NCBI RefSeq assembly: GCF_011682235.2
Contig: NZ_CP076718.1
Coordinates: 911,285 to 975,284 of the forward strand
Reading direction: 5' to 3'
Source of the DNA: Rhodocaloribacter litoris
Lineage (GTDB): Bacteria > Bacteroidota > Rhodothermia > Rhodothermales > ISCAR-4553
Length of the DNA stretch: 64,000 bases
A model generated the notes under the pieces. It made no database searches. It saw only the letters and a list, made by a program, of their open reading frames with translations, and was not told the origin of the DNA. Positions 1 through 64,000 of the stretch are shown here, in pieces; positions within the stretch are counted from its first letter, which is position 1; the number at the start of each line of letters is the position of its first letter. A program made the translations under genes and the position numbers.

Positions 1-175
1 TGAACTTGGATGCGGTGCGCACAATCATCGAGGCCGGGCGGGTGTGGAGTCCGGCCCGGTTCGTTACGGTGACTTCACGAACGACCATCCGACAGCGAAA
101 AGGTTAGGGTGAACGAACGACCGCTCCGGTCCGGGAACGTTGAGCGTGCCGGGGCAAGATCCGCAGCCTGCCGCA
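1..175. other. Window-edge sequence, no gene seen
   Basis: This stretch lies downstream of the minus-strand polyprenyl synthetase and runs to the window edge. I see no supported reading frame, RNA gene or clear terminator in it. Confidence 0.4.
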
Positions 176-1174
176 TCAGTGCAACCGGGCCTGCATCCGC
201 CGGAAGAGCCAGCACAGGGTTTCTCGCGCCGGCGTGTCCGGCAGCCTTTCCAGGCACCGGCCGGCGGCGGCCGTATAGGCCCGGACGGCTTCGCGGGCCG
301 CCTGCAGTACGCCGAGCCGGTCCATCCGGTGCCGGGCCTCCTCGACCTCGGCCTCCGGCAGGCCTCCCGCCTCGACGACCCGTGCGAACCAGGCCGCTTC
401 CTCGCCCTCGGCTCGTTCGAGCGCCGTCAGCAGGAGAAAGGTCTTTTTTCCTTCGACGAGGTCCCCGCCGACCTGCTTGCCCCACCGGTCGTCTTCCGCC
501 ACCAGGTCGAGCAGGTCGTCCTGGATCTGGAAGGCACGGCCGAGGTGTTGCCCTGCCGCCCGGAGGGCCTCGCGGTCGGCCGCCGGTGCCCCGCCCAGGA
601 GCGCGCCGAGTTCGAGCACGGCCTCCAGCAGCGCCCCCGTCTTGCCGTCGATCATATGCAGGTACTCCTCCACGGACACCCGGGAGCGCGTCTCGAACGC
701 TTTGTCGAGGGCCTGCCCTTCACACAGGCGAACCACCATGCGGTGGTAGACCGGCATCATCGCCGCCAGGGACCCGGCCCGGGTACGTGCGAGCAGGTCG
801 TAGGAGAGCGCCATCAGGAAGTCGCCGCAGAGGAGGGCCGTGGCCTCGTCCCAGCGGGCATGCACGGTCGGACGGCCGCGGCGGGTGGCGGCGTGGTCCA
901 TGATGTCGTCGTGCACGAGGGTGAAGTTATGGAACACCTCGACGGCCAGGGCCGCCGGCAGGGCCTCGTCGGTCGACACGCCGTAGACCTCGGCCGCCAG
1001 GAGCAACAGCACCGGGCGCAGCCGCTTCCCCTGCCCGGCCAGCACGTAACGGGCGGGTTCATAGAGCGTCCGGGGCTCGGCTTCGGCCACCAGGGTGCCC
1101 AGAGCGGCTTCCACATGCGCCCGCAGCCGGCCTACGTGTTCGGCACACCGCGCCTCGTTCAAGCTCGTTTTCAT
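176..1174 (-). CDS. Polyprenyl (isoprenoid) diphosphate synthase
   Basis: Trans-isoprenyl diphosphate synthase of 332 aa. It condenses isopentenyl diphosphate onto an allylic primer to make linear prenyl diphosphates for quinones, carotenoids or lipid carriers. The first Asp-rich motif, DDIMD, is at residues 89-93 and the second, DDLLD, at 219-223. GQGKRLRP (47-54) is the conserved basic segment before the first motif. The length is normal for the family. The residues before the first motif (FTLVHDD) do not let me fix product chain length. It follows adenylate kinase on the same strand after about 40 bp, so cotranscription is likely. The enzyme class is secure; the exact product is not. Confidence 0.9.
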   Translation of the reverse strand: MKTSLNEARCAEHVGRLRAHVEAALGTLVAEAEPRTLYEPARYVLAGQGKRLRPVLLLLAAEVYGVSTDEALPAALAVEVFHNFTLVHDDIMDHAATRRGRPTVHARWDEATALLCGDFLMALSYDLLARTRAGSLAAMMPVYHRMVVRLCEGQALDKAFETRSRVSVEEYLHMIDGKTGALLEAVLELGALLGGAPAADREALRAAGQHLGRAFQIQDDLLDLVAEDDRWGKQVGGDLVEGKKTFLLLTALERAEGEEAAWFARVVEAGGLPEAEVEEARHRMDRLGVLQAAREAVRAYTAAAGRCLERLPDTPARETLCWLFRRMQARLH

Positions 1175-1215
1175 GCAGCATAGCCCCTGCGGACCGGGCC
1201 GGCAGCTCTTCGGAA

Positions 1216-1890
1216 CTAGACCGTACCGCTTTTCCCCACCCGGCCCGGCTCCGGGGAAACCACCCGTTCCAGAAGGTTGACGATACGCCGGTAAACGTCC
1301 TCAAAGCTTCCGACGCCGTCGATGCGGTAGAGCAGCCCGCGCGTTTCATAGAACTGCTCGACGGGGCTGGTTTCGGCCCGGTACACCTCGAGCCGTTTGC
1401 GGATGGCCTCCGGGCGGTCGTCCGGGCGTTGTACGATCAGCGCCGGGTCGATCCCTTCGGGAGGGGGCTTGAAGTCCAGGTGAAAGTTTTCGCCGGTCTC
1501 GCGGTGTACGCGTCGCTTCGAGAGCCGGTCCACGATCACCTCGTCGGGCACCTGCAGGCTGAGCACCGCGTGCAACGGGGCCTCGTGGGCTTCGAGGAAC
1601 GCCTGGAGCCAGGCGGCCTGTTCGAGGGTGCGGGGGTAGCCGTCGAGCACGAAGTTGTCGTACCCGTTCCGGGCGATGGCGTCCTCGGCGAGCTTGCGGA
1701 CGATGGCTCCCGGCACGAGCCGGCCGGCGTTGACGTAGTCCCGGGCCTCCCGGCCGACGGGGGTGTCGTCGCGCATGGCCTGGCGCAGGATGACCCCGGT
1801 GGAGATGTGAGCCAGGCCCCGCCGCTCCGCGAGCAGGCGCGCCTGTGTGCCTTTCCCCACACCCGGTGGCCCGAATAAGACGATCCGCAT
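1216..1890 (-). CDS. adk: Adenylate kinase
   Basis: Catalyses ATP + AMP = 2 ADP in the cytoplasm. The start is placed at MRIVLFGPPG because the Walker A loop GPPGVGKGT (residues 7-15) sits at the extreme N-terminus in this family; an upstream ATG at 1926 would add 12 unrelated residues. The protein is 224 aa, normal for long-form Adk. The motif DGYPRT typical of the family is present. The LID region (around RRVHRETGENFH) has no zinc-binding cysteines, so it is a non-zinc LID. A short basic tail follows the core. It lies directly upstream of the polyprenyl synthetase on the same strand. Confidence 0.95.
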   Translation of the reverse strand: MRIVLFGPPGVGKGTQARLLAERRGLAHISTGVILRQAMRDDTPVGREARDYVNAGRLVPGAIVRKLAEDAIARNGYDNFVLDGYPRTLEQAAWLQAFLEAHEAPLHAVLSLQVPDEVIVDRLSKRRVHRETGENFHLDFKPPPEGIDPALIVQRPDDRPEAIRKRLEVYRAETSPVEQFYETRGLLYRIDGVGSFEDVYRRIVNLLERVVSPEPGRVGKSGTV

Positions 1891-2021
1891 AGTCGATTTT
1901 CCTGATGCTCGCTCCAGGAGATGCACGATGCCGGCACGTCACCGGAGACCTGAAATGTTAAAGTTATGAATCACCGCCACGCGGCACAAACCGGCGGATG
2001 GGCTTCACAGAGCCTTCGCTC

Positions 2022-2564
2022 CTAGGCCTCCGGAGCCGGATCGCCGGCCCTGCCGTCCTCCTCCGGCTCGGAGGGCAGGTGCAGGCCCAGCCGGTCCACA
2101 GCCACTTCGATGGCGTTGCGCAGGACGATGCTGGTGAGCACCCCGCCGGCCAGCCGCAAAAGCGAGCGGAGTACGCCGTCCGCCTCGCGCCCCCCGTCGT
2201 CCGGCCGGACCAGCACAACCGGTGCCCGGCGCCGCAGCACTTCGTGCAGGGCCTCCTCGGGCGAGGCCCCCGCCTCCATGAGCGCCACCGCCTCGTCGGC
2301 AATCACCTCGGCGAGGGCATCGAGGACCATCGCGTCCAGCCGGGGAGCCTGCCGCCGGGTGCGTCGTCCCCCGAGCATCCATCCCAGCAGCAGCCCGCCC
2401 GCCAGCATGGCCCCCACCGCCACGAGGGGGTTGTCGAGCGCTTTCCGAAGCGATGCCCCGGCCCCGGCTACCTCGGCTTTGATGGCGTCGAGCCGCCGGG
2501 CAATGGCCTCATCCTTGCCTTTCAGGCGGGCTTCCACCTCCGCCCGGGTCAGGGTCTTTTCCAT
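2022..2564 (-). CDS. Hypothetical single-pass membrane protein, DUF3618-like
   Basis: A 180-aa protein with a charged N-terminal helix, one glycine/alanine-rich transmembrane segment near residues 46-65 (VAVGAMLAGGLLLGWMLGG), then a soluble helical region and a second weakly hydrophobic stretch near 135-150. A GAGGA-type ribosome binding site (GAGGA) lies about 8 nt before the ATG. It directly follows the 2574-3056 membrane protein (10-bp gap), and the two probably form an operon. The pairing of a holin-X-like protein with a short membrane-anchored helical protein is common in bacteria, but the role is unknown. I do not assign a function. Confidence 0.6.
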   Translation of the reverse strand: MEKTLTRAEVEARLKGKDEAIARRLDAIKAEVAGAGASLRKALDNPLVAVGAMLAGGLLLGWMLGGRRTRRQAPRLDAMVLDALAEVIADEAVALMEAGASPEEALHEVLRRRAPVVLVRPDDGGREADGVLRSLLRLAGGVLTSIVLRNAIEVAVDRLGLHLPSEPEEDGRAGDPAPEA

Positions 2565-2573
2565 GACGAATCC

Positions 2574-3056
2574 TCAGGGTTGCAAACGCGTTCGGGCATC
2601 CGCCTCCGGCGGCGACGGGCGCGACGGCGCATCCGAAGCGGGCGACGACACCGGCGGTTCCGAACCCGCCTCGCGCACCTTGACGAGCCGCGGCCTCACG
2701 GCCCGTAGCAGCCCGGCCACCACGAGCAGCACCCCGGCCACCACGAGGAAACCCCAGGCACTGTGCCCCAGCCACGCTCCGAGTCCCAGCGCCGCCGCCG
2801 TCAGGGCAAAGACCAGCGCCAGCAACACCACCACCCCCAGCACCACCCCCAGCGCCGCCCGGTTCAGCCGCTCCTCGATCCGTTCCTCGATCTGAACCTG
2901 TACGAGCTGGATCTTGAGATCGACCCACTCCTTCACGTCCTCGACCAGTCCGCGCGTGTGCAGCGCAATGCGCTCCAGACGCGTGGCGTCGGAGGGAAGC
3001 TGCCGCTCCGGACCGGCACCGCCGGTCAGAGAAGGATGTTGCTCCGGTGTGTCCAT
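2574..3056 (-). CDS. Phage-holin-X / YqjE-like membrane protein
   Basis: A 160-aa protein starting at MDTPEQ. This start has GAGGA about 7 nt upstream; the longer frame to 3104 would begin with GTG and has no comparable site. Residues about 30-70 form an amphipathic helix (VEDVKEWVDLKIQLVQVQIEE), followed by two adjacent hydrophobic helices (around 73-95 and 100-120) and a Pro/Ser-rich cytoplasmic tail. This layout fits the putative holin-X / YqjE family (PF07332), despite that name usually a chromosomal envelope protein rather than a phage lysis gene. No phage genes surround it. Exact function unknown. Confidence 0.6.
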   Translation of the reverse strand: MDTPEQHPSLTGGAGPERQLPSDATRLERIALHTRGLVEDVKEWVDLKIQLVQVQIEERIEERLNRAALGVVLGVVVLLALVFALTAAALGLGAWLGHSAWGFLVVAGVLLVVAGLLRAVRPRLVKVREAGSEPPVSSPASDAPSRPSPPEADARTRLQP

Positions 3057-3205
3057 GCAGACGTCCTCAGATAAACCTGCCCGCAAAGAATACTTATTTT
3101 TCACGCAAGGTGCGGCGTGCCCGTGCTAAAATGTGATGTATTCGCACCACCTGGGCCGGAACGCAGGCACGCCCGCCCCCCTGCCGTCAACAGCCTCGAA
3201 AGACC

Positions 3206-3484
3206 ATGCCCGCTTTTCACTTTCATCCCACCCCGAATCCGAACAGCATGAAGATCACCCTCAGCGAGGGAACGTTCATAGCCGACGGGATGCTCTCGTT
3301 TGCCGGCGCCGAAGCCGCCCGGGACCACCCGCTGGGCGCGGCCCTCTTCGCCGTCGAGGGTGTGACCAACGTTTTCATCCTTCCCCAGTTTCTCACGATC
3401 ACCAAGACCCCGGACGCCGACTGGGACGCGCTGATGGAGGCCGTCACGGCGGTGCTGGCCCGGCACTTCGAGGCGGACGGCTGA
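3206..3484 (+). CDS. Stand-alone Nfu/NifU N-terminal domain protein
   Basis: A 92-aa protein with the Nfu_N signature at its start (TPNPNSMKITL), matching the N-terminal domain of Nfu-type iron-sulfur scaffold proteins (PF08712). The cysteine-bearing NifU C-terminal domain is absent, so this protein cannot itself hold a cluster through the usual CxxC. It may assist Fe-S assembly or have another role. It stands alone on the plus strand between minus-strand genes. Family assignment is good; the role of isolated N-domains is not established. Confidence 0.8.
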   Translation: MPAFHFHPTPNPNSMKITLSEGTFIADGMLSFAGAEAARDHPLGAALFAVEGVTNVFILPQFLTITKTPDADWDALMEAVTAVLARHFEADG

Positions 3485-3581
3485 GGGCCTTCGATCCACG
3501 GACGGAGCGACGGGCAGGAACCGCATACGGCCTTCCGGGCTCCGGTTCTCCGTACCGCTTCGGCAAGCCGGGGGACCCTGA

Positions 3582-4628
3582 TTAAAGGGTCGCCAGGAAG
3601 GAGCGGATGGCCGCGCCCAGGTCGTCCAGCGCAGGCCGGTGCATCTCGCCGGGCGGGACGACCGGCAGGTCCGGCGGCAGCGCCCGCCTTACCGCTGGCC
3701 GGGCCACCACGCCGGTGAGCACGGCCCGGTGGGCGGCCACCCACCGGCGCACGTCGTCGAGCCGGTCGTACTCGCTCCACCGGAGATGCCCCGGCGACTG
3801 GACCTCCGGGGCGCCCTTGCTGACGAGAAAGGAGGGGCCTTCGCCGTAGGCATGCGGCACGCCGAAGGCCTCGAGCAGGGCCTTCTGCATCTGCAGGGCG
3901 CCGGGCGTGCCGGGGTGTGGCGGAAAGACACTGCGAAAGAGGGCGAAGGCCTCCAGGTAAGGATCCGGGGAAAGATCGCGTGGCGCCCAGACCAGCGCCA
4001 CGTTGCGGGGGCTCAACCCCTCGTACAGGAGCACGTCCTCGGCCAGGCGTTCCCGCTCTGCCGCCGTCTCTTGCCCGTCGAGTACCGCAACGGCGAAGCC
4101 GGACGGCACGCACAGGCACCGCCCGGACGGGAGGCCGTGCAACCGGCAGGCGGCCCGCACCTGTTCCTGCCGCGACCCGTCGCCATAGGCGATGAGGGCC
4201 TCCGCCTCGTCCCACAGCACGTCGTCCGGCACAAAACGGGCCGGCAACTCGGGCGCCGCAGCCCGCACCTCCGCCACGAAGGCCGGCAGCAACCCGGGCG
4301 ACGCCGCCGCAACGACGCCCCGATAGCGGTGCCCGGCGAGTACGACGGCCAGCAAGGCTTCCAGTCCTTCGAGGGGCTCGCTCCCGGCGTGCAACACCCC
4401 TACCGTACGGGGCGGGCCCGTCGCCGGCTTCGTCCAGCCGGCCAGGGCCTCGTGTGTCAGGGCGTGCATCCGCTGGTTGACGGCAAAGGCGACGGCTTCC
4501 TCGGTGAACCGGTTCGGTGCCGCCAGCGTCCGCTCGACGGCCTCGGCCCGTGCCGGATGGTCAGGGTCGCGCCAGGCCCGCGCCACACGCGCCAGGGCGT
4601 CGACCCAGGACGCCTCCCCTTCAGGCAT
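3582..4628 (-). CDS. LuxC-like acyl-CoA reductase, probably lacking the active-site Cys
   Basis: About 348 aa, resembling the acyl-CoA reductase family (LuxC, PF05893; ALDH superfamily), which reduces fatty acyl-CoA to aldehyde. Start taken at MPEGEASW (4628), which overlaps the end of the DUF190 gene by 8 bp; the ATG at 4649 adds seven residues. Family members in Bacteroidota as I recall them carry the nucleophile in a segment like YFGLGCRNV. Here the matching segment (about residues 202-210) reads YEGLSPRNV, with Pro at the Cys position. If this alignment is right the enzyme is degenerate or uses a different chemistry. It is probably cotranscribed with the upstream DUF190 gene. Confidence 0.7.
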   Translation of the reverse strand: MPEGEASWVDALARVARAWRDPDHPARAEAVERTLAAPNRFTEEAVAFAVNQRMHALTHEALAGWTKPATGPPRTVGVLHAGSEPLEGLEALLAVVLAGHRYRGVVAAASPGLLPAFVAEVRAAAPELPARFVPDDVLWDEAEALIAYGDGSRQEQVRAACRLHGLPSGRCLCVPSGFAVAVLDGQETAAERERLAEDVLLYEGLSPRNVALVWAPRDLSPDPYLEAFALFRSVFPPHPGTPGALQMQKALLEAFGVPHAYGEGPSFLVSKGAPEVQSPGHLRWSEYDRLDDVRRWVAAHRAVLTGVVARPAVRRALPPDLPVVPPGEMHRPALDDLGAAIRSFLATL

Positions 4629-4974
4629 GGTCCCCTTCCTCCCGGCCATGCCGGTACCGGATGATACGCACCTTCTCCATCGTCACCAGCCCTTCCTTCA
4701 CCGTCTCGTCGAGAAAAGGCATCAGCTCCATGATCTTCTCCTCGGTGTCGACGATCTCGATGACGACGGGCAGATCCTCGGAGAGACGCAGGATACGGGC
4801 TGTGTGGATCCGGCTGGCCGCTCCGAAGCCTTCGATCCCCCGCACCACGGTGGCCCCGGCCAGGTTCAGCGCCCGTGCCTTCTGCACGATGGCGTGGTAG
4901 AGCGCCTGCCCCTCGTGCCTGTCCGACTCGCCGATAAAGACACGGAGCAGGATACCTTCGTCGGGTAGTTTCAC
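4621..4974 (-). CDS. DUF190 (PII-like fold) protein
   Basis: A 117-aa DUF190 protein (PF02641) with typical features: LLRVFIGESDRHEGQALYHAIVQKARALNLAGATVVRGIEGFG, then a strand LPVVIEIVDTEEKI. The GTG at 4974 is chosen because it gives the normal family length; the open frame runs on to 5193 but adds low-complexity residues antisense to the chemoreceptor gap. DUF190 proteins have a PII-like fold and are often linked to transport or fluoride genes; none is next to it here. The 3' end overlaps the acyl-CoA reductase start, suggesting translational coupling. Confidence 0.8.
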   Translation of the reverse strand: MKLPDEGILLRVFIGESDRHEGQALYHAIVQKARALNLAGATVVRGIEGFGAASRIHTARILRLSEDLPVVIEIVDTEEKIMELMPFLDETVKEGLVTMEKVRIIRYRHGREEGDHA

Positions 4975-5042
4975 GGTTGCGACGTCGGGTTGGTCGGGCT
5001 TCTGCGCACACACGCGGCGAGGCCGACGGCGTGCCTTCCCTG

Positions 5043-7502
5043 CTACGCCGGGATTCCGGGCGTGTTCTTCCGGCTTTCCGTGCCCGCCCGGCGGGCCTCC
5101 CGGCCGGCGTCTCCCGCGCCCGGCCCCTTCCGCGAGGCAGCGCCCGGCTGCAGATGCCCCAGCAGCGTATCCAGGGTTTCCGCCTGCAGGCACAACTGCT
5201 CCGCCACCCGGGCCATCTCGTCGATTCCGCGGGTGGCCTCCTCCGTCACCGCCGCGATGCGCTGGATGGCCTGCACCACCTGCTCGCTCGTAGCCGACTG
5301 TTGCCCGGCGGCGGCGGCCATCTGCTCGATCTGCTGCACGACCTCCCGGGTTTCCTCGACGACACGGGTCAGCGCCGCACCCGCCTGGTCGGCGAGGCGC
5401 AGGCCGTCCTCCACCTCCTGCCGTCCTTCCCGCATCACCTCGACGGCGCCGGCCGTCTCCTTCTGGATCGAGCGGATCATCTCGCCGATCTGCCGGGTCG
5501 CCTGGGTGGTGCGCTCGGCCAGCTTGCGCACCTCGTCGGCCACGACGGCGAAGCCCCGGCCCTGATCCCCCGCCCGGGCTGCCTCGATGGCCGCATTGAG
5601 GGCGAGCAGGTTGGTCTGATCGGCGATCTCCTCGATGACGGAGACGATCTTGCCGATCTCGCCACTGGAAGCCCCGAGGTGTTCGATCTTTTCGGCCGAG
5701 CGACCGACGACGCCGGCGATCTGCCGGATTTTCTCGACCGTCTGCGCGACGATGGCCCCGCCTTCCCGGGCCACGGCCCCACTCTGCGTGGCAACTTCGG
5801 CGGTGTGCGCGGCCTGCCGGGCGTTCTCGGCGATGGTGCGCGCCATCTCCTCGAAGGCGGCTGCCACGGCACCGGTCTGCGCCGAGGCTTCCCGGACACC
5901 GCCGGCGAGCCGTCCCGTGGCCTCGCGGATCTGCATGGCAGCGGCTGCCGTGGTGCCGGCTGCCGCATGGATCCGGAGGAAGCGCTGCCGGAACCCGGTC
6001 ACCATGCCGGCAACGGCCCGTTGCAGCCGAGCCGGCACGCCTCCCTCCTCCTTCGCCTCGACCTCAACCCGCAGGTCGCCTTCGGCCAAATGTTCGACCG
6101 TCACGGCGATCCGGTCCACCTCCCGGCACAGGTGCTCATACGTACGCTGAAGGGCCTCCTGCGCGGCCCGCCCGTGAAGCAACCGGGCGGCCAGCCGCGC
6201 GACGGCCGCCAGCAACGTCCCGTCCTTTTCCCGGAAAGCCTCTTCTTCCCGGCACCCGGCCAGGTACAGCCATCCGAGCCGGTGATCCCCACAGGTGAGC
6301 CGGATCCGGAAGGCGTCCTGCCCGCATCCGGTCTCTCCTTCGTCTCCGGCCTCTGCGGTGTCGAGGTCTTGCTCGTCGAGGTTCACGACGTGCCGGGCCT
6401 CGACGTGGCCGTTCCGGTCGTAGAGCACCAGGGCGGCGCCGCGGGCCCCGGTCATGGCGCGCAGTTCGTCCAGCAGCGCCCTCAGTGCCGCGTCACGGTC
6501 CGCAGCGTCCCCGAGCGCCGTCAGGCCTTCGACGAGGCGCGGCGTGTGCTCGAACCGGCGCTGCAGGCGGGCGGCCAGCACCCCGAGCGCCGTGCCGATC
6601 CGGCCCACCTCGTCCCGTCTCCGGGGTTCCACCGGGGCGTCCAGATGTCCCCCGGCCAGCCGGGAGACGAGACCTTCGAGCCTGCGAAGGGACTTCAGCA
6701 GCGTGCCGGAGAGGGAAACCATCGCCCCGCCGCCCAGCACGAGCGCCAGTCCCAGCATCCCCAGCATCAGCCGGCGCGCACGGCGGGCGTCCTCCCGGCG
6801 CGCCTCGACGAACGCGCCGAGGCGGGCCCCGGCCTCGTCCCGCAGGGCACCGAGCGCCTGCACCTGCGCCCGCAAGGTCTCTTTTGCAGCGACCAGTTGC
6901 TCAAAATCCGCGAGGTAGGCCTCGAGGCCCCCGAGGATGCTCTCCTTGATCCGGCGACGCAGCCAGGCCACCCGCGTCGCCTCAGCCAGCGCCGCAGCCA
7001 CCTGCCGCACCTCTCCGACATACCGTTCCTCGCCCCGGAGCAGGTAGGCCTGCTCGGCCCGGCGCAACTGCAACAGCAGAAACTCGAGGTGCCGCAAGGG
7101 CGTCTCGCCGATGGCCGCCTCCACGATCCGGATGTGCTCGCGAAGCCGTGCGTCCAGCTTCCCCGCCGCCACCGCCTGTTCCTCCAGCCCGTGCAAAGCT
7201 TCCCGGTATTTCTTTCCCAGGCCGGCAAGCGATGCCGCCGCCTCACGCTCCGGCCGGGGGTCCCGTGTTTCGAACCGCTCGGGACGTGTGACGCGTCCCC
7301 GGGCCGCCCGGATAGAAGCGGAGTCGCCGGCGGTGATGAAACGAAGGGCTTCGGCGTAGGTGCGCTGCCAGTCGGCCAGGAGAGACCGGGCCTCATTCTC
7401 CTGCCGGAGCGCCTCATTCGCCCGCCAGGCGAACAACCCGGCACCGGCGAACAACGTGAGCATCAGACCGGCAAGGCCGAAAAGTTTGGTGCGAAACGTC
7501 AT
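5043..7502 (-). CDS. Methyl-accepting chemotaxis protein with internal GAF domain
   Basis: An 819-aa chemoreceptor. TM1 is at residues 7-25, followed by a long helical periplasmic sensor (about 28-240) resembling four-helix-bundle sensors. TM2 is near 245-266 and a HAMP domain at 267-318. A GAF-like segment (about 325-440) follows, then a second HAMP-like linker (near 450-500) and the signalling domain. The hairpin tip contains [23 protein letters not shown] and [19 protein letters not shown], diagnostic of MCPs. The C-terminal tail is Arg/Gly-rich with no NWETF-type CheR tether. No other chemotaxis gene is in the window, so it is an orphan receptor. Ligand unknown; the GAF domain between two HAMP-like regions is unusual. 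Confidence 0.93.
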
Positions 7503-7650
7503 GGCATCGGTGCGACTGGGGTGGGTGTCGGGAACAGCAAAGACCGGGCCCGTTCAACGCCGTGCCTGCACACGCGCCCCGCAGGCCACCCCTTCGCTAT
7601 CGGCCCTCTCCGGAAAAGCTCAAATGGGCCTCCGGTCGCCCGGCGCGGCT

Positions 7651-8022
7651 TCAGCGACAATCCGTCGCCCGCTCCTCTCGAACCAGCAGCGTCTCTTGAA
7701 GCCAGAACTCGCGCTCGTACATCCCCATATGCCCGTAGCGTCCCGGCTTTCCGGGGGTACCTTTCAGCCGCACAAACACCCGTGCGTAGGGCCCGGGGGC
7801 TACCTCATGATATCCGTCGGACAGCTTCCCGGCGGCTTCCCTGCCTTCCGGACCGGCAACGACCCACCAGGCCTCGCTGCGGCCGCAAGGCTGGAAGCTG
7901 TTCACCTCAAACCCCCAGCTGTAGAACCCCTCATAGAGGCCTGCCGCATCACCGGCGGGCTCCAGGAAAGTGCAGGCGGGCAGGACCAGCAGGACACTGA
8001 GAAGCAGAACGGGCCGGTACAT
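7651..8022 (-). CDS. Small lipoprotein, function unknown
   Basis: A 123-aa protein starting at MYRPVLLLS. The signal peptide ends in a lipobox (LVLPAC), so it is probably anchored in the cell envelope. The mature part is rich in aromatic residues (GLYEGFYSWGFEVNSF) and glycine with four cysteines in total. I do not recognise a domain. The longer frame to 8067 would put 15 residues before the signal peptide and is rejected. It is followed by 148 bp with no visible feature before the chemoreceptor gene. Confidence 0.6.
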   Translation of the reverse strand: MYRPVLLLSVLLVLPACTFLEPAGDAAGLYEGFYSWGFEVNSFQPCGRSEAWWVVAGPEGREAAGKLSDGYHEVAPGPYARVFVRLKGTPGKPGRYGHMGMYEREFWLQETLLVREERATDCR

Positions 8023-8094
8023 GGCTCGGGGCGGCTGGTGCCGGAATATCCGATCGTTGGACACCACCCTCCCGCCGTTTATTCCTATCAGGAG

Positions 8095-8335
8095 TTACGC
8101 AATAGGCCACAAAGCCACCACGTTTCTCCCTTCCGCTTCGTGGCGCCCCCCACGACCAGGGAGGCGGCGACCCCCATCCCCCCTTCGGGGACCTTCCCCC
8201 TGCGTGGCCTGCGGCCAGGGGGAAGGGCTCGCAGGGCGTTTTTTGTTACCTTTAAAGCCCCTCCCCTTGCCAAGGGGAGGTGTCGCGAAGCGACGGAGGG
8301 GTCGTCCTGCCGCCGCACAGGGCTCAACTGCGTAA
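8095..8335. mobile_element. MITE-like noncoding repeat, copy 1
   Basis: A 241-bp element bounded by inverted TTACGCA / TGCGTAA. It contains two strong hairpins, CCTCCCCTTG...CAAGGGGAGG and CTTCCCCCTG...CAGGGGGAAG, and the stretch GTCGCGAAGCGACGGAGGGG. Its reverse complement is colinear with the element at 33428-34150, which shows the boundaries are shared. No protein is encoded. No clear target duplication is visible beside this copy. It fills the 320-bp gap between the lipoprotein gene and lgt. Confidence 0.75.
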
Positions 8336-8342
8336 GTCTTAC

Positions 8343-9290
8343 CTATCCTCCTTCGGCGGCCGGTTGCGGCATGGCCGCCGGGACCCCGGCTTCCGCCCGC
8401 CGCTTCCAGGTGCGCACCAGCCCGAAACCGCCCGCCGCCATGAGCACGACGGCCAGGACCTCCGCCTGCGTCACGCTCAGGCCGAACAGGTCGAACCGCA
8501 CGTTGACCCGGATCTGCTCGATGAGGAAGCGTTCGAGCCCGTTCAGGACGAGGTAGAGCGAGAAGAGCCAGCCGCCGAGGAACGGGTGCCGGCGCAGTCC
8601 CCAGAGCACGGCGAACAGGAGCGCGGCCGCCACAAACTCGTAGATGGGCGTGGGGTAGACGGGAGCCCCCGAGAGGTCGACGCCCAGGATGTTGTTCGGA
8701 TAGGTCTCGGCCCACAGCCAGACCGGCAGCCAGCCGGGGCGTGCGCTCAGGTCGGCGGGGATGCCCCAGTCGCCGTCGCCGGCGAGGTGACAGCCGAGGC
8801 GTCCGATGCCGTAGGCCAGCATCAGGCCGGGGGCCACGGCGTCGGCGACGGTCCAGACGGGCAGCCCTTTTTTGCGAACGTACCAGGCCACCCCGGCCGC
8901 CGCCACGATCAGCCCTCCGTAGAAGGTGAAGCCGCCCGTGGAAAAAAGCATCCCGAGCGGATCGGCCGCGAAGTCGCCCGGATTCTCCAGGATATGGAAC
9001 AGCTTGGCACCGGCGAACCCACCGAAGACGGCGATGACGGTGAGGTTGCCCACGAGCAGGCCGGGCCGGACGCGCTGCAGGGTCTTCCGCACCCGGCTGC
9101 CTTTTTTCTCCCTGACCGGAAGGGGCACGGCGGGCAGCCGTCCCTCGGCATGGAGACGATCCAGCTCTTTCCGGCCGAGCCATGCGGCGACCAGAAAGGC
9201 CACGGCCACCATCGCGCCGAAGGAATAGATGGGCACGGGCAGTTCGAGCCCGAAGAGGTCGCTGAACAGATCGCTGAGGCGGGGATACAT
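8343..9290 (-). CDS. lgt: Prolipoprotein diacylglyceryl transferase
   Basis: Transfers diacylglycerol from phosphatidylglycerol to the lipobox cysteine of prolipoproteins at the inner membrane. The protein is 315 aa with seven predicted membrane segments. It has the family motif GIGRLGCHLAGDGDWG in the place of the classical GRIGNF signature, plus YPTPIYE and NGLERFLIEQIR near the C-terminus. Start set at MYPRLSDLF; the open frame to 9434 overlaps hisS. A charged loop (about residues 49-75, EGRLPAVPLPVREKKGSR) between the first two helices is longer than usual. Many lipoproteins in the window (NamZ-like, DUF4856, imelysin, caspase) would be its substrates. Confidence 0.9.
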   Translation of the reverse strand: MYPRLSDLFSDLFGLELPVPIYSFGAMVAVAFLVAAWLGRKELDRLHAEGRLPAVPLPVREKKGSRVRKTLQRVRPGLLVGNLTVIAVFGGFAGAKLFHILENPGDFAADPLGMLFSTGGFTFYGGLIVAAAGVAWYVRKKGLPVWTVADAVAPGLMLAYGIGRLGCHLAGDGDWGIPADLSARPGWLPVWLWAETYPNNILGVDLSGAPVYPTPIYEFVAAALLFAVLWGLRRHPFLGGWLFSLYLVLNGLERFLIEQIRVNVRFDLFGLSVTQAEVLAVVLMAAGGFGLVRTWKRRAEAGVPAAMPQPAAEGG

Positions 9291-9309
9291 GGGCTTGGAG
9301 CCGTGCGGC

Positions 9310-10617
9310 TCAGGTTCGGGCGGGCACCGGGCCTTTGAGGTACGCCGCGAGGTCGTCGAAGGCGACGCCGGCCTGCATGCCGGTATCCATGGCCTTGACC
9401 TGGGCCCGGCGGGCGGCCAGCTCGTCCTGACCAATGATGACGGTGTAGGGTGCGTTCTGCCGGTTGGCCTCGCGCATCTGGGCTTTCATCGAACGCCCTT
9501 TCAGGTCGAAGGCGACCCGGAGGCCCGCTGCCCGGAGTTCCTGGGCCAGGCGGAAGACGTACCGGGCAGCCTCGTCGCCGAGGGCCACGAGGAAGGCGTC
9601 CGGCGGCGCCGGGCCGGGCAGGGCCGTCCCCTGCGCGGCGAGGGCGATGAAGAGGCGCTCGATCCCGGCGGCGAAGCCCACGGCGGGGACGGGTTCGTCG
9701 CTGCCGAGCTCACAGGCGAGCAGGTCGTAGCGGCCACCGCCGGCCAGGGCGCTCTGGGCGCCGAGGTCGGGGCTTTCGAGTTCGAAGGCCGTCCGGGTGT
9801 AGTAATCGAGCCCGCGCACGAGGAACGGATCTTCGACGTAGGCGATGCCCAGGTCGTCGAGGAGGCCTTTGAGGGTTTCGTAATGCGCCCGGCTTTCCGG
9901 GTCGATGAAGTCGAGCAGCACGGGCGCCCCGTCGAGCAGGCGGCGTTCCTTTTCGTCCTTGGTGTCGAGCAGCCGCAGCGGGTTGGTTTGCAGGCGACGG
10001 CGGCTCGTCTCGGAGAGGTCGGCGGTATAGGGGGCGAAGTAGGCCTGCAGGGCCTCCTTGTACCGGGGACGGCTGCCGGCATCGCCCAGGGTGTTGAGCC
10101 GCAGCGTGACGGCTTCGAGGCCGAAGGCCCGGTAGACGGCCAGCATCAGGGCGATGACTTCGGCGTCGGCCCGTGCGTCCTCCGCACCGATGAGCTCGGC
10201 ACCGAACTGATGGAACTGGCGATAGCGGCCTTTCTGCGGGCGCTCGGCACGGAAACACGGCCCGATGTAGTAGAGGCGCTGTACCCCGCCCCTCTGATCG
10301 AGCCGGTGCTGGAGGTAGGCCCGCATCACGGGCGCGGTCACCTCCGGCCGCAGCACGTAATGGACGTCTCCGCGCTCGAAGGCGAACATCTCCTTCGAGA
10401 CGATGTCCGTGAGCATCCCGACCCCCCTTGCGACGAGTTCGGTCGGTTCGAGAATCGGCGTGCGGATCTCCTGGGCGTGGAACCGCGCCATCACGTCGCG
10501 GACGGTCGCCTCCACATGCTGCCAGGCAGCCGCCGACGGGACGGCCGTACCGTCGGCATCGTAGGTGTCCGGCAAAATGTCGAACGTGCCGGTGATATTT
10601 TGAAACGTCGTTTTCAC
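9310..10617 (-). CDS. hisS: Histidyl-tRNA synthetase
   Basis: Class II aminoacyl-tRNA synthetase of 435 aa that charges tRNA-His. Visible are motif 2 (FRAERPQKGRYRQFHQFG), the histidine-binding motifs LVRGLDYYTRTAFE and AGGGRYD, and the motif 3 region (VGFAAGIERL). The C-terminal anticodon-binding domain ends the protein. The start is placed at a GTG (10617) giving MKTTFQNITGTFDILPD, the conserved N-terminal strand; the much longer open frame to 11295 runs through ptsN in another frame and is not real. It is the second gene of the ptsN-hisS-lgt minus-strand run. Confidence 0.95.
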   Translation of the reverse strand: MKTTFQNITGTFDILPDTYDADGTAVPSAAAWQHVEATVRDVMARFHAQEIRTPILEPTELVARGVGMLTDIVSKEMFAFERGDVHYVLRPEVTAPVMRAYLQHRLDQRGGVQRLYYIGPCFRAERPQKGRYRQFHQFGAELIGAEDARADAEVIALMLAVYRAFGLEAVTLRLNTLGDAGSRPRYKEALQAYFAPYTADLSETSRRRLQTNPLRLLDTKDEKERRLLDGAPVLLDFIDPESRAHYETLKGLLDDLGIAYVEDPFLVRGLDYYTRTAFELESPDLGAQSALAGGGRYDLLACELGSDEPVPAVGFAAGIERLFIALAAQGTALPGPAPPDAFLVALGDEAARYVFRLAQELRAAGLRVAFDLKGRSMKAQMREANRQNAPYTVIIGQDELAARRAQVKAMDTGMQAGVAFDDLAAYLKGPVPART

Positions 10618-10688
10618 GAGAAATGGTGCAGTTGGCGAGGTTCTGCGGCCACGACACCGGTGCTGATGCGGCCTCACCGATACGGGTT

Positions 10689-11177
10689 TCAGCCTTCGAG
10701 CAGCGCCGCCTCCCCTTCCTCGATGATGGCGAGGACCTCCTCGGCGTCCGCGGCCCGGAGCAGCCGTTCCCGGAGGGCGTCCCGGTTCATCAGGCGCGAA
10801 ATGCGGCTCAGGATCTTGATGTGCTGGGCCTTGGCCTCTTCGGTACCGACGAGCAGAAAAAGGATGCGCACCGGCTGATCGTCGATGGCATCGAACGCAA
10901 TCGGCTCGGCGGTGACGGCCAGGGCCGCGACGGTCTTCTCGACCGCGTCGGTCTTGGCATGCGGCAGGGCCAGCCCCTTCCCCACACCGGTGGACATCAC
11001 CCGCTCCCGTTCCCAGACCGCTTTCCGGACGGCCTCCAGGTCGCGCACCCCTGGCTGCCCTTGCAGCAGGTCGACGAGCCGGTTGACGACCTCTTCCTTG
11101 GTCTGCCCGGGAAGCCCGACGCGCACGACGTCGCGCCGCAAAAGCTGGTGAATATCGGTCACACTGGTCGACTGCAT
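10689..11177 (-). CDS. ptsN: PTS IIA-type (PtsN-like) regulatory protein
   Basis: A 162-aa EIIA domain of the fructose/mannitol/Ntr family. The phosphorylatable histidine is H73 in the motif GLALPHAKTD. In PtsN-type systems the protein is phosphorylated by a PTS phosphorelay and regulates targets rather than moving sugar; no permease or EI/HPr gene is in the window. The start MQSTSVTD is chosen because the frame upstream (to 11315) has low-complexity sequence. The C-terminal part (GTEEAKAQHIKILSRISRLM) is typical of the family. Its position between rluD and hisS suggests a housekeeping role. Confidence 0.88.
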   Translation of the reverse strand: MQSTSVTDIHQLLRRDVVRVGLPGQTKEEVVNRLVDLLQGQPGVRDLEAVRKAVWERERVMSTGVGKGLALPHAKTDAVEKTVAALAVTAEPIAFDAIDDQPVRILFLLVGTEEAKAQHIKILSRISRLMNRDALRERLLRAADAEEVLAIIEEGEAALLEG

Positions 11178-11339
11178 CTTCTTCGCCCTGATCCGGAACG
11201 TTGGGTGGAAACGATCTTCCCGGCATGTACACGCCGCGGGCACCGGGGTTCGCGCGCCCCGGCCCGTCCGGCCGGCACCGTTTCGCACGGTGCAATATAC
11301 CACTGCCGGAGGCACTTCCTCACATCCTGGACGAGGTTT

Positions 11340-12491
11340 TCAACTTTCTCCCTCGACTTGCCGGAGCCGGTCGAGCACGTGCTGCATGTCGCCGGGCAGG
11401 GGAGCGGTAAAGTCGAGTGCGGCCCCGGTACGGGGATGGGTGAAGCCGAGCGTTCCGGCATGCAGGGCCTGCCGGGGCATGCGGGTGAAAAGGTTCGCGA
11501 AGAACGCCCGCCGCCTGCCGGTATCCGGCCCGTGCCGGATCTGCCGGCCGCCGTAGACGGGGTCGCCGAGGATGGGGTGGCCGAGGTGGCGGGCGTGCAC
11601 GCGGATCTGGTGCGTACGTCCCGTCTCCAGCCGGAACTCGACGAGGGCGGTATGGGCCATGTGCTCCAGGGTCCGGTAGTTCGTGATCGCCGTCTTGCCG
11701 TGCCCGGGCCGGACGACGGCCATGCGCTTGCGGTCGCGGGGGTCGCGGCCGAGATGGGTTTCGATCCGTCCCTCGGGCGGGTCGGGGTGTCCCCAGACGA
11801 GGGCCAGATAGCGGCGGCGGATGGTGCGTCGTTCGAACTGGCGAGCCAGGTGCACGTGTGCCGCGTCGTGCTTGGCCACCACCATCAGCCCGGAGGTGTC
11901 CTTGTCGAGCCGGTGAACGATGCCGGGCCGGAGGGCGGGATCTCCGGGTCCGGCCGGAGCGGCCCCCACAAGCGAGAGCCCCACCGCCTCGTCGTCGGTC
12001 TCCTCTTCGTCTTCCAGGTCCTCGACGGCGAGCGCCCGCCCGCCGACATGGTGCAGCAGCGCATGCACGAGCGTGCCGGTGCGATGCCCGTACGCCGGGT
12101 GCACCACCATCCCCGCCGGCTTGTTGACGACGAGCAGGTCGTCATCTTCGTACACGACGTCCAGCGGGATGGGCTCGGGAACGATGACCAGCGGCGGCGG
12201 CCGCAACACCCGGCAGACCACCACGTCCCCCGCCTGCACGGTATACGAGGCTTTCGTCGCCACCCGGCCGTTCACCGTCACCCGTCCTTCCCGGATGCCG
12301 CGCTGCACTTTCGCCCGCGTGGCGTTCTGGATCGACCGCGTCAGATACACGTCGAGCCGCTCGCCCTCCCGATAGCCGGGCGGGACCTCGAAAGTCAGGA
12401 TGGTCTCTATCTTTTCCGCCCGCTCCACGGTAAAAATCGATCTCTTTTTCCCGGCGGCTGTAACCTGGGCGGAAGATCTCCGTCCAAGCAT
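11340..12491 (-). CDS. rluD: Ribosomal large subunit pseudouridine synthase, RluD family
   Basis: RluA/RluD-family pseudouridine synthase. An N-terminal S4-like RNA-binding domain (GERLDVYLTRSIQNATRAKVQRGI...GRVTVNG) is followed by the catalytic domain with the active-site motif HRLDKDTSGLMVVAK (nucleophilic Asp in RLD) and FRLETGRTHQIRVHARHLGHPILGDPVYGG. An acidic insertion (EDLEDEEETDDEA) in the catalytic domain is unusual. The start is uncertain: ATG at 12491 is used, but a GTG nearer the S4 domain is possible and the frame runs into dprA (to 12722). The class is secure; the exact 23S target is inferred from RluD similarity. Confidence 0.87.
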   Translation of the reverse strand: MLGRRSSAQVTAAGKKRSIFTVERAEKIETILTFEVPPGYREGERLDVYLTRSIQNATRAKVQRGIREGRVTVNGRVATKASYTVQAGDVVVCRVLRPPPLVIVPEPIPLDVVYEDDDLLVVNKPAGMVVHPAYGHRTGTLVHALLHHVGGRALAVEDLEDEEETDDEAVGLSLVGAAPAGPGDPALRPGIVHRLDKDTSGLMVVAKHDAAHVHLARQFERRTIRRRYLALVWGHPDPPEGRIETHLGRDPRDRKRMAVVRPGHGKTAITNYRTLEHMAHTALVEFRLETGRTHQIRVHARHLGHPILGDPVYGGRQIRHGPDTGRRRAFFANLFTRMPRQALHAGTLGFTHPRTGAALDFTAPLPGDMQHVLDRLRQVEGES

Positions 12492-12495
12492 TCGA

Positions 12496-12527
12496 GACGG
12501 AAAAACCGGCACCGGTCGGTTTCCGTC
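12496..12527 (+). other. Hairpin upstream of an orphan terminator
   Basis: An 8-bp perfect stem, GACGGAAA/TTTCCGTC, with a GC-rich loop containing ACCGG/CCGGT. It lies 21 bp before a plus-strand terminator-like hairpin and between two minus-strand genes. Together they could form a small plus-strand RNA, antisense to the rluD leader. There is no independent evidence of transcription. Confidence 0.35.
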
Positions 12528-12548
12528 GGTATCTGGCACCTCCAGATC

Positions 12549-12582
12549 GCCCGGCGCCATGGTGGGGGCGCCGGGCTTTTTT
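12549..12582 (+). terminator. Rho-independent terminator, plus strand, no gene in front
   Basis: A 10-bp perfect stem, GCCCGGCGCC/GGCGCCGGGC, followed by six T residues on the plus strand. Both flanking genes (dprA and rluD) are on the minus strand, so no known plus-strand gene uses it. On the minus strand it is not followed by a T-run and would not be a classical terminator for dprA. Confidence 0.65.
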
Positions 12583-12613
12583 GTCTTTTCCGGGGCCGGT
12601 GTTCCGCCCGCTT

Positions 12614-13747
12614 TCAGGCCCGGAAGAACTGCTTGCCGGCCATTTGCCGCACGAGCCCTTTGAATTCGAGGTTGAGCAGGTAGACCAGGGCGGTTGACGG
12701 GTCGAGCCCCGTGCGGGTGCACAGCGTGTCGATATGGACGGGGGTGGTGTCGTCGAGGGCGTCGTAGAGGCGTCGCTCGAGCGGGTCGAGCGCCGGCGGG
12801 GGGACCGGAGCCGGCTCGTCCGGCGGCTCGTCCAGGATCAAGCCCAGCTCGGCGAGCATGTCTTCGACGGAGAGCACGAGGCGGGCGTATCCCTGCTGGA
12901 TGAGGCGGTTGCTGCCCACGCCGGCCCTGCTGTGGACCGGGCTCGGCACGGCGAACACCTCCCGGTTCTGTTCGAGTGCCAGGCGGGCCGTGATGAGCGC
13001 ACCGCCCGTCTCGAAGGCCTCGACCACGAGTGTGCCCCGCGTCAGGCCGCTGATGAGGCGGTTCCGGCGCGGAAAGTTCGGCGCGTCCGGTGCGGCGCCG
13101 AGGGCGTACTCGGAGAGGAGGGCCCCCTGCTCGATGATGGCCTGCGCCAGACGGGCGTGCCGGGCCGGGTAGATACGGTCCACGCCGGAGCCCAGCACGG
13201 CCAGCGTTCGCCCGCCGGCTTCGAGGGCTCCCCGGTGCGCCGCCGCGTCGATCCCGTAGGCCAGACCACTGACGACCGTGAAGCCATGCCGCGCCAGTCC
13301 GGCGGCAAAGTCGTAGGCCACCTGCTTGCCATAGGCGGTGGCGCGGCGCGTCCCCACGATGGCAATGGCCTTCGCATCGGCCTCGGCCAGCGTGCCCCGC
13401 ACCCAGAGAAACGCCGGCGGGTCGTAGATCTCCCGGAGCAGCGGCGGGAAAGCCGGGTCCCAGGCCGTCACGAGGGTCGCGTCCACCCGTTCGGCCCGCT
13501 CGAACTGCTCCGTCACGGCCGCGTGCCCGTCGAAGGCGGCCACGGCGGCAGCCGTCTGCGGGCCGATGCCCGGCACCGTGGCCAGGACCCGCGCCGGCGC
13601 CTGCAGGGCGGCCGCCGCCGACCCGAAACGCGCCACCAGCGAACGGATACGCCCCGGTCCCACGCCCGGCGCCATCGACAGCGCCACCAGCGCCTCCTTC
13701 TCCTGGCGCTCGTCGAAACCTGCCTCCGCAAACAGAGAGGGCCCCAT
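12614..13747 (-). CDS. dprA: DNA-processing protein A
   Basis: DprA/Smf of 377 aa, which binds incoming single-stranded DNA during natural transformation and loads RecA. It has an N-terminal HhH/SAM-like region (LVALSMAPGVGPGRIRSLVARFG...TVPGIGPQTAAAV), the Rossmann-like core (AIVGTRRATAYGK, VVSGLAYGIDAAAHRGAL, VLGSGVDRIYPARH, PRRNRLISGLT, GALITARLALEQNREVFAVP) and a C-terminal winged-helix domain (VHIDTLCTRTGLDPSTALVYLLNLEFKGLVRQ). The start MGPSLFAEAG is used rather than the upstream frame to 13816. It sits between obgE and rluD. Its presence is compatible with competence, but no other competence gene is seen here. Confidence 0.93.
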   Translation of the reverse strand: MGPSLFAEAGFDERQEKEALVALSMAPGVGPGRIRSLVARFGSAAAALQAPARVLATVPGIGPQTAAAVAAFDGHAAVTEQFERAERVDATLVTAWDPAFPPLLREIYDPPAFLWVRGTLAEADAKAIAIVGTRRATAYGKQVAYDFAAGLARHGFTVVSGLAYGIDAAAHRGALEAGGRTLAVLGSGVDRIYPARHARLAQAIIEQGALLSEYALGAAPDAPNFPRRNRLISGLTRGTLVVEAFETGGALITARLALEQNREVFAVPSPVHSRAGVGSNRLIQQGYARLVLSVEDMLAELGLILDEPPDEPAPVPPPALDPLERRLYDALDDTTPVHIDTLCTRTGLDPSTALVYLLNLEFKGLVRQMAGKQFFRA

Positions 13748-13835
13748 GAGCCTCCGGGTTCGAGGTCGTCCAAAGCGCCGGAAAGATACGTATTCGCTAG
13801 GGCTTTCGTTCAACACCCGGCGGCGAGTTCCTCCC

Positions 13836-14855
13836 TCAACCGGTCACCCCGGCTTCCCGGACGGCGCGGACCTGTTCCCAGAGGGCCCGGCGGAGCGGCT
13901 CCAGCCCCAGCCCGGCGACGGCGCTGATCGGGAACACCGGCAGGGCATCCGGCAAGGCGGCACGGACCCCGGCCGCACGGTGCTCCCGCTCCCCCGGCGG
14001 CAACAGGTCGATCTTCGAAAGAGCCACCACGCGGGGCTTGCCGAGCAACGCCGGGTTGAAGGCTTCGAGCTCACCCAGCAGCGCCCGGTATTCCGCGGCA
14101 GGGTCTTCGGACGTGACGGGCAGGACGAACAACAGCACGGCGTTGCGTTCGATGTGCTTGAGGAAGCGGACCCCGAGCCCCTTGCCCTCATGCGCCCCTT
14201 CGATGAGGCCGGGCAGGTCCGCCATCACGAACGAGGCATAGGCCTCCACCGAAACGACCCCGAGCGCCGGCTCGAGCGTGGTGAACGGATAGTCCGCCAC
14301 CTTCGGCCGGGCTGCCGAAAGCGTGGCGAGCAGCGTGCTCTTGCCGGCGTTGGGAAACCCGACCAGCCCCACGTCGGCCAGTAGCTTGAGCTCGAGCGTG
14401 ACCTCGCGCTCCCGGCCGGGCTCACCCGGTTGCGCGAAACGCGGCGTCTGCCGCGTGGAGGACTTGAAAAAGGCGTTTCCCCTGCCGCCACGCCCGCCCT
14501 GTGCAAGCACCACCCGCTCCCCGGGCGCCACCACCTCCCCGATGAATTCACCCGTGTTCGTGTCCCGGACCACCGTCCCGACCGGCACGCGCAGCACGAT
14601 GTCCTTCCCGTCCCGCCCCTTCCGGTTGGCCCCGCTGCCGGGCTGCCCGTTCTCGGCAAAGTGGTGGCGGTTATACCGGAGGTCGAGCAGGGTGTAGAGG
14701 TGCGGATCCGCCTCGATGAGCACCGAGCCGCCGTCCCCGCCGTCCCCGCCATCGGGCCCCCCCTTCGGCTGGAAGCGGGCCCGCCGGAAGGAAACCGCAC
14801 CAGCCCCTCCTTTGCCGCTCCGTACCGTGATCGTAACGTAATCGACAAACTTCAT
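13836..14855 (-). CDS. obgE: Obg-family GTPase
   Basis: Ribosome-associated GTPase of 339 aa. The glycine-rich OBG domain occupies residues 1-155 ([40 protein letters not shown]), followed by the G domain with G1 [10 protein letters not shown]3 [16 protein letters not shown] and the SKIDLL element for guanine recognition. There is no C-terminal OCT domain, as in many Obg proteins outside the Firmicutes. Start at MKFVDYVTI; the ATG at 14885 would add ten residues without support. It leads the minus-strand obgE-dprA-rluD run, and acts in 50S maturation and stringent response. Confidence 0.95.
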
Positions 14856-15041
14856 CGCATACCATGTCAAGCGCTCCGGGGCCACACGCGCCCGGCTCCC
14901 CGCTTACGCTCATCTCCCGGCCGGGTTTTCCGGGGTCGTTGGCCGGCGCTTTCGAGAGCTTTCCGAGGATTCCCCGTGTACGGTGGCACCGGTCTACGGC
15001 GGCTTGTAGTTTCCCGATCCTCCGAACCCTTCCCTCCTCCC

Positions 15042-15479
15042 TTGAAACGCGTCACCATCTACACCGACGGCGCCTGCAGCGGCAACCCCGGTCCCGGCGG
15101 CTGGGCGGCCATCCTGCGGTACGGCCCGCACGAGCGGGTGCTGACCGGTGCCGAGCCCCACACGACGAACAACCGGATGGAGCTGCGGGCCGTCGTCGAG
15201 GCCCTGCGGGCGCTGAAGGAGCCGTGTCACGTCGCCCTGCACACGGACAGCGCCTACATCGCCAACGCCTTCAACCAGGGCTGGATCAAGGACTGGGTCC
15301 GGCGCGGCTGGAAGACCGCCGGCAAGAAGGAGGTCAAGAACCGCGACCTGTGGCAGGCCCTGCTGAACGCGATGGCGCCGCATCGCGTCACGTTCGTCAA
15401 GGTGCGGGGACACGCCGGCGACCCCCTCAACGAGCGGGTCGACGAACTCGCCGTAAAAGCCATGCAGAGCCTCCACTGA
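15042..15479 (+). CDS. rnhA: Ribonuclease HI
   Basis: Cleaves the RNA strand of RNA-DNA hybrids. The protein is about 145 aa with the four acidic residues of the active site: Asp in [11 protein letters not shown], Glu in [10 protein letters not shown], Asp in LHTDSAYI and Asp in [12 protein letters not shown]. The basic handle ([18 protein letters not shown]) is present. The start is probably the TTG at 15042, just before KRVTIYTDG; no clear ribosome binding site precedes it. The long open frame upstream (from 14430) is antisense to obgE and not coding. It diverges from obgE. Confidence 0.93.
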
Positions 15480-15488
15480 ACCGGAGGC

Positions 15489-16100
15489 TCACCCCGCCGG
15501 CACCGTGACGTCCCCCCGGCCCCTGAGTGCCTCAATGAACGCCTCGACGAAGCGCTCGACCTCGGACCGCCGCACGCCGACGATCAACTCCGTATCCCCG
15601 GCGTACCGGGAAGCCCGCACTTCCACGTCGAAACGGCCGATCACTTGCATCGCCGGTCCGGTATCCGCATAGTCGAACCGGAGGTGCACCGGAAGGCGGC
15701 ACACGCGTTCCTCCACCCCGGCGGCATCGAGCGCGGCCGCTGCGGCCTCGCCGTAGGCCCGGATCAACCCGCCGGTACCCAGCTTCGTGCCGCCGAAATA
15801 GCGGGTGACCACCACCAGCGTGTTCGTCAGGTCGCGTGCCTGGATCTGCCGGAGGATGGGTGGCCCGGCCGTACCGCCCGGCTCCCCGTCGTCATCGTAC
15901 CGGACCGTCGTCCCGTCCACGCCGAGGCGCCAGGCCGTGCAATGGTGCGTGGCGCCATGCTCGCGCCGGCGCACGGCCGCCACGGCCGCTTCGGCGGCGG
16001 CTTCGTCCGTCACCGGCAGCGCCTCGGCAATGAAACGCGAACCCCGAACCCGGGTCTCGACCCGGGCCGGCCCGCGCAATACACGGTAGATATCCTTCAT
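15489..16100 (-). CDS. IMPACT/YigZ-family protein
   Basis: A 203-aa protein of the UPF0029/IMPACT family. The N-terminal domain has the signature GATHHCTAWRLG...DDDGEPGGTAGPPILRQI, followed by TNTLVVVTRYFGGTKLGTGGLIRAYGEA. The C-terminal part is a DUF1949-like ferredoxin fold. Eukaryotic IMPACT modulates GCN2; the bacterial function is not established. It lies tail-to-tail with rnhA (9-bp gap). Confidence 0.9.
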   Translation of the reverse strand: MKDIYRVLRGPARVETRVRGSRFIAEALPVTDEAAAEAAVAAVRRREHGATHHCTAWRLGVDGTTVRYDDDGEPGGTAGPPILRQIQARDLTNTLVVVTRYFGGTKLGTGGLIRAYGEAAAAALDAAGVEERVCRLPVHLRFDYADTGPAMQVIGRFDVEVRASRYAGDTELIVGVRRSEVERFVEAFIEALRGRGDVTVPAG

Positions 16101-16336
16101 CCAGACTTCTTCCCGTGCTCAAACACGTGGATCCCGGACATGAAGCAACGCGGCTGCATCACAACCGCTCCGTCCCGCTTCATGACCGAGCCCTTTCCAT
16201 ACCCCGATACCGGAATCTCGTTTCATGAACGCTCAACACGGGCAGGTGGCACCCTTTCCGTTCGGTGTCGTATCATGCGGCCAGCCGTGCCCGGCCAGCC
16301 CTTGCCCCTAACACCGACCTTTCCGTGACGAGACCT

Positions 16337-16765
16337 ATGGCTGTCGAACGAACCCTGGCCATCCTCAAACCCGACTGCGTGCGCAAAAACCTCATCGGCG
16401 AGGTGATCCGCCGCATCCAGGAAGCGGGCTTCACCATCCGCGCGATGAAGATGGTCCGCCTGACGAAGCAAGAAGCCGAGGGCTTCTATGCCGTGCATCG
16501 CGGGCGTCCTTTCTTCGAGGACCTGACGACGTTCATGTCCAGCGGTCCCTGCGTCCCCATCGTGCTCGAGAAAGAGAATGCAGTGGCCGACTTCCGTGCA
16601 CTCATCGGTGCCACCGACCCCGCCGAGGCGGCTGAAGGCACCATCCGCCGCACCTTCGCCGACAACAAGGGGGAGAACATCGTTCACGGCTCGGACTCGG
16701 TCGAGAACGGGCGTCTGGAGGCCAACTACTTCTTCCCCGAACACGAGATCGTCGCCAACTCGTGA
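16337..16765 (+). CDS. ndk: Nucleoside diphosphate kinase
   Basis: Transfers the gamma phosphate from NTPs to NDPs via a phosphohistidine. The protein is 142 aa. Catalytic H117 is in NIVHGSDS, and the N-terminal [12 protein letters not shown] and [13 protein letters not shown] segments are standard. The ATG at 16337 is used; the upstream frame to 16265 is not family-like. It is followed after about 50 bp by the NamZ-like lipoprotein on the same strand. Confidence 0.96.
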
Positions 16766-16816
16766 CCGGGCACGGCCCCCGTGTCGTTCAAGCCGGCCGC
16801 CCGGCGGTTTTTTCCC

Positions 16817-18076
16817 ATGCGTGCTCTCCCGCTGCTCGTCCTCCTTGCCCTGGCCTGCAACCCGGCCGCCGGCCCCCCGGCCCCGGAGACGCCGCCCTCC
16901 GTGCGAACCGGTGCGGAGGTGCTGGCCCGGCAGGCGTTCCGGCCCCTCGACGGCCTGCGGGTAGGGCTGATCGTCAACCATACGGCCCGGGTAGACACCA
17001 CCCACCTCATCGACCTCCTGCACGCCGCGCCCAACGTGACGCTCGGCGCGCTTTTCGGGCCGGAACACGGCCTGCGGGGTGAGGCAGACGCTGGAGAAAA
17101 GATCGAGGACGGGCGCGATGCCCGCACGGGCGTGCCGGTCTACAGCCTCTACGGCGAGACGCGGCGGCCCACCCCGGCCATGCTCGCCGGCCTCGACGCC
17201 CTCGTCTTCGACATCCAGGACGTCGGAGCGCGTTTCTACACGTACATCTCCACGATGGGCCTGGCCATGCAGGCCGCCGCCGAAGCCGGTCTCCCCTTCT
17301 TCGTGCTCGACCGCCCGAACCCGCTCGGCGGCCTGCGGGTCGAGGGCTTCGTGCTCGAGGCGGGCTTCACCTCGTTCGTCGGGCAGTACCCGATCCCCAT
17401 CGTACACGGGCTGACGGTGGGTGAGCTCGCCCGCATGATCCGGGGCGAACGGATGCTGCCCGGCCTGGACTCGCTCGACCTGCGCGTCATCCCGATGGAC
17501 GGCTGGCAGCGCACGATGACCTGGCCGGCGACGGGCCGCCCCTGGCTCCCCCCCAGCCCGAACATCCCGGACTTCGAGACGGCCCTCATCTACCCCGGCA
17601 CCTGCTTCATCGAGGGCACGACGGCGAGCGAGGGACGAGGCACCCGCCAGCCGTTCAAACAGATCGGGGCCCCCTGGGCCGATGCCCGCGCTCTGGCCGA
17701 CACCCTCAACGCCCGGCACCTCCCCGGCGTCCGCTTCGAGCCCGTCACGTTCACCCCCGTCTCGATCGACGGCATGGCGACGAACCCGAAACACCGGGAC
17801 GTGCCGGTGCACGGCGTCCGCTACGTCCTCACCGACCCTGCCACCTTCCAACCCGTGACCACCGGCCTGCACGTGCTCGAAGCCCTGTACCGGCAGGCCC
17901 CGGACGACGTGCGGGGCGACTTCCTGAACGCACGCTGGCTCAACCTGCTCGCCGGCACCGACCGGCTCCACGCGATGCTCACGGCCGGCACCCCCGCCAC
18001 CGCCATCGCCGCCTCCTGGACCGACGAGGTCGAGGCGTTCCGCACCCGGCGAGCGACCTACCTGCTCTACGACTGA
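16817..18076 (+). CDS. DUF1343 lipoprotein, NamZ-like exo-beta-N-acetylmuramidase
   Basis: A 419-aa protein of the DUF1343 family, in which NamZ is an exo-acting beta-N-acetylmuramidase of peptidoglycan turnover (GH171). A signal peptide ends in a lipobox (LLALAC), so the enzyme is probably lipid-anchored. Family segments are clear: RVGLIVNHTARVD, LFGPEHGLRG, VYSLYGETRRPTPAM, VFDIQDVGARFYTYISTM, LDRPNPLGG and PSPNIPDFETALIYPGTCFIEGT. The start is at MRALPLLVL, not the frame 12 codons upstream. Substrate is by family analogy. Confidence 0.88.
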   Translation: MRALPLLVLLALACNPAAGPPAPETPPSVRTGAEVLARQAFRPLDGLRVGLIVNHTARVDTTHLIDLLHAAPNVTLGALFGPEHGLRGEADAGEKIEDGRDARTGVPVYSLYGETRRPTPAMLAGLDALVFDIQDVGARFYTYISTMGLAMQAAAEAGLPFFVLDRPNPLGGLRVEGFVLEAGFTSFVGQYPIPIVHGLTVGELARMIRGERMLPGLDSLDLRVIPMDGWQRTMTWPATGRPWLPPSPNIPDFETALIYPGTCFIEGTTASEGRGTRQPFKQIGAPWADARALADTLNARHLPGVRFEPVTFTPVSIDGMATNPKHRDVPVHGVRYVLTDPATFQPVTTGLHVLEALYRQAPDDVRGDFLNARWLNLLAGTDRLHAMLTAGTPATAIAASWTDEVEAFRTRRATYLLYD

Positions 18077-18091
18077 TGCCGGCTCCCCCGC

Positions 18092-18640
18092 CTACCGCTC
18101 GAAATGTGCCCGGAAGACCCGTTCGAGCCGTTCGGCGGTGGGAAAATTGCGGGCCACGAAGCCGACCATCGCCACGGCGGAGAGCAGGTTGAGCCAGTAG
18201 ACCGGGTAGGCCTGCATCACCCCGTTCGTCACGCCCAGCAGGCATACGACCAGCCCGAAAAGGGCCGTGCCCTCGAACAGGGCCAGACGGACGATCTCGG
18301 CGGCGCGCATACGGCCGAGCACCGTGGCGGCTTCCTCCAGGGCGGGCACACGCGGCGCAGGGCCCGCCGGCGTGGCCCGGTCGAGTGCCAGGCGATACAC
18401 CCGCCCGGACATGGTATACACCGCCACACCCACGAGGGCGTGCCCGAGCGTCAGCATCCGGATCAGTTCCACGTCGGAGGCATCGGGCGGCTCCCCGACC
18501 GGCTGCGCCAGGTAGAGCACCAGCACGACGACGCCGAACAGTGTGACGCCCATCGCCAGGGCCAGCATGATGATCTGAAACGTCCGGATATGCTCCGGGG
18601 TAAGTACCCGGCGAAAAACCTCCAGGGTCAGCTTTTCCAT
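18092..18640 (-). CDS. Four-helix integral membrane protein, unknown
   Basis: A 182-aa protein with four hydrophobic segments near residues 23-45, 62-80, 120-138 and 145-163, and a cytoplasmic-looking charged loop between helices two and three. I do not recognise a family. It is convergent with the NamZ-like gene (15-bp gap). Confidence 0.6.
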   Translation of the reverse strand: MEKLTLEVFRRVLTPEHIRTFQIIMLALAMGVTLFGVVVLVLYLAQPVGEPPDASDVELIRMLTLGHALVGVAVYTMSGRVYRLALDRATPAGPAPRVPALEEAATVLGRMRAAEIVRLALFEGTALFGLVVCLLGVTNGVMQAYPVYWLNLLSAVAMVGFVARNFPTAERLERVFRAHFER

Positions 18641-18818
18641 ACTTCAACACGGCGGGTTACGGGGCAGGGAGACCGCCTCCCGATCTCTGGTTCCGCCCAA
18701 AATAGCGATCTTCCCCGAAAGCTGCGTCGCCGCCGGCACGATTGGCCGGGTGAGAGCGGCCGCCCGTTCGCTAGGTTGACTGCCGACTCGATACCACCAC
18801 CGCACAACCGCCTTGCCC

Positions 18819-20381
18819 ATGAACCGAGACGAAATGATCAAACGGATCGAGGAGAACGACGATCCGTGGGACATGATCATCATCGGCGGGGGGGCCACGG
18901 GCCTCGGCTGCGCCATTGAAGCCGCCTCGCGCGGCTACCGCGCCCTGCTGCTCGAACAGCACGACTTCGCCAAGGGGACCTCCAGCCGGAGTACGAAGCT
19001 CGTCCACGGCGGGGTGCGTTACCTGCGCCAGGGTAACATCGCACTCGTGCTCGAAGCCTTGCGCGAGCGGGGACGGCTCCTGAAGAACGCCCCGCACCTG
19101 GTCCGCCACCTGCCGTTCGTGGTGCCCAATTACGACTGGTGGGAAGGCCCCTTCTACGGCATCGGCCTGCGGCTCTACGACCTGCTCGCCGGCAGGGAGG
19201 GCTTCGGCAAGTCGCGCAACCTCTCACGGGAAGAAACGCTCCGGCGGCTCCCGACCATCGAACCCGAGGGCCTGCGCGGCGGGGTCATCTACTACGACGG
19301 CCAGTTCGACGACGCCCGGCTGGCCGTCAACATGGCCCAGACGGCGGTGGACCTGGGCGGCACGGTCCTCAACTACCTGCGGGTGACGGGGCTGGTGAAG
19401 GAGCACGACATGGTCACCGGCGTGACGGCCGAGGACGTCGAGACAGAACGGACGTATGCCCTCCGCGCCCGCGTGGTCATCAACGCCACCGGGGTCTTCA
19501 CCGACGACATCCGCCGCATGGACGACCCGGAAGCCCCGCCGATGATCCAGCCCAGCCAGGGCGTGCACCTCGTGCTCGACCGCGCCTTCCTCCCGGGCGA
19601 GACGGCCATCATGGTACCCGAGACCGACGACGGGCGCGTGCTCTTCGCCATCCCCTGGCACGACCGGGTCGTCATCGGTACCACGGACACCCCCGTCGAG
19701 GCCCCTTCCCTCGAACCCCGCCCCCTGCCCGAAGAGCTCGACTTCCTCCTGACACACGCCGTGCGTTACCTCACGAAAGACCCCACCCCCGCCGACGTGC
19801 TGAGCGTCTTCGCCGGCCTCCGCCCGCTCGTGCACACCGGCAACGACGGGACGGAAACGGCCGAGATCTCGCGGGACCACACGCTCCACATCGCCCGCTC
19901 GGGGCTCGTCACCATCACCGGCGGCAAGTGGACCACCTACCGCAAGATGGCCGAGGACACCATCGACCAGGCGGCCGTGCTGGCTCACCTGGACGAACGC
20001 CCGTGTGTGACGAAAACCCTTCACCTGCACGGCTGGCACGTCAACACCGCCGCCTTCGGGCCGCTGGCCGAGTACGGGGCGGACGCACCCGGCGTGCAGA
20101 TGGTCCTCAAGGAGCGGGCCGGCTGGGACACCCCGCTGCACCCCCGCCTGCCCTACCGCCGGGGCGAGGTCGTGTGGGCGGCCCGGCACGAGATGGCCCG
20201 GACAGTCGAGGACGTGCTGGCCCGCCGCACCCGCGCACTCCTGCTCGACGCCCGCGCCAGCATCGAGGCCGCCCCGACGGTGGCCGCCCTCCTGGCCGAA
20301 ACCCTCGGCCGCGACGAAGCCTGGCAGGCCCGGCAGATCGCCGACTATGAAACGCTGGCCCGGGGCTACCTGATGCCCTGA
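18819..20381 (+). CDS. glpD: Glycerol-3-phosphate dehydrogenase, FAD-dependent
   Basis: A 520-aa flavoenzyme oxidising sn-glycerol-3-phosphate to dihydroxyacetone phosphate and passing electrons to quinone. It has the N-terminal FAD-binding motif MIIIGGGATGLGCAIEAASRG, the GlpD signature GTSSRSTKLVHGGVRYLRQG, the central ISRDHTLHIARSGLVTITGGKWTTYRKMAED motif and the C-terminal DAO_C domain. The start is the ATG at 18819 rather than an in-frame TTG six bases earlier. No glpK or glpF is nearby. Confidence 0.94.
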   Translation: MNRDEMIKRIEENDDPWDMIIIGGGATGLGCAIEAASRGYRALLLEQHDFAKGTSSRSTKLVHGGVRYLRQGNIALVLEALRERGRLLKNAPHLVRHLPFVVPNYDWWEGPFYGIGLRLYDLLAGREGFGKSRNLSREETLRRLPTIEPEGLRGGVIYYDGQFDDARLAVNMAQTAVDLGGTVLNYLRVTGLVKEHDMVTGVTAEDVETERTYALRARVVINATGVFTDDIRRMDDPEAPPMIQPSQGVHLVLDRAFLPGETAIMVPETDDGRVLFAIPWHDRVVIGTTDTPVEAPSLEPRPLPEELDFLLTHAVRYLTKDPTPADVLSVFAGLRPLVHTGNDGTETAEISRDHTLHIARSGLVTITGGKWTTYRKMAEDTIDQAAVLAHLDERPCVTKTLHLHGWHVNTAAFGPLAEYGADAPGVQMVLKERAGWDTPLHPRLPYRRGEVVWAARHEMARTVEDVLARRTRALLLDARASIEAAPTVAALLAETLGRDEAWQARQIADYETLARGYLMP

Positions 20382-20443
20382 GGGCAAACCGTTGCACGCC
20401 CGAAAACGTATCGCGTGATGCGTCCTGCGCAGTGCACGGAGCG

Positions 20444-21133
20444 ATGTCCATGCCTCCAAGCACGGCGCTTCTTAACCGTCAACCATCCGGACCCTGGCCC
20501 GTGTCACTTCCCTACGACCCCCACGAAGCCGCCCGTATGCTGGCCGGCGCCGACCCCGAACTGGCCCTGCTGATCGAGCGGGTAGGGCCACCGTCGCTGG
20601 AACGACCCGCCCTGCAAAGCCCGTTCGAAGCGCTGGCCCGGGCCATCGTCTACCAGCAGCTCTCCACGCAGGCCGCCCGCACGATCTACGGGCGGGTGCA
20701 GGCCCTCTTCCCCGGCGGGACGCTCACCCCGGCGGCCGTCCTGGCCTGCGACGACGCGCACCTCCGCGCCGCCGGCATGTCCCGCGCCAAGGTGGCCGCC
20801 GTCAAAGACCTGGCGGCCCGCACCCTCGAAGGCGTGGTGCCGGACCTCCATACCCTCCAGGACATGGACGACGAAGCCATCATCGCACGGCTGACCCGCG
20901 TGCGGGGCGTCGGCCGCTGGACCGTCGAGATGTTCCTCCTCTTCCGGCTGGGCCGGCCCGACGTGTTGCCAGCCACCGACCTGGGCATCCGCCGGGGGTT
21001 CATGCGCACCTACCGCCTCGACAACCTGCCCGAACCCCGTCACATCCTCGACCACGGAACCCGATGGCAACCGTACCGCAGCGTCGCCAGCTGGTACCTG
21101 TGGCGCGCCGTCGACGGGCCCGCACCGGTCTGA
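20444..21133 (+). CDS. DNA-3-methyladenine glycosylase II-like (AlkA/HhH-GPD)
   Basis: About 229 aa, an HhH-GPD base-excision glycosylase that removes alkylated purines. The helix-hairpin-helix LTRVRGVGRWTVEMFLLF is followed by the catalytic aspartate in PATDLGIRRG, and YQQLSTQAARTIYGR is typical of AlkA-type enzymes. It lacks the N-terminal AlkA domain and the Fe-S cluster of Nth. ATGs at 20444 and 20450 and a GTG at 20432 are all possible starts. It is convergent with the M42 peptidase. Confidence 0.88.
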   Translation: MSMPPSTALLNRQPSGPWPVSLPYDPHEAARMLAGADPELALLIERVGPPSLERPALQSPFEALARAIVYQQLSTQAARTIYGRVQALFPGGTLTPAAVLACDDAHLRAAGMSRAKVAAVKDLAARTLEGVVPDLHTLQDMDDEAIIARLTRVRGVGRWTVEMFLLFRLGRPDVLPATDLGIRRGFMRTYRLDNLPEPRHILDHGTRWQPYRSVASWYLWRAVDGPAPV

Positions 21134-21139
21134 CGACCG

Positions 21140-22219
21140 TCAGATCTCCACACGAAACGCTTCTTCCTCGCGGACCGACCGGGCAAAGGCGGCCAGCAAA
21201 CGCACGCACCGCTCCACATCGGCCAGATCCACCATCTCCACGGGCGAGTGCATGTAGCGCATGGGCAACGAGACGAGTGCGCTCGGGACGCCGGAGCGCG
21301 AGACGAACACGTCGTCGGTGTCGGTACCCGTATACCGGGAGGAGGCCTGATGCTGAACCGGGATCCCCTCGGCCTCGGCGACGGCGATAAGGCGCTCGAC
21401 CACCTTCGGATGGTTCGCCGTGCCGTGGGTGAGGGCCGGGCCGCCGCCGAGCCGAACGTCGCCGTGCTGGGCCTTGTTGATGCCGGGCGAGTCGGTGGCG
21501 TGCGTCACGTCGAGGACGACGGCTACGTCCGGGCGCAGGCGGTAGGTGACCATGCGGGCCCCGTTGCCGCCGATCTCCTCCTGCACCGCGTTGACGGCCA
21601 GCACGGTGGCGGCATGCGGCACCGTAGCGGCGGCCAGGCGGGCCAGCACCTGCGCGATGATGAAGCCGCCGACGCGGTTGTCCAGCGCCCGCCCGACGAG
21701 CCTCCCGCCGGGTAGCTCCTCCACCGTGTCGGCATAGACGGCCGGATGGCCGACACGCAGGCCCCGGGCCAGCACCTCGTCCCGGCTCGACGCCCCGATG
21801 TCGACGAACAGGTCGTGCCACTCCGGCACCTTCTCGTCCTTCGTGTCCCGGATGTGGATGGCCGTGTTGCCGATCACCCCGACGACGGGGCCACGGTCTC
21901 CCAGGATGCGCACGCGCCGTCCCCGGGCGATGGCCCGGTCCGAACCGCCGATGCGAACGACGTGCAGAAAGCCCTCGTCGGTGATGTGATGCACCATGAA
22001 GCCGATCTCGTCGGCATGGGCTTCGAGCATCAAGCGCGGGGCCCGCTCCCCGGCTGCACCGTGGCGAATGGCCCACGTATTGCCGTAATGATCGCTGTCG
22101 ACCACGTCGGCCACCGCGCGGACACGGCGCGCCCAGATCCGCTGCCCCGCCGCCTCGAAGCCGGACGGGCTGGGCGTCTCGATCAGATCGAACAAAAACT
22201 GCTTTTCGGCGTCGGTCAT
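21140..22219 (-). CDS. M42-family metallo-aminopeptidase
   Basis: A 359-aa M42 peptidase (glutamyl aminopeptidase / endoglucanase family), a cytosolic di-metal enzyme that trims peptides. Metal-binding elements are visible: EAHADEIGFMV, RALDNRVGG, the catalytic QEEIGGNGA, VVLDVTHATDSPG, and PMRYMHSPVEM near the C-terminus. The first 13 codons and the upstream region are copied at 22951-23066 (see repeats). Confidence 0.92.
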   Translation of the reverse strand: MTDAEKQFLFDLIETPSPSGFEAAGQRIWARRVRAVADVVDSDHYGNTWAIRHGAAGERAPRLMLEAHADEIGFMVHHITDEGFLHVVRIGGSDRAIARGRRVRILGDRGPVVGVIGNTAIHIRDTKDEKVPEWHDLFVDIGASSRDEVLARGLRVGHPAVYADTVEELPGGRLVGRALDNRVGGFIIAQVLARLAAATVPHAATVLAVNAVQEEIGGNGARMVTYRLRPDVAVVLDVTHATDSPGINKAQHGDVRLGGGPALTHGTANHPKVVERLIAVAEAEGIPVQHQASSRYTGTDTDDVFVSRSGVPSALVSLPMRYMHSPVEMVDLADVERCVRLLAAFARSVREEEAFRVEI

Positions 22220-22296
22220 GGAACGTTACGGTGTGGTTGACGATCGACGGTGGCGCCGCCCGGCAACGGGCCGGCCGGCACGACACAGGATCGCAC
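22181..22296. repeat. 116-bp direct repeat, left copy
   Basis: Covers the first 13 codons of the M42 peptidase and its upstream region. It matches 22951-23066 with three differences that I can count, all near its left end. The pair brackets the DUF2283/DUF4258 module at a spacing of 770 bp. Confidence 0.9.
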
Positions 22297-22341
22297 CCCC
22301 AGGGAAATGCGGTAACACGCGGGCCGTGCGCAGCCTCCGCT

Positions 22342-22554
22342 TCAGGCAACCTCGCGCACGGTCTCGAACAAGAGCCGCTGCACGTCTAGATCGGGCGCCC
22401 GCCTGGACAGATACAGCATCTCGATGCCGACGACCCGCCCCTGCTCGTCATAATCCAGCACGATACCGGGCGCGATTTCCTCAGACCGGGCCGCCGGCGC
22501 TTCACTCAGCGTCAAATACAGCGCGTCCGCCTGCTGATCCACCTTGAGTTTCAT
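22342..22554 (-). CDS. DUF2283 protein, possible antitoxin partner
   Basis: A 70-aa DUF2283 protein with the typical pattern MKLKVDQQADALYLTLSE...SEEIAPGIVLDYDEQGRVVGIEMLYLS. Its ATG overlaps the stop of the upstream DUF4258 gene in an ATGA-type junction. DUF4258/DUF2283 pairs recur together and are commonly suspected to be toxin-antitoxin-like modules; no activity is proven by the sequence. The module lies inside a duplicated flank, suggesting acquisition. Confidence 0.85.
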   Translation of the reverse strand: MKLKVDQQADALYLTLSEAPAARSEEIAPGIVLDYDEQGRVVGIEMLYLSRRAPDLDVQRLLFETVREVA

Positions 22555-22799
22555 AAAAATGTCCTCCTGCGATCAAAAAACGCCGTCACAACGTGGGGTG
22601 GCGTTTTTCTGACGTTGACGATCACCCGCAAAACGCGACCATCGAAGTCCGGAATACGCACCAGACGATGCTCCAGTTCATCGTCTACGGGGTCAGGCTC
22701 TGTCGTTTCCGGTGCGCGTAATGCCCGTTCAAGCCAGGCGAGCCGGATCTGACGCTTTGCCAGTGCATCCTGGCAGTGCCTGGTCAAAACGTAATCCAC
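22551..22799 (-). CDS. DUF4258 protein, possible toxin partner
   Basis: An 82-aa DUF4258 protein starting at GTG (22799): VDYVLTRHCQDALAKRQI...HRLVRIPDFDGRVLRVIVNVRKTPPHVVTAFFDRR. The RHC..A..KR start and the V..V..TAF.D end are the family hallmark and resemble the RelE-like fold. An AGAGG stretch lies about 10 nt upstream. The longer frame (to 22922) adds sequence unrelated to the family. It is immediately upstream of, and overlaps, the DUF2283 gene. Whether it is a toxin is untested. Confidence 0.8.
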   Translation of the reverse strand: MDYVLTRHCQDALAKRQIRLAWLERALRAPETTEPDPVDDELEHRLVRIPDFDGRVLRVIVNVRKTPPHVVTAFFDRRRTFL

Positions 22800-22950
22800 C
22801 GCAGCGACCTCTGGTCTTCCTGCTTGCGCATCGTCTCCTTCCCGCACGACGGGCCCGCCTTCCACCAGAACCCGCACTCCGGTCCATCGCGCTCGCCGGG
22901 ATACGCACGCAGGGGCCGGCATGGTTCCACACGTCGACGCGACGGCCGGG

Positions 22951-23066
22951 GATCAGATCGAACAAAAACGGCGTATCGGCGTCGGTCATGGAACGTTACG
23001 GTGTGGTTGACGATCGACGGTGGCGCCGCCCGGCAACGGGCCGGCCGGCACGACACAGGATCGCAC
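22951..23066. repeat. 116-bp direct repeat, right copy
   Basis: A second copy of the start of the M42 peptidase gene (codons 1-13, MTDADTPFLFDLI) plus upstream DNA. The frame continues for about 70 more codons without similarity to the peptidase, so this is a remnant. It now lies next to the plus-strand PIG-L gene and may have kept the promoter once shared by the two divergent genes. Confidence 0.88.
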
Positions 23067-23109
23067 ACCGGACGAAAAAAGCCAATCCCCGTTCCATCTC
23101 CCGCCGCTC

Positions 23110-25359
23110 ATGAAACCGTTCTGCCGTCTGCTGCTCCTGTTCCTGCTGGTCCCCGGGTCCCTGACGGTCCGGGCGCAGCCGCATGCCCCGCTCGTGGTGA
23201 TGAACCTGGCCGCCCACCCGGACGACGAGGACGGTCGCACGCTCACGTACTATCGCCATGCGAAGAACGCCGTCGCCTACAGCGTCATCTTCACCCGGGG
23301 CGAGGGAGGGCAGAACGAGATCGGGCCGGAGCTGTACGAGGCGCTGGGTGCCCTCCGCACCGAGGAGACGGAGCGGGCCGCCCGCCACCTGGGCACCCAG
23401 GTCTTCTTCCTCAACTTCTACGACTTCGGCTTCTCGAAGCAGGCGGACGAGGCGTTCGAGCAGTGGGGCGGGCGGGATCACGTGACGGCACGCCTCGTCT
23501 ACCTGATCCGCAAGCTCAAGCCGGACGTCCTCTTCACGAACCACGACACCGTCACCGTCGGCCCGCGGCGGCAGCACGGGCAGCATCAGGCCGTCGGCCT
23601 CGCCGCCTACGACGCCTTCGCGCTGGCCGCCGACCCGTCGTACCACCCCGAGCAGCTCCGGGAGGAGGGCGTCGACCTGTGGCAGCCGAAGCGGCTCTTC
23701 CTCCGCCTCTGGCGCGGCCCGGCCGACGGGGCCTATGACGTGGCCGTGCCCGTGGGCACCACCGACCCGGCCACGGGCCGGCCGTACTACGAGCGGGCCA
23801 TCGCCGCCATCGAGGAACACGCCTCGCAGGGCATGGGCCTCTTTGCCGACCGGCTCCGCACCGACGCCGCCTACTTCGTCCTCCTCCGCTCGGCCACCGA
23901 CGCCCCGCTCGACCCGGCCGACCTGGCCGGCAACCTCGCGCCGAACACCGCCGCCCGCCCGGATCTGACCTACCTCATCGATGCGGGCCGCGTCCCCTCC
24001 CTCCCGGCGGGAACGCTCACGCTCGACGACGACGTCGCCGTCCCCGGCCAGCACCTCAGGCTCCGCTGGCAGGCCGGCAGCCTGCCGGAAGGACGCCTCC
24101 GCTGGGTCTTCACCGGCGCCGCCGACACCACCCTCCACCTCGACGGCGGCACGCCCGGCACCCTCACGCTCCGGCTCGACCCCGGCGCCACCCCGACCGT
24201 TCCGAAAAAGGTCTACCAGTACGCCCGCTTCACGAACCACCCGCCGGTCGTCTACGCGCTCTACGCCGCCGGGGCGGACACGCTGCTGGCGGCCGGCTAC
24301 CTGCCCCTGGAGATCGCCCCGCCCGTCCACGTGGAAGCAACCCGTGAGGCCGTGCACCTGCATCCCGGCACGAACCACCTGCCCCTGCATGCCCGCGTCT
24401 TCGACCCGCAGGCCCGGCACCTGACACTCGAAGCCACCGTCACACGCGACGACGACGGCGCCGTCATCGGGCAGACGGCAACGACCTTCGCCCCCGCCGC
24501 CGGTGGCCGGGCCGACACGACGCTCACGCTCCGCCTGCCCGCGGGCCTCGCCCCCGGAGACTACACGATCACCTTCACCGCCCGGATCGCCCCGGCCCTC
24601 CTCCCGGTCGAGCCGGCCCGGGCCCGGCTGCCGGGGCGCGTCTTCGATGTCGCCGTACCGGAAGGGCTGCGCGTCGGCGTCGTGCAGAGCTACGACAACA
24701 CGCTCACCCAGGCCCTCACCGAACTCGGCGTCGAACACGTCCTGCTCGACTCGCTGGCCCTGGCCCACGGCGACTTCGACGACCTGCACACCATCGTCGT
24801 CGACATCCGCGCCTACCTGGTCCGCCCCGACCTCCGCGCCCACAACGACCGCCTCCTCGAATGGGTCCGGCGCGGCGGCCACCTCATCGTCAACTACCAG
24901 AAGACGTTCGAGTGGAACCCGGACGCCGACGACCCCTTCGTCCCGGGTCGGAAGAATCCGGGCCATTTCGCCCCCTATCCGCTCGTGCTCAGCCGCGACC
25001 GCGTCACGCGTGAGGACGCCCCGGTGACCGTCCTCCATCCCGAACTGCCGCTGTTCCACCGCCCGAACGAGATCACCGGGACGGTCTGGGAGGGCTGGGT
25101 GCAGGAACGCGGGCTCTACTTCCCCGGCCGGTACGACCCCGCCTACACCGAGCTGTTCGCCATGAGCGATCCGGGCGAGCCGCCGCTGCGAAGCTCTACC
25201 CTGCTGGCCTCCTACGGCACGGGCACCTACCTCTATACCGCCCTCGTCTGGTACCGCCAGTTGAAAAACTACCACCCCGGCGTCTACGCCTTCTTCGCCA
25301 ACATGCTCAGCCTCCCCCTCGTCGACGGGCGCTCCCTCCCGGCGGCCGGGTCGGAGTGA
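23110..25359 (+). CDS. Secreted PIG-L family deacetylase with C-terminal domains
   Basis: A 749-aa protein with a signal peptide (cleavage after about RAQ, residue 23). The PIG-L/LmbE deacetylase domain follows, with the zinc motif AHPDDED (35-41), RGEGGQNEIG and a later HGQHQAVG histidine. Such enzymes remove N-acetyl groups from sugars. The middle part (about 300-520) appears to be beta-rich. The last 230 residues (RVGVVQSYDNTLTQALTELGVEH...RRGGHLIVNYQK...) resemble a glutamine-amidotransferase-like/Rossmann fold. The start MKPFCRL is chosen over the frame from 23020, which lies in the repeat. Substrate unknown. Confidence 0.83.
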   Translation: MKPFCRLLLLFLLVPGSLTVRAQPHAPLVVMNLAAHPDDEDGRTLTYYRHAKNAVAYSVIFTRGEGGQNEIGPELYEALGALRTEETERAARHLGTQVFFLNFYDFGFSKQADEAFEQWGGRDHVTARLVYLIRKLKPDVLFTNHDTVTVGPRRQHGQHQAVGLAAYDAFALAADPSYHPEQLREEGVDLWQPKRLFLRLWRGPADGAYDVAVPVGTTDPATGRPYYERAIAAIEEHASQGMGLFADRLRTDAAYFVLLRSATDAPLDPADLAGNLAPNTAARPDLTYLIDAGRVPSLPAGTLTLDDDVAVPGQHLRLRWQAGSLPEGRLRWVFTGAADTTLHLDGGTPGTLTLRLDPGATPTVPKKVYQYARFTNHPPVVYALYAAGADTLLAAGYLPLEIAPPVHVEATREAVHLHPGTNHLPLHARVFDPQARHLTLEATVTRDDDGAVIGQTATTFAPAAGGRADTTLTLRLPAGLAPGDYTITFTARIAPALLPVEPARARLPGRVFDVAVPEGLRVGVVQSYDNTLTQALTELGVEHVLLDSLALAHGDFDDLHTIVVDIRAYLVRPDLRAHNDRLLEWVRRGGHLIVNYQKTFEWNPDADDPFVPGRKNPGHFAPYPLVLSRDRVTREDAPVTVLHPELPLFHRPNEITGTVWEGWVQERGLYFPGRYDPAYTELFAMSDPGEPPLRSSTLLASYGTGTYLYTALVWYRQLKNYHPGVYAFFANMLSLPLVDGRSLPAAGSE

Positions 25360-25524
25360 GGCAAGATGCGGAAACGCTTTCCCGGGAGGAACCGCTTCCG
25401 CAAGCGCTTCCTTTACTTAAAGTTATCACCCGGCGCAAAACCTCCCGGAAAAGCCACCGTAGAGAGGCCCCGGAGATCATCACGGTCTCGGCAGTACCCT
25501 GATCACCAATCCTGGGAGGGTCTC

Positions 25525-25932
25525 ATGAAACGTTTCTCGTTCAAGGCCGGCGTGCTGTCGCTGGCACTCCTGGCAGCGCCGGCGGCATGGGCGCAGGATC
25601 GGCTCCCGCCGGTCTGGGAGGCGAACATCGCCGGGCAGCTGGAAGAGTCGCTCTCGTCGAAGAGCCCGGGCATCCGCGCCGCGGCGATGCAACTCATCGT
25701 CGAGCTCGACCGGCACCGGCCGGACCTCGACCTCAGCGCCACCGTCGACCCGCTGCTGAAGATCTACGGGCGGGATCAGGATCCGTCCTACCGGCTGATG
25801 GCGCTGTCGGCGCTGCATGCCCTCGACAACGAGTACGGCACGCAGCGCCTGGCCGAGCTGGTCCGGAAGGAACGCTCGCCCGTCGTCCGGCGGGCGACCC
25901 TGCTCGCCCTGGCCGACCTCGAAAGACGCTAA
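25525..25932 (+). CDS. Secreted HEAT-like repeat protein
   Basis: A 135-aa protein. The ATG at 25525 is preceded by GGGAGGG, a strong binding site. A signal peptide ends near PAAWAQ (residue 24). The rest is helical, with HEAT-like repeats (SPGIRAAAMQLIVELDRH, SYRLMALSALHALDNEYG, SPVVRRATLLALADLERR). It ends a few bases before an insertion sequence, so the IS did not disrupt it, but may have separated it from its terminator at 27402-27435. Confidence 0.7.
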   Translation: MKRFSFKAGVLSLALLAAPAAWAQDRLPPVWEANIAGQLEESLSSKSPGIRAAAMQLIVELDRHRPDLDLSATVDPLLKIYGRDQDPSYRLMALSALHALDNEYGTQRLAELVRKERSPVVRRATLLALADLERR

Positions 25933-25935
25933 CCC

Positions 25936-25940
25936 CTGAG
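25936..25940. repeat. Target-site duplication, left (CTGAG)
   Basis: CTGAG directly precedes the left inverted end of the insertion sequence; the same five bases follow the right end at 27387-27391. Confidence 0.75.
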
Positions 25941-27386
25941 CTCGACTTTGTCCATTTGACGCAAACGGGGAGGCCACCGTAAGCTGATCATCTCTTCGCC
26001 CAAAGGGATGACCGGTGCCTACGATGCCTCCCGCGTTTACTGCTTTCATGATAGCCTTCCGGCCGCTGTTCTCCAAGTCCGTCTTTCAGCACGCTCAGGT
26101 GCTCGTGGCCGGGGCGATCCTCGCACCGGGTCGCCGTACAGTGGCCAGTGCCCTGCGCGTGATGGGGCTGAGTGCGCTCACCACATTCCAGAACTATCAC
26201 CGCGTGCTCAATCGGGCCACGTGGTCGGCCCGCCGGGCGGCCCAGATCCTGCTGACCATGCTCATCGAGACCTTCCATGATCGTGCAGACGAGGGGCCGC
26301 TGGTCTTTGGCATCGACGAGACCATCGAACGCCGGCGCGGGGTCAAGATCAACGCCAAGGGCATCTACCGCGACCCGGTACGTTCGAGCCGAGGCCACTT
26401 CGTCAAGGCCAGCGGGCTGCGCTGGCTCTCGTTGATGTACCTGCCGCGCATCCCCTGGGCTGAGCGGGTCTGGGCGCTGCCGTTTCTGACGGTGCTCTGT
26501 CCCAGCGAACGCTATCATACCGAAGCTGGAAAGCAGCATAAGAAGCTGACCGATTGGGCGCGGCAGATGCTGTTGCAACTGAAGCGCTGGCTGCCCGCCC
26601 GGCCAATCGTTGTCACCGCGGACAGCAGTTTTTCGGCGATTGAGTTTCTGGCCGCTGTAGGCGAGCACGTCACCGTCGTGACGCGCCTGCGACTCGACGC
26701 GGCCCTCTACGAGCCGGCTCCGCCGCGCAAGCCCGGTCAGGTGGGACGGCCCCGGAAGAAGGGCCGACGCTTGCCTTCGCTGCACGAGATCCTCTCGGAC
26801 GAAAAGACCGCGTGGCGACGCTTCCAGGTGAGCCAGTGGTATGGAAGAGAAGCCTACGAGGTGGACGTGGCTACCGGATGCGCCCTCTGGTACCACAGCG
26901 GCCTGCCGGTCGTACCGCTGCGGTGGGTCCTCGTGCGCGATCCGGCCGGACGCCTTGAGCCGAAAGGGTTTCTGTGCACGGATCAACAGGCGTGCGCCGT
27001 AGACATACTTACGTGGTTCGTTCGGCGCTGGTCGGTAGAGGTGACCTTCGAGGAAGTGCGTCGCCACCTCGGGTTTGAGACGCAGCGTCAGTGGTCCGAT
27101 CCGGCGATCCTGCGCACGACGCCCTGTCTGTTGGGGCTCTTCTCGCTGGTTGCCTTGATGGCCGATCGCCTGCATGCCGAGGGGGAGTTGACCGTGGCTC
27201 GGAGCGCATGGTACGACAAACCCCATCCGACCTTCAGTGACGCGCTGGCCGGCGTACGGATGGTGCTCTGGCGAGCTATGGATTTTCCGATGTCGCATGA
27301 GCGAACCGAAATGTTGAAAATCCCAAGGCCCTTGTTTGAGCGGCTAACCAGCACGTTGGCCTATGCCGCATAAGGACAAAGTCGAG
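25941..27386 (+). mobile_element. Complete insertion sequence with DDE transposase
   Basis: A 1446-bp IS with inverted ends: CTCGACTTTGTCC at the left and GGACAAAGTCGAG at the right (13 bp perfect, then partial similarity). A five-base direct repeat, CTGAG, flanks it. It carries one intact transposase gene. Removing the IS and one CTGAG restores a continuous sequence from the HEAT-protein stop to its terminator hairpin. The intact ends and gene suggest a recent insertion. Confidence 0.88.
26015..27373 (+). CDS. IS transposase, IS4/IS701-like DDE superfamily
   Basis: A 452-aa transposase. DDE-type motifs are visible: GIDETIERRRG (first Asp), VVTADSSFSAIEF (second Asp), and RWSVEVTFEEVRRHLGFETQRQWSD (Glu with the Y/R-type signature). 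The architecture matches DDE_5/IS701-like and IS4 superfamily enzymes. The start GTG (26015) has AAGGGA about 7 nt before it; ATG at 26024 is the alternative. It ends 13 bp before the right IS end. I expect it to be functional because the frame is unbroken. IS701 elements usually give four-base duplications, so the five-base one seen here leaves the family open. Confidence 0.88.
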   Translation: MPTMPPAFTAFMIAFRPLFSKSVFQHAQVLVAGAILAPGRRTVASALRVMGLSALTTFQNYHRVLNRATWSARRAAQILLTMLIETFHDRADEGPLVFGIDETIERRRGVKINAKGIYRDPVRSSRGHFVKASGLRWLSLMYLPRIPWAERVWALPFLTVLCPSERYHTEAGKQHKKLTDWARQMLLQLKRWLPARPIVVTADSSFSAIEFLAAVGEHVTVVTRLRLDAALYEPAPPRKPGQVGRPRKKGRRLPSLHEILSDEKTAWRRFQVSQWYGREAYEVDVATGCALWYHSGLPVVPLRWVLVRDPAGRLEPKGFLCTDQQACAVDILTWFVRRWSVEVTFEEVRRHLGFETQRQWSDPAILRTTPCLLGLFSLVALMADRLHAEGELTVARSAWYDKPHPTFSDALAGVRMVLWRAMDFPMSHERTEMLKIPRPLFERLTSTLAYAA

Positions 27387-27391
27387 CTGAG
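27387..27391. repeat. Target-site duplication, right (CTGAG)
   Basis: Matches the CTGAG at 25936-25940 on the other side of the IS. Confidence 0.75.
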
Positions 27392-27401
27392 CATACACGG
27401 G

Positions 27402-27435
27402 AAAAGCCCGGCGCCGGCGACGGTGCCGGGCTTTT
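27402..27435. terminator. Bidirectional terminator hairpin
   Basis: Stem AAAAGCCCGGC/GCCGGGCTTTT. It could stop plus-strand transcription from the HEAT gene (or the IS) and minus-strand transcription from mnmA. Confidence 0.75.
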
Positions 27436-27485
27436 CTGTGGGGGTGCCGGCCCCACGCAACACGCGCTGCACCCCGGCGCCCGGT

Positions 27486-28616
27486 CTAGGTGTCACGGAC
27501 CGTCGCTGCCTCGCCGACGGTGTGGATCCAGCCGCCGCCGAGCACGTCCTCGCCTTCGTAGAGGACGAGGGCCTGTCCCGGCGTGATGGCGCGGCGCGCC
27601 TCGGCGAAATGCACCTCGAGCTCGTCGTCGCCCGTCTGCCGGACCAGGCAGGGCGCGCCTTCGTCCTTGTACCGGATCTTGCCGACGGCCGGCCGTTCCT
27701 CGTGCAGCCTGTCGTACTTGATCAGGTTGAGCCCCCGGGCCGTCAGGCGCTGCTGCAAGAGTTCCTCCCGCGGCCCCACCGTGATGGTGTTCGTGGCCGG
27801 GTCGATGTGGGTGACGTAGACGGGATAGCCCAGGGCCAGGTTGAGCCCGTGGCGCTGGCCGATGGTATAGAACGGGTAGCCCTCGTGCCGCCCGACGACG
27901 GTGCCATCCTGGAGGACGAACGGGCCGCCGGCCACGCGCTCGCCGAGACCGGGTACCCGATCCCGGAGGAAGCGGCGGTAGTCGTTGTCCGGCACGAAGC
28001 AGATCTCGTACGAGTCCGGCTTGTCCGCCACGCGGAGGAGGCCAAAGTCGGCGGCCATGCGGCGGATCTCGGGCTTCTCGTAGGTGCCCAGCGGAAAGAT
28101 CGTGCGGGCCAGGTGCGCCTGGGCCACCCCCCAGAGGGCATAGCTCTGATCCTTGTTGGGGTCGAGGCCCTTCATGAGGACGTACCGGCCCGTGGCCTCG
28201 TCGCGGCGGAGGCGGGCGTAGTGCCCCGTGGCGATGTAGTCGCATCCCAGCGCATCGGCGCGCCGCAGCAGGGCGGCCCACTTGATGTGCGTATTGCAGA
28301 GCACACACGGGTTCGGTGTGCGCCCGGCCAGGTACTCTTCCGTGAAGCGCTCGATGACCCAGTCCCCGAACTCCTCGCGAATGTCCACGATGAAGTGGGT
28401 GAAGTCGTGCTTGAGGGCGACGGCGCGGGCGTCGTTCATCGACTCGAGCGTGCAGCAGCCGACCTCCTTGCCGGTGCGCCCGCCGCTGCCGGTGTAGTCC
28501 CACGTCTTCATCGTGATGCCGACGACCTCGTACCCCTGCTCGCGCAGGAGCACCGCCGCCACCGACGAGTCTACGCCGCCGCTCATGGCCACCAGTACGC
28601 GCCCGTGCCTGCTCAT
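27486..28616 (-). CDS. mnmA: tRNA 2-thiouridylase
   Basis: A 376-aa MnmA that thiolates U34 of tRNA-Lys, -Glu and -Gln. The PP-loop is near the start (VAMSGGVDSSVAA). The first catalytic cysteine lies in TPNPCVLCN, and the second in DSYEICFVPDNDYRRF. GYPFYTIGQRHGL and the C-terminal barrel domains are also typical. It lies alone between the IS and a small secreted protein gene. Confidence 0.96.
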   Translation of the reverse strand: MSRHGRVLVAMSGGVDSSVAAVLLREQGYEVVGITMKTWDYTGSGGRTGKEVGCCTLESMNDARAVALKHDFTHFIVDIREEFGDWVIERFTEEYLAGRTPNPCVLCNTHIKWAALLRRADALGCDYIATGHYARLRRDEATGRYVLMKGLDPNKDQSYALWGVAQAHLARTIFPLGTYEKPEIRRMAADFGLLRVADKPDSYEICFVPDNDYRRFLRDRVPGLGERVAGGPFVLQDGTVVGRHEGYPFYTIGQRHGLNLALGYPVYVTHIDPATNTITVGPREELLQQRLTARGLNLIKYDRLHEERPAVGKIRYKDEGAPCLVRQTGDDELEVHFAEARRAITPGQALVLYEGEDVLGGGWIHTVGEAATVRDT

Positions 28617-28815
28617 CGTCCGCTCTTTCTATCCCAAAAACTCCGGAAAAAACCGGATTTACCGGCGTGCGGCTTCAACGGGCAGGCGCCGAACGGCGTT
28701 CCGGGAAGATCCGGTTAACCGATGTCTTTCGACCTGAAAAGAGGGCAGTCCCTGGATGCGTGACGTGTCCCGCAGCCCCCTCCGCGTGCCCTGACCGGAT
28801 ATGGCGGCGCCAGGC

Positions 28816-29283
28816 TCAATGTACAGACTCCGGGTTCCGGGTTTCGAAGGGTGTTCGCCCGCCCGCCCCTTCCGGCAGGGGTGTCACGCGGAAACCGCGC
28901 AGGCCCACCTCGCCGATGCTGCGCCCGTCCCGGAAGGGCACCCAGAAGAGCCCCGCGGCGTCCCCGGTCCTGATCTCACGCGCCGCCAGGCGCCCCTCAA
29001 CGTATTCCTCGTGCGTGGCCCCCTCGGCCCGGAAGATGATCGTGAAACGGTAGGCCACCGGATGGTCGTTCGTGTTCGTCAGCTTGACGACGACGCCGTT
29101 GTTGAAGTTGTCGGCCGCCGGATAGAAGAGGTACTCGAACCTGACGCCCTCGTGCATCAGGATCGGCTTCCAGGCCCACTCGCCGGCGGTACGCGGCTGC
29201 GCGAGGAGAGGACCCGCCACGGCGAACCCGGCGAGGAACGCCATCACGCCCCCGAAGCTCCGTCGTATCCGCACGTTCATCAT
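28816..29283 (-). CDS. Small secreted protein, unknown
   Basis: About 155 aa from MMNVRIRRS. A signal peptide is likely (cleavage near GPLLAQ). The mature part looks like a small beta-sandwich (VRFEYLFYPAADNFNNGVVVKLTNTNDHPVAYRFTIIFRAE...EEYVEGRLAARE). I do not recognise a domain. It lies downstream of the patatin gene with a gap of about 105 bp. The frame upstream of the start is low-complexity. Confidence 0.6.
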   Translation of the reverse strand: MMNVRIRRSFGGVMAFLAGFAVAGPLLAQPRTAGEWAWKPILMHEGVRFEYLFYPAADNFNNGVVVKLTNTNDHPVAYRFTIIFRAEGATHEEYVEGRLAAREIRTGDAAGLFWVPFRDGRSIGEVGLRGFRVTPLPEGAGGRTPFETRNPESVH

Positions 29284-29388
29284 TTGCCGGCTCTCCGTCT
29301 CCCCCCTGGGGGATTTCCACGCAGCGGCACAGCCTCCGTTCCGGCCACGTCGCTCCCGCCTCCCACCCACAGGAGGCAATCCGGGTCG

Positions 29389-30339
29389 TCATGCCGGCGT
29401 CTCCTGCCAGTACTTTTCGAGCCACCGGGCCGTGGCCGCCACCTCCTCTTTCATCGTCTCCTCCCCGATCTGCACGAGCCGGTCCCGCGCCTTCCAGTCG
29501 TCCAGTTCGATCTCATCGGTGCTGCGGAAGACATGGTTGAGGCGCCGGTAGCGTTCGCCGAGGAGCTGGCGGCACTGGTAGTCGGCAATCCCCGTCACCC
29601 CTTCGAACAGGATCTGTACCAGCGGGCGGGCCCACTGGGTATAGCCCCAGTCGAGGCGCTCCCCTTTGACGACCATGTGGACGGTGCCGGTGCCGATCGA
29701 GAGGAGCACCACGTCGTCGACCGTGGGACGCCCGATGATGCGGGCGCGGCGATCCTGCGTCTGCGCCAGCGCCGCCATGCTCGGGTTGTTGGCGATGACC
29801 CCGCCGTCGATGTAGCCGTCGACGGTGGGGAAATAGGTGGGGGCGGCGCTCGTGTAGAGGGCCACGTCGGCAACCCGCACCGCGCCGTCGCTGTCACGGC
29901 CGCCGAAGTTGTGAAAGAACTTGGGCTTCCAGGTACGTTTGTCCGGCTCGGGATCCTCGTTGTCGAGGTCGAAGGCAGGGATGAGCACCTTTTGCCCGAG
30001 CGTGCTGAGGGTGGCGTCCCCGAAGATGCGTTCCAGCTCCCGGCGGAGGTAGCGATTGTCGTACTCGGCGCCCACGGCCCGCCCCAGGTCCCGTATGTCG
30101 TCGAAGGCGGTGTCGTAGAAGATGTCCTTCCCTTTCTGGTAATAGAGGGCGCGCAGGTCGGTGGGGCTGAGACCGTGCGCCAGCCCCAGGGCGATGATGC
30201 CACCGGTGGAGGTGCCGGCGATCAGGTCGGTGTGGCGGCGCCAGCCGGGCACGGCGGCGTCGAGCTGTTCGAGCAGCACGGCCGTGAGCAGGCCGCGGAT
30301 GCCCCCGCCGTCGAGAGAGAGAATGCGAAAGGTTGCCAT
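29389..30339 (-). CDS. Patatin-like phospholipase
   Basis: A 316-aa patatin-fold lipid acyl hydrolase. The oxyanion motif GGGIRG (residues 11-16) is followed by the nucleophile elbow GTSTGG (Ser44) and the catalytic Asp in DGG (D178). There is no signal peptide, so it is cytoplasmic. The closest features recall plant-patatin-like bacterial enzymes and the CapV effector type, but no cyclic-nucleotide synthase is nearby, so a CBASS role is not supported. Confidence 0.92.
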   Translation of the reverse strand: MATFRILSLDGGGIRGLLTAVLLEQLDAAVPGWRRHTDLIAGTSTGGIIALGLAHGLSPTDLRALYYQKGKDIFYDTAFDDIRDLGRAVGAEYDNRYLRRELERIFGDATLSTLGQKVLIPAFDLDNEDPEPDKRTWKPKFFHNFGGRDSDGAVRVADVALYTSAAPTYFPTVDGYIDGGVIANNPSMAALAQTQDRRARIIGRPTVDDVVLLSIGTGTVHMVVKGERLDWGYTQWARPLVQILFEGVTGIADYQCRQLLGERYRRLNHVFRSTDEIELDDWKARDRLVQIGEETMKEEVAATARWLEKYWQETPA

Positions 30340-30450
30340 AGACGTCGCCCCGGTTAATGGAAGGGTGAAGGGATGGAAAGAGGAGAGGTGTCGATGCAGG
30401 GAATTAAACCCGCCCCGCCGACACCTGCAACCCGGTCTTTTGCCGGAAGC

Positions 30451-31830
30451 TCAGGGACGAACCGTTTTGGCGGCCTCGTTGGCGGCGACGATGAGCGGAT
30501 CCAGGGCAGGCGCGAGGGGGGGCGTGTAGATCAGGTCGAGGTCGCGGATGCGGTCGACGGTCCAGCCGTCCCAGATCAGCGGTACGAGCACGTCGGCGCG
30601 GAGGGCGGCCCCCTTTTCGCCGACGCAGGCGGCCCCCAGCAGCCGCCCCCGCCGCCGTTCGACGACGAGCTGCACGTGGACGGGCCGGGCCTCGGGGTAG
30701 AGGGGCACGTGCGACCAGTGGCGGATGGTGACGGTGAAGGCGTCGAAGCCGGCCTCCCGGGCCTCGTCCGGGCGGAGGCCGGCGGCGGCCACCTCCAGGC
30801 CGAACACCTTCACGGCGGACGCCCCCACGATGCCCGGGAACTGTTTCGGGAGGCCGCGTCCCCGGCGGGCGGCGTTGTGCCCGGCCACCCGCGCCGTGCG
30901 GAAGGCCGTGGGCGAGAGCGGCACGTACACCTTCTTCCGGTCGACGACGCGCTCGACCTCCACGCAGTCGCCGCAGGCCCAGACGTTGGGCAGGTTGGTC
31001 CGCATCTGTGCGTCGACGGCCAGCGCGCCGGTCTCGCCGAGGCGGAGGCGTGCCGCCGCGGCCAGGTCCGTGTTGGGCTCCGTGCCCATGGCCAGCAGGA
31101 CGAGCTGGCAGCCGATGTGCTCGCCGCGGTCGGTCCGCACGCTGCGCACCATGCCGTCCGGGTGGTGATCGAGCCCGACGGCCCGCTCGCGCCGCACGAC
31201 GACGCCGTGCCGCCGCAACGCGTCCTCGACGAGCGGGCGCAGCGCCGCGTCCAGGTAGGCGTGCAACACACCGGGCCCCGGCTCCAGGATGGTCACCCGC
31301 ACGGCGCGTGCCCGTAGTGCCTCGGCCATCTCGACCCCCACGTAACCGCCCCCCAGGACGACGGCGTGCCGGACGGGGTGGGCGTCGAGGTAGGCCCGCA
31401 GGTCGACGGCCTCCTCCAGGGTCCGCACGGCGAAAACGTTCGGTGCCTCGAGGCCGTCGAGCGCGGGGCGACGGGGCCGGGCGCCGACGGCCAGGATGAA
31501 CTTGTCGAACCGTTCCTGCCGCACCATGCCGGTGGCCAGGTCTTCGACCGTGAGCCGGTTCCGGGCGGGGTCGAGGGCGAGCACGCGGTGCCGGGTACGG
31601 ACCGTGCCGCCGCGGGTCTGCTCGAAGCGCCCGGGTGTGAGCCGCACCAGCCGCTCGGCCTCGTCGATGGTGCCGGCCACGTAGTACGGAATCTCACAGG
31701 CACCGTAGGAGATGTGGGGTCCCTGCTCGAAGAGCACGACCTCGGCCCGCGGATCGGCACGGACGGCCGCGACGGCGGCAGCCGGTCCGGCGGCGGTTCC
31801 TCCGATGACGGCGATGCGTTGCGCGGGCAT
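30451..31830 (-). CDS. CoA-disulfide reductase-like flavoprotein
   Basis: About 459 aa, pyridine nucleotide-disulfide oxidoreductase of the CoA-disulfide/NADH-oxidase type. It has the FAD motif RIAVIGGTAAGPAAA, a single redox Cys45 in SYGACEIPYY (matching the one-cysteine active site of this family), the NAD motif VVLGGGYVGVEMAEAL and the second FAD motif NVWACGDCVEV. The C-terminal dimerisation domain is present. Start taken at MPAQRIAVIGG; two codons of choice lie upstream. The Rrf2 regulator gene is just upstream on the same strand, so thiol or redox control is likely. Confidence 0.88.
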   Translation of the reverse strand: MPAQRIAVIGGTAAGPAAAVAAVRADPRAEVVLFEQGPHISYGACEIPYYVAGTIDEAERLVRLTPGRFEQTRGGTVRTRHRVLALDPARNRLTVEDLATGMVRQERFDKFILAVGARPRRPALDGLEAPNVFAVRTLEEAVDLRAYLDAHPVRHAVVLGGGYVGVEMAEALRARAVRVTILEPGPGVLHAYLDAALRPLVEDALRRHGVVVRRERAVGLDHHPDGMVRSVRTDRGEHIGCQLVLLAMGTEPNTDLAAAARLRLGETGALAVDAQMRTNLPNVWACGDCVEVERVVDRKKVYVPLSPTAFRTARVAGHNAARRGRGLPKQFPGIVGASAVKVFGLEVAAAGLRPDEAREAGFDAFTVTIRHWSHVPLYPEARPVHVQLVVERRRGRLLGAACVGEKGAALRADVLVPLIWDGWTVDRIRDLDLIYTPPLAPALDPLIVAANEAAKTVRP

Positions 31831-31866
31831 GGCAGGGGCAGGCTGCAAACGGTCAGGACGCCGGCG

Positions 31867-32322
31867 TCATGCCTCCGGGGGCACCGGAGCGCCCGGGGCC
31901 AGCCGGAGCCCCTCTTCCCGGATACGGGCGGCCAGGGTCGCCAGCGTCGTCCCGGTCAGGAGCGCCTGCAGGCGCCCGCGCTCCACGCGCCAGGCGTCGT
32001 GCAGCGGGCAGAGCCGGTGCTCACCGCACCCGGGCAGGCCGAGCACGCATTCGGTGAACAGTTCCGGCCCGTCGATGGCGACGACGATGTCGTAGAGCGT
32101 GATCCGGTCGGGCGACCGCGCCAGGGCGACCCCTCCTTTCGGCCCCCGAAACGAACGGATCAGCCCGGCCTCCGTCAGCTTCTGGAGGATCTTCGTGAGA
32201 AAGTGAAAGGAGATGTCCAGCTCCTTGCTGATCTCGCGGATGGCGACGTAGCCCTCCGGTTCCAGAGCCGTCAGGTAGAGGGTGGCACGCAGCCCGTATT
32301 CGGCGCTCTTCGATAGCAGCAT
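31867..32322 (-). CDS. Rrf2-family transcription regulator, three cysteines
   Basis: A 151-aa Rrf2 regulator. The N-terminal winged helix (MLLSKSAEYGLRATLYL...ISKELDISFHFLTKILQKLTEAGLIRSFRGPKGGVALAR) is followed by a cluster Cys92, Cys99, Cys105 (ECVLGLPGCGEHRLCPLH), close to the IscR/NsrR spacing that binds an iron-sulfur cluster. It probably controls its own operon with the downstream CoA-disulfide reductase-like gene (36-bp gap to the chosen start). The signal could be iron-sulfur, nitric oxide or thiol stress. Confidence 0.9.
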   Translation of the reverse strand: MLLSKSAEYGLRATLYLTALEPEGYVAIREISKELDISFHFLTKILQKLTEAGLIRSFRGPKGGVALARSPDRITLYDIVVAIDGPELFTECVLGLPGCGEHRLCPLHDAWRVERGRLQALLTGTTLATLAARIREEGLRLAPGAPVPPEA

Positions 32323-32393
32323 CGTGTTTCGATCCAGCAGGCGTAGGCGTTATGCGTCCGTTGTCGCCGGAGGCAAGGTACGCTTTTTCCGGC

Positions 32394-33344
32394 TCACGTG
32401 CCCGGGTCGGCCAGGTGGGCGCGCAGCGGGTCGGCGGGCTCGGTGTGGTCCTCCGGATGGGCGGCCGCATGGGCCTCCGGCTCCAGGTGCGCCGTCACGA
32501 ACACCTCCGCCCCCTCGAACTCCCGGGCGATGGCGGCTTCGACCACGTGCGAGCGGTCATGCGCCTCGGTGATGCTCAGCGTCTCCGGGAAAAGCAGGTG
32601 GTATTCGATCCAGCGCTGGTCGTTCACCCGCCGGTGCCGGACCTGATGATAGCCCGAGATGAGCCCGTCGGCCACGGCCCGGTCGAGCACGGACAGGATC
32701 TTCTGCGTGTCGCCGGCGTCGGCGGCCTCCATGAGGCCGGAGACGGCCTGCCGCACCAGCCGCACGCCGGTCCACAGGATGTTCACCGCCACGGCGACGG
32801 CCACCAGCGGGTCGAGCCAGGTGCGGCCCGTCAGGGCGACGAGCCCGACGCCGGCCAGCACGCCGAGGCTCGTCCACATGTCTGTGAGCACGTGCCGCCC
32901 GTTGGCTTCCAGCACGAGGCTCCGGTGCCGGCGCCCGACGTACACCAGCGCCAGCCCCAGCCCCAGGTTGACCAGCGTCAGCCCGGCCAGGATCCACAGG
33001 CCCACGTCCAGCTGCCGCAGCGCCGGCCCCTCGATCAGCGCCCGAACCGCCGAGTACAGGATGGTCACGGCCGCGATCAGGATCAGTCCCCCCTCGAAGC
33101 CGGAGGAGAAATAGGCGATCTTACCGTGCCCGTAAGGATGGCCCGCATCCGGCGGGCGCACGGCGTACCACAGGCTGAAGGCGGCAAACCCGGTCGCAAA
33201 GAGATGGATGACCGACTCCACCGCGTCCGAGAGGATGGCGGCGCTGCCCGTGATGAAATAGGCCGTCATCTTGCCCGCCAGCATCAGAAAAGAAACGGCC
33301 AGACTGGCCGCCATGGCAACCTTTCGGGCGTCACGGACAGGCAC
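32394..33344 (-). CDS. Cation diffusion facilitator transporter
   Basis: A 316-aa CDF-family protein with six membrane helices and a cytoplasmic C-terminal domain. The first metal site is SDAVESVIH and the second HVLTDMWTS (HxxxD). The loop HPYGHGKIAYFSSGFEG is typical of this subfamily (Fe/Zn/Mn exporters). The C-terminal tail is His/Glu-rich (HLEPEAHAAAHPEDH) and may bind metal. No regulator is adjacent. Substrate cannot be fixed from the sequence. Confidence 0.9.
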   Translation of the reverse strand: MPVRDARKVAMAASLAVSFLMLAGKMTAYFITGSAAILSDAVESVIHLFATGFAAFSLWYAVRPPDAGHPYGHGKIAYFSSGFEGGLILIAAVTILYSAVRALIEGPALRQLDVGLWILAGLTLVNLGLGLALVYVGRRHRSLVLEANGRHVLTDMWTSLGVLAGVGLVALTGRTWLDPLVAVAVAVNILWTGVRLVRQAVSGLMEAADAGDTQKILSVLDRAVADGLISGYHQVRHRRVNDQRWIEYHLLFPETLSITEAHDRSHVVEAAIAREFEGAEVFVTAHLEPEAHAAAHPEDHTEPADPLRAHLADPGT

Positions 33345-33493
33345 GATCGACAGCTGCTCGGGCAGGTGAAGTCTTCCACGCTCACAAAATCTACCCCTCT
33401 TATCGAACAGCGCTCAAAATGATTCCCTGATGTTACGCAGTTGAAACCTGTGGGATAGCAGGACGACCCCTCCGTCGCTTCGCGATACCTCCC

Positions 33494-33501
33494 CTTCGCA
33501 T
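33494..33501. repeat. Target duplication of nested element, left (CTTCGCAT)
   Basis: Eight bases repeated exactly at 33960-33967, on either side of the nested element. Confidence 0.8.
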
Positions 33502-33959
33502 GTTGACAGGGGTAGGTTTTCATATAGCGTTGGTCCATGCTGCTGAAGGCGTCGTTGTGCAGCGCAATGTAGCCGCACCCTTTATGGGTGCGCCCCATGG
33601 CCCACAGGAGAGCCCGGGCCGGCGGGACGCGCAATGCGTCCAGATCCGCGGCTACACGTGGGCAGCCCGGGCCGGCGGGACGCGCAACGCGTCCCGGGAC
33701 GCGCAACGCGTCCAGATCCGCGGCTACATGTGGACCGTTCGCAAAGGCAGCCATGCCCTCCATAACCACGACCTCCGCTGTAGACCACGTTCAGGAACAA
33801 GACATCGTCAGTTCCTGCGGAAGCCTCCGGTTTCCGCGAAGGCGGGACGCCCGTCCGTAGGCTCAGTTTTCTAGATCCCCAATCAAGTTGGGGATGACAG
33901 ATCGAAAGGGCTCTATGGGTCTCAAAAGCCACTTTCTGTGAATACCTACCCTTGTCAAC
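33502..33959. mobile_element. Nested noncoding element with 21-bp inverted ends
   Basis: A 458-bp element inserted in the loop of the CCTCCCC/GGGGAGG hairpin of the outer MITE. The left end (33502-33522) begins GTTGACAGGGGTAGG and the right end (33939-33959) finishes CCTACCCTTGTCAAC; the two 21-bp ends match at 19 positions in inverted orientation. An exact 8-bp duplication flanks it. It encodes no transposase. The inside holds a partial 53-bp tandem duplication (33611-33733) and a segment shared with 62480-62677. Confidence 0.82.
33611..33733. repeat. Partial tandem duplication inside the nested element
   Basis: A 53-bp unit (AGCCCGGGCCGGCGGGACGC... to CGGCTACACGTG) is repeated at 33664, where a further GGGACGCGCAACGCGTCC is doubled internally. 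It codes for nothing obvious. Confidence 0.7.
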
Positions 33960-33967
33960 CTTCGCAT
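33960..33967. repeat. Target duplication of nested element, right (CTTCGCAT)
   Basis: Exact copy of 33494-33501. Confidence 0.8.
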
Positions 33968-34322
33968 GGGGAGGGACTTTTCAGACCGCGTCGTGCCAAT
34001 ACAAGCCCTTCCCCCTGGCCGCCCCCGGCGGCCCTGCAGGGGGAAGGGCCCCGAAGGGGGGATGGGGGTCGCCCTCTCCCTGGTCGAGGGGCCTGCCACG
34101 AAGCGAAAGGGAAGCAAAGTGACGGCTTCGTCGCCTACTGCGTAACATCAGTGATTCATTCGCTGGAGCGCTCCGGGGATCTTGAGCGAGCTGAATCCCT
34201 CGGCATTTTTGACTTCGCACACTCTTTATACGAATCACCGCCTCCCCCGGTGCGAACCGCTGTCTCGTTTTTTATATTCGGTCTAAATAAAGCCTGTCTC
34301 ACGCAACCAACGCATCCACCCG

Positions 34323-35780
34323 ATGTTGACCTTTTCCAGGCATCCGTTTTACGCGCTGCTCCTGGCCACCGCGATCAGCCTGAGCGCCTGCGACAGCAAC
34401 GATCCCGGCCGGCCGGGTATCGACGGCGACACCCTCCAGGTGGAAGGCGGGCGCGGCACGGATGTTCAGATCCCCCTGACCCTTCGTGCCGAGGCCGGCA
34501 TCCAGGCGCTCACCGTCTCGGTCGACGGCGACACGCCGCAGCCGGTCGACGTCGACGCGGGCGCGACCGAACAGCAACTCACCTACGTCTTTACCATCCC
34601 CGCCTCGGCAACCCTGGGTACGGAGTTCGTCCTGCTGTTCACGCTGACCGACCAGGCCGGGGCGGAAACGCAAATCACGGCGCGCGTCGTCACCGGCAAG
34701 CTGATCGAGACACCCGAAACGTACACGTTCACCCGCAACGGGGCCTCCACGGTCTCCTTCCCCGGCCAGACCGACCGCCTCAACATGCTCCAGGAGATGA
34801 AAGCCTACCTGACACAGGGTGACCGGGGCGAGCTCCTTTCCGAACAGGCCCTGCTCGACATGTTCGAGAACACGGGGGGCAACGGGGGCGGCCACTTCTC
34901 CTTCACCTCCGACCGGCAGTTGAAGGACAAAACCTTCCCCCCCGACCTGGACGCCCGGCTCTTCGAGAACCTCTTCGCCCGTGCCGCCGCCGCCAGTGAG
35001 CGGGGCCAGGCGGGGATCACCGCCTCGAACGGCACGGCCGGCCTCCTGGTCCGCGAGAACAGCGGCAACACCATCCTGGTCGACGAAAACGGCCGGGAGT
35101 TCACCCAGCTGATCGAGAAGGGGCTGATGGGAGCCGTCTTCTACAACCAGATCTACAACGTCTACCTCACCGACAGCCGGGTCGGCAACGGCGTCGAGAA
35201 CGTGGAACTGGTCGAAGGCGAAAACTACACGCCCATGGAGCATCACTGGGACGAGGCCTTCGGCTACTGGAATGCCCCGCCGGACTTCACCTCCCCCTGG
35301 CCGGAGGCCCGCAGGGGTGAGCTCCGCTTCTGGAGCCACTACTCGAACGTGGTGGACAACGTAGCCGGTGGCCTGCTGGGCACCAACAAGATCCTCATGG
35401 ACGCCTACAAGGAAGGACGCGCGGCGATCGTGAACAACGATCCGGTCACCCGGGACGCACAGCGCAACGTCCTCTACGCATACCACGAACTGGTTGCCGC
35501 CGCAACGGCCGTGCACTACATCAACCTGACGCTCGGCTACCTGGACGAGGGCAAGACGGGTGAGGCGTTCCACACCCTCTCCGAAGCCTGGGCGTTCGTG
35601 AATGCCCTGAAGTACAGTCCCCGCCGAAAGATCTCCCTGGAACAGATCGAAACGATCAAAGAGGAGAAGTTTGGCGCCGGCGGCAACTTCTGGAACGTCA
35701 CGTCCGCCGGCCTGAACGAGGCGAAAGCCACCCTGGTCGAGATCTACCCCGAGCTCGCCCCCGTTCAGGACGATCTGTAG
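34323..35780 (+). CDS. DUF4856 lipoprotein of a metal-uptake locus
   Basis: A 485-aa lipoprotein (lipobox ISLSAC, Cys23). The N-terminal part is a beta-rich domain (about 35-125). The rest matches the DUF4856 family (FSFTSDRQLKDKTFPPDLDARLFENLFARA..., YNVYLTDSRVG, EHHWDEAFGYW), an all-helical fold related to imelysin; EHHWDEAFGYW holds a likely metal-binding His/Glu/Asp cluster. It is the first gene of an operon with the imelysin-like, HTTM and TonB-receptor genes (74 bp to the next start). Role in iron or copper acquisition is inferred from this context. Confidence 0.85.
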   Translation: MLTFSRHPFYALLLATAISLSACDSNDPGRPGIDGDTLQVEGGRGTDVQIPLTLRAEAGIQALTVSVDGDTPQPVDVDAGATEQQLTYVFTIPASATLGTEFVLLFTLTDQAGAETQITARVVTGKLIETPETYTFTRNGASTVSFPGQTDRLNMLQEMKAYLTQGDRGELLSEQALLDMFENTGGNGGGHFSFTSDRQLKDKTFPPDLDARLFENLFARAAAASERGQAGITASNGTAGLLVRENSGNTILVDENGREFTQLIEKGLMGAVFYNQIYNVYLTDSRVGNGVENVELVEGENYTPMEHHWDEAFGYWNAPPDFTSPWPEARRGELRFWSHYSNVVDNVAGGLLGTNKILMDAYKEGRAAIVNNDPVTRDAQRNVLYAYHELVAAATAVHYINLTLGYLDEGKTGEAFHTLSEAWAFVNALKYSPRRKISLEQIETIKEEKFGAGGNFWNVTSAGLNEAKATLVEIYPELAPVQDDL

Positions 35781-35854
35781 GCGTCCCTGCCCGCTGAATC
35801 CGGCGTGAGGCCGGGCGGCGTGCCCGTCCGGCCTCACGCCATCCCGGTTTGATC

Positions 35855-36994
35855 ATGTCCCACGCGATGAACATACGTCCGCACCCGTTCCCCTTCGTCC
35901 TGGCCGGTATCCTGCTGCTCGCCTCGTGCGACAGCAGCCCTTCGACGTCCGAGCCGCCGCCGGACGCAACGTTCGATCGTTCGGCCATGCTCGAAAACTA
36001 CGGCCGGACCATCATCCTTCCCGCCTACGAGACCCTGAAGCAGGCCGTGGACGCGCTGCAGGCCGCGGCGACGACCTTCGCCGGCAACCCGACGGCGTCC
36101 AACCTTGCGGCGCTCCGGGAACGCCTGAAGGCCGCACGCCTGGCCTGGCAGGACGCCGCCCTGTTCCAGTTCGGTCCCGCCGAATCCGTAACGCTCCGCG
36201 CCACGCTGAACACCTACCCGGCCGACGAAGCGAAGATCGAGGCCAACATCGCTTCGGGCAACTACGTCCTGGGCACGATCGACAACCGGGCGGCGGTAGG
36301 GTTTCCGGCCCTGGCCTACCTCCTCTACGGCCCCGGCTCCACGGATGAGGAGATCCTGGCGGCGTACACGAACGACGCACAGGCCTCCGGCCGGATGACC
36401 TACCTGCAGGACAACGTCACCTTCATCAAGGCGGCCACCGACGCCACCTTCGAGGCATGGCACGCCGACGGCGGCAACTACATCGGCACGTTTCTGAGCC
36501 CGGAGAAGGCCGGCACGGACGTGGGCAGCGCGCTGGGCATGCTGGTCAACGCGTTCATCCTCCACTACGAACGCTTCATCCGGGACGGCAAGATCGGCAT
36601 CCCGGCCGGCGTCCGCAGCGCCGGCGTGCCCCGCCCCGGATCGACCGAAGCCTTCTACGGAGGCTACTCGGCCGAACTGGCCGTGGCCGGCGTACGGGCA
36701 ACCCGGCGGCTCTTCCTGGGCAACAGCCGGAGCGGCGCCGAAGGCCCGGGCCTGGACGATAACCTGCGCTTTCTGGGCGCGGAGACGCTGGCCGACCAGA
36801 TCACGACCGAACTGGACGAGGCCATCGCCGCCCTGGAAGCCCTGCAAGACCCCCTCTCCACCCAGATCGAGTCCGACCTCGAGCCGGTCCTCACCGCCTT
36901 CACCGAGCTGCAGGACGTCGTCGTGTTGCTGAAGGCGGACATGACCTCCGTGCTCGGCATCACCATCACCTTCCAGGACAACGACGGCGATTAG
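35855..36994 (+). CDS. Imelysin-like lipoprotein with degenerate metal motif
   Basis: About 379 aa, a lipoprotein (LLLASC lipobox) with the imelysin (peptidase M75 / insulin-cleaving protein) fold, helical throughout. ATG starts at 35855 and 35867 are both possible, and a TTG lies at 35849. The hallmark GxHxxE motif of imelysins aligns with GFPALA (residues 149-154) here: His is replaced by Pro and Glu by Ala. YLLYGPG follows, as in true family members (FLLWG). So the protein probably binds a ligand other than by this motif. Second gene of the operon. Confidence 0.85.
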   Translation: MSHAMNIRPHPFPFVLAGILLLASCDSSPSTSEPPPDATFDRSAMLENYGRTIILPAYETLKQAVDALQAAATTFAGNPTASNLAALRERLKAARLAWQDAALFQFGPAESVTLRATLNTYPADEAKIEANIASGNYVLGTIDNRAAVGFPALAYLLYGPGSTDEEILAAYTNDAQASGRMTYLQDNVTFIKAATDATFEAWHADGGNYIGTFLSPEKAGTDVGSALGMLVNAFILHYERFIRDGKIGIPAGVRSAGVPRPGSTEAFYGGYSAELAVAGVRATRRLFLGNSRSGAEGPGLDDNLRFLGAETLADQITTELDEAIAALEALQDPLSTQIESDLEPVLTAFTELQDVVVLLKADMTSVLGITITFQDNDGD

Positions 36995-37006
36995 GAGGTC
37001 GTACGC

Positions 37007-38404
37007 ATGCGAAAGTACGTCACCGCGCAAACGTCCATCGCACCGCTCGCCGTCTTCCGGGTGCTCTTCGGCTTCATCATGACGGTGAGCATCCTCCGCT
37101 TCGCCCTGAAAGGCTGGATCCACGCGCTCTACGTCAAACCCACGTACTACTTCACGTTTTACGGGTTCGACTGGGTCCGGCCGCTCGGGGAAGCCGGAAT
37201 GTATGCCCTCTTCCTGCTGATGGGCCTGGCCGCCCTGGGGATCATGCTGGGCTGGCACTACCGGCTCGCCGCCGTCCTCTTCTTCCTCTCCTTCACCTAC
37301 GTCGAGCTCATCGACAAGACGAACTACCTGAACCACTATTATTTCGTCAGTATCGTCAGCTTCCTGCTCATCTGGGTGCCGGCCCACCGCGCCTTTTCGC
37401 TGGACGTCCGGCGCCGGCCTTCGTTGCGGGTCGATACCGTGCCCGCCTGGACAACGGGCATCTTCAAGCTGCAACTCGGGCTGGTCTATGTGTATGCCGG
37501 GCTGGCCAAGCTCAACCCCGACTGGCTCTTCGAAGCCCTGCCCCTGCGCCTCTGGCTGCCCGCCCACGCCCACCTGCCCCTGATCGGCCCCCTGCTCGAC
37601 GAACCCCTGACCGCCTACGTGTTCAGCTGGGCCGGCGCCCTGTATGACCTCACCATCGTCTTCTTCCTGCTGTGGAAGCGGACGCGCCTTGCGGCTTACC
37701 TGGCCGTCCTCGCCTTCCATCTGACGACGGCCCTCCTGTTCCAGATCGGGATGTTCCCCTACATCATGATCCTGTGCACGCTCATCTTCTTCCCGGCCTC
37801 GTTCCACGAGCGGCTCATCGCGGGGGGAAAAACGATCTGGCGCTTCATGACCCGCCGCCGTGCGGGCGTGCTGGTGCGCGGCGCGGCGGACCGGGCTCCT
37901 GTGTCCTTTCGCCCCGGGCGGCGTGCGTCCCTCGCCCTGGCGGTCCTGCTGGGCCTGCACTTCGCCCTCCAGATCCTGATCCCCCTGCGGTCGATCCTCT
38001 ACCCCGGTCACCTCTTCTGGACCGAGGAAGGCTACCGCTTCTCCTGGCGTGTGATGCTCATGGAAAAGGCCGGGTACACCGTCTTCCGCGTCCACGATCC
38101 CGCTACCGGCAGGCGATGGGAGGTGCCGAACTGGGCCTACCTGACCCCCTACCAGGAAAAGATGATGTCCACGCAACCGGACATGATCCTGCAGTTCGCC
38201 CACTTCCTGGAGGAGGAATACCGGCGGCAGGGCATCGAGGACGTCGAGATCACCGTCGAAGCCCACGTCACCCTCAACGGCCGCAAGAGTCGCCTGATGA
38301 TCGACCCGGGCGTCGATCTGACCGAGGTGAAGCGGGACCTTCGCCCCAAAACGTGGATCCTGCCCTTCACCGGTCGTGAAGAAAGCTGGCTGACACACCG
38401 CTGA
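37007..38404 (+). CDS. HTTM / vitamin-K-dependent gamma-carboxylase-like membrane protein
   Basis: A 465-aa membrane protein with several TM segments and a soluble C-terminal domain (from about residue 340). It resembles the HTTM family, related to vitamin-K-dependent gamma-glutamyl carboxylase. The segment IDKTNYLNHYYFVSI (Lys104) matches the region containing the catalytic lysine of VKGC as I recall it. It has a strong AGGAGGT binding site about 8 nt before the ATG. Third gene of the operon, 2 bp before the receptor gene. Its substrate is unknown; a modifying role on the neighbouring lipoproteins or receptor is a guess. Confidence 0.85.
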   Translation: MRKYVTAQTSIAPLAVFRVLFGFIMTVSILRFALKGWIHALYVKPTYYFTFYGFDWVRPLGEAGMYALFLLMGLAALGIMLGWHYRLAAVLFFLSFTYVELIDKTNYLNHYYFVSIVSFLLIWVPAHRAFSLDVRRRPSLRVDTVPAWTTGIFKLQLGLVYVYAGLAKLNPDWLFEALPLRLWLPAHAHLPLIGPLLDEPLTAYVFSWAGALYDLTIVFFLLWKRTRLAAYLAVLAFHLTTALLFQIGMFPYIMILCTLIFFPASFHERLIAGGKTIWRFMTRRRAGVLVRGAADRAPVSFRPGRRASLALAVLLGLHFALQILIPLRSILYPGHLFWTEEGYRFSWRVMLMEKAGYTVFRVHDPATGRRWEVPNWAYLTPYQEKMMSTQPDMILQFAHFLEEEYRRQGIEDVEITVEAHVTLNGRKSRLMIDPGVDLTEVKRDLRPKTWILPFTGREESWLTHR

Positions 38405-38406
38405 CG

Positions 38407-40905
38407 ATGAAGCACCTGTTTCTACTCGGCGCAGGGATGGTTTGCCTGGCGGCGCTCGTCGCTCCGGCCGCCGCGCAGCCCTTCTCCGTCTCCGGCCGCG
38501 TCGTCGACGAGCACGGGGCCCCCGTGGTGGGCGCCACGGTCTTTGTCACGAAGGCCCTCCCGGACACGCCCGGCGGGGCGCACCGCATCGTCGCCACGAC
38601 CGCCGCCTTCGACGTCACCGGGCCGGACGGTACCTACGCCATCGGGAACGTGAACCCCGGCCGCTACGCCGTCGTCGCCTACCTCACCGGCAAGCGCATT
38701 GCCACGCAGCACGTGACCGTCGCCGACCACCCCGTGCGGGCCGACTTCACGTTGTCCCTCCTGGAGACCGAGCTCGGTGAGATCACGGTCCGCGAGCCGG
38801 CGGAAGCCTCCTTCGCCCTGACGCGGCTGCGGCCGGTGGACGTCGAGGGCGTCGCCCTCTACGAAGCCAAAAAGAGCGAGGTGGTGGTGATCGACGAGCT
38901 GACGGCCAACCTGGCGACGAACAACAGCCGGCAGATCTACGGCCGCGTGGCCGGGCTCAACATCTGGGAAAGCGACGGCGCCGGGTTGCAACTGGGCCTG
39001 GGCGGCCGGGGCCTCAGCCCCAACCGTAATGCCAACTTCAACACCCGCCAGAACGGCTACGACATCGCCGCCGACGCCCTCGGCTACCCGGAAAGCTACT
39101 ATACCCCGCCCACCGAGGCGCTCTCCCGCATCGAGATCGTCCGGGGGGCCGCCTCGTTGCAGTACGGCACCCAGTTCGGCGGCCTGCTCAACTTCGTCTT
39201 CAAGGACGGCCCGGAGACGAAACCAGTCGAAGTCACCTCTCGCCTCTCGACCGGCTCCTTCGGACTGCTGAACACCTTCACCAGCATCGGGGGCACGGCC
39301 GGCCCCACGCGCTACTATGGCTTCTACCAGTACAAACGCAGCGACGGGTGGCGGCCGAACGCGGAACTGGACCAGCACACGGCCTACGCCGCCCTGACCT
39401 ACCGGCCCCTCCCCGCGCTGTCGATCCGGCCCGAGTACACGTACATGTACTACCTGGCACACCAGCCCGGAGGCCTCACGGACGCGCAGTTCGAAGCCAA
39501 CCCCCGCCAGTCGACCCGGGAACGAAACTGGTTCCGCGTCCACTGGAACCTGTTCGCCCTGCGGGCCGACTACCGGTTCTCGAGCCGCACCAGCCTCAAC
39601 ACCCGCTTCTTCGGGCTGCTGGCCGGCCGCGACGCCCTGGGCAACCTCGGCCGCATCGACCGGCTGGACCTCGGCGGCAACCGCGACCTGCTCAAAGACG
39701 ATTACCGGAACTGGGGCAACGAAACCCGGCTGATCCACCGGTATCCCTTCCTCCACGACGTGTCGGTCCTGCTGGTCGGCACCCGGATCTACCGGGGCTT
39801 CACCCACCGCCGGCAGGGTGAGGGCCCGGACGGGCGCGCCCCCGACTTCACCTACCTGAACCCCGACAACCTGGAAGGCTCCGACTTCGACCTCCCGAGC
39901 CGCAACGTCTCCGTCTTTGCCGAAAACATCTTCAACGTCACGCCCCGCCTCAGTGTGACCCCCGGCATCCGGTTCGAATACATCCGGACGCAGGCGGACG
40001 GCTACTACCGCAACACCGTCCGCGACCTGGCCGGCAACGTGCTCCTGGACGAGCGTATCGAAGAACGGCGGTCGCACACCCGCTCTTTCGTCTTTTTCGG
40101 GATCGGGCTGAGTTACAAGCCCGCCAGCGCCCTGGAGGTCTACGCCAACTTTTCCCAGAACTACCGGGCCATCAACTTCAACGACATCCGCGTCAACGTG
40201 GGCAGCCTCGAAGTGGACCCGGACATCCGGGACGAGCACGGGTTCAACCTGGATCTGGGCCTTCGCGGCACCCACGGCCGGGTGTTCACCTACGACGTAA
40301 GCCTGTTCCACCTGTTCTACCGGGATCGGATCGGTACCGTACTCCGGACCGCCCCCAACCCGCAGTTCAACAACCTGGTGGACCGCACCTTCCGGTTCCG
40401 CACCAACATCGCCGACGCCCGGATCTACGGCATCGAATCGTTCGCCGAACTGGACCTCTACAAGGTGCTGGCAGGCAGCAACAGCCCCACCCGGCTGTCG
40501 GTGTTCTCGAACCTCGCGCTGATCTCCGCGAAATACGCCCGGTCCCGGGAAAACGGCATTGCGGGAAACGACGTCGAGCTCGTACCGCCGATCAACCTGA
40601 AAACCGGGCTCACGTTCAGCACGGGACCGCTGGCCGTCGCCTACCAGTTCTCCTATGTGGGAAAACATTTCTCGGATGCCTCCAATGCGCTGCGGACGCC
40701 GACGGCCATCGAGGGGATCATTCCGGCCTATCACGTGATGGACCTCTCGGCGGCCTACACGTTCGGCCGCTACCGGCTCGAGGCCGGGGTCAACAACCTG
40801 ACCGACCACCACTACTTCACCCGCCGCGCGACCGGCTATCCCGGCCCGGGCATCATCCCGGCGGAAGGGCGCAGCCTGTATCTGACCCTGGGCCTGACCC
40901 TGTAG
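38407..40905 (+). CDS. TonB-dependent outer membrane receptor
   Basis: An 832-aa receptor. After a signal peptide (to about residue 23) comes a carboxypeptidase-regulatory-like domain (VSGRVVDEHGAPVVGATVFV), then the plug domain (SRQIYGRVAGLNIWESDGAGLQLGLGGRGLSP, IEIVRGAASLQYGTQFGGLLNFVFKDG) and the beta-barrel, ending in SLYLTLGLTL with an aromatic/hydrophobic end. It resembles FecA-type siderophore receptors. Its start lies 2 bp after the HTTM stop, so translation is coupled. It is the last gene of the operon, and followed by a hairpin. Substrate likely a ferric or copper complex, by context only. Confidence 0.92.
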   Translation: MKHLFLLGAGMVCLAALVAPAAAQPFSVSGRVVDEHGAPVVGATVFVTKALPDTPGGAHRIVATTAAFDVTGPDGTYAIGNVNPGRYAVVAYLTGKRIATQHVTVADHPVRADFTLSLLETELGEITVREPAEASFALTRLRPVDVEGVALYEAKKSEVVVIDELTANLATNNSRQIYGRVAGLNIWESDGAGLQLGLGGRGLSPNRNANFNTRQNGYDIAADALGYPESYYTPPTEALSRIEIVRGAASLQYGTQFGGLLNFVFKDGPETKPVEVTSRLSTGSFGLLNTFTSIGGTAGPTRYYGFYQYKRSDGWRPNAELDQHTAYAALTYRPLPALSIRPEYTYMYYLAHQPGGLTDAQFEANPRQSTRERNWFRVHWNLFALRADYRFSSRTSLNTRFFGLLAGRDALGNLGRIDRLDLGGNRDLLKDDYRNWGNETRLIHRYPFLHDVSVLLVGTRIYRGFTHRRQGEGPDGRAPDFTYLNPDNLEGSDFDLPSRNVSVFAENIFNVTPRLSVTPGIRFEYIRTQADGYYRNTVRDLAGNVLLDERIEERRSHTRSFVFFGIGLSYKPASALEVYANFSQNYRAINFNDIRVNVGSLEVDPDIRDEHGFNLDLGLRGTHGRVFTYDVSLFHLFYRDRIGTVLRTAPNPQFNNLVDRTFRFRTNIADARIYGIESFAELDLYKVLAGSNSPTRLSVFSNLALISAKYARSRENGIAGNDVELVPPINLKTGLTFSTGPLAVAYQFSYVGKHFSDASNALRTPTAIEGIIPAYHVMDLSAAYTFGRYRLEAGVNNLTDHHYFTRRATGYPGPGIIPAEGRSLYLTLGLTL

Positions 40906-40952
40906 ACACGCGGCCGGGCCGGACGCCCCTGGAATCGCCGCTGCCGGAAACG

Positions 40953-40989
40953 ACGAGGGCCTTCCCCCGGACAGGAGGAAGGCCCTCGT
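40953..40989. terminator. Terminator-like hairpin after the receptor gene
   Basis: A perfect 13-bp stem ACGAGGGCCTTCC/GGAAGGCCCTCGT with an 11-nt loop, between convergent genes (receptor and thioredoxin). No long T-run follows on either strand. Confidence 0.55.
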
Positions 40990-41051
40990 GGACCGTACTG
41001 GGATGGTTTGAGGAGTTACCTCTTCCTGTATCGTCCACGCCCGCGTTGTTC

Positions 41052-41384
41052 TTAAGCCGCCGCGGCGGGCAGGTGCTCGTCGAGCCAGCGGCGGATGGCC
41101 GGCTCGGGGAGCGCCCCTACGAACTCGCCGCGCACCTCGCCGTCGACGAACAGCTTCACGGCGGGGATGCCCCGGACGCCGTAGCGCATCGAGAGCTCGG
41201 GGTGCCGGTCGGTGTTGACCTTCACCAGGCGCCACTTTCCTTTGCTCTCGCGGGCGAGCTTTTCGAGGGTGGGTCCCAGCACGCGGCACGGCCCGCACCA
41301 CGGCGCCCAGAAATCGACCAGCACCGGCTTCTGCCGGCTCTTGTCGAGCACCTCCTTCTGGAAGAATTCAGGCAGATCGTTCAT
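41052..41384 (-). CDS. trxA: Thioredoxin
   Basis: A 110-aa thioredoxin with the redox motif WAPWCGPC, the cis-proline region GIPAVKLFVDGE and KVNTDRHPELSMRYGVRG. No signal peptide, so cytoplasmic. It is the last gene of the FtsH-baeRF-thioredoxin run on the minus strand. The window has several candidate clients but no partner thioredoxin reductase, unless the 30451-31830 flavoprotein serves a related role. Confidence 0.92.
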   Translation of the reverse strand: MNDLPEFFQKEVLDKSRQKPVLVDFWAPWCGPCRVLGPTLEKLARESKGKWRLVKVNTDRHPELSMRYGVRGIPAVKLFVDGEVRGEFVGALPEPAIRRWLDEHLPAAAA

Positions 41385-41441
41385 CTATCCCACTGGTTTG
41401 TTTGCCCTTACCTCTGAATCTCGGCGTCGCGGTACGTGGCC

Positions 41442-42602
41442 TTACCAGCGCCGGAGCCCGGCGATGCCGCCCATCTCTTCGGTGAGCAGGCGCTCGGCCT
41501 CGCCGCGGACGAACTCGAGGCGGCTGCCGTGGCGAAGGGCCAGCCCGGGCAACACCTCGTCGAGGCGGACGTGCTCCGGCGCGGTACCGGCGGCGCAGGT
41601 GCGCACGGCCGTCGCCTCGTCGGAAACGACCAGCCCCGTCTCCGAGCAACGATAGACCGTCTCGAAGAGCACCCGGGGCGACCACGGCACGACCACCGTC
41701 TGAAGCCGTCCTTCCTGGAGGGCCGGCAGCACGTTGCCCAGCCCCCACACCCCATGCTCCCGGATGCGCCCCAGCAGCGCCATCTCGCCGGCCCGCTCGG
41801 CTTCCTCGACGGCGTCTTCGATATGCGCGAGCACCTGCGCCGGCGCGGCATCGGGGTAGGGCAATCCGGCGAGACGGGCCACCACCTTTTCCCGGACGGC
41901 CTTCGGCAGCACCTCCTCGAAGGCGACGCGCCGCTCCTCGGGGCCACACAGGATCAGCCGCTCTGCCCCCCGCGCCGCCATCGCTTTCTCCAGCAGCCCG
42001 GCGGCGTCCTTGTAGAAACGGTGCACCCATGCCTCGACGCGGTCCTCATAGAGGTCGTGCCCCGTCCCCACGGCCGGGACGGCGGGCGAACCGGCGGCCG
42101 GCTCGGTCAGCCTGCGCCATGCGGTGGTGTCCACGGCCAGGAAGGCCTCCTTCACCTCTTCGATCTCGCCCATATGGACGTCGAAGTACCGCCAGCGCGC
42201 GCGGTCCATGTAGACGACGGCATAGCGCTCGTACTCGTCGCGTGCGAGCAACAGCGGGGCCACGTAGGGCACGCCCCACCGCGCGACGACGCGCTCCATC
42301 TCTGAGACGAGCGGCAGGTCCACCTGCAGGTAGTGCGTCTCGAAAAACACCCCGGGGTCCTCCGTGGCGAAGAGCACCAGGGTGCGGCCGTGCCGGTGCG
42401 GCGGGTCGACCTGGAAGCGGGCGACCACCTCGTCGATCAGCGCCCGCGGCACACCGGCCGCCTTCATCGCATTCTCGGCACGGATACGGTAGCCTTCTGC
42501 CAGGTTGTCGGCGTGCGCCGGGTTCACGTCCAGATAGAGCGAAAGCACCGGCGCATCCAGCGTTTCCAGTTGTGCGGCGAGGATATCGATCCCATGTTTC
42601 AT
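41442..42602 (-). CDS. baeRF-family (eRF1-like) protein
   Basis: A 386-aa protein with the pattern of bacterial archaeo-eukaryotic release-factor-like proteins (baeRF/VLRF1): APVLSLYLDVNPAHADN near the N-terminus, an internal RNase-H-like region (YAVVYMDRARWRYFDVHMGEIEEVKE), and a C-terminal L7Ae-like part (LQTVVVPWSPRVLFETVYRCSETGLVVSDEA). It lacks an obvious GGQ motif in this reading. A near-perfect GGAGGTGAT binding site precedes the ATG. Located between FtsH and thioredoxin, which suggests a link to protein quality control. Ribosome-rescue function is inferred from family relatives. Confidence 0.72.
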   Translation of the reverse strand: MKHGIDILAAQLETLDAPVLSLYLDVNPAHADNLAEGYRIRAENAMKAAGVPRALIDEVVARFQVDPPHRHGRTLVLFATEDPGVFFETHYLQVDLPLVSEMERVVARWGVPYVAPLLLARDEYERYAVVYMDRARWRYFDVHMGEIEEVKEAFLAVDTTAWRRLTEPAAGSPAVPAVGTGHDLYEDRVEAWVHRFYKDAAGLLEKAMAARGAERLILCGPEERRVAFEEVLPKAVREKVVARLAGLPYPDAAPAQVLAHIEDAVEEAERAGEMALLGRIREHGVWGLGNVLPALQEGRLQTVVVPWSPRVLFETVYRCSETGLVVSDEATAVRTCAAGTAPEHVRLDEVLPGLALRHGSRLEFVRGEAERLLTEEMGGIAGLRRW

Positions 42603-42650
42603 ACCATCACCTCCCCGTCGTCATCAAGGGTTGATCGGCGTCGAAGGAAC

Positions 42651-44594
42651 TCATGTGTCTGTGACCTTCTGTGCCACGTGATCCGTCGACGCGGCTTCGG
42701 GTTTCGGTCCCAGGAGGGCCCGGATCTCGTCGGCATCCAGGACCTCTTTTTCGAGGAGCGCCGTCGCCATTTTGTCGAGCAGGTCGCGTTTCTCCTGCAG
42801 GAGCGCCTTCGTCTCCTCGTAGCAGGTGCGGATGATGTGGAGCACTTCCTCGTCGATCAACTGCTCGATGCGCTCGGATCGGCGCTCGGTTTGCGGCCCC
42901 TGCCCCAGGAAGCCGGGACCGGCGTTCTGCACGAGGGACAGGTTGGGCAGCTTCTCACTCATGCCGTAGACCGTGACCATGTGGCGGGCCAGTTGCGAGA
43001 CGCGCTCCAGGTCGTTCGAGGCGCCGGTGGACACCTCACCGAAGACGATCTCTTCGGCGGCCCGCCCCCCGAGCAGCCCCTTGATCTTGCCCAGCAGCTC
43101 GGAGCGGCGCATCAGGTAGCGGTCCTCCAGCGGCATCTGGAGCGTGTAGCCGAGCGCCCCGAGCCCGCGCGGGACGATGGACACCTTCTGCACCTCGTCG
43201 GCGCCGGGGGTGAAGTACCCCACGATGGCGTGGCCGCTCTCGTGGTAGGCCACGATCTTCCGCTCCTCCTCGTTGATCAGGCGGTTCTTCTTCTCCAACC
43301 CGGCCACCACGCGCTCGATGGCCTCCTCGAACTCGCGCATGGAGATCCGCTCCTTGCCCTTGCGGGCCGCCAGCAGCGCCGCCTCGTTACACACGTTGGC
43401 GATGTCCGCCCCCACGAAGCCGGGCGTCCGGGCGGCGAGCCGGCGCAGGTCCACGCTCTCGTCGAGCTGCAGGCGGCGGGTGTGAACGCGGAAGATGGCC
43501 TCGCGCCCGTTCATGTCGGGCCGGTCGACGAGCACCTGCCGGTCGAAGCGGCCGGGGCGCAGCAGGGCCGGGTCGAGCACCTCGGGGCGGTTCGTGGCAC
43601 CCATGATGATGACGCCCTCGGTGCCCTCGAAGCCGTCCATCTCGGTCAGGAGCTGGTTGAGCGTGTTCTCCCGCTCGTCGTGCCCGCCGACGACGGCCAC
43701 CTGCGCCCGGCTCTTGCCGATGGCGTCGATCTCGTCGATGAAGATGATACACGGGGCCTTCTCCTTGGCCTGCCGGAACAGGTCGCGCACGCGGGCCGCC
43801 CCCACGCCGACGAACATCTCGACGAAGTCGGAGCCGGAGAGGGAGAAGAAGGGCACGCCGGCCTCGCCGGCCACGGCCCGCGCCAGCAGCGTCTTGCCGG
43901 TGCCGGGCGGCCCCACCAGCAGCACCCCCTTGGGCAGGCGCGCCCCCAGCCGGGTGTACTTCTGCGGGTTTTTCAGGAAGGCGACGATCTCACGCACCTC
44001 CTCCACGGCCTCGTCCACCCCGGCCACGTCCCTGAACGTCACCTGGTGCTTCGGATCCTCGGCCACGATCCGGGCCTTCGAGCGGCCCACGTTCAGGATG
44101 CTGTTCTGCGCGGCGCTCATCCGGCGGAAGATCAACCCCCAGAGGCCCATCAGGATCAGGAAGGGCAGGATCCAGTTGAGGAAGAAGTTGCGGAAGAAGT
44201 TGGACTCGATGCGCCCGCTCACGTCCACCCCGGCCGCTTCGAGGTCGGCGAGCAGGGCCGGGTCCTCCAGGTCGGGCAGGCGGGTGACGGTGAACTGCCG
44301 GGCCATCTGCCGCTCGATGCGGTCGAGGCGGAGCCGCCAGGGCGCCGTGGGCCCCAGCGAGATGGTGGTGTCGGTGCCGGCGTCGGAGGCGGTCGTGTCC
44401 CGGAAGACCCCGACGATCCGCTCGGGCAGGATCACCACGCGCTCGACCTCGCCCGCCCGCACCTTCTCCCGAAAGGTGGTGTATGAGATCTCACGCGGCC
44501 CCTCCAGGCCGGAGAAGAACCAGTACTGCAGGGCCAGCAGGCCCAGCAACACGAACAGGTAGTACCAGAGTGAAAATTTGACAGGCTTTTCCAT
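42651..44594 (-). CDS. ftsH: ATP-dependent zinc metalloprotease FtsH
   Basis: A 647-aa membrane-bound AAA+ protease. It has two TM segments (near residues 8-27 and 135-155) around a periplasmic region, then Walker A GPPGTGKT, Walker B IIFIDEID, the second region of homology ([22 protein letters not shown]) and the zinc motif HESGH with downstream metal ligand in [10 protein letters not shown]. The start MEKPVKFSL (44594) is used; the frame from 44678 is not FtsH-like. It degrades misfolded membrane and regulatory proteins. It precedes baeRF on the same strand. Confidence 0.96.
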
Positions 44595-44764
44595 GCGACG
44601 TCCCGGGTTGATGACCGGACCGTGCCGCCTCAAGCCCCGTTCCGACGCGGCCGGTCCTGCCAGTCCTGGCAGAAGCAACCCGGAACGCGTCCGTCATCCC
44701 TGGGACAACGTGGCGGCCCGTGGTCGCCCTGTCAGTCCCCGGCCTGACGGAGGGGCGACCCTGC

Positions 44765-45883
44765 TCACCGGTAGGCTTCGAGCGTCACCGGCACGATCAC
44801 CTCGTCGCCGTCGCGAAGGAGGGTGAGGTTGACCACCTCGCCGGGGTTGCGGCGCTCGAGCGCCAGGATGACGTCGTTGGCCGAACGGACGGGCTGCCCG
44901 TCGACGGCGACGACGATGTCGCCCAGGCGGAGGTAGCCGAAGCGGTCGCGCATGGTGGGGCGGATGCCGGCCCGGGCCGCCGCGCTGCGGGGCTCGACGT
45001 GGATGACGAGCGCCCCCTCGATGCCGAGCCGCCGCGTCACCTGGGCCGAGGCGAATTCGATCCCCAGGCTGGGCCGCCGCACCCGCCCGTAGGCGATCAA
45101 CTCGGGCACCACCCAGTTGACCACGTCCACCGGGATGGCGAAGCCGATGCCGGCGTACGCCCCCGAGGGGCTGTAGATGGCCGTGTTGACGCCGATGAGA
45201 CGACCGGCCGAGTCGAGCAGCGGCCCGCCCGAGTTGCCGGGGTTGATGGCGGCATCGGTCTGGATGACGTCGCGGATGGGGATGCGGGCCACCGACTCGA
45301 TCTCGCGGCCCAGGGCGCTGATGACGCCCGTCGTGAGGCTCTGGTCAAGGCCGAAGGGGTTCCCGATGGCGAAGACGGACTGCCCCACCCGCAGGTCGGA
45401 CGAGGTGCCCACCGGAATGGGACGGAGCCGTTCGGCCGGCGCCTCGATGCGAAGCACGGCCAGGTCCTTCTCGGGCGCCGTCCCCACCAGCGAGGCCTCC
45501 CACGTTGTGCGGTCGGCCAGCGTCACGAGCGCCCGGTTGGCCCCCTGGATGACGTGAAAGTTGGTGATGATATGGCCGTCGTCGTCCCACACGAAGCCCG
45601 TGCCGGTGCCCCGGGGGATCTCGGTGACGTTCCACGAGAAGAAGTCGCGCTGCACCGTCAGCGAGGTGATGTAGACCACCGAGGGGGAGGCCTGCTCGAA
45701 GAGGGCGATGGTGGCCTTCTCCGCCTCGGTGAGGTCGGCCCGCGGCGTCACCGGGCGCGGGGCCGCCTGCTGCGCGGCCTGCCGGGTGGCCGACTGCCAG
45801 GCCACCCCGCCCACGAAGCCGAGGACACCGATCAACAGGGCCACCACCAGGTGCCCCACGCGTACCGTGATCTGTCGATTCAT
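44765..45883 (-). CDS. HtrA/DegP-type serine protease
   Basis: A 372-aa trypsin-like protease of the Do/HtrA family, anchored by an N-terminal signal/TM segment (about 10-32). The catalytic triad is His in ITNFHVIQG, Asp in EKDLAVLRI and Ser in GNSGGPLLD. One PDZ domain follows (LRLGDIVVAVDGQPVRSANDVILALE). GGAG lies about 8 nt before the ATG at 45883. It acts in periplasmic protein quality control. It points away from the hydroxyproline operon, sharing the 197-bp intergenic region with it. Confidence 0.94.
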   Translation of the reverse strand: MNRQITVRVGHLVVALLIGVLGFVGGVAWQSATRQAAQQAAPRPVTPRADLTEAEKATIALFEQASPSVVYITSLTVQRDFFSWNVTEIPRGTGTGFVWDDDGHIITNFHVIQGANRALVTLADRTTWEASLVGTAPEKDLAVLRIEAPAERLRPIPVGTSSDLRVGQSVFAIGNPFGLDQSLTTGVISALGREIESVARIPIRDVIQTDAAINPGNSGGPLLDSAGRLIGVNTAIYSPSGAYAGIGFAIPVDVVNWVVPELIAYGRVRRPSLGIEFASAQVTRRLGIEGALVIHVEPRSAAARAGIRPTMRDRFGYLRLGDIVVAVDGQPVRSANDVILALERRNPGEVVNLTLLRDGDEVIVPVTLEAYR

Positions 45884-46020
45884 GATGCTGCTCCGCTGAA
45901 TATTCCGGGTCAATATAGGGGGACAGCAGAAACAACGCAGTGATCCCCCTACCGGTTAGGCCCTTTACCCCCAATCTTCCCGAAAAAAATTCCTTTCCGC
46001 ACGCAGCTTTGACATGCAAC

Positions 46021-46030
46021 TGATATATCA
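46021..46030. promoter_or_regulatory. Palindrome near the hydroxyproline operon start, possible operator
   Basis: TGATATATCA is a perfect 10-bp palindrome 50 bp before the first operon gene, next to GTGTATATTC and after TTGACA (46009-46014). A GntR/FadR-type regulator often binds such AT-rich inverted repeats overlapping the promoter. The spacing to a clean -10 box is not standard, so the promoter itself is uncertain. Confidence 0.35.
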
Positions 46031-46080
46031 ACGGTGTATATTCTAAATCAACCCACTCACCATTCCTGCAAACACGCATC

Positions 46081-46989
46081 ATGACGACTCCCTGGCGCGG
46101 CGTCTTTCCCGCTGTCACCACCAAGTTTACGGAAGACGGTCGCCTGGACCCCGAGGCCCAGGTGCGCCACACCGAAGCCATGATCGCGGCCGGCGTGCAC
46201 GGCCTGATCGTGTGCGGCTCGCTGGGCGAGAGCAGCACCCTCTCGCCCGAGGACAAGCTGGAGGTGCTCCGCACGGTCCGCGAGGCGGCGGGCGGGCGCG
46301 TGCCGGTCCTCACCGGCATCGCCGAGCGCACCACCGCAGACGCCTGCCGCTTCGCCGAGCGGGCCGCGGCCGAAGGCGCCGACGGCTTCATGCTCCTGCC
46401 GCCCATGCTATACCGCTCCGACCGCCGCGAGACGCTCACCTTCCTCCGCACCGTCGCCGCGGCCACCGACCGGCCCATCATGCTCTACAACAACCCCGTC
46501 TCCTACGGGGTCGACGTCACGCCGGAGATGTTCGCGGAGCTGGCCGATGAGCCCGGGTTCGTCGCCATCAAGGAGTCGTCCGACGACGTGCGGCGCATCA
46601 CGGACATCATCAACCTGGTGGGCGACCGCTACCGGATCTTCTGCGGGGTGGACGACCTCGCGCTGGAGGCCCTCCTTCTGGGGGCCGAGGGCTGGGTGGC
46701 CGGGCTGGTCTGCGCCTTTCCCGAGGAGACGGTGGCCCTCTACGAGCTGGCCCGGGCGGGGCGGCTGGCGGAGGCCCGGGCCCTCTACCGCTGGTTCATG
46801 CCGCTGCTGCACCTGGACGTCTCGACGAAGCTGGTGCAGAACATCAAGCTGGCCGAGGCGATGGTGGGGCTGGGCACCGAACACGTCCGTCCCCCGCGCC
46901 TGCCGCTCGAAGGAGAGGAACGGGCGCGGATCCGGGAGATCATTGAGGCGGCGCTGGCGAAGCGTCCCTCCCTGCCGGTGACGCCATGA
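46081..46989 (+). CDS. DapA-family lyase/deaminase of the hydroxyproline pathway
   Basis: A 302-aa DHDPS/NAL-superfamily enzyme with Schiff-base Lys164 (VAIKESSDDV) and Tyr136 (MLYNNPVSYG); the N-terminal CGSLGESS motif binds the substrate carboxylate. In a complete trans-4-hydroxyproline operon this gene is 1-pyrroline-4-hydroxy-2-carboxylate deaminase, converting it to alpha-ketoglutarate semialdehyde. The neighbours (epimerase, flavin dehydrogenase, aldehyde dehydrogenase, GntR) support that role. It overlaps the GntR gene by ATGA. Confidence 0.86.
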   Translation: MTTPWRGVFPAVTTKFTEDGRLDPEAQVRHTEAMIAAGVHGLIVCGSLGESSTLSPEDKLEVLRTVREAAGGRVPVLTGIAERTTADACRFAERAAAEGADGFMLLPPMLYRSDRRETLTFLRTVAAATDRPIMLYNNPVSYGVDVTPEMFAELADEPGFVAIKESSDDVRRITDIINLVGDRYRIFCGVDDLALEALLLGAEGWVAGLVCAFPEETVALYELARAGRLAEARALYRWFMPLLHLDVSTKLVQNIKLAEAMVGLGTEHVRPPRLPLEGEERARIREIIEAALAKRPSLPVTP

Positions 46990-47651
46990 GCGAGACGCCT
47001 GCCGCCGCCACACCGACGCTGGCCGCCCGCGCCTACGACGTCGTCGAGGAGATGATCGTCACGCTGAAGCTGCCGCCCGGCCACGTCTTCTCCGAGGCCG
47101 AGCTGAGCCGGCGGATCGGCATCGGCCGCACGCCCCTGCGCGAGGCGCTCCAGCGGCTGGCCGCCGAGGGCCTCGTGGTGGCCCTCCCCCGCCGGGGCAT
47201 GATGGTGACCGAGATCAAGCTCCAGGACATCTTCGCCCTGCTGGAGACGCGCCGCGTCCTCGACCGGCTCGTGGCCGAGCGGGCCGCCCGCCGCGCCATC
47301 CCGGACCAGCGCGAGGCCCTCGCTGCCTGCGCCGGCCGCCTCCGCGACGCCGCCGCCCGCGACGACCTCGACGCCTTCATGCGGGCCGACCATGCCGGGG
47401 ACGACCTGCTGGCCGCCGCCGCCCGCAACCCGTTCGCCACGCAGGCGCTCGCCCCCCTCCACGCCCACAGCCGCCGGTTCTGGTACCAGTACCGCCACGA
47501 GGGCGACCTGCGCCGCTCGGCCGACCTCCACGCCCACCTGCTCGACGCCGTGGCCGCCGGCGACCCGGACGCCGCCGTCGCCGCCTCCGACGCCCTCATC
47601 GACTACCTCGACGCCTTCGCCCGAACCGTCACCTTCGGCGTGGCACCGTAA
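46986..47651 (+). CDS. GntR/FadR-family regulator of the hydroxyproline operon
   Basis: A 221-aa FadR-type regulator. The N-terminal winged-helix domain (LAARAYDVVEEMIVTLKLPPGHVFSEAELSRRIGIGRTPLREALQRLAAEGLVVALPRRGMMV) is followed by an all-helical FCD effector domain (from about residue 80; metal-binding region with ADHAGDD and HAHLLDA). It sits within the operon it most likely controls, starting inside the DapA-like gene stop (ATGA overlap). Ligand is probably a pathway intermediate. Confidence 0.9.
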   Translation: MSETPAAATPTLAARAYDVVEEMIVTLKLPPGHVFSEAELSRRIGIGRTPLREALQRLAAEGLVVALPRRGMMVTEIKLQDIFALLETRRVLDRLVAERAARRAIPDQREALAACAGRLRDAAARDDLDAFMRADHAGDDLLAAAARNPFATQALAPLHAHSRRFWYQYRHEGDLRRSADLHAHLLDAVAAGDPDAAVAASDALIDYLDAFARTVTFGVAP

Positions 47652-47719
47652 ACGGGTCCACGTTGAACGTTCACCGTTGACCCACCCGAACGTGCACCGC
47701 GCAACGTCCAACCTGTAAC
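47652..47719. repeat. Operon spacer repeat, copy 1
   Basis: The spacer between the GntR and aldehyde dehydrogenase genes is made of variants of CGTTGAACGTT, CCCGAACG and GTAACGTGAAACGC, the last running directly into the ATG. Related spacers lie at 49328-49512 and 50515-50607. No ribosome binding site is seen before the ATG. Confidence 0.65.
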
Positions 47720-49327
47720 GTGAAACGCATGACCCTCCACGGAAAGCATCTGATCGCCGGCACCCCTTCGGGGGCGGGGCCGGCCGTGATCCAGGCCGTC
47801 AACCCCGTCACCGGCGAGGCGCTGGCGCCGGCCTATCCCGAAGCCACCCCCGACGAGATCGACCGGGCGTTGGACGCCGCCACGGAAGCCTTCCACACGG
47901 GGCGCACACGGACGGCCGATGAACGGGCCGCGCTCCTCGAACGCATCGCCGACGAGATCGAGGCCCTCGGCGACGTGCTCATCGAGCGGGTGATGGCCGA
48001 GACGGGCCTGCCCGAGGGGCGCGTGCGCGGCGAGCGGGGCCGGACCACCGGCCAGCTCCGCCTCTTCGCCGGGGTCGTCCGCGACGGCTCGTGGGTTGGC
48101 GCCCGCATCGACACGGCCGACCCAGACCGCCGGCCCGTGCCGAAGCCGGACGTGCGGCGGATGCTCATCCCCCTCGGTCCCGTGGTCGTCTTCGGCGCCA
48201 GCAACTTCCCGCTGGCCTTCTCCGTGGCCGGCGGCGACACCGCCTCGGCGCTGGCAGCGGGCTGCCCGGTGGTGTGCAAGGCCCACCCGGCGCATCCCGG
48301 CACCTCGGAGCTGGTGGGCCGCGCCATCGACCGGGCCGTGGCGGCCACCGGCTTCCCGCCCGGCACCTTCTCCCTCCTCCATGGCGCCACCCCCGAGACG
48401 GGGCTGGCGCTGGTGCGGCACCCGCAGACGCGGGCCGTGGGCTTCACCGGCTCGCTCCGCGCCGGCCGCGCCCTCTTCGACGCCGCCGCTGCGCGTCCCG
48501 ACCCCATCCCGGTCTATGCCGAGATGGGGAGCGTCAACCCGGTCTTCCTCCTCCCCGGCGCCCTGAGCGAGCGGGGCGAGGCGCTGGCCGAAGGGCTCGC
48601 CGCCTCGGTGACCCTAGGCGCCGGGCAGTTCTGCACCAACCCCGGCCTCGTCTTCGCCCCGCGCGGCGACGCCCTCGACGCCTTCCTCGGCCACCTGGGC
48701 GCCGTGCTGGCCACCACCTCCGCCGGGACGATGCTCCACGCCGGCATCCGGGCCGCCTACGAGGCCGGCCTCGGCCGCTGGCAGGCCACCGAGGGCGTCC
48801 GCCCCGTCGCCGCCGGCCCGGCCGGCGACACCGCCACCCCCGCCCGGCCCGCTGTCTTCACCACCGACGCCGAGACCTTCGCCCGGACCCCCCACCTGCA
48901 CGAGGAGGTCTTCGGCCCGGCCACGCTGGTGGTACAGTGCGACGACCCCGCCACGTTCGAGCGCCTCGCCCGAAGGCTCGAAGGCAACCTGACGGCCTCG
49001 CTCCACGGCACCGGAGACGACCTCCGCGCCCACGCGGGCCTCGTCCGACTCCTCGAGGACCGCGTCGGGCGGCTCATCTTCAACGGCTTCCCCACGGGCG
49101 TGGAGGTGTGCCACGCCATGCACCACGGCGGCCCCTACCCCGCCACCACCGACGTGCGCTCCACCTCGGTCGGCACCGCCGCCATCTTCCGCTTCGCACG
49201 GCCTGTCTGCTACCAGAACTTCCCGCAAGAGGCTCTCCCCCCCGAACTTCGCGACGACAACCCGCACGGCCTCTGGCGCCTCGTCGACGGCACGTTCACG
49301 CGGGAGCCGTTGCACGTTGCACGTTGA
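47720..49327 (+). CDS. Alpha-ketoglutarate semialdehyde dehydrogenase
   Basis: A 535-aa NAD(P)-dependent aldehyde dehydrogenase with catalytic Cys305 (GAGQFCTNPG), general base Glu268 (YAEMGSVNP), Asn162 (FGASNFP) and Lys187 (VVCKAHP). This fits the KGSADH branch, which oxidises alpha-ketoglutarate semialdehyde to alpha-ketoglutarate as the last step of hydroxyproline breakdown. The last residues and the stop lie within the same CGTTGCACGTTGA-type repeat as the following spacer. Its ATG follows the spacer repeat without a visible Shine-Dalgarno site. Confidence 0.88.
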   Translation: MKRMTLHGKHLIAGTPSGAGPAVIQAVNPVTGEALAPAYPEATPDEIDRALDAATEAFHTGRTRTADERAALLERIADEIEALGDVLIERVMAETGLPEGRVRGERGRTTGQLRLFAGVVRDGSWVGARIDTADPDRRPVPKPDVRRMLIPLGPVVVFGASNFPLAFSVAGGDTASALAAGCPVVCKAHPAHPGTSELVGRAIDRAVAATGFPPGTFSLLHGATPETGLALVRHPQTRAVGFTGSLRAGRALFDAAAARPDPIPVYAEMGSVNPVFLLPGALSERGEALAEGLAASVTLGAGQFCTNPGLVFAPRGDALDAFLGHLGAVLATTSAGTMLHAGIRAAYEAGLGRWQATEGVRPVAAGPAGDTATPARPAVFTTDAETFARTPHLHEEVFGPATLVVQCDDPATFERLARRLEGNLTASLHGTGDDLRAHAGLVRLLEDRVGRLIFNGFPTGVEVCHAMHHGGPYPATTDVRSTSVGTAAIFRFARPVCYQNFPQEALPPELRDDNPHGLWRLVDGTFTREPLHVAR

Positions 49328-49362
49328 AACGTTGCACGTTGGGGTTCCCGAACGACGCATAC

Positions 49363-49509
49363 GTGTAACCCGAAACGCACAACGTGTAACCCGAAACGCA
49401 CAACGTGTAACCCGAAACGCACAACGTGTAACCCGAAACGCACAACGTGTAACCCGAAACGCACAACGTGTAACCCGAAACGCACAACGTGTAACCCGAA
49501 ACGCACGAC
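49363..49509. repeat. Tandem repeat of seven 21-bp units before the epimerase gene
   Basis: Seven copies, starting at 49363, 49384, 49405, 49426, 49447, 49468 and 49489, of a 21-bp unit containing GTGTAACCCGAAACGCAC. The first six are identical and the last changes only one base near its end. The array stops 3 bp before the epimerase ATG. It is likely a slippage-prone tandem array. The minus-strand frame across it (repeats of CVSGYTL) is an artefact. Confidence 0.95.
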
Positions 49510-49512
49510 CCC

Positions 49513-50514
49513 ATGTCCCGCCACACCTTCTTCTGCATCGACGCCCACACGTGCGGCAACCCGGTGCGGGTCGTCGCCGGGGGCGGGCCGCCGCTCGAAG
49601 GCGACACGATGCGTGCGCGCCGGCAGCACTTCCTGGCCGAGTACGACTGGATCCGCACCGGGCTGATGTTCGAGCCGCGCGGGCACGACATGATGTCCGG
49701 CGCGATCCTCTACCCGCCCACCCGCGACGACTGCGACGTGGCGATCCTGTTCATCGAGACGAGCGGCTGCCTGCCCATGTGCGGCCACGGCACCATCGGC
49801 ACGGTGACGGTGATGATCGAGCACGGGCTGGTGACCCCGCGCACCCCCGGCGTGGTGCGGCTGGACACCCCCGCCGGCCGCGTCGACGCCCACTACACGA
49901 TGGAGGGCACGCGCGTCCGGTCGGTGCGGCTGGTCAACGTGCCGGCCTTCCTCGCCGCCGAGGGGCTGACCGTCGAATGCCCCGACCTGGGCACGCTGAC
50001 CGTGGACGTGGCCTACGGGGGAAATTTCTACGCCATCGTCGACCCGCAGGAAAACTACCGCGACCTGGCCGACCACACCGCCGCCGACCTGATCCGGTGG
50101 AGCCCCGTGATCCGGGCCCGGCTGAACGAGGCGCACACGTTCGTCCACCCCGAGGATCCGACGATCCGGGGGCTGAGCCACGTCCTCTGGACCGGCGCAC
50201 CCACGAAGCAGGAGGCCCACGCCCGCAACGCCGTCTTCTACGGCGACAAGGCCATCGACCGCTCGCCGTGCGGCACGGGCACCTCGGCCCGCATGGCGCA
50301 GTGGGTCGCCCGGGGACGCCTCGACGTGGGCGACACGTTCGTACACGAGAGCATCATCGGGAGCCTCTTCCACGGGCGCGTGGAGGGACGCACCACCGTC
50401 GGCGGGCGTGAGGCCATCATCCCCAGCATCGCCGGCTGGGCCATCGTCACCGGGCTGAATACCATCTTCATCGACGACGAAGACCCGTACGCCCACGGGT
50501 TTCTGGTGGTGTGA
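49513..50514 (+). CDS. 4-hydroxyproline epimerase
   Basis: A 333-aa proline-racemase-family enzyme with both catalytic cysteines: Cys90 in PMCGHGTIG and Cys253 in SPCGTGTSA. Two cysteines indicate an epimerase or racemase rather than a trans-3-hydroxyproline dehydratase. It converts trans-4-hydroxy-L-proline to cis-4-hydroxy-D-proline, the first step of the pathway. Its ATG is 3 bp from the tandem array, with no Shine-Dalgarno site between. The following spacer has repeat copy 3. Confidence 0.92.
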   Translation: MSRHTFFCIDAHTCGNPVRVVAGGGPPLEGDTMRARRQHFLAEYDWIRTGLMFEPRGHDMMSGAILYPPTRDDCDVAILFIETSGCLPMCGHGTIGTVTVMIEHGLVTPRTPGVVRLDTPAGRVDAHYTMEGTRVRSVRLVNVPAFLAAEGLTVECPDLGTLTVDVAYGGNFYAIVDPQENYRDLADHTAADLIRWSPVIRARLNEAHTFVHPEDPTIRGLSHVLWTGAPTKQEAHARNAVFYGDKAIDRSPCGTGTSARMAQWVARGRLDVGDTFVHESIIGSLFHGRVEGRTTVGGREAIIPSIAGWAIVTGLNTIFIDDEDPYAHGFLVV

Positions 50515-50607
50515 CACGCCATCGTTGAACGTTGATCGTTGAACGTTTCACGTTGCCTGTAATCCGAACGTTCAACCTTGAACGTGAAACCCGAAACGCA
50601 AAACGCC
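50515..50607. repeat. Operon spacer repeat, copy 3
   Basis: The spacer holds CGTTGAACGTTG, AACGTTCAACC and GAACGTGAAACCCGAAACGC, running to a few bases from the ATG of the flavin dehydrogenase. It shares the ending CCCGAAACGC with the 21-bp array. Confidence 0.65.
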
Positions 50608-51834
50608 ATGCCGGATGTGATCGTCGTGGGAGCGGGGGCCGTGGGGTTGTGCACGGCGTACTTCCTCCGGGATGAAGGCTTCGACGTGGCCGTGGTGGCG
50701 CGGGAGCCGGTGGGCACGGGCGCTTCGGCGGGCAACGCGGGGATGATCGTGCCGAGCCACGTGGTGCCGCTGGCCGCGCCGGGCGTCGTGAAGCAGGGGC
50801 TCCGCTGGCTCCTCCGTCCGGACAGCCCCTTCTACCTCCGTCCCCGCACCGACCTCGACCTGGCGCACTGGCTGTGGACGTTTCGCCGGCACTGTACCGC
50901 AACCCATGTCACCCGAAGCGCCCCCCTGCTGCGCGACCTGAGCCTGGCTTCGGTCGAGCTCTTCGAAGCCCTGCAGACCGACCTGGGCGACATCGGCTAC
51001 GCACAGACGGGCCTGCTGATGCTTTTTCACACGGAGAAGGGGCGGCGGGCAAACCTGGAGGCGGCGGACCTGGCCGAGCGCTGCGGGCTGCGCGTCGAGC
51101 GGCTCGACGCCGGGGCCGTGCGTGAACGCGAGCCGGCCCTGCGCACGCCAGCCACGGGCGCGGTGCTTTACCACGACGATGGCCGTGTAGACCCCGACGC
51201 CTTCCTCCGCGCACTCGCCGCCGCCCTCGAAGCGCGGGGGGTGATTTTCCACACGGGACAGACGGTCACCGGGCTCCTGCGGGAGGGCGGCGGCGTGGCC
51301 GGCGTGCAGACCGATGCGGGCGCTCTCCGGGCGCCGCACGTGGTGCTGGCCGCCGGCGCGTGGTCCGGCCGGCTGGTACGGGACGCCGGCCTGCGCCTGC
51401 CGCTCCAGCCGGCCCTCGGCTACAGCCTCACCGTCCCCACACCGGAAAGCGGCCCCCGCCTCCCCATGATCCTCACCGAAGAGAAGCTCACCGTCACCCC
51501 GATGCCCGGACGGCTCCGCTTCGCCGGGACGCTGTCCCTGGTCGGCTTCGACGCCCGCATCGACCCGCGCCGGGTGGAGCCGCTGCGCCGCCTGGCCCGG
51601 ACCTACACGCCCGACACCGACGCGCCGGTCTGGGCGGGCTTCCGCCCCTGCTCGCCGGACGGCCTCCCTTACCTCGGCCCCGTCCCCGGCGTGACGGGCC
51701 TGTACGTCGCCACCGGCCACGGCATGATGGGCCTGACGCTCGCCCCCGTTACCGGACGGCTCATCGCGGCCCTGCTCGCGGGCACCCCGCCCCCGCTCGA
51801 CCTGGCCCCCTTCGCCCCCGGCCGCTTCGGCTGA
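50608..51834 (+). CDS. FAD-dependent D-hydroxyproline dehydrogenase
   Basis: A 408-aa DAO-family flavoenzyme. The N-terminal FAD motif is VIVVGAGAVGLCTAYFLRDEG, and a C-terminal GLYVATGHGMMGLTLAP closes the FAD site. In this operon it would oxidise cis-4-hydroxy-D-proline to 1-pyrroline-4-hydroxy-2-carboxylate. Start MPDVIVVG is used, because the earlier frame (from 50578) is in the repeat. Family resembles DadA; specificity is by context. Confidence 0.88.
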   Translation: MPDVIVVGAGAVGLCTAYFLRDEGFDVAVVAREPVGTGASAGNAGMIVPSHVVPLAAPGVVKQGLRWLLRPDSPFYLRPRTDLDLAHWLWTFRRHCTATHVTRSAPLLRDLSLASVELFEALQTDLGDIGYAQTGLLMLFHTEKGRRANLEAADLAERCGLRVERLDAGAVREREPALRTPATGAVLYHDDGRVDPDAFLRALAAALEARGVIFHTGQTVTGLLREGGGVAGVQTDAGALRAPHVVLAAGAWSGRLVRDAGLRLPLQPALGYSLTVPTPESGPRLPMILTEEKLTVTPMPGRLRFAGTLSLVGFDARIDPRRVEPLRRLARTYTPDTDAPVWAGFRPCSPDGLPYLGPVPGVTGLYVATGHGMMGLTLAPVTGRLIAALLAGTPPPLDLAPFAPGRFG

Positions 51835-52039
51835 AGTGCAACCGTCCCGCTCCCGGCACGTACTAGCTTTTTGCATATCGGATGCCCCTTCAAATCCCTG
51901 TGGCATCACCACATCTGTACAATGCGGGGGCATTTCCTTATGTTATTACTTCATCTACGCGGAAACCCTGGCGCGTTCTTGCCCGCGACCCCGGTCTGCT
52001 CCCGGCTTCCCGCCTCTTCGGGTCCTCTGGTACCCTTCC
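51835..52039 (+). promoter_or_regulatory. 205-bp leader of the kinase/caspase cluster
   Basis: This AT-richer stretch between the hydroxyproline operon and the kinase gene probably holds the cluster promoter. I cannot fix a -35/-10 pair with confidence. Confidence 0.3.
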
Positions 52040-54886
52040 ATGCAGCCTCCTCCGTCTCCAGACCGCTGGGAGCGTGCGCAACGGATCGTCCGGGAAGTTG
52101 CTTCTCTGAACGCCGCGGCCCGTGCGACAAGGCTTACGCAGGCTTGTGGGAATGACCCGGGCCTGCGCGGGCTGGTGGATTCGCTCCTGGATAGCCAGGC
52201 CGGCGCAGTCTCGGCACCGTCCTCTGCCGCATCGCCGGGGGATATGACCGGCCGGATGCTGAACCAGTATGAGGTGCAGGAGACGCTGGGCGCCGGTGGG
52301 ATGGGCACAGTCTACCGCGCGTTCGATCACACCCTCGAGCGAACTGTCGCCCTGAAGTTTCTCGCCCCCGGTCTGAGCCGGACTCCCACGGCCCGCGCCC
52401 GCTTCATGCAGGAAGCCCGTACGGCCGCCACGCTCGACCACCCCAACATCGGCACCATCCACGACATCGGAGACGTCGACGGGCTGGTCTTCATCGTGAT
52501 GGCGCTCTACGAAGGCGAGACGCTCCGCGACAGGATCGAACGCGGCCCGTTGCCCCCTTCGACCGCCCTTGACTATACAGGGCAGATCGCCCGGGGGCTG
52601 GCCCGGGCCCACGCACAGGGCATCATCCACCGGGACATCAAACCCGCCAACCTGATCGTCACCCCGCCCTCGCCCGCATACCCCTCCGGCCTGCTCAAGA
52701 TCGTGGATTTCGGCCTGGCCAAGACACGCGACCTGGTCCTGACCCAGACGGGGATGGCGCCGGGCACCGTCGTCTACATGAGCCCGGAGCAGGCACGGGG
52801 CGAGGCCGTCGACCACCGTACGGACATCTGGGCGCTCGGCGTGGTGCTCTACGAGATGCTCACGGGCCGGCGTCCCTTCGGCGGCGAGTACGAGATGGCC
52901 GTACTGTACACCATTCTGAACACCGACCCGGAGCCGGTCACCTCCTGCAACCCCGAGGTACCCGACGGCATGGCACACATCGTGTCGATGTGCCTGGAAA
53001 AGGACCCCGCGCATCGCTACCCCGGCATGGCCGACGTGCTGGCCGACCTGGACGTGCTGGCGTCGGATCAGGCAACCCCCGCGGCACGGTCCACCCCCCA
53101 TACCGGAAGGAAGGTGCCGGCTCCCGGACCCGTCGCCGGCCCCCCTCGCACGGCCTGGCTTCGCGAGCGCTTCGGGGCGCTCTGGATCGGGCTCACCGCC
53201 CTCGCCGCCGTGTCGCTCCTGTTTGCGCTGACGCCCCTGCGCGGCGTCCTCCCCGGCTTCGGCCTGCCGGAGCAGCAGAGCCTGGCCGTCCTCCCCTTCG
53301 ACAATGTCGGCGGCGACGTGGCCAACCGGGCCTTCATCGACGGGCTCGTCTACACGGTCACGAGCAAGCTGACCGAGATGGAGACGTTCCGGGAAGCCCT
53401 CTCGGTGGTGCCCGCACGGGACATGCTCCAGGCCGGACTCATCGGCACGCGGCAGGCAGCCGAGCGGTTCAACGTGAACCTCGTGGTGGCCGGCAGCGTC
53501 GAGCGCTCGGCGACCGATCTCCGGCTCTCCCTCCAGCTGATCGACCCCCGCCGGGAAAAGGTGCTGGCGAGCCGGCAGCTTCAGGCACCGCTGAGCGACC
53601 TGTCGTCCCTGCAGGCAGGTGTGGTTCACACCCTGGCCGAGTTGCTGGCGCTGGAACTCGACCCGGACGCCCGGGCCACGCTCACGGCCGGCGGCACCAC
53701 CGTCCCCCTCGCCTTCGAGTTCTACACCCGCGCTCTCGGCTACCTCCAGCGGTTCGAGGAAGAAACCCACATCGACCTCGCCGTCAACCTGTTCGAACTG
53801 GCCGTGCAGGAGGATCCCGGCTACGCCCTGGCCTACGCGGGGCTGGGAGAAGCCTACCTGCACAAGTACCAGGTCCACCGGGACCGTACGTGGATCGACG
53901 CCGCCGTTCGCAACGGTGAGCAGGCCGTGGCGCTCAACGACCGGCTGGCCCCGGTGCAGGTGACCCTCGGGATGATTTACGCCGAGACGGGCTTTCCGCA
54001 GAAGGCCGAGCGCGCGTACCGGCACGCCCTCACCCTCGATCCGCGTAACGCAGCGGCCCACTACCTCCTGGGCGACGTCTACGTCCAGCTCGGCCAGGAC
54101 GACCGGGCCGAGGCGAGCTACCTCCGGGCCATCGACCTGAAGCCCTCCTACTGGCTCTACCACAATGCCCTCGGGCAACTCTACAGCCGCCTCGGGCATC
54201 ACGAAGAGGCCATCCCCGCGTTCAAGCAGGTCATCGTCCTGCAGCCGGACAACCCGTGGGGCTACAACAACGTGGGCGTCCAGTACAACCGCATGAACCG
54301 GCTCGACGAGGCCATCACGTGGTATGAGCGGGCCACCCGCGCCAACCCCGACGCCCGGCGGGCCACCGCCTTCGCCTACATGAACCTGGCCGGGATCTAC
54401 TATGCTCGCGACCAGTTTGCCGAGGCCGCCCGCATGTATGAGCAGGCCGTACAGAACCAGCCGGCCAACCGCCTGGCCTGGATGGACCTGGGTGACGCCC
54501 GCTTCTGGGCCGGCGACGCCGGGGCGGCCGCGACGGCCTGGCGCGAGGCGGAACGCCTCGCACGCGAGCGCCTGGCCGTCAACACGCAGGACCTCGAGGC
54601 CCGCGCCCTGCTGGCAGCCCTCCTGGCCCGCCTGGGCGACAAAGCCCGGGCCCGCGCCCTCCTCCTCGACCTGCCTCCCCGCCCCGACCTCTCGCCCGAC
54701 GCCCTGATCGACCTGGCCAAGGCCTGGGAGATCCTGGGCGACCGCCCACGCGCCCTCCATTACATTCAGGCGGCCCTCGAACGCGGGCACGCCCCGGCCG
54801 TCCTCGCCTTCTCCACCTGGCTCGACGACCTCCGTACCGACCCGGCCTATATGCGCCTGCTCGACCAGCCGCCTCCTCTACACTGA
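52040..54886 (+). CDS. Ser/Thr protein kinase with TM, TolB-like domain and TPRs
   Basis: A 948-aa Hanks-type kinase. The kinase domain spans about 77-340: glycine loop LGAGGMGTVY, Lys106 (VALKF), catalytic HRDIKPANL (D199), DFGLAK (223-228) and SPEQARGE. A Pro-rich linker leads to a TM helix at about 380-400. The outside part begins with a FlgO/TolB-like domain (SLAVLPFDNVGGDVANRAFIDGLVYTVTSKL) and a series of TPR repeats (about 560-900). The start MQPPPSPDRW follows the helical N-terminal segment typical of this kinase type. First gene of a four-gene plus-strand cluster (34-bp gap to the next gene). Substrates unknown; the caspase proteins are candidates. Confidence 0.9.
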   Translation: MQPPPSPDRWERAQRIVREVASLNAAARATRLTQACGNDPGLRGLVDSLLDSQAGAVSAPSSAASPGDMTGRMLNQYEVQETLGAGGMGTVYRAFDHTLERTVALKFLAPGLSRTPTARARFMQEARTAATLDHPNIGTIHDIGDVDGLVFIVMALYEGETLRDRIERGPLPPSTALDYTGQIARGLARAHAQGIIHRDIKPANLIVTPPSPAYPSGLLKIVDFGLAKTRDLVLTQTGMAPGTVVYMSPEQARGEAVDHRTDIWALGVVLYEMLTGRRPFGGEYEMAVLYTILNTDPEPVTSCNPEVPDGMAHIVSMCLEKDPAHRYPGMADVLADLDVLASDQATPAARSTPHTGRKVPAPGPVAGPPRTAWLRERFGALWIGLTALAAVSLLFALTPLRGVLPGFGLPEQQSLAVLPFDNVGGDVANRAFIDGLVYTVTSKLTEMETFREALSVVPARDMLQAGLIGTRQAAERFNVNLVVAGSVERSATDLRLSLQLIDPRREKVLASRQLQAPLSDLSSLQAGVVHTLAELLALELDPDARATLTAGGTTVPLAFEFYTRALGYLQRFEEETHIDLAVNLFELAVQEDPGYALAYAGLGEAYLHKYQVHRDRTWIDAAVRNGEQAVALNDRLAPVQVTLGMIYAETGFPQKAERAYRHALTLDPRNAAAHYLLGDVYVQLGQDDRAEASYLRAIDLKPSYWLYHNALGQLYSRLGHHEEAIPAFKQVIVLQPDNPWGYNNVGVQYNRMNRLDEAITWYERATRANPDARRATAFAYMNLAGIYYARDQFAEAARMYEQAVQNQPANRLAWMDLGDARFWAGDAGAAATAWREAERLARERLAVNTQDLEARALLAALLARLGDKARARALLLDLPPRPDLSPDALIDLAKAWEILGDRPRALHYIQAALERGHAPAVLAFSTWLDDLRTDPAYMRLLDQPPPLH

Positions 54887-54920
54887 CGCCTACCCACAAA
54901 CCACCGCCCCGGCTCCTGCC

Positions 54921-55355
54921 ATGAAAAACCACGTCCAAGGCCCGCTCCTCGCCCTCCTGCTCTGCACCCTCATCCTGGGTACCGGCTGCCAGAATCGACA
55001 GGAAAGCACACCGGACACGTCTGACACTCCTGATCCAAGAGCTATGACCACGGCGCCCCGGACCCTTACCGTCACCATCTCGGCCGACGGCACCTTCTCC
55101 CCGGACCCGATCAGTCCCAACCCCGGCGACACGGTCGAGTTCATGGCCGATGGGACCGACGTGGTCCTGTGCGTGGAGCCGGCCTCCCTCTTCGGCGGCG
55201 AGCGCTATGAGATCCCGGCGGGGACGAGCCTGCCGCTGGAGGTGCAGCCCGACGCCATCAATATTTCGTTTGCCTACGTAGCCATCCTGGGCGACCTCTC
55301 GGCCGGCTGCGAGGGCGCTCGCGGGGGTGAAGGCGGCGGCACCACCGGCCCGTGA
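54921..55355 (+). CDS. Small lipoprotein with cupredoxin-like strand pattern
   Basis: A 144-aa lipoprotein (LILGTGC, Cys23). The mature part, TLTVTISADGTFSPDPISPNPGDTVEFMADGTDVVLCVEP, recalls a cupredoxin-type beta-sandwich but lacks a visible copper-ligand set. It has a Gly-rich tail. It lies between the kinase and metacaspase genes and is presumably cotranscribed. I would not claim copper binding. Confidence 0.6.
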   Translation: MKNHVQGPLLALLLCTLILGTGCQNRQESTPDTSDTPDPRAMTTAPRTLTVTISADGTFSPDPISPNPGDTVEFMADGTDVVLCVEPASLFGGERYEIPAGTSLPLEVQPDAINISFAYVAILGDLSAGCEGARGGEGGGTTGP

Positions 55356-55469
55356 CCCGCGCCCGTCCGGCCGACCCGTGCTGGCGTGCGGCTTCCTCCC
55401 CGTCGGGGGGCATCGTGTGCCACGGCCAGACCGCCGTCCTCTCTCTCTGATGCCAACCCCGACCGCCCC

Positions 55470-57551
55470 ATGTCTCCTCGTCCCGCCCTCTCGACCCTGC
55501 TCCTCGGGCTCCTCCTCGCCGGCTGCGTCCCGGGCGAGACGCCGTCCCCGCAAGCCGCCCCGACGACGGCCACCACCTTCGCTTCGGAACACCCGGAGAC
55601 ACCCCCGCTCCCCGATTCGACGCCGTCAACGCCTCTCCAGGCTCCGGCCGCCTGTGCGCCGGGCGGCAACGGCGCGAGGGCAGTCCGCGCCCCCGACGGC
55701 AGTCCCACCCGGCTGGCCCTGCTCGTGGGGATCGACGCCTACCCCAACCTGTCCCGCTTCTCCCAGTTGAAGGGAGCCGTCAACGACGTGGCACGGATGC
55801 AGGCGATGCTCACCACCCGGTTCGACTTTCCCCCGGAGAACGTGTGGACGCTCTGCGACGGGGACGCCACGCGCAAGGGCATCCTCGACGCCTTCGAGCA
55901 CCACCTGATTGCCCGGTCCCGCCCCGGCGACATCGTCGTCTTCCACTACAGCGGCCACGGGTCGATGCTTCCCGACGCCTCCGGCGACGAGCTCGACGGG
56001 CTCGACGAGACGCTCGTCCCCAGCGACAGCGACCGGCACGGCGCCCGCGACATCCGGGACGACGAGATCCAGGCGTTGCTGGGCCGGCTGCCCGAGGGGG
56101 TGCACCTGACCCTCATCTTCGACAGTTGCCACTCCGGCACCGCCACCCGCGACCTCGAAGGGGGACGCCCCCGCCGCCTCGACCGGGACAGCCTGCTGCA
56201 GGCCGCCGGCACGCGGAGCCTGGCCGGCGCCGACGCCGCCACCCTGGACGCTCCCGTCCGCGACTACGTGCTCATCTCCGGTGCCCGGGCCGACCAGCAG
56301 GCCAAGGAGCTGAAGGACCGGCCCAACGGGGCCCTCACCTACTACCTCACCGAGACGCTGAGCCGCGCCGACTCGGCCCTCACCTATACCGACCTGATGG
56401 ATGTGGTGCGGGGCCGGGTCAACGAGCAGTTCGCCAACCAGACGCCCCAGCTGGAGGGCACCGGGCGGGAACGCTATGCCTTCAGCGACGCCTCCAGCCT
56501 GGCCGAGCCGCATCTGCTGGTGAAGCCCCTCCCCGACGGCCGGGCCCGCCTGCAGGCCGGGGCCGTGCACGGCATGACCGCCGGCTCCCGGTTCGACGTC
56601 TACCCGCCCGGCACCAAGCGGTTTGCGCCCCCGGCCGAGCCCATCGCCTCGCTCCGGCTGACCCACGTCGACGCCTTCACCTCCGAGGCCGAGGTCCTCT
56701 CCGCCCCGCCGGACGGCCTGCCCGAGGCGGCGCGGGCCGTAGAACGGGAGCACCGCTACCCCGAGCTGCACATGCAGCTGCGCTACGAAGGGCTGGCGGC
56801 CTCGCCCACCCTGCAGGCCGTCAGGCAGCGGCTGGACGCCCTGCCCCACATCCAGGCCGTCGCCGAAGACGCCGACACCTACCACCTGCGCCTCTACGAA
56901 CACGAGGGCCGGATCCACGTCCGCCAGGATGAGGTGGTCTTCTCCACGCCCGTCCCCCTCGACGAAGCCGACGCCGTGGACCACGTCGTTCGCCAGGTCA
57001 GCCAGTGGGCACGGTGGTTCAACGTGCTGGCCCTCGAAGCCGCCGACGACCGCGCCCAGGTGGTGCTGCACCTGCGCTTCGACGACCCCAACCACGACGG
57101 CAGCCGCCCGTGGAACGACGTCTCGGAAGGCGCCACGATGTTCTATTCGTTCGAGAACCGGACCGAAAAGGACCTCTACATCACCGGCGTGGCCCTCTTT
57201 GCCACCGGCAAGATCCAGCCGTTCTACCCGTTCCCGCCCGGCGCCGGCGAGCGCCTCAAGGCCGGGCAGAAGAGCGACGAGTTCCGCATCCGCAACCTGA
57301 AGCTACCCGAGGGGGACGACCGCCCCTACACCCGCGACGTCCTGAAGGTGTTTGCCACCACCGCCCCCGTCGACCTCAGCAGCCTGATGCAGGAGGGAAT
57401 CCGGGGAGAGGATCCCACCGGCCGGCTGGCCGAAGATCCCCTCGGCCTCTTGCTGCTGCAGGCCACCGGCAACACCACCCGCGACTTCACCCCGGAGGAG
57501 GTGGGCGACTGGTTCACCGCCCAGACGGCCTACGTCGTCCGCCGCCGCTGA
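55470..57551 (+). CDS. Caspase-like (peptidase C14) lipoprotein
   Basis: A 693-aa lipoprotein (lipobox LLLAGC, Cys19). After a Pro/Thr-rich linker, the metacaspase domain spans about 80-360, with the dyad His163 (FHYSGHGS) and Cys220 (FDSCHSG), and the Asp-rich DELDGLDETLVPSDS typical of type I metacaspases. The C-terminal half contains a DUF4384-like region (MFYSFENRTEKDLYITGVALFATGKIQPFYP). Bacterial metacaspases cleave after Arg/Lys in most tested cases. Anchoring outside the inner membrane is unusual for a regulated death protease. Start at 55470 preferred over 55386. Confidence 0.9.
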   Translation: MSPRPALSTLLLGLLLAGCVPGETPSPQAAPTTATTFASEHPETPPLPDSTPSTPLQAPAACAPGGNGARAVRAPDGSPTRLALLVGIDAYPNLSRFSQLKGAVNDVARMQAMLTTRFDFPPENVWTLCDGDATRKGILDAFEHHLIARSRPGDIVVFHYSGHGSMLPDASGDELDGLDETLVPSDSDRHGARDIRDDEIQALLGRLPEGVHLTLIFDSCHSGTATRDLEGGRPRRLDRDSLLQAAGTRSLAGADAATLDAPVRDYVLISGARADQQAKELKDRPNGALTYYLTETLSRADSALTYTDLMDVVRGRVNEQFANQTPQLEGTGRERYAFSDASSLAEPHLLVKPLPDGRARLQAGAVHGMTAGSRFDVYPPGTKRFAPPAEPIASLRLTHVDAFTSEAEVLSAPPDGLPEAARAVEREHRYPELHMQLRYEGLAASPTLQAVRQRLDALPHIQAVAEDADTYHLRLYEHEGRIHVRQDEVVFSTPVPLDEADAVDHVVRQVSQWARWFNVLALEAADDRAQVVLHLRFDDPNHDGSRPWNDVSEGATMFYSFENRTEKDLYITGVALFATGKIQPFYPFPPGAGERLKAGQKSDEFRIRNLKLPEGDDRPYTRDVLKVFATTAPVDLSSLMQEGIRGEDPTGRLAEDPLGLLLLQATGNTTRDFTPEEVGDWFTAQTAYVVRRR

Positions 57552-57606
57552 CCCCCGTTCCCTCCCCCCTGTCCCTTTCCGGAACCAACCCCGCTGGAGG
57601 CCCGCC

Positions 57607-60249
57607 ATGTGCGCTCCCCGTGCCTGCCTCATCGTCGCCTGCCTGACCACGTTGCTGCTGGCGGCGCCTCCCGCCGACGCCCAGCGCTTCCGGACCGATA
57701 ACGCCGAGGTCACGCTCCACCTCACGAACGCCACCGGGGCCCCCGTCCAGGTCTACTGGCTCAACTTCTCCGGCGAGGAACAGGATTACGGCGTGCTGGA
57801 GCCGGACATGACGTGGCAACAGGGCACCTTTGCCACCCACGAATGGCGCTTCCGGCAGGAGGGCCGCCTGCTGATGACCTACGTGGCCACCGACGAGCCC
57901 CGGCAACACGTGACCGTCCGCACCGCACCCCTGCGGGAGCTGAAGCCGCCGGCCTTCGTGGCCCGTCCCCCCTACCCGTCCATCGAACGCGGCGATAACG
58001 AAGTCCGGCTCCCCTATCGCCCGCTGACCCTGTGGACCCGGCAGCCCGTCTACGACCTCGACCGCAACCCCGCCTTCTCCGTCACCTTCGACGCCCTCCT
58101 CGACGATCCCCGCCAGGAACTCATCATTGCCTTCTCCGAGAACCGTATCCCGTGGGGCATCCCCGGCGCCGACGCCCTCACCCTGCGGGCCTCCCCCTCC
58201 GACCAGGACTTCTGGTTCCGCACCAATTTCTACGAAGGCTGGCTGGACGCCTGGCTCAACTTCGAGAGCGGCGAGGAGGTGATGCGGGCCGGCCAGTGGC
58301 AACACTACGAGCTGATCCTGACCGGCACCACGTTCAAGGTGATGATCGACGGCCGGCAGGTGGCCGAGGCCAGCCTGCGCCGTGCCAACATCCCGCGCAG
58401 CGGCCACGTGGGCCTCGTCGTCTTCGGCCACGAAGCGCTGGGCGGCACGACGATCGCGTTCCGCAACGTCGCCGTGTCCGACCACTTCGGCGACGCCCTG
58501 GTGGAGACGGCCCCCGCGCCGGCCCTCGTGCGCGACGCCCCGGTTCCCCTGCCCCTCGACCGGCTCGAAGCCCTACCCGCCGTCGCCGGCATCGAGGCCA
58601 CGGCCGACGGCTTCAGCCTCCCCTACCGCCCCCTGTACCTCTGGACCGGGAGACCCGTGTATGACCTCGACGCGGCCGCCGCGTTCACGCTGGCCTTCGA
58701 GGCCCGGCTGGACGATCCCCGCCAGGAGCTCATCGTCGCCTTCTCCGAGAGCCGTCGGCCCTGGGGCGACCCCGAGGCCGATGCCCTCACCTTCCGCACC
58801 GCCCCCACCGACCAGGGCTTCTGGTTCCGCACCGGCTTCTATGCCGAGGGCCTCGACGCCTGGCTCGACTTCGAGGAAGGCGAGGAGATCGTCCGTGCCG
58901 GCCAGTGGCAGCACTACGAGGTGACCCTCACCCCCCGCGCCGTGGCCGTTTCCGTCGACGGGCGGCCGGTGGCGCAGGCCAGCCTGGAAGGCACCCCGCT
59001 CGCCCCGCGCGGATATGCCGGCTTCGTCGTCTACGGCAACGAGGCGCTGGACGGCACCCGCCTGGCCTTCCGCAACGTGCGCTACGTCACCGCCCGCGAA
59101 GCCGATCTGGCCGTTGTCAGCCCCGGCCCGCCCCTGCCCGAAGACGAACCCGAAGTGGACCCCGACGAGCCGCCCGAGGACCCGGCCCCCCTCGACCTGA
59201 CCGGCGCCGAGCCGCCCCAGCCCGTGGCCGTCACGTTCGTCAACACCGCCAGTGCCCCCCTCGACCTGTTCTGGGTGGATGAGGCCGGCGTGGAGCACGA
59301 GTATGGCGTCGTCCCGAAAGACTCGATCCGGGTGCAGGAGACCCTGCCCACCCACACCTGGCGGCTCAAGCTCCTCGACGAACTCATCGACACCTACGAA
59401 GCCGGTACCGGGGCTTCCCAGGTCCATCTGATCAAGCCGCCCCCGCCCGACCTCCTAGCCCGCGCCACCGCTACCCGCGACTTCGAGTCCGAGACGACCC
59501 GGGACGACGCCGTCGATCCCGCCGCCGTTGGCAAGTACTACGCCTTCGTCATCGGCGTGCAGGACTATACCTCCGACGCGATCAACGACCTCACCTACCC
59601 GCTGCAGGACGCGCAGAACCTCATCAACACCCTGACCGAACACTTTACCTTCGAGCAGGAGGACATCGTCTTCCTGAAGAACCCGAAGAAAGACGACATC
59701 ATGAACGAGCTGGACCGGCTGGCCCAGACGGTGACCGCCCGGGACAACCTCCTCATCTTCTACGCCGGGCACGGCACCTGGGATGACCGGATGGAGCAGG
59801 GCTTCTGGCTGCCGGCCGACGCCGAGAAGGAGCGGCGCTCCAAGTGGGTCTCGAACAACACCCTGCAGACCTACCTCAAGGGCATCCCTGCCCGGCACAC
59901 GCTGCTCATCTCCGACGCCTGCTTCAGCGGCGGCATCTTCCGCACGCGTGACGCCTTCAGCACCGCCGACCGGGCCATCCGCGAGCTCTACAAGATCCCC
60001 AGCCGCCAGGCCATGACCAGCGGCACGTTGACCGTGGTGCCCGACAAGAGCATCTTCGTGCACTACCTGCTCAAGACGCTGCGCGAGAGCGACGCCGCCT
60101 TCCTCACGGCCCGGGCCGTTTTCGACCGCCTGCAGGAGCCCGTCATCAGCAATGCGCCGCCGGAGTTGCAGGCCACCGTCCCGCAGTACGGGGTGGTGCA
60201 GGGGACCGGGCACGAAGGCGGGGAGTTCGTGTTCATCCGTCGCCAGTGA
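57607..60249 (+). CDS. VHL-like/jelly-roll/caspase multidomain secreted protein
   Basis: An 880-aa protein with a signal peptide (to about residue 26). Order of domains: VHL-beta-like 1 (about 33-95: VTLHLTNATGAPVQVYWLNF...YGVLEPDMTWQQGTFATHEWRF), two tandem concanavalin-like jelly rolls (about 131-292 and 334-494, sharing DDPRQELI.AFSE and AGQWQHYE), an acidic Pro-rich linker (505-535), VHL-beta-like 2 (539-600: VTFVNTASAPLDLFWVDEAGVEHEYGVV...THTWRL), and a caspase domain (643-875) with His722 (YAGHGTWDD) and Cys772 (SDACFSGG). The VHL calls rest on pattern (WLNF.G, L.PG..., THEW.F). I know no described protein with this order. Confidence 0.85.
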   Translation: MCAPRACLIVACLTTLLLAAPPADAQRFRTDNAEVTLHLTNATGAPVQVYWLNFSGEEQDYGVLEPDMTWQQGTFATHEWRFRQEGRLLMTYVATDEPRQHVTVRTAPLRELKPPAFVARPPYPSIERGDNEVRLPYRPLTLWTRQPVYDLDRNPAFSVTFDALLDDPRQELIIAFSENRIPWGIPGADALTLRASPSDQDFWFRTNFYEGWLDAWLNFESGEEVMRAGQWQHYELILTGTTFKVMIDGRQVAEASLRRANIPRSGHVGLVVFGHEALGGTTIAFRNVAVSDHFGDALVETAPAPALVRDAPVPLPLDRLEALPAVAGIEATADGFSLPYRPLYLWTGRPVYDLDAAAAFTLAFEARLDDPRQELIVAFSESRRPWGDPEADALTFRTAPTDQGFWFRTGFYAEGLDAWLDFEEGEEIVRAGQWQHYEVTLTPRAVAVSVDGRPVAQASLEGTPLAPRGYAGFVVYGNEALDGTRLAFRNVRYVTAREADLAVVSPGPPLPEDEPEVDPDEPPEDPAPLDLTGAEPPQPVAVTFVNTASAPLDLFWVDEAGVEHEYGVVPKDSIRVQETLPTHTWRLKLLDELIDTYEAGTGASQVHLIKPPPPDLLARATATRDFESETTRDDAVDPAAVGKYYAFVIGVQDYTSDAINDLTYPLQDAQNLINTLTEHFTFEQEDIVFLKNPKKDDIMNELDRLAQTVTARDNLLIFYAGHGTWDDRMEQGFWLPADAEKERRSKWVSNNTLQTYLKGIPARHTLLISDACFSGGIFRTRDAFSTADRAIRELYKIPSRQAMTSGTLTVVPDKSIFVHYLLKTLRESDAAFLTARAVFDRLQEPVISNAPPELQATVPQYGVVQGTGHEGGEFVFIRRQ

Positions 60250-60259
60250 CCCGCAGCCC

Positions 60260-60697
60260 CTAGTCGCCACGCAGGAGCCGTTCCGCCTCGGCCTTCACCC
60301 GCTCGGCCAGCAGCGGGTCGTCCTCGACCAGACGCCCGACGAGCTGCACCAGCGCCGCCCGGTCCAGCGCTTCGAGCCGTGCCATGACCGGTTCCGCCCC
60401 TCTTTCGTGCAGGCACGCCAGGGCCACGGCCACGATGTGCTTGCACCAGGCCCCTGCATGATAAGGACAGGTGCACCGGGCTTCCACGAGGCCGCGCTCG
60501 TCGTGCCGCAGGCGAACCGTATAGGGCGTCGGTGCGCCGCCCCGCACGTACGCCTCGACCACATCCGGCCCCGCCCGCCGCAGCGACCGTACCGCCCCTG
60601 CCTGAAAGTATGCCCGCCCCCGTTCGATGGAATCTCCGGTCGCGTGGGTCTGGATCATCGCTTCACTCAAGCCCGGTATTTCCAGTACACCGCCCAT
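60260..60697 (-). CDS. SWIM zinc-finger protein
   Basis: A 145-aa protein with a complete SWIM motif CxCx7CxH: Cys75, Cys77, Cys85, His87 (ARCTCPYHAGAWCKHIVAVALA). The rest is helical. SWIM domains bind DNA or protein in many contexts; often they lie beside helicase genes, not here. It is convergent with the VHL/caspase gene (10-bp gap). Confidence 0.9.
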   Translation of the reverse strand: MGGVLEIPGLSEAMIQTHATGDSIERGRAYFQAGAVRSLRRAGPDVVEAYVRGGAPTPYTVRLRHDERGLVEARCTCPYHAGAWCKHIVAVALACLHERGAEPVMARLEALDRAALVQLVGRLVEDDPLLAERVKAEAERLLRGD

Positions 60698-60813
60698 GTG
60701 CGCACTTCTTGCTTTCGGTCCAGCCTATCGTCTTCCCTTCAGTATCCGACAAAGACCGGCAAAAGAAAAGGGGGGCGAAGAGGGATTCTGGCGTTTGATC
60801 CGGACCCACCGGG

Positions 60814-60861
60814 AAGAAAAAGACCGGGCTCCCGCCGCATTTCCACGACGGGAGCCCGGTC
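60814..60861 (-). terminator. Terminator of the Ala-rich lipoprotein gene
   Basis: A 13-bp perfect stem, GACCGGGCTCCCG/CGGGAGCCCGGTC (60822-60861), followed on the minus strand by a T-rich stretch (TTTTTCTT). It lies 53 bp past the stop of the 60914 gene. Confidence 0.8.
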
Positions 60862-60913
60862 CCCGAGAGGGGGAAACGCCCACCTTGACGGCGTCGCCCG
60901 GCCGGGTGACTAC

Positions 60914-62194
60914 CTAGTTCGTTGCCAGCAGGGCGAGGACGCGGCCGCCAAGCTCGGCCTTGCTGCTCGTCGCCAGGGCCGCGGCGGCTGTCGTCTCGGC
61001 ATTGCTGTAGAAGCTGGCATGTGCCGAGGCCACGACCTCGGCCGACGTCGCCGCCTCGACGGCGGCATCGAGCGTGCCCTTGAGCGTATTCAGGGAGGTT
61101 TTGACCGTCGTGATGAGTGTGGTATCGACGTTCAGCTCGGCGGCCAGCTCCGCCTCGACGGTCGTCCGGTAATCCGCCTCGGCATCGGCCAGTGCCTCCT
61201 CGCTGGCTGCGGCGCGGAGACGTGCCATCAACGTGTTCCGTGCTTCGACGAGCGCATTGACCCGTGCCGAAGCAGCCCCGGAAGCTTCGAATGCCGTCTC
61301 AACGGCGCGGGCACGGGCATAGGCCGCCAGCAGGGTGGCACGCTTGCGAAGCGCGAACCGCGCCCGGGCCGAGGTGCCGGTGTAAAACTTCAGCAGGGCC
61401 GCCTTGCCGGCCTGCCGGGCCTTGGCCTGTACCTCGGCCGAGGCGCCGGCGTCGACATAGGCCCGGGCGACGGCCTCCTCCAGCGCCTGCAGCGCCGAGG
61501 CTTCGGCCTGCGCGTTGGCGGCCGCATGCAGCGCCGCCTGCAGGTTCAGAAACGCCTCGCGCTTGCGCTCGCGGCTACGGCCCACCGTCTCGTCGTCGAC
61601 CTCGCCCTCATCCCGGGCATACTCTTCCTCGGCCTCCGTGCCGCGGGCCAGCGCCACGGCCACCTCGGCCGCCGTCGTAGTGCCGGCCTCGATCTCCGCG
61701 GCGACGTCCGCATCCACATGCACGGCCACCTCGGCCGCCGTCACCTCGTCTCCGGCGCGGGACCGGGCTTCCACATAGACGTCCGCCTCGGCCTTCGACT
61801 CGGTGGTCATCGGCATCGCCCGCACGGTGGCCTCTCCCCGGCGCTGTACGAGCACCTTCGTCGTGAAGGCTTCCTTGGTTGCCGTCAACACCATCACCTC
61901 GGCGTCGGTCTGGACGTCCAGCGCAAAGCGCCCGCCGGCGTCGGTGGTGGCCTGGCCGTCGAGGGCACGGGTCGAACCGTTGGCGGTCACCTCGGCCGCC
62001 GTCACCACGGCCCCCTCGACGTCCGCCATCGTCTTCCCGTACCCGGCCTCGTCGGTCACCCGGCCCTCCAGGCGAACCCGCTCGCCGTCATCCGGACCGG
62101 CCACCTCGTTGCTGTCGCATCCCCACAGCGCAAGCAGGCCCACCAGGACCAGCACCGGCATACTTCTTTTCCCAAGAGCGTTCAAACTTCTCAT
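60914..62194 (-). CDS. Alanine-rich helical lipoprotein
   Basis: A 426-aa lipoprotein (LLALWGC, Cys26). The N-terminal part (about 33-130) looks like a carboxypeptidase-regulatory-type beta domain (VRLEGRVTDEAGYGKTMADVEGAVVTAAEV). The rest is a long Ala/Glu-rich coiled region (many AEAxA repeats). No known function. Start taken at MRSLNALG (62194). A 17-bp palindrome lies about 105 bp upstream. Confidence 0.7.
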   Translation of the reverse strand: MRSLNALGKRSMPVLVLVGLLALWGCDSNEVAGPDDGERVRLEGRVTDEAGYGKTMADVEGAVVTAAEVTANGSTRALDGQATTDAGGRFALDVQTDAEVMVLTATKEAFTTKVLVQRRGEATVRAMPMTTESKAEADVYVEARSRAGDEVTAAEVAVHVDADVAAEIEAGTTTAAEVAVALARGTEAEEEYARDEGEVDDETVGRSRERKREAFLNLQAALHAAANAQAEASALQALEEAVARAYVDAGASAEVQAKARQAGKAALLKFYTGTSARARFALRKRATLLAAYARARAVETAFEASGAASARVNALVEARNTLMARLRAAASEEALADAEADYRTTVEAELAAELNVDTTLITTVKTSLNTLKGTLDAAVEAATSAEVVASAHASFYSNAETTAAAALATSSKAELGGRVLALLATN

Positions 62195-62298
62195 GGCTCT
62201 CCTTTGTCTTGTTAAAACGACACAACCGAATATTTTTGCCACCAAATCGTGACAAAAATATATTTCTCAAAGAGAAACAAGGTTGCACACGCCTATTC

Positions 62299-62315
62299 TG
62301 TCCGATTTTCGGACA
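62299..62315. promoter_or_regulatory. 17-bp palindrome, possible operator
   Basis: TGTCCGATTTTCGGACA: 7-bp perfect arms around TTT. It is about 105 bp upstream of the lipoprotein start in an AT-rich leader. Confidence 0.45.
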
Positions 62316-62479
62316 AACAACGTGCACTATGGTAAAGGACGACCACCCGGCGCTCTTTTATTTCAAGAAACTGTCACAGATCGGCCACTTTTCCATACCG
62401 CCCTCGACGCGCCATTGTCACAAATTTCATACTAAATAAAGCATCTGCCGGAAATGCACCGGCCGTCCTGTGAAGGAGC

Positions 62480-62677
62480 GTATAGCGTTGGTCAATGCTA
62501 TTGAGGGCGTCATGGTGAAGAGCGATGTAGTCGCACCCTTCACGGGTGCGCCCCCTGGTCCACAGGAGAGCCCGGGCTGCCCACATGTAGCCGCGGGCTT
62601 CCGCCCGGGCCCATCCAGCAGCCGGCAGGGCGCACTCTTCGCAACGACGCCTTCAACACGAATGGCCCACGCTATAC
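62480..62677. mobile_element. Fold-back repeat related to the nested element
   Basis: A 198-bp stretch whose ends are imperfect inverted repeats of about 45 bp (GTATAGCGTTGGTCAATGC and GCATTGGCC-like with GCTATAC at the right). Its left 100 bp match 33519-33620 (TATAGCGTTGGTC, GATGTAGTCGCACCC, GGGTGCGCCCC, CACAGGAGAGCCCGGGC). It does not have the GTTGACA ends of the nested copy and encodes nothing. It fills most of the 590-bp gap before the hemerythrin-like gene. Confidence 0.65.
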
Positions 62678-62836
62678 CACGGCCTCCGGACCCTCCTTTC
62701 CCGTGGTTTTGCCCCCAGACCGGCACGTGGTCTCACATGGCCGGAGTGCTCCCCTTCGGCGTCTCCCGGAAAGAAGAAATGCCGCACCGGGAGAGCGAAG
62801 CGTCCCCTGATCATCAAAAGCCCTTCGGAGCTCGCC

Positions 62837-63304
62837 TCAATCCCCGCTGCCGTAATCCTGGAAGTAGACGTCCTGGAGGAGGCGATTCTCGGCCGACTCG
62901 TGTCGCTCGAACAGGGTGATCACGTCGGTGAAGCGCTCGCGGAGGCGACGGGTCCGGGCGGGCGACGGGGCCCGGATGTCCTTCAGGACGTTGAGCACGT
63001 GGTTGAGATCGGCCACCACCTTGTGGTGCTCCTCCTGAAGCGTCTCGACCCGGGCGGCATACTGCGGTGCCAGGCGCACCACGTCCTGGATGAACCCGCC
63101 CTCCTCCTCGAGATCGAACTGTTTGAGCAGGAGGGTCTGGAAATCCCGCAGGCGCCACAACAGATCGAGCTTCCACCGGACGAAATCGTCCGCCGGCATC
63201 TCCCAGGTTTCCGGCCGGGTGAGGGTTTCGATACTTTCCCCGATCCGCCGGTATCCGTCCTCGATCTGACGGGCAATGGCCATATCGACCTCGCGCGTTT
63301 CCAT
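62837..63304 (-). CDS. Hemerythrin-like helical protein
   Basis: A 155-aa protein with four helices and His/Glu positions fitting an HHE (hemerythrin-like) domain: FDLEEEGGF, EEHHKVVADLNHVL and FERHESAENRLLQDVY. GGAGGAGG precedes the ATG (about 5-12 nt). Hemerythrin-like proteins bind di-iron and act in oxygen or nitric oxide sensing. Not all metal ligands can be confirmed without alignment. Cytosolic. Confidence 0.65.
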   Translation of the reverse strand: METREVDMAIARQIEDGYRRIGESIETLTRPETWEMPADDFVRWKLDLLWRLRDFQTLLLKQFDLEEEGGFIQDVVRLAPQYAARVETLQEEHHKVVADLNHVLNVLKDIRAPSPARTRRLRERFTDVITLFERHESAENRLLQDVYFQDYGSGD

Positions 63305-63416
63305 GACGTCCTCCTCCCGTTGAAGCTTGTGCCGGTGGGTCCCCGCTCTCCCATCAATCTTAAGAAAAACAGATCCCTGTCACAAGCCCCCGGGCGGCGA
63401 CGCGGCAGGCGAGGGA

Positions 63417-64000
63417 CTACCAGGCCGAGACCACCGGCAGGTCGCGCATGGTCACCAGCCCCGGCGCCGCCTCGTGGACGCGGCGGACGGCATTGACGGC
63501 GATGGCGACGGTGGAGAGGTCGCCGTTGGTGCCCCGGAGACGGACCTCCAGGTCGGGCCGGCCCGTCAGGCGGATCGTGTCGCCGTCATCCTCTTCGGCC
63601 AGCGCGGCGATGAAGGTGAGCACGGCGAACTCGCCCGTGTCGGTGAAGCCACGCGCCACCTGCCGGAGCCCGCGTACCTGCCCGGCCCCGACGCGGACGT
63701 GCTCCGTCTCGACGGGCGTCTCGGCCACGACCGGTTCGACGCCGTCCTCGTAGCGCACCAGCCTCTGCCCGAGCGTGTCGAACAGCATCGCCATCGACTC
63801 AGGCAGGCCCACGTGGCCCATGCGCCCCGCGGCCATCTGCTCCCGGAACGCTTCGACGGTCATCCCCGCGCCGATCTTCTTCTGGAACGGCCCGCGCCGC
63901 GTCGAGGCATTGATGACGCGGGTGACGGCCACGTGGCGCACCTCCTGGCAGATGCCCGAGAGCGCCAGCGGCAGCGTGTCCATCAGAAAGCCCGGGTTGA
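63417..64000 (-). CDS. DapB/Ord-like dehydrogenase, C-terminal part (cut by window end)
   Basis: The 3' part (about 194 aa) of a dihydrodipicolinate-reductase-like protein. The sequence NPGFLMDTLPLALSGICQEVRHVAVTRVINASTRRGPFQKKIGAG matches the C-terminal domain of DapB-like/2,4-diaminopentanoate dehydrogenase (Ord) proteins. The reading frame runs past base 64000, so the N-terminal NAD-binding domain is outside the window; an apparent ATG at 63983 is internal. Confidence 0.8.
   Translation of the reverse strand, partial: NPGFLMDTLPLALSGICQEVRHVAVTRVINASTRRGPFQKKIGAGMTVEAFREQMAAGRMGHVGLPESMAMLFDTLGQRLVRYEDGVEPVVAETPVETEHVRVGAGQVRGLRQVARGFTDTGEFAVLTFIAALAEEDDGDTIRLTGRPDLEVRLRGTNGDLSTVAIAVNAVRRVHEAAPGLVTMRDLPVVSAW

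Follow-up and report, generated by a model that had tools for sequence, protein, structure and literature searches.

Do four neighbouring genes for a membrane kinase, a small lipoprotein and two caspase-type proteins constitute a signalling system, or do they share a strand without sharing a function? The question is raised by a locus in a 64,000-nucleotide stretch of the Rhodocaloribacter litoris genome (the whole stretch is hereafter called the window), which a preliminary description, made from the sequence alone, had interpreted as a sensor-protease circuit at the cell envelope. Since related bacteria carry this set as well, we propose that these genes may encode an undescribed protease signalling unit of the cell surface.

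The four-gene locus

The locus consists of four plus-strand genes, P0001 to P0004, separated by intergenic gaps of 34, 114 and 55 bp (Table 1), and a recheck of the window bore out the positions, spacing and gene order reported previously. The scans with the Pkinase, Peptidase_C14 and VHL (PF01847) models, which the preliminary description had recommended, all gave matches above the curated Pfam cut-offs, and the kinase motifs and caspase dyads that it had named are in place. The export signals that it ascribed to the three non-kinase products were likewise recognised: P0002, P0003 and P0004 each begin with a recognisable signal peptide or lipobox, and export signals are kept in the orthologs of a related genus (see below). 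Two features are additional to that account, i.e. the presence of two LamG and two VHL copies in P0004 and the predicted cupredoxin fold of P0002.

No terminator-like sites were found on the plus strand between the four genes, which is compatible with an operon but does not prove it, and an Rfam scan of the window gave no match. In the whole genome (G000; 4.50 Mb, one contig), P0003 and P0004 are the only proteins matching Peptidase_C14, and there are eight Pkinase matches.

Table 1. Genes, domains and selected sites of the locus, in window coordinates.
Feature	Position	Strand	Basis
P0001, transmembrane Ser/Thr kinase (kinase - TM - FlgO/CadC-like region - TPRs)	52040..54886	+	Pfam Pkinase, TPR; CadC/FlgO-like region; TM
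P0001, kinase domain (K106, HRD197, DFG223)	52268..53020	+	Pfam Pkinase; motif residues
P0001, predicted TM helix	53174..53230	+	hydropathy peak 2.11
P0001, TPR region, predicted outside cytoplasm	53855..54559	+	Pfam TPR; predicted topology
P0002, small lipoprotein, cupredoxin-like, no copper ligands, family C2	54921..55355	+	AF2, Foldseek, sequence
P0002, Gly-rich tail following Arg134, predicted disordered; candidate site of caspase cleavage	55323..55352	+	pLDDT; cleavage inferred
P0003, metacaspase-type lipoprotein	55470..57551	+	Peptidase_C14; H163, C220, D106, D218
P0003, C-terminal DUF4384-like part, common to the large caspases of the wider module	56457..57548	+	full alignment; weak DUF4384 match in L103
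P0004, exported VHL-LamG-LamG-VHL-caspase protein	57607..60249	+	Pfam domains; repeat comparison
P0004, VHL copy 1 (W51, Y61, T74, H78, W80)	57688..57942	+	Pfam 31.1 bits; AF2 model; residues
P0004, LamG-type domain 1	57961..58479	+	Pfam; repeat comparison
P0004, LamG-type domain 2 (56% identity with domain 1; missing in G018 ortholog)	58570..59136	+	sequence comparison
P0004, VHL copy 2 (same pocket residues W556, Y566, T579, H583, W585)	59215..59451	+	sequence comparison
P0004, caspase domain (H722, C772)	59536..60237	+	Peptidase_C14

Conservation of the locus in the order Rhodothermales

P0004, P0003 and P0002 were used as queries in a conservation search of 114 genomes of the order. In G018, which belongs to another genus of the same family, the genes for the kinase, the small lipoprotein, the metacaspase and the VHL-caspase protein lie in the same order (contig of 41,831 bases), and their products share about 49-69% identity with those of the window. 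None of the genes flanking this locus has a counterpart beside the module of the window. The examination of synteny in Rhodothermales, another step advised in the preliminary description, thus speaks in favour of the set: the claim would have been refuted had the four genes not been neighbours in related genomes, and it withstood this test. The four-gene arrangement is shared by two genera whose flanking genes are unrelated, and exceeds chance.

A wider module was found in seven further genera of the order. It comprises the kinase and a protein of about 100 aa related to P0002 (family C2), usually near a caspase and often near a CHAT protein. The distribution of C2 is patchy (about 9 of the 114 genomes). 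Of the eight loci that show both genes, seven have C2 immediately downstream of the kinase in the same orientation, with gaps of about 33-115 bp; in G029 the two are convergent, with no caspase or CHAT gene nearby, and in G042 the contig begins inside C2. A caspase is encoded within about 10 kb of C2 in seven of the nine genomes (G000, G018, G025, G033, G042, G044 and G047), and a CHAT protein near C2 in five (G033, G042, G044, G047 and G100). The random-placement estimate for caspases near C2 is 1.6e-13, a value which ignores shared ancestry and is to be read only as "not chance". Beyond the order, a search of 394 genomes of the phylum gave, apart from G000, only weak C2 matches in two genomes, and a C2 scan of genome contigs retrieved only three MAGs, of the Rhodothermales type.

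The kinases of the module were also compared with each other. When seven genomes with many kinase matches each were searched with P0001, the best full-length match was the kinase beside C2 in all seven. Trees of the kinase domain and of the full-length kinases did not resolve all C2-linked kinases into one clade, and the full-length best-match pairing was used instead of their monophyly.

It might be argued that the four genes are unrelated neighbours sitting together by accident, as the gaps reach 114 bp and the kinase and C2 of G029 have no caspase or CHAT protein nearby. This explanation is already largely refuted by the G018 synteny with its unrelated flanks, the kinase pairing, the confinement of VHL to the module (see below) and the joint presence of export signals; we give it hardly any credence, and accidental adjacency was rejected on account of the synteny and the VHL confinement. 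The functional linkage of the genes, which had been deduced from their order and domains, is supported by the same synteny, pairing and confinement. The core of the module is most likely formed by a transmembrane kinase, a cupredoxin-fold partner and proteases of the caspase/CHAT family.

The members of the wider module differ from the products of the window in their leaders. In other genera C2 is about 100 aa long and has no leader, and the usual module caspase, of about 1165 aa, lacks a signal peptide and has a DUF7379 alpha/beta-hydrolase-like part at its C-terminus. Lipoprotein leaders are present on P0002 and its G018 ortholog, and lipoprotein or Sec-type leaders on P0003, P0004 and their G018 orthologs. 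Because the small protein and the caspase lack signal peptides in other genera, we interpret the exported form as a variant of the wider module. The envelope placement put forward originally can thus be kept for the window and G018, but it does not extend to the other genera. As export signals are found on P0002-P0004 in G000 and G018 and on none of their C2 and caspase relatives in the wider module, the three partners appear, judging by these predicted leaders, to have moved together, in one family, to the side of the TPR region of the kinase. Whether the four genes form one functional unit, an exported form of a conserved Rhodothermales module, is in our estimation an evenly balanced matter.

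Several other caspase loci were noted in the order. In L119 (1068-4093; G026:C535), a transmembrane kinase gene overlaps by 4 bp a gene for an exported protein with Sel1-like repeats and a caspase domain; this is an independent pair. Loci L111 and L112 (G086:C20 and G100:C29) have in common a block of seven conserved genes that surrounds another exported caspase and includes neither a kinase nor C2. Finally, caspase - nSTAND-like ATPase - WD40-like proteins are encoded beside the C2-linked caspase and CHAT genes in L104 (9654-13775) and L107 (2802-7727).

The kinase and its cupredoxin-fold partner

P0001 matches Pkinase with 157 bits (cut-off 31.7) over residues 77-327. A single hydrophobic helix near residues 379-397 separates the kinase domain from the FlgO/CadC-like-TPR part, whose TPRs occupy residues about 606-840, and the start position of the protein is backed by alignment with G018. 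Basic residues on the N-terminal side of the helix suggest that the N-terminus is inside. P0001 resembles receptor kinases of the PASTA/PknB type in its presumed cytoplasmic kinase domain, single TM helix and sensor region predicted to lie outside. However, PASTA repeats are absent from P0001, which has the FlgO/CadC-like and TPR region instead, and its score with the PASTA kinase equivalog, 305.9, is far below the cut-off of 450 and reflects a match over the kinase domain only. In the comparison with the PD-T4-6 defence kinase of PADLOC, many kinase models matched P0001 over this same domain only.

No Pfam family was found for P0002. Its AlphaFold2 model, built with eight homologs, is a confident beta sandwich (pLDDT 83.5), for which the best PDB matches given by Foldseek were cupredoxins, with a probability of about 1 but an E-value of 5e-3 and a TM-score of about 0.5. 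The Cupredoxin_1 profile weakly matches the G047 copy of C2 (E 0.011). P0002 shares the beta-sandwich fold with plastocyanin and pseudoazurin, but differs from these cupredoxins by its Gly-rich tail, its genetic partnership with a kinase and the lack of His ligands: mature P0002 contains no His, so the copper ligands (two His and a Cys) are missing, and its identification as a blue-copper protein was rejected.

The last ten residues of the P0002 model (88-97), which begin after Arg134, are predicted to be disordered (pLDDT below 50), and G000 and G018 differ little in this Gly-rich tail. In seven of eight C2 homologs a basic residue occurs after the last Cys region and before the tail, although not in a fixed frame; the C2 tail of L116 has His in its place. 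Since orthocaspases cleave after basic residues (PMC6426788), the Arg-Gly-Gly tail of P0002 is a plausible candidate site for a caspase.

Two caspase-type proteins with export signals

The Peptidase_C14 domain of P0003 scores 97.3 bits (cut-off 21.4) and has the H163/C220 dyad; D106 and D218 align with the specificity-pocket Asp residues, from which proteolysis after basic residues is predicted. From end to end, P0003 is collinear with the caspase-DUF4384-like part of the large module caspases, and it lacks their hydrolase part, so by alignment it is a shortened version of the signal-less caspase-DUF7379 proteins. The dyad, the pocket Asp residues and the DUF4384-like C-terminus are shared with orthocaspases and metacaspases of the Peptidase C14 family; unlike these, P0003 is a predicted lipoprotein, and its gene stands in an operon-like row together with those for another caspase and a transmembrane kinase.

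In P0004, the 3keto-disac_hyd and Laminin_G_3 matches both exceed the Pfam cut-offs, and the Peptidase_C14 domain, with the dyad H722/C772, scores 58.3 bits (cut-off 21.4). The G018 ortholog has only a VHL-LamG-caspase architecture, and it seems that P0004 gained a second LamG and a second VHL copy. Only caspase-domain matches were obtained in a plasmid search with P0004.

The VHL domain

Within the order, PF01847 was found in three of the 114 genomes (G000, G018 and G033), with scores of 31.1, 41.5 and 33.8 bits, respectively (cut-off 21), and in all three it lies within the module. In the 394-genome sample of the phylum, no genome other than G000 gave a VHL match. In G033 the domain sits after the TM helix of a CHAT protein, and therefore it is predicted to be outside the cytoplasm there too.

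When the PDB was searched with a profile built from the four VHL copies, human pVHL was the sole match (E about 1e-6, 58 residues aligned without gaps), and a template-free AF2 model (pLDDT 88.4) superimposes on human pVHL with a TM-score of 0.85 and an rmsd of 1.8 A. In the human protein, the hydroxyproline site is formed by W88, Y98, S111, H115 and W117, with S111 and H115 bonding the hydroxyl group (PMC9528729). All four bacterial copies, from three genera, have invariant W88, Y98, H115 and W117, and position 111 is T, T, T and S. The hypergeometric chance that those four residues would be invariant, given 13 invariant among 78 columns, is 5e-4, although the three aromatic residues among the five of the pocket may have been retained for structural reasons. 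In the predicted structure and sequence, the hydroxyproline-binding pocket is intact.

P0004 thus resembles the beta domain of animal pVHL in its predicted fold, in the ungapped alignment and in the pocket residues. It differs in lacking the alpha domain that binds Elongin C (the profile covers only the 58 residues of the beta part of pVHL), and in its surroundings: whereas pVHL acts via a ubiquitin ligase, the VHL domain of P0004 is predicted to be exported and lies beside LamG and caspase domains in the same polypeptide. A secreted VHL-domain protein has been reported in Litorilituus (PMC9002001). In the open literature, no description of a bacterial VHL-caspase was found.

Proposed mechanism and possible role in biological conflict

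We suggest that the four genes specify an envelope signalling device in which a ligand triggers proteolysis and the kinase acts as reporter, a proposal with roughly equal chances of being right and wrong; each of its steps, their order and the ligand are inferred. The VHL and LamG domains of P0004 would bind a ligand outside the cytoplasm, and because the VHL pocket is conserved, a hydroxyproline-containing polypeptide would be the first candidate. Binding would switch on the P0004 caspase and also the metacaspase lipoprotein P0003, either directly or as a second step. The proteases would then act on envelope targets, the disordered Arg-Gly-Gly tail of P0002 being an attractive substrate, and the processed or released P0002 might alter the TPR region of the kinase, which would report the event to the cytoplasm. 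The assumed topology of the kinase and the export of its partners are predictions from sequence features.

The module may instead belong to the biological-conflict systems (immunity or regulated cell death) of the caspase/CHAT type. In such a case, the kinase and C2 would respond to invasion or damage by releasing proteases that kill the cell or put it out of action, and the exported version would act on the envelope or on neighbouring cells. The wider module, with its caspase-DUF7379 and CHAT proteins and, in G042 and G044, caspase-nSTAND-like proteins, fits this picture, as conflict systems pair caspases with alpha/beta-hydrolases (PMC7159879). So does the patchy occurrence of C2, and extracellular metacaspases have been suggested to act fratricidally (PMC3501461). 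However, no MoxR/vWA, EACC1 or EAD component was present in the genes examined, and a look for defence genes near the homologs, as advised in the preliminary description, revealed none among the flanking genes examined. The matches to the defence library (PADLOC) are generic kinase or caspase matches, and a known defence system was set aside for that reason. Moreover, all three soluble partners are predicted to be exported in the window, which is a poor fit to ordinary abortive infection. A role in conflict seems to us possible but less likely than the signalling device.

Comparison with known caspase-centred systems

The proposed signalling device can be compared with two groups of systems in particular. 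The two-gene EACC1-caspase conflict system (Kaur et al. 2020, PMC7159879) has a related type of caspase, a membrane-linked partner and variable extra domains. The corresponding model, caspase_w_EACC1 (NF047832), gives 83.6 bits with P0004 and 57.9 bits with P0003, both below its cut-off of 140. No EACC1 gene (single TM helix, short extensions) was found beside the module, whose neighbours are the kinase, the C2 lipoprotein and a SWIM protein; a kinase and a cupredoxin-like partner are foreign to the EACC1 system, and in the window the proteases are predicted to be exported. The VMAP/iSTAND MoxR-vWA ternary systems (PMC7159879) combine a caspase with an alpha/beta-hydrolase, as does the caspase-DUF7379 fusion of the wider module. 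Here, however, the constant part is the kinase-C2 pair, and family scans of the neighbours P0005-P0010 and of the GntR-type regulator revealed no MoxR ATPase or vWA genes.

The preliminary description's statement that no system with this set had been described agrees with our search of the open literature, which covers a minority of subscription papers and found no description of the four genes together. The module is a real, conserved variant of caspase-centred bacterial systems, in which both the constant core and the reader domain are unusual. Most described systems of this kind consist of intracellular proteases and NTPase switches. Here it is a receptor-like kinase and its copper-less partner of cupredoxin fold that stay constant, and in one lineage all the protease partners appear to have left the cytoplasm jointly. 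Should the VHL pocket bind hydroxyproline, this would be, to our knowledge, the first known bacterial reader of prolyl hydroxylation, and the origin of the VHL domain would become directly testable.

Hydroxyproline genes in the window and in the genome

The four-gene module is preceded, at a distance of 205 bp and in the same orientation, by a set of genes (window 46081-51834) for a DapA-like protein, a GntR-type regulator, an aldehyde dehydrogenase, a 4-hydroxyproline epimerase (612 bits, against an equivalog cut-off of 376) and a D-amino-acid-oxidase-like protein, which is probably a hydroxyproline catabolic cluster. This proximity, together with the conserved VHL pocket, allows for another suggestion, namely that the exported VHL/LamG caspases serve in scavenging: they would bind and cut hydroxyproline-rich polymers, such as collagen-like proteins or plant and algal glycoproteins, and the adjoining pathway would use the product. 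However, no hydroxyproline pathway genes were found near the module in G018, G033 and the other loci examined, so the adjacency, and with it any link between the module and the catabolic genes, is treated as probably accidental. In addition, nutrient uptake needs neither a kinase nor C2, and caspase-family enzymes are specific processing proteases rather than bulk degraders. We regard scavenging as very improbable.

The genome also encodes a prolyl hydroxylase, whose closest PDB entry is 4iw3, the PPHD of P. putida (E 2e-52), an enzyme that hydroxylates EF-Tu (PMC6235002). The protein has no evident export signal and looks cytosolic, whereas the VHL reader is predicted to be exported, and G033, which has a VHL domain, gave no match to the prolyl-hydroxylase family tested. 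A reader-writer pair of VHL and prolyl hydroxylase is thus possible but not supported. A bolder version of the signalling device may nevertheless be formulated, although we consider it improbable: in an extracytoplasmic hydroxyproline-reading protease pathway, VHL domains whose hydroxyproline pocket is functional would steer the caspases to prolyl-hydroxylated proteins and report via the kinase. Such a pathway would be a parallel to, or an evolutionary source of, the prolyl-hydroxylase/VHL oxygen-sensing route of animals, the ubiquitin ligase being replaced by a caspase.

Two further features of the window were noted on either side of the module. Downstream, the minus strand encodes an Ala-rich lipoprotein (60914-62161) whose N-terminal part is carboxypeptidase-regulatory-like and which belongs to no clear family. 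Upstream, a perfect tandem array (49361-49506) with a 21-bp unit, 7.0 copies and a 100% match separates the gene for the aldehyde dehydrogenase from that for the 4-hydroxyproline epimerase.
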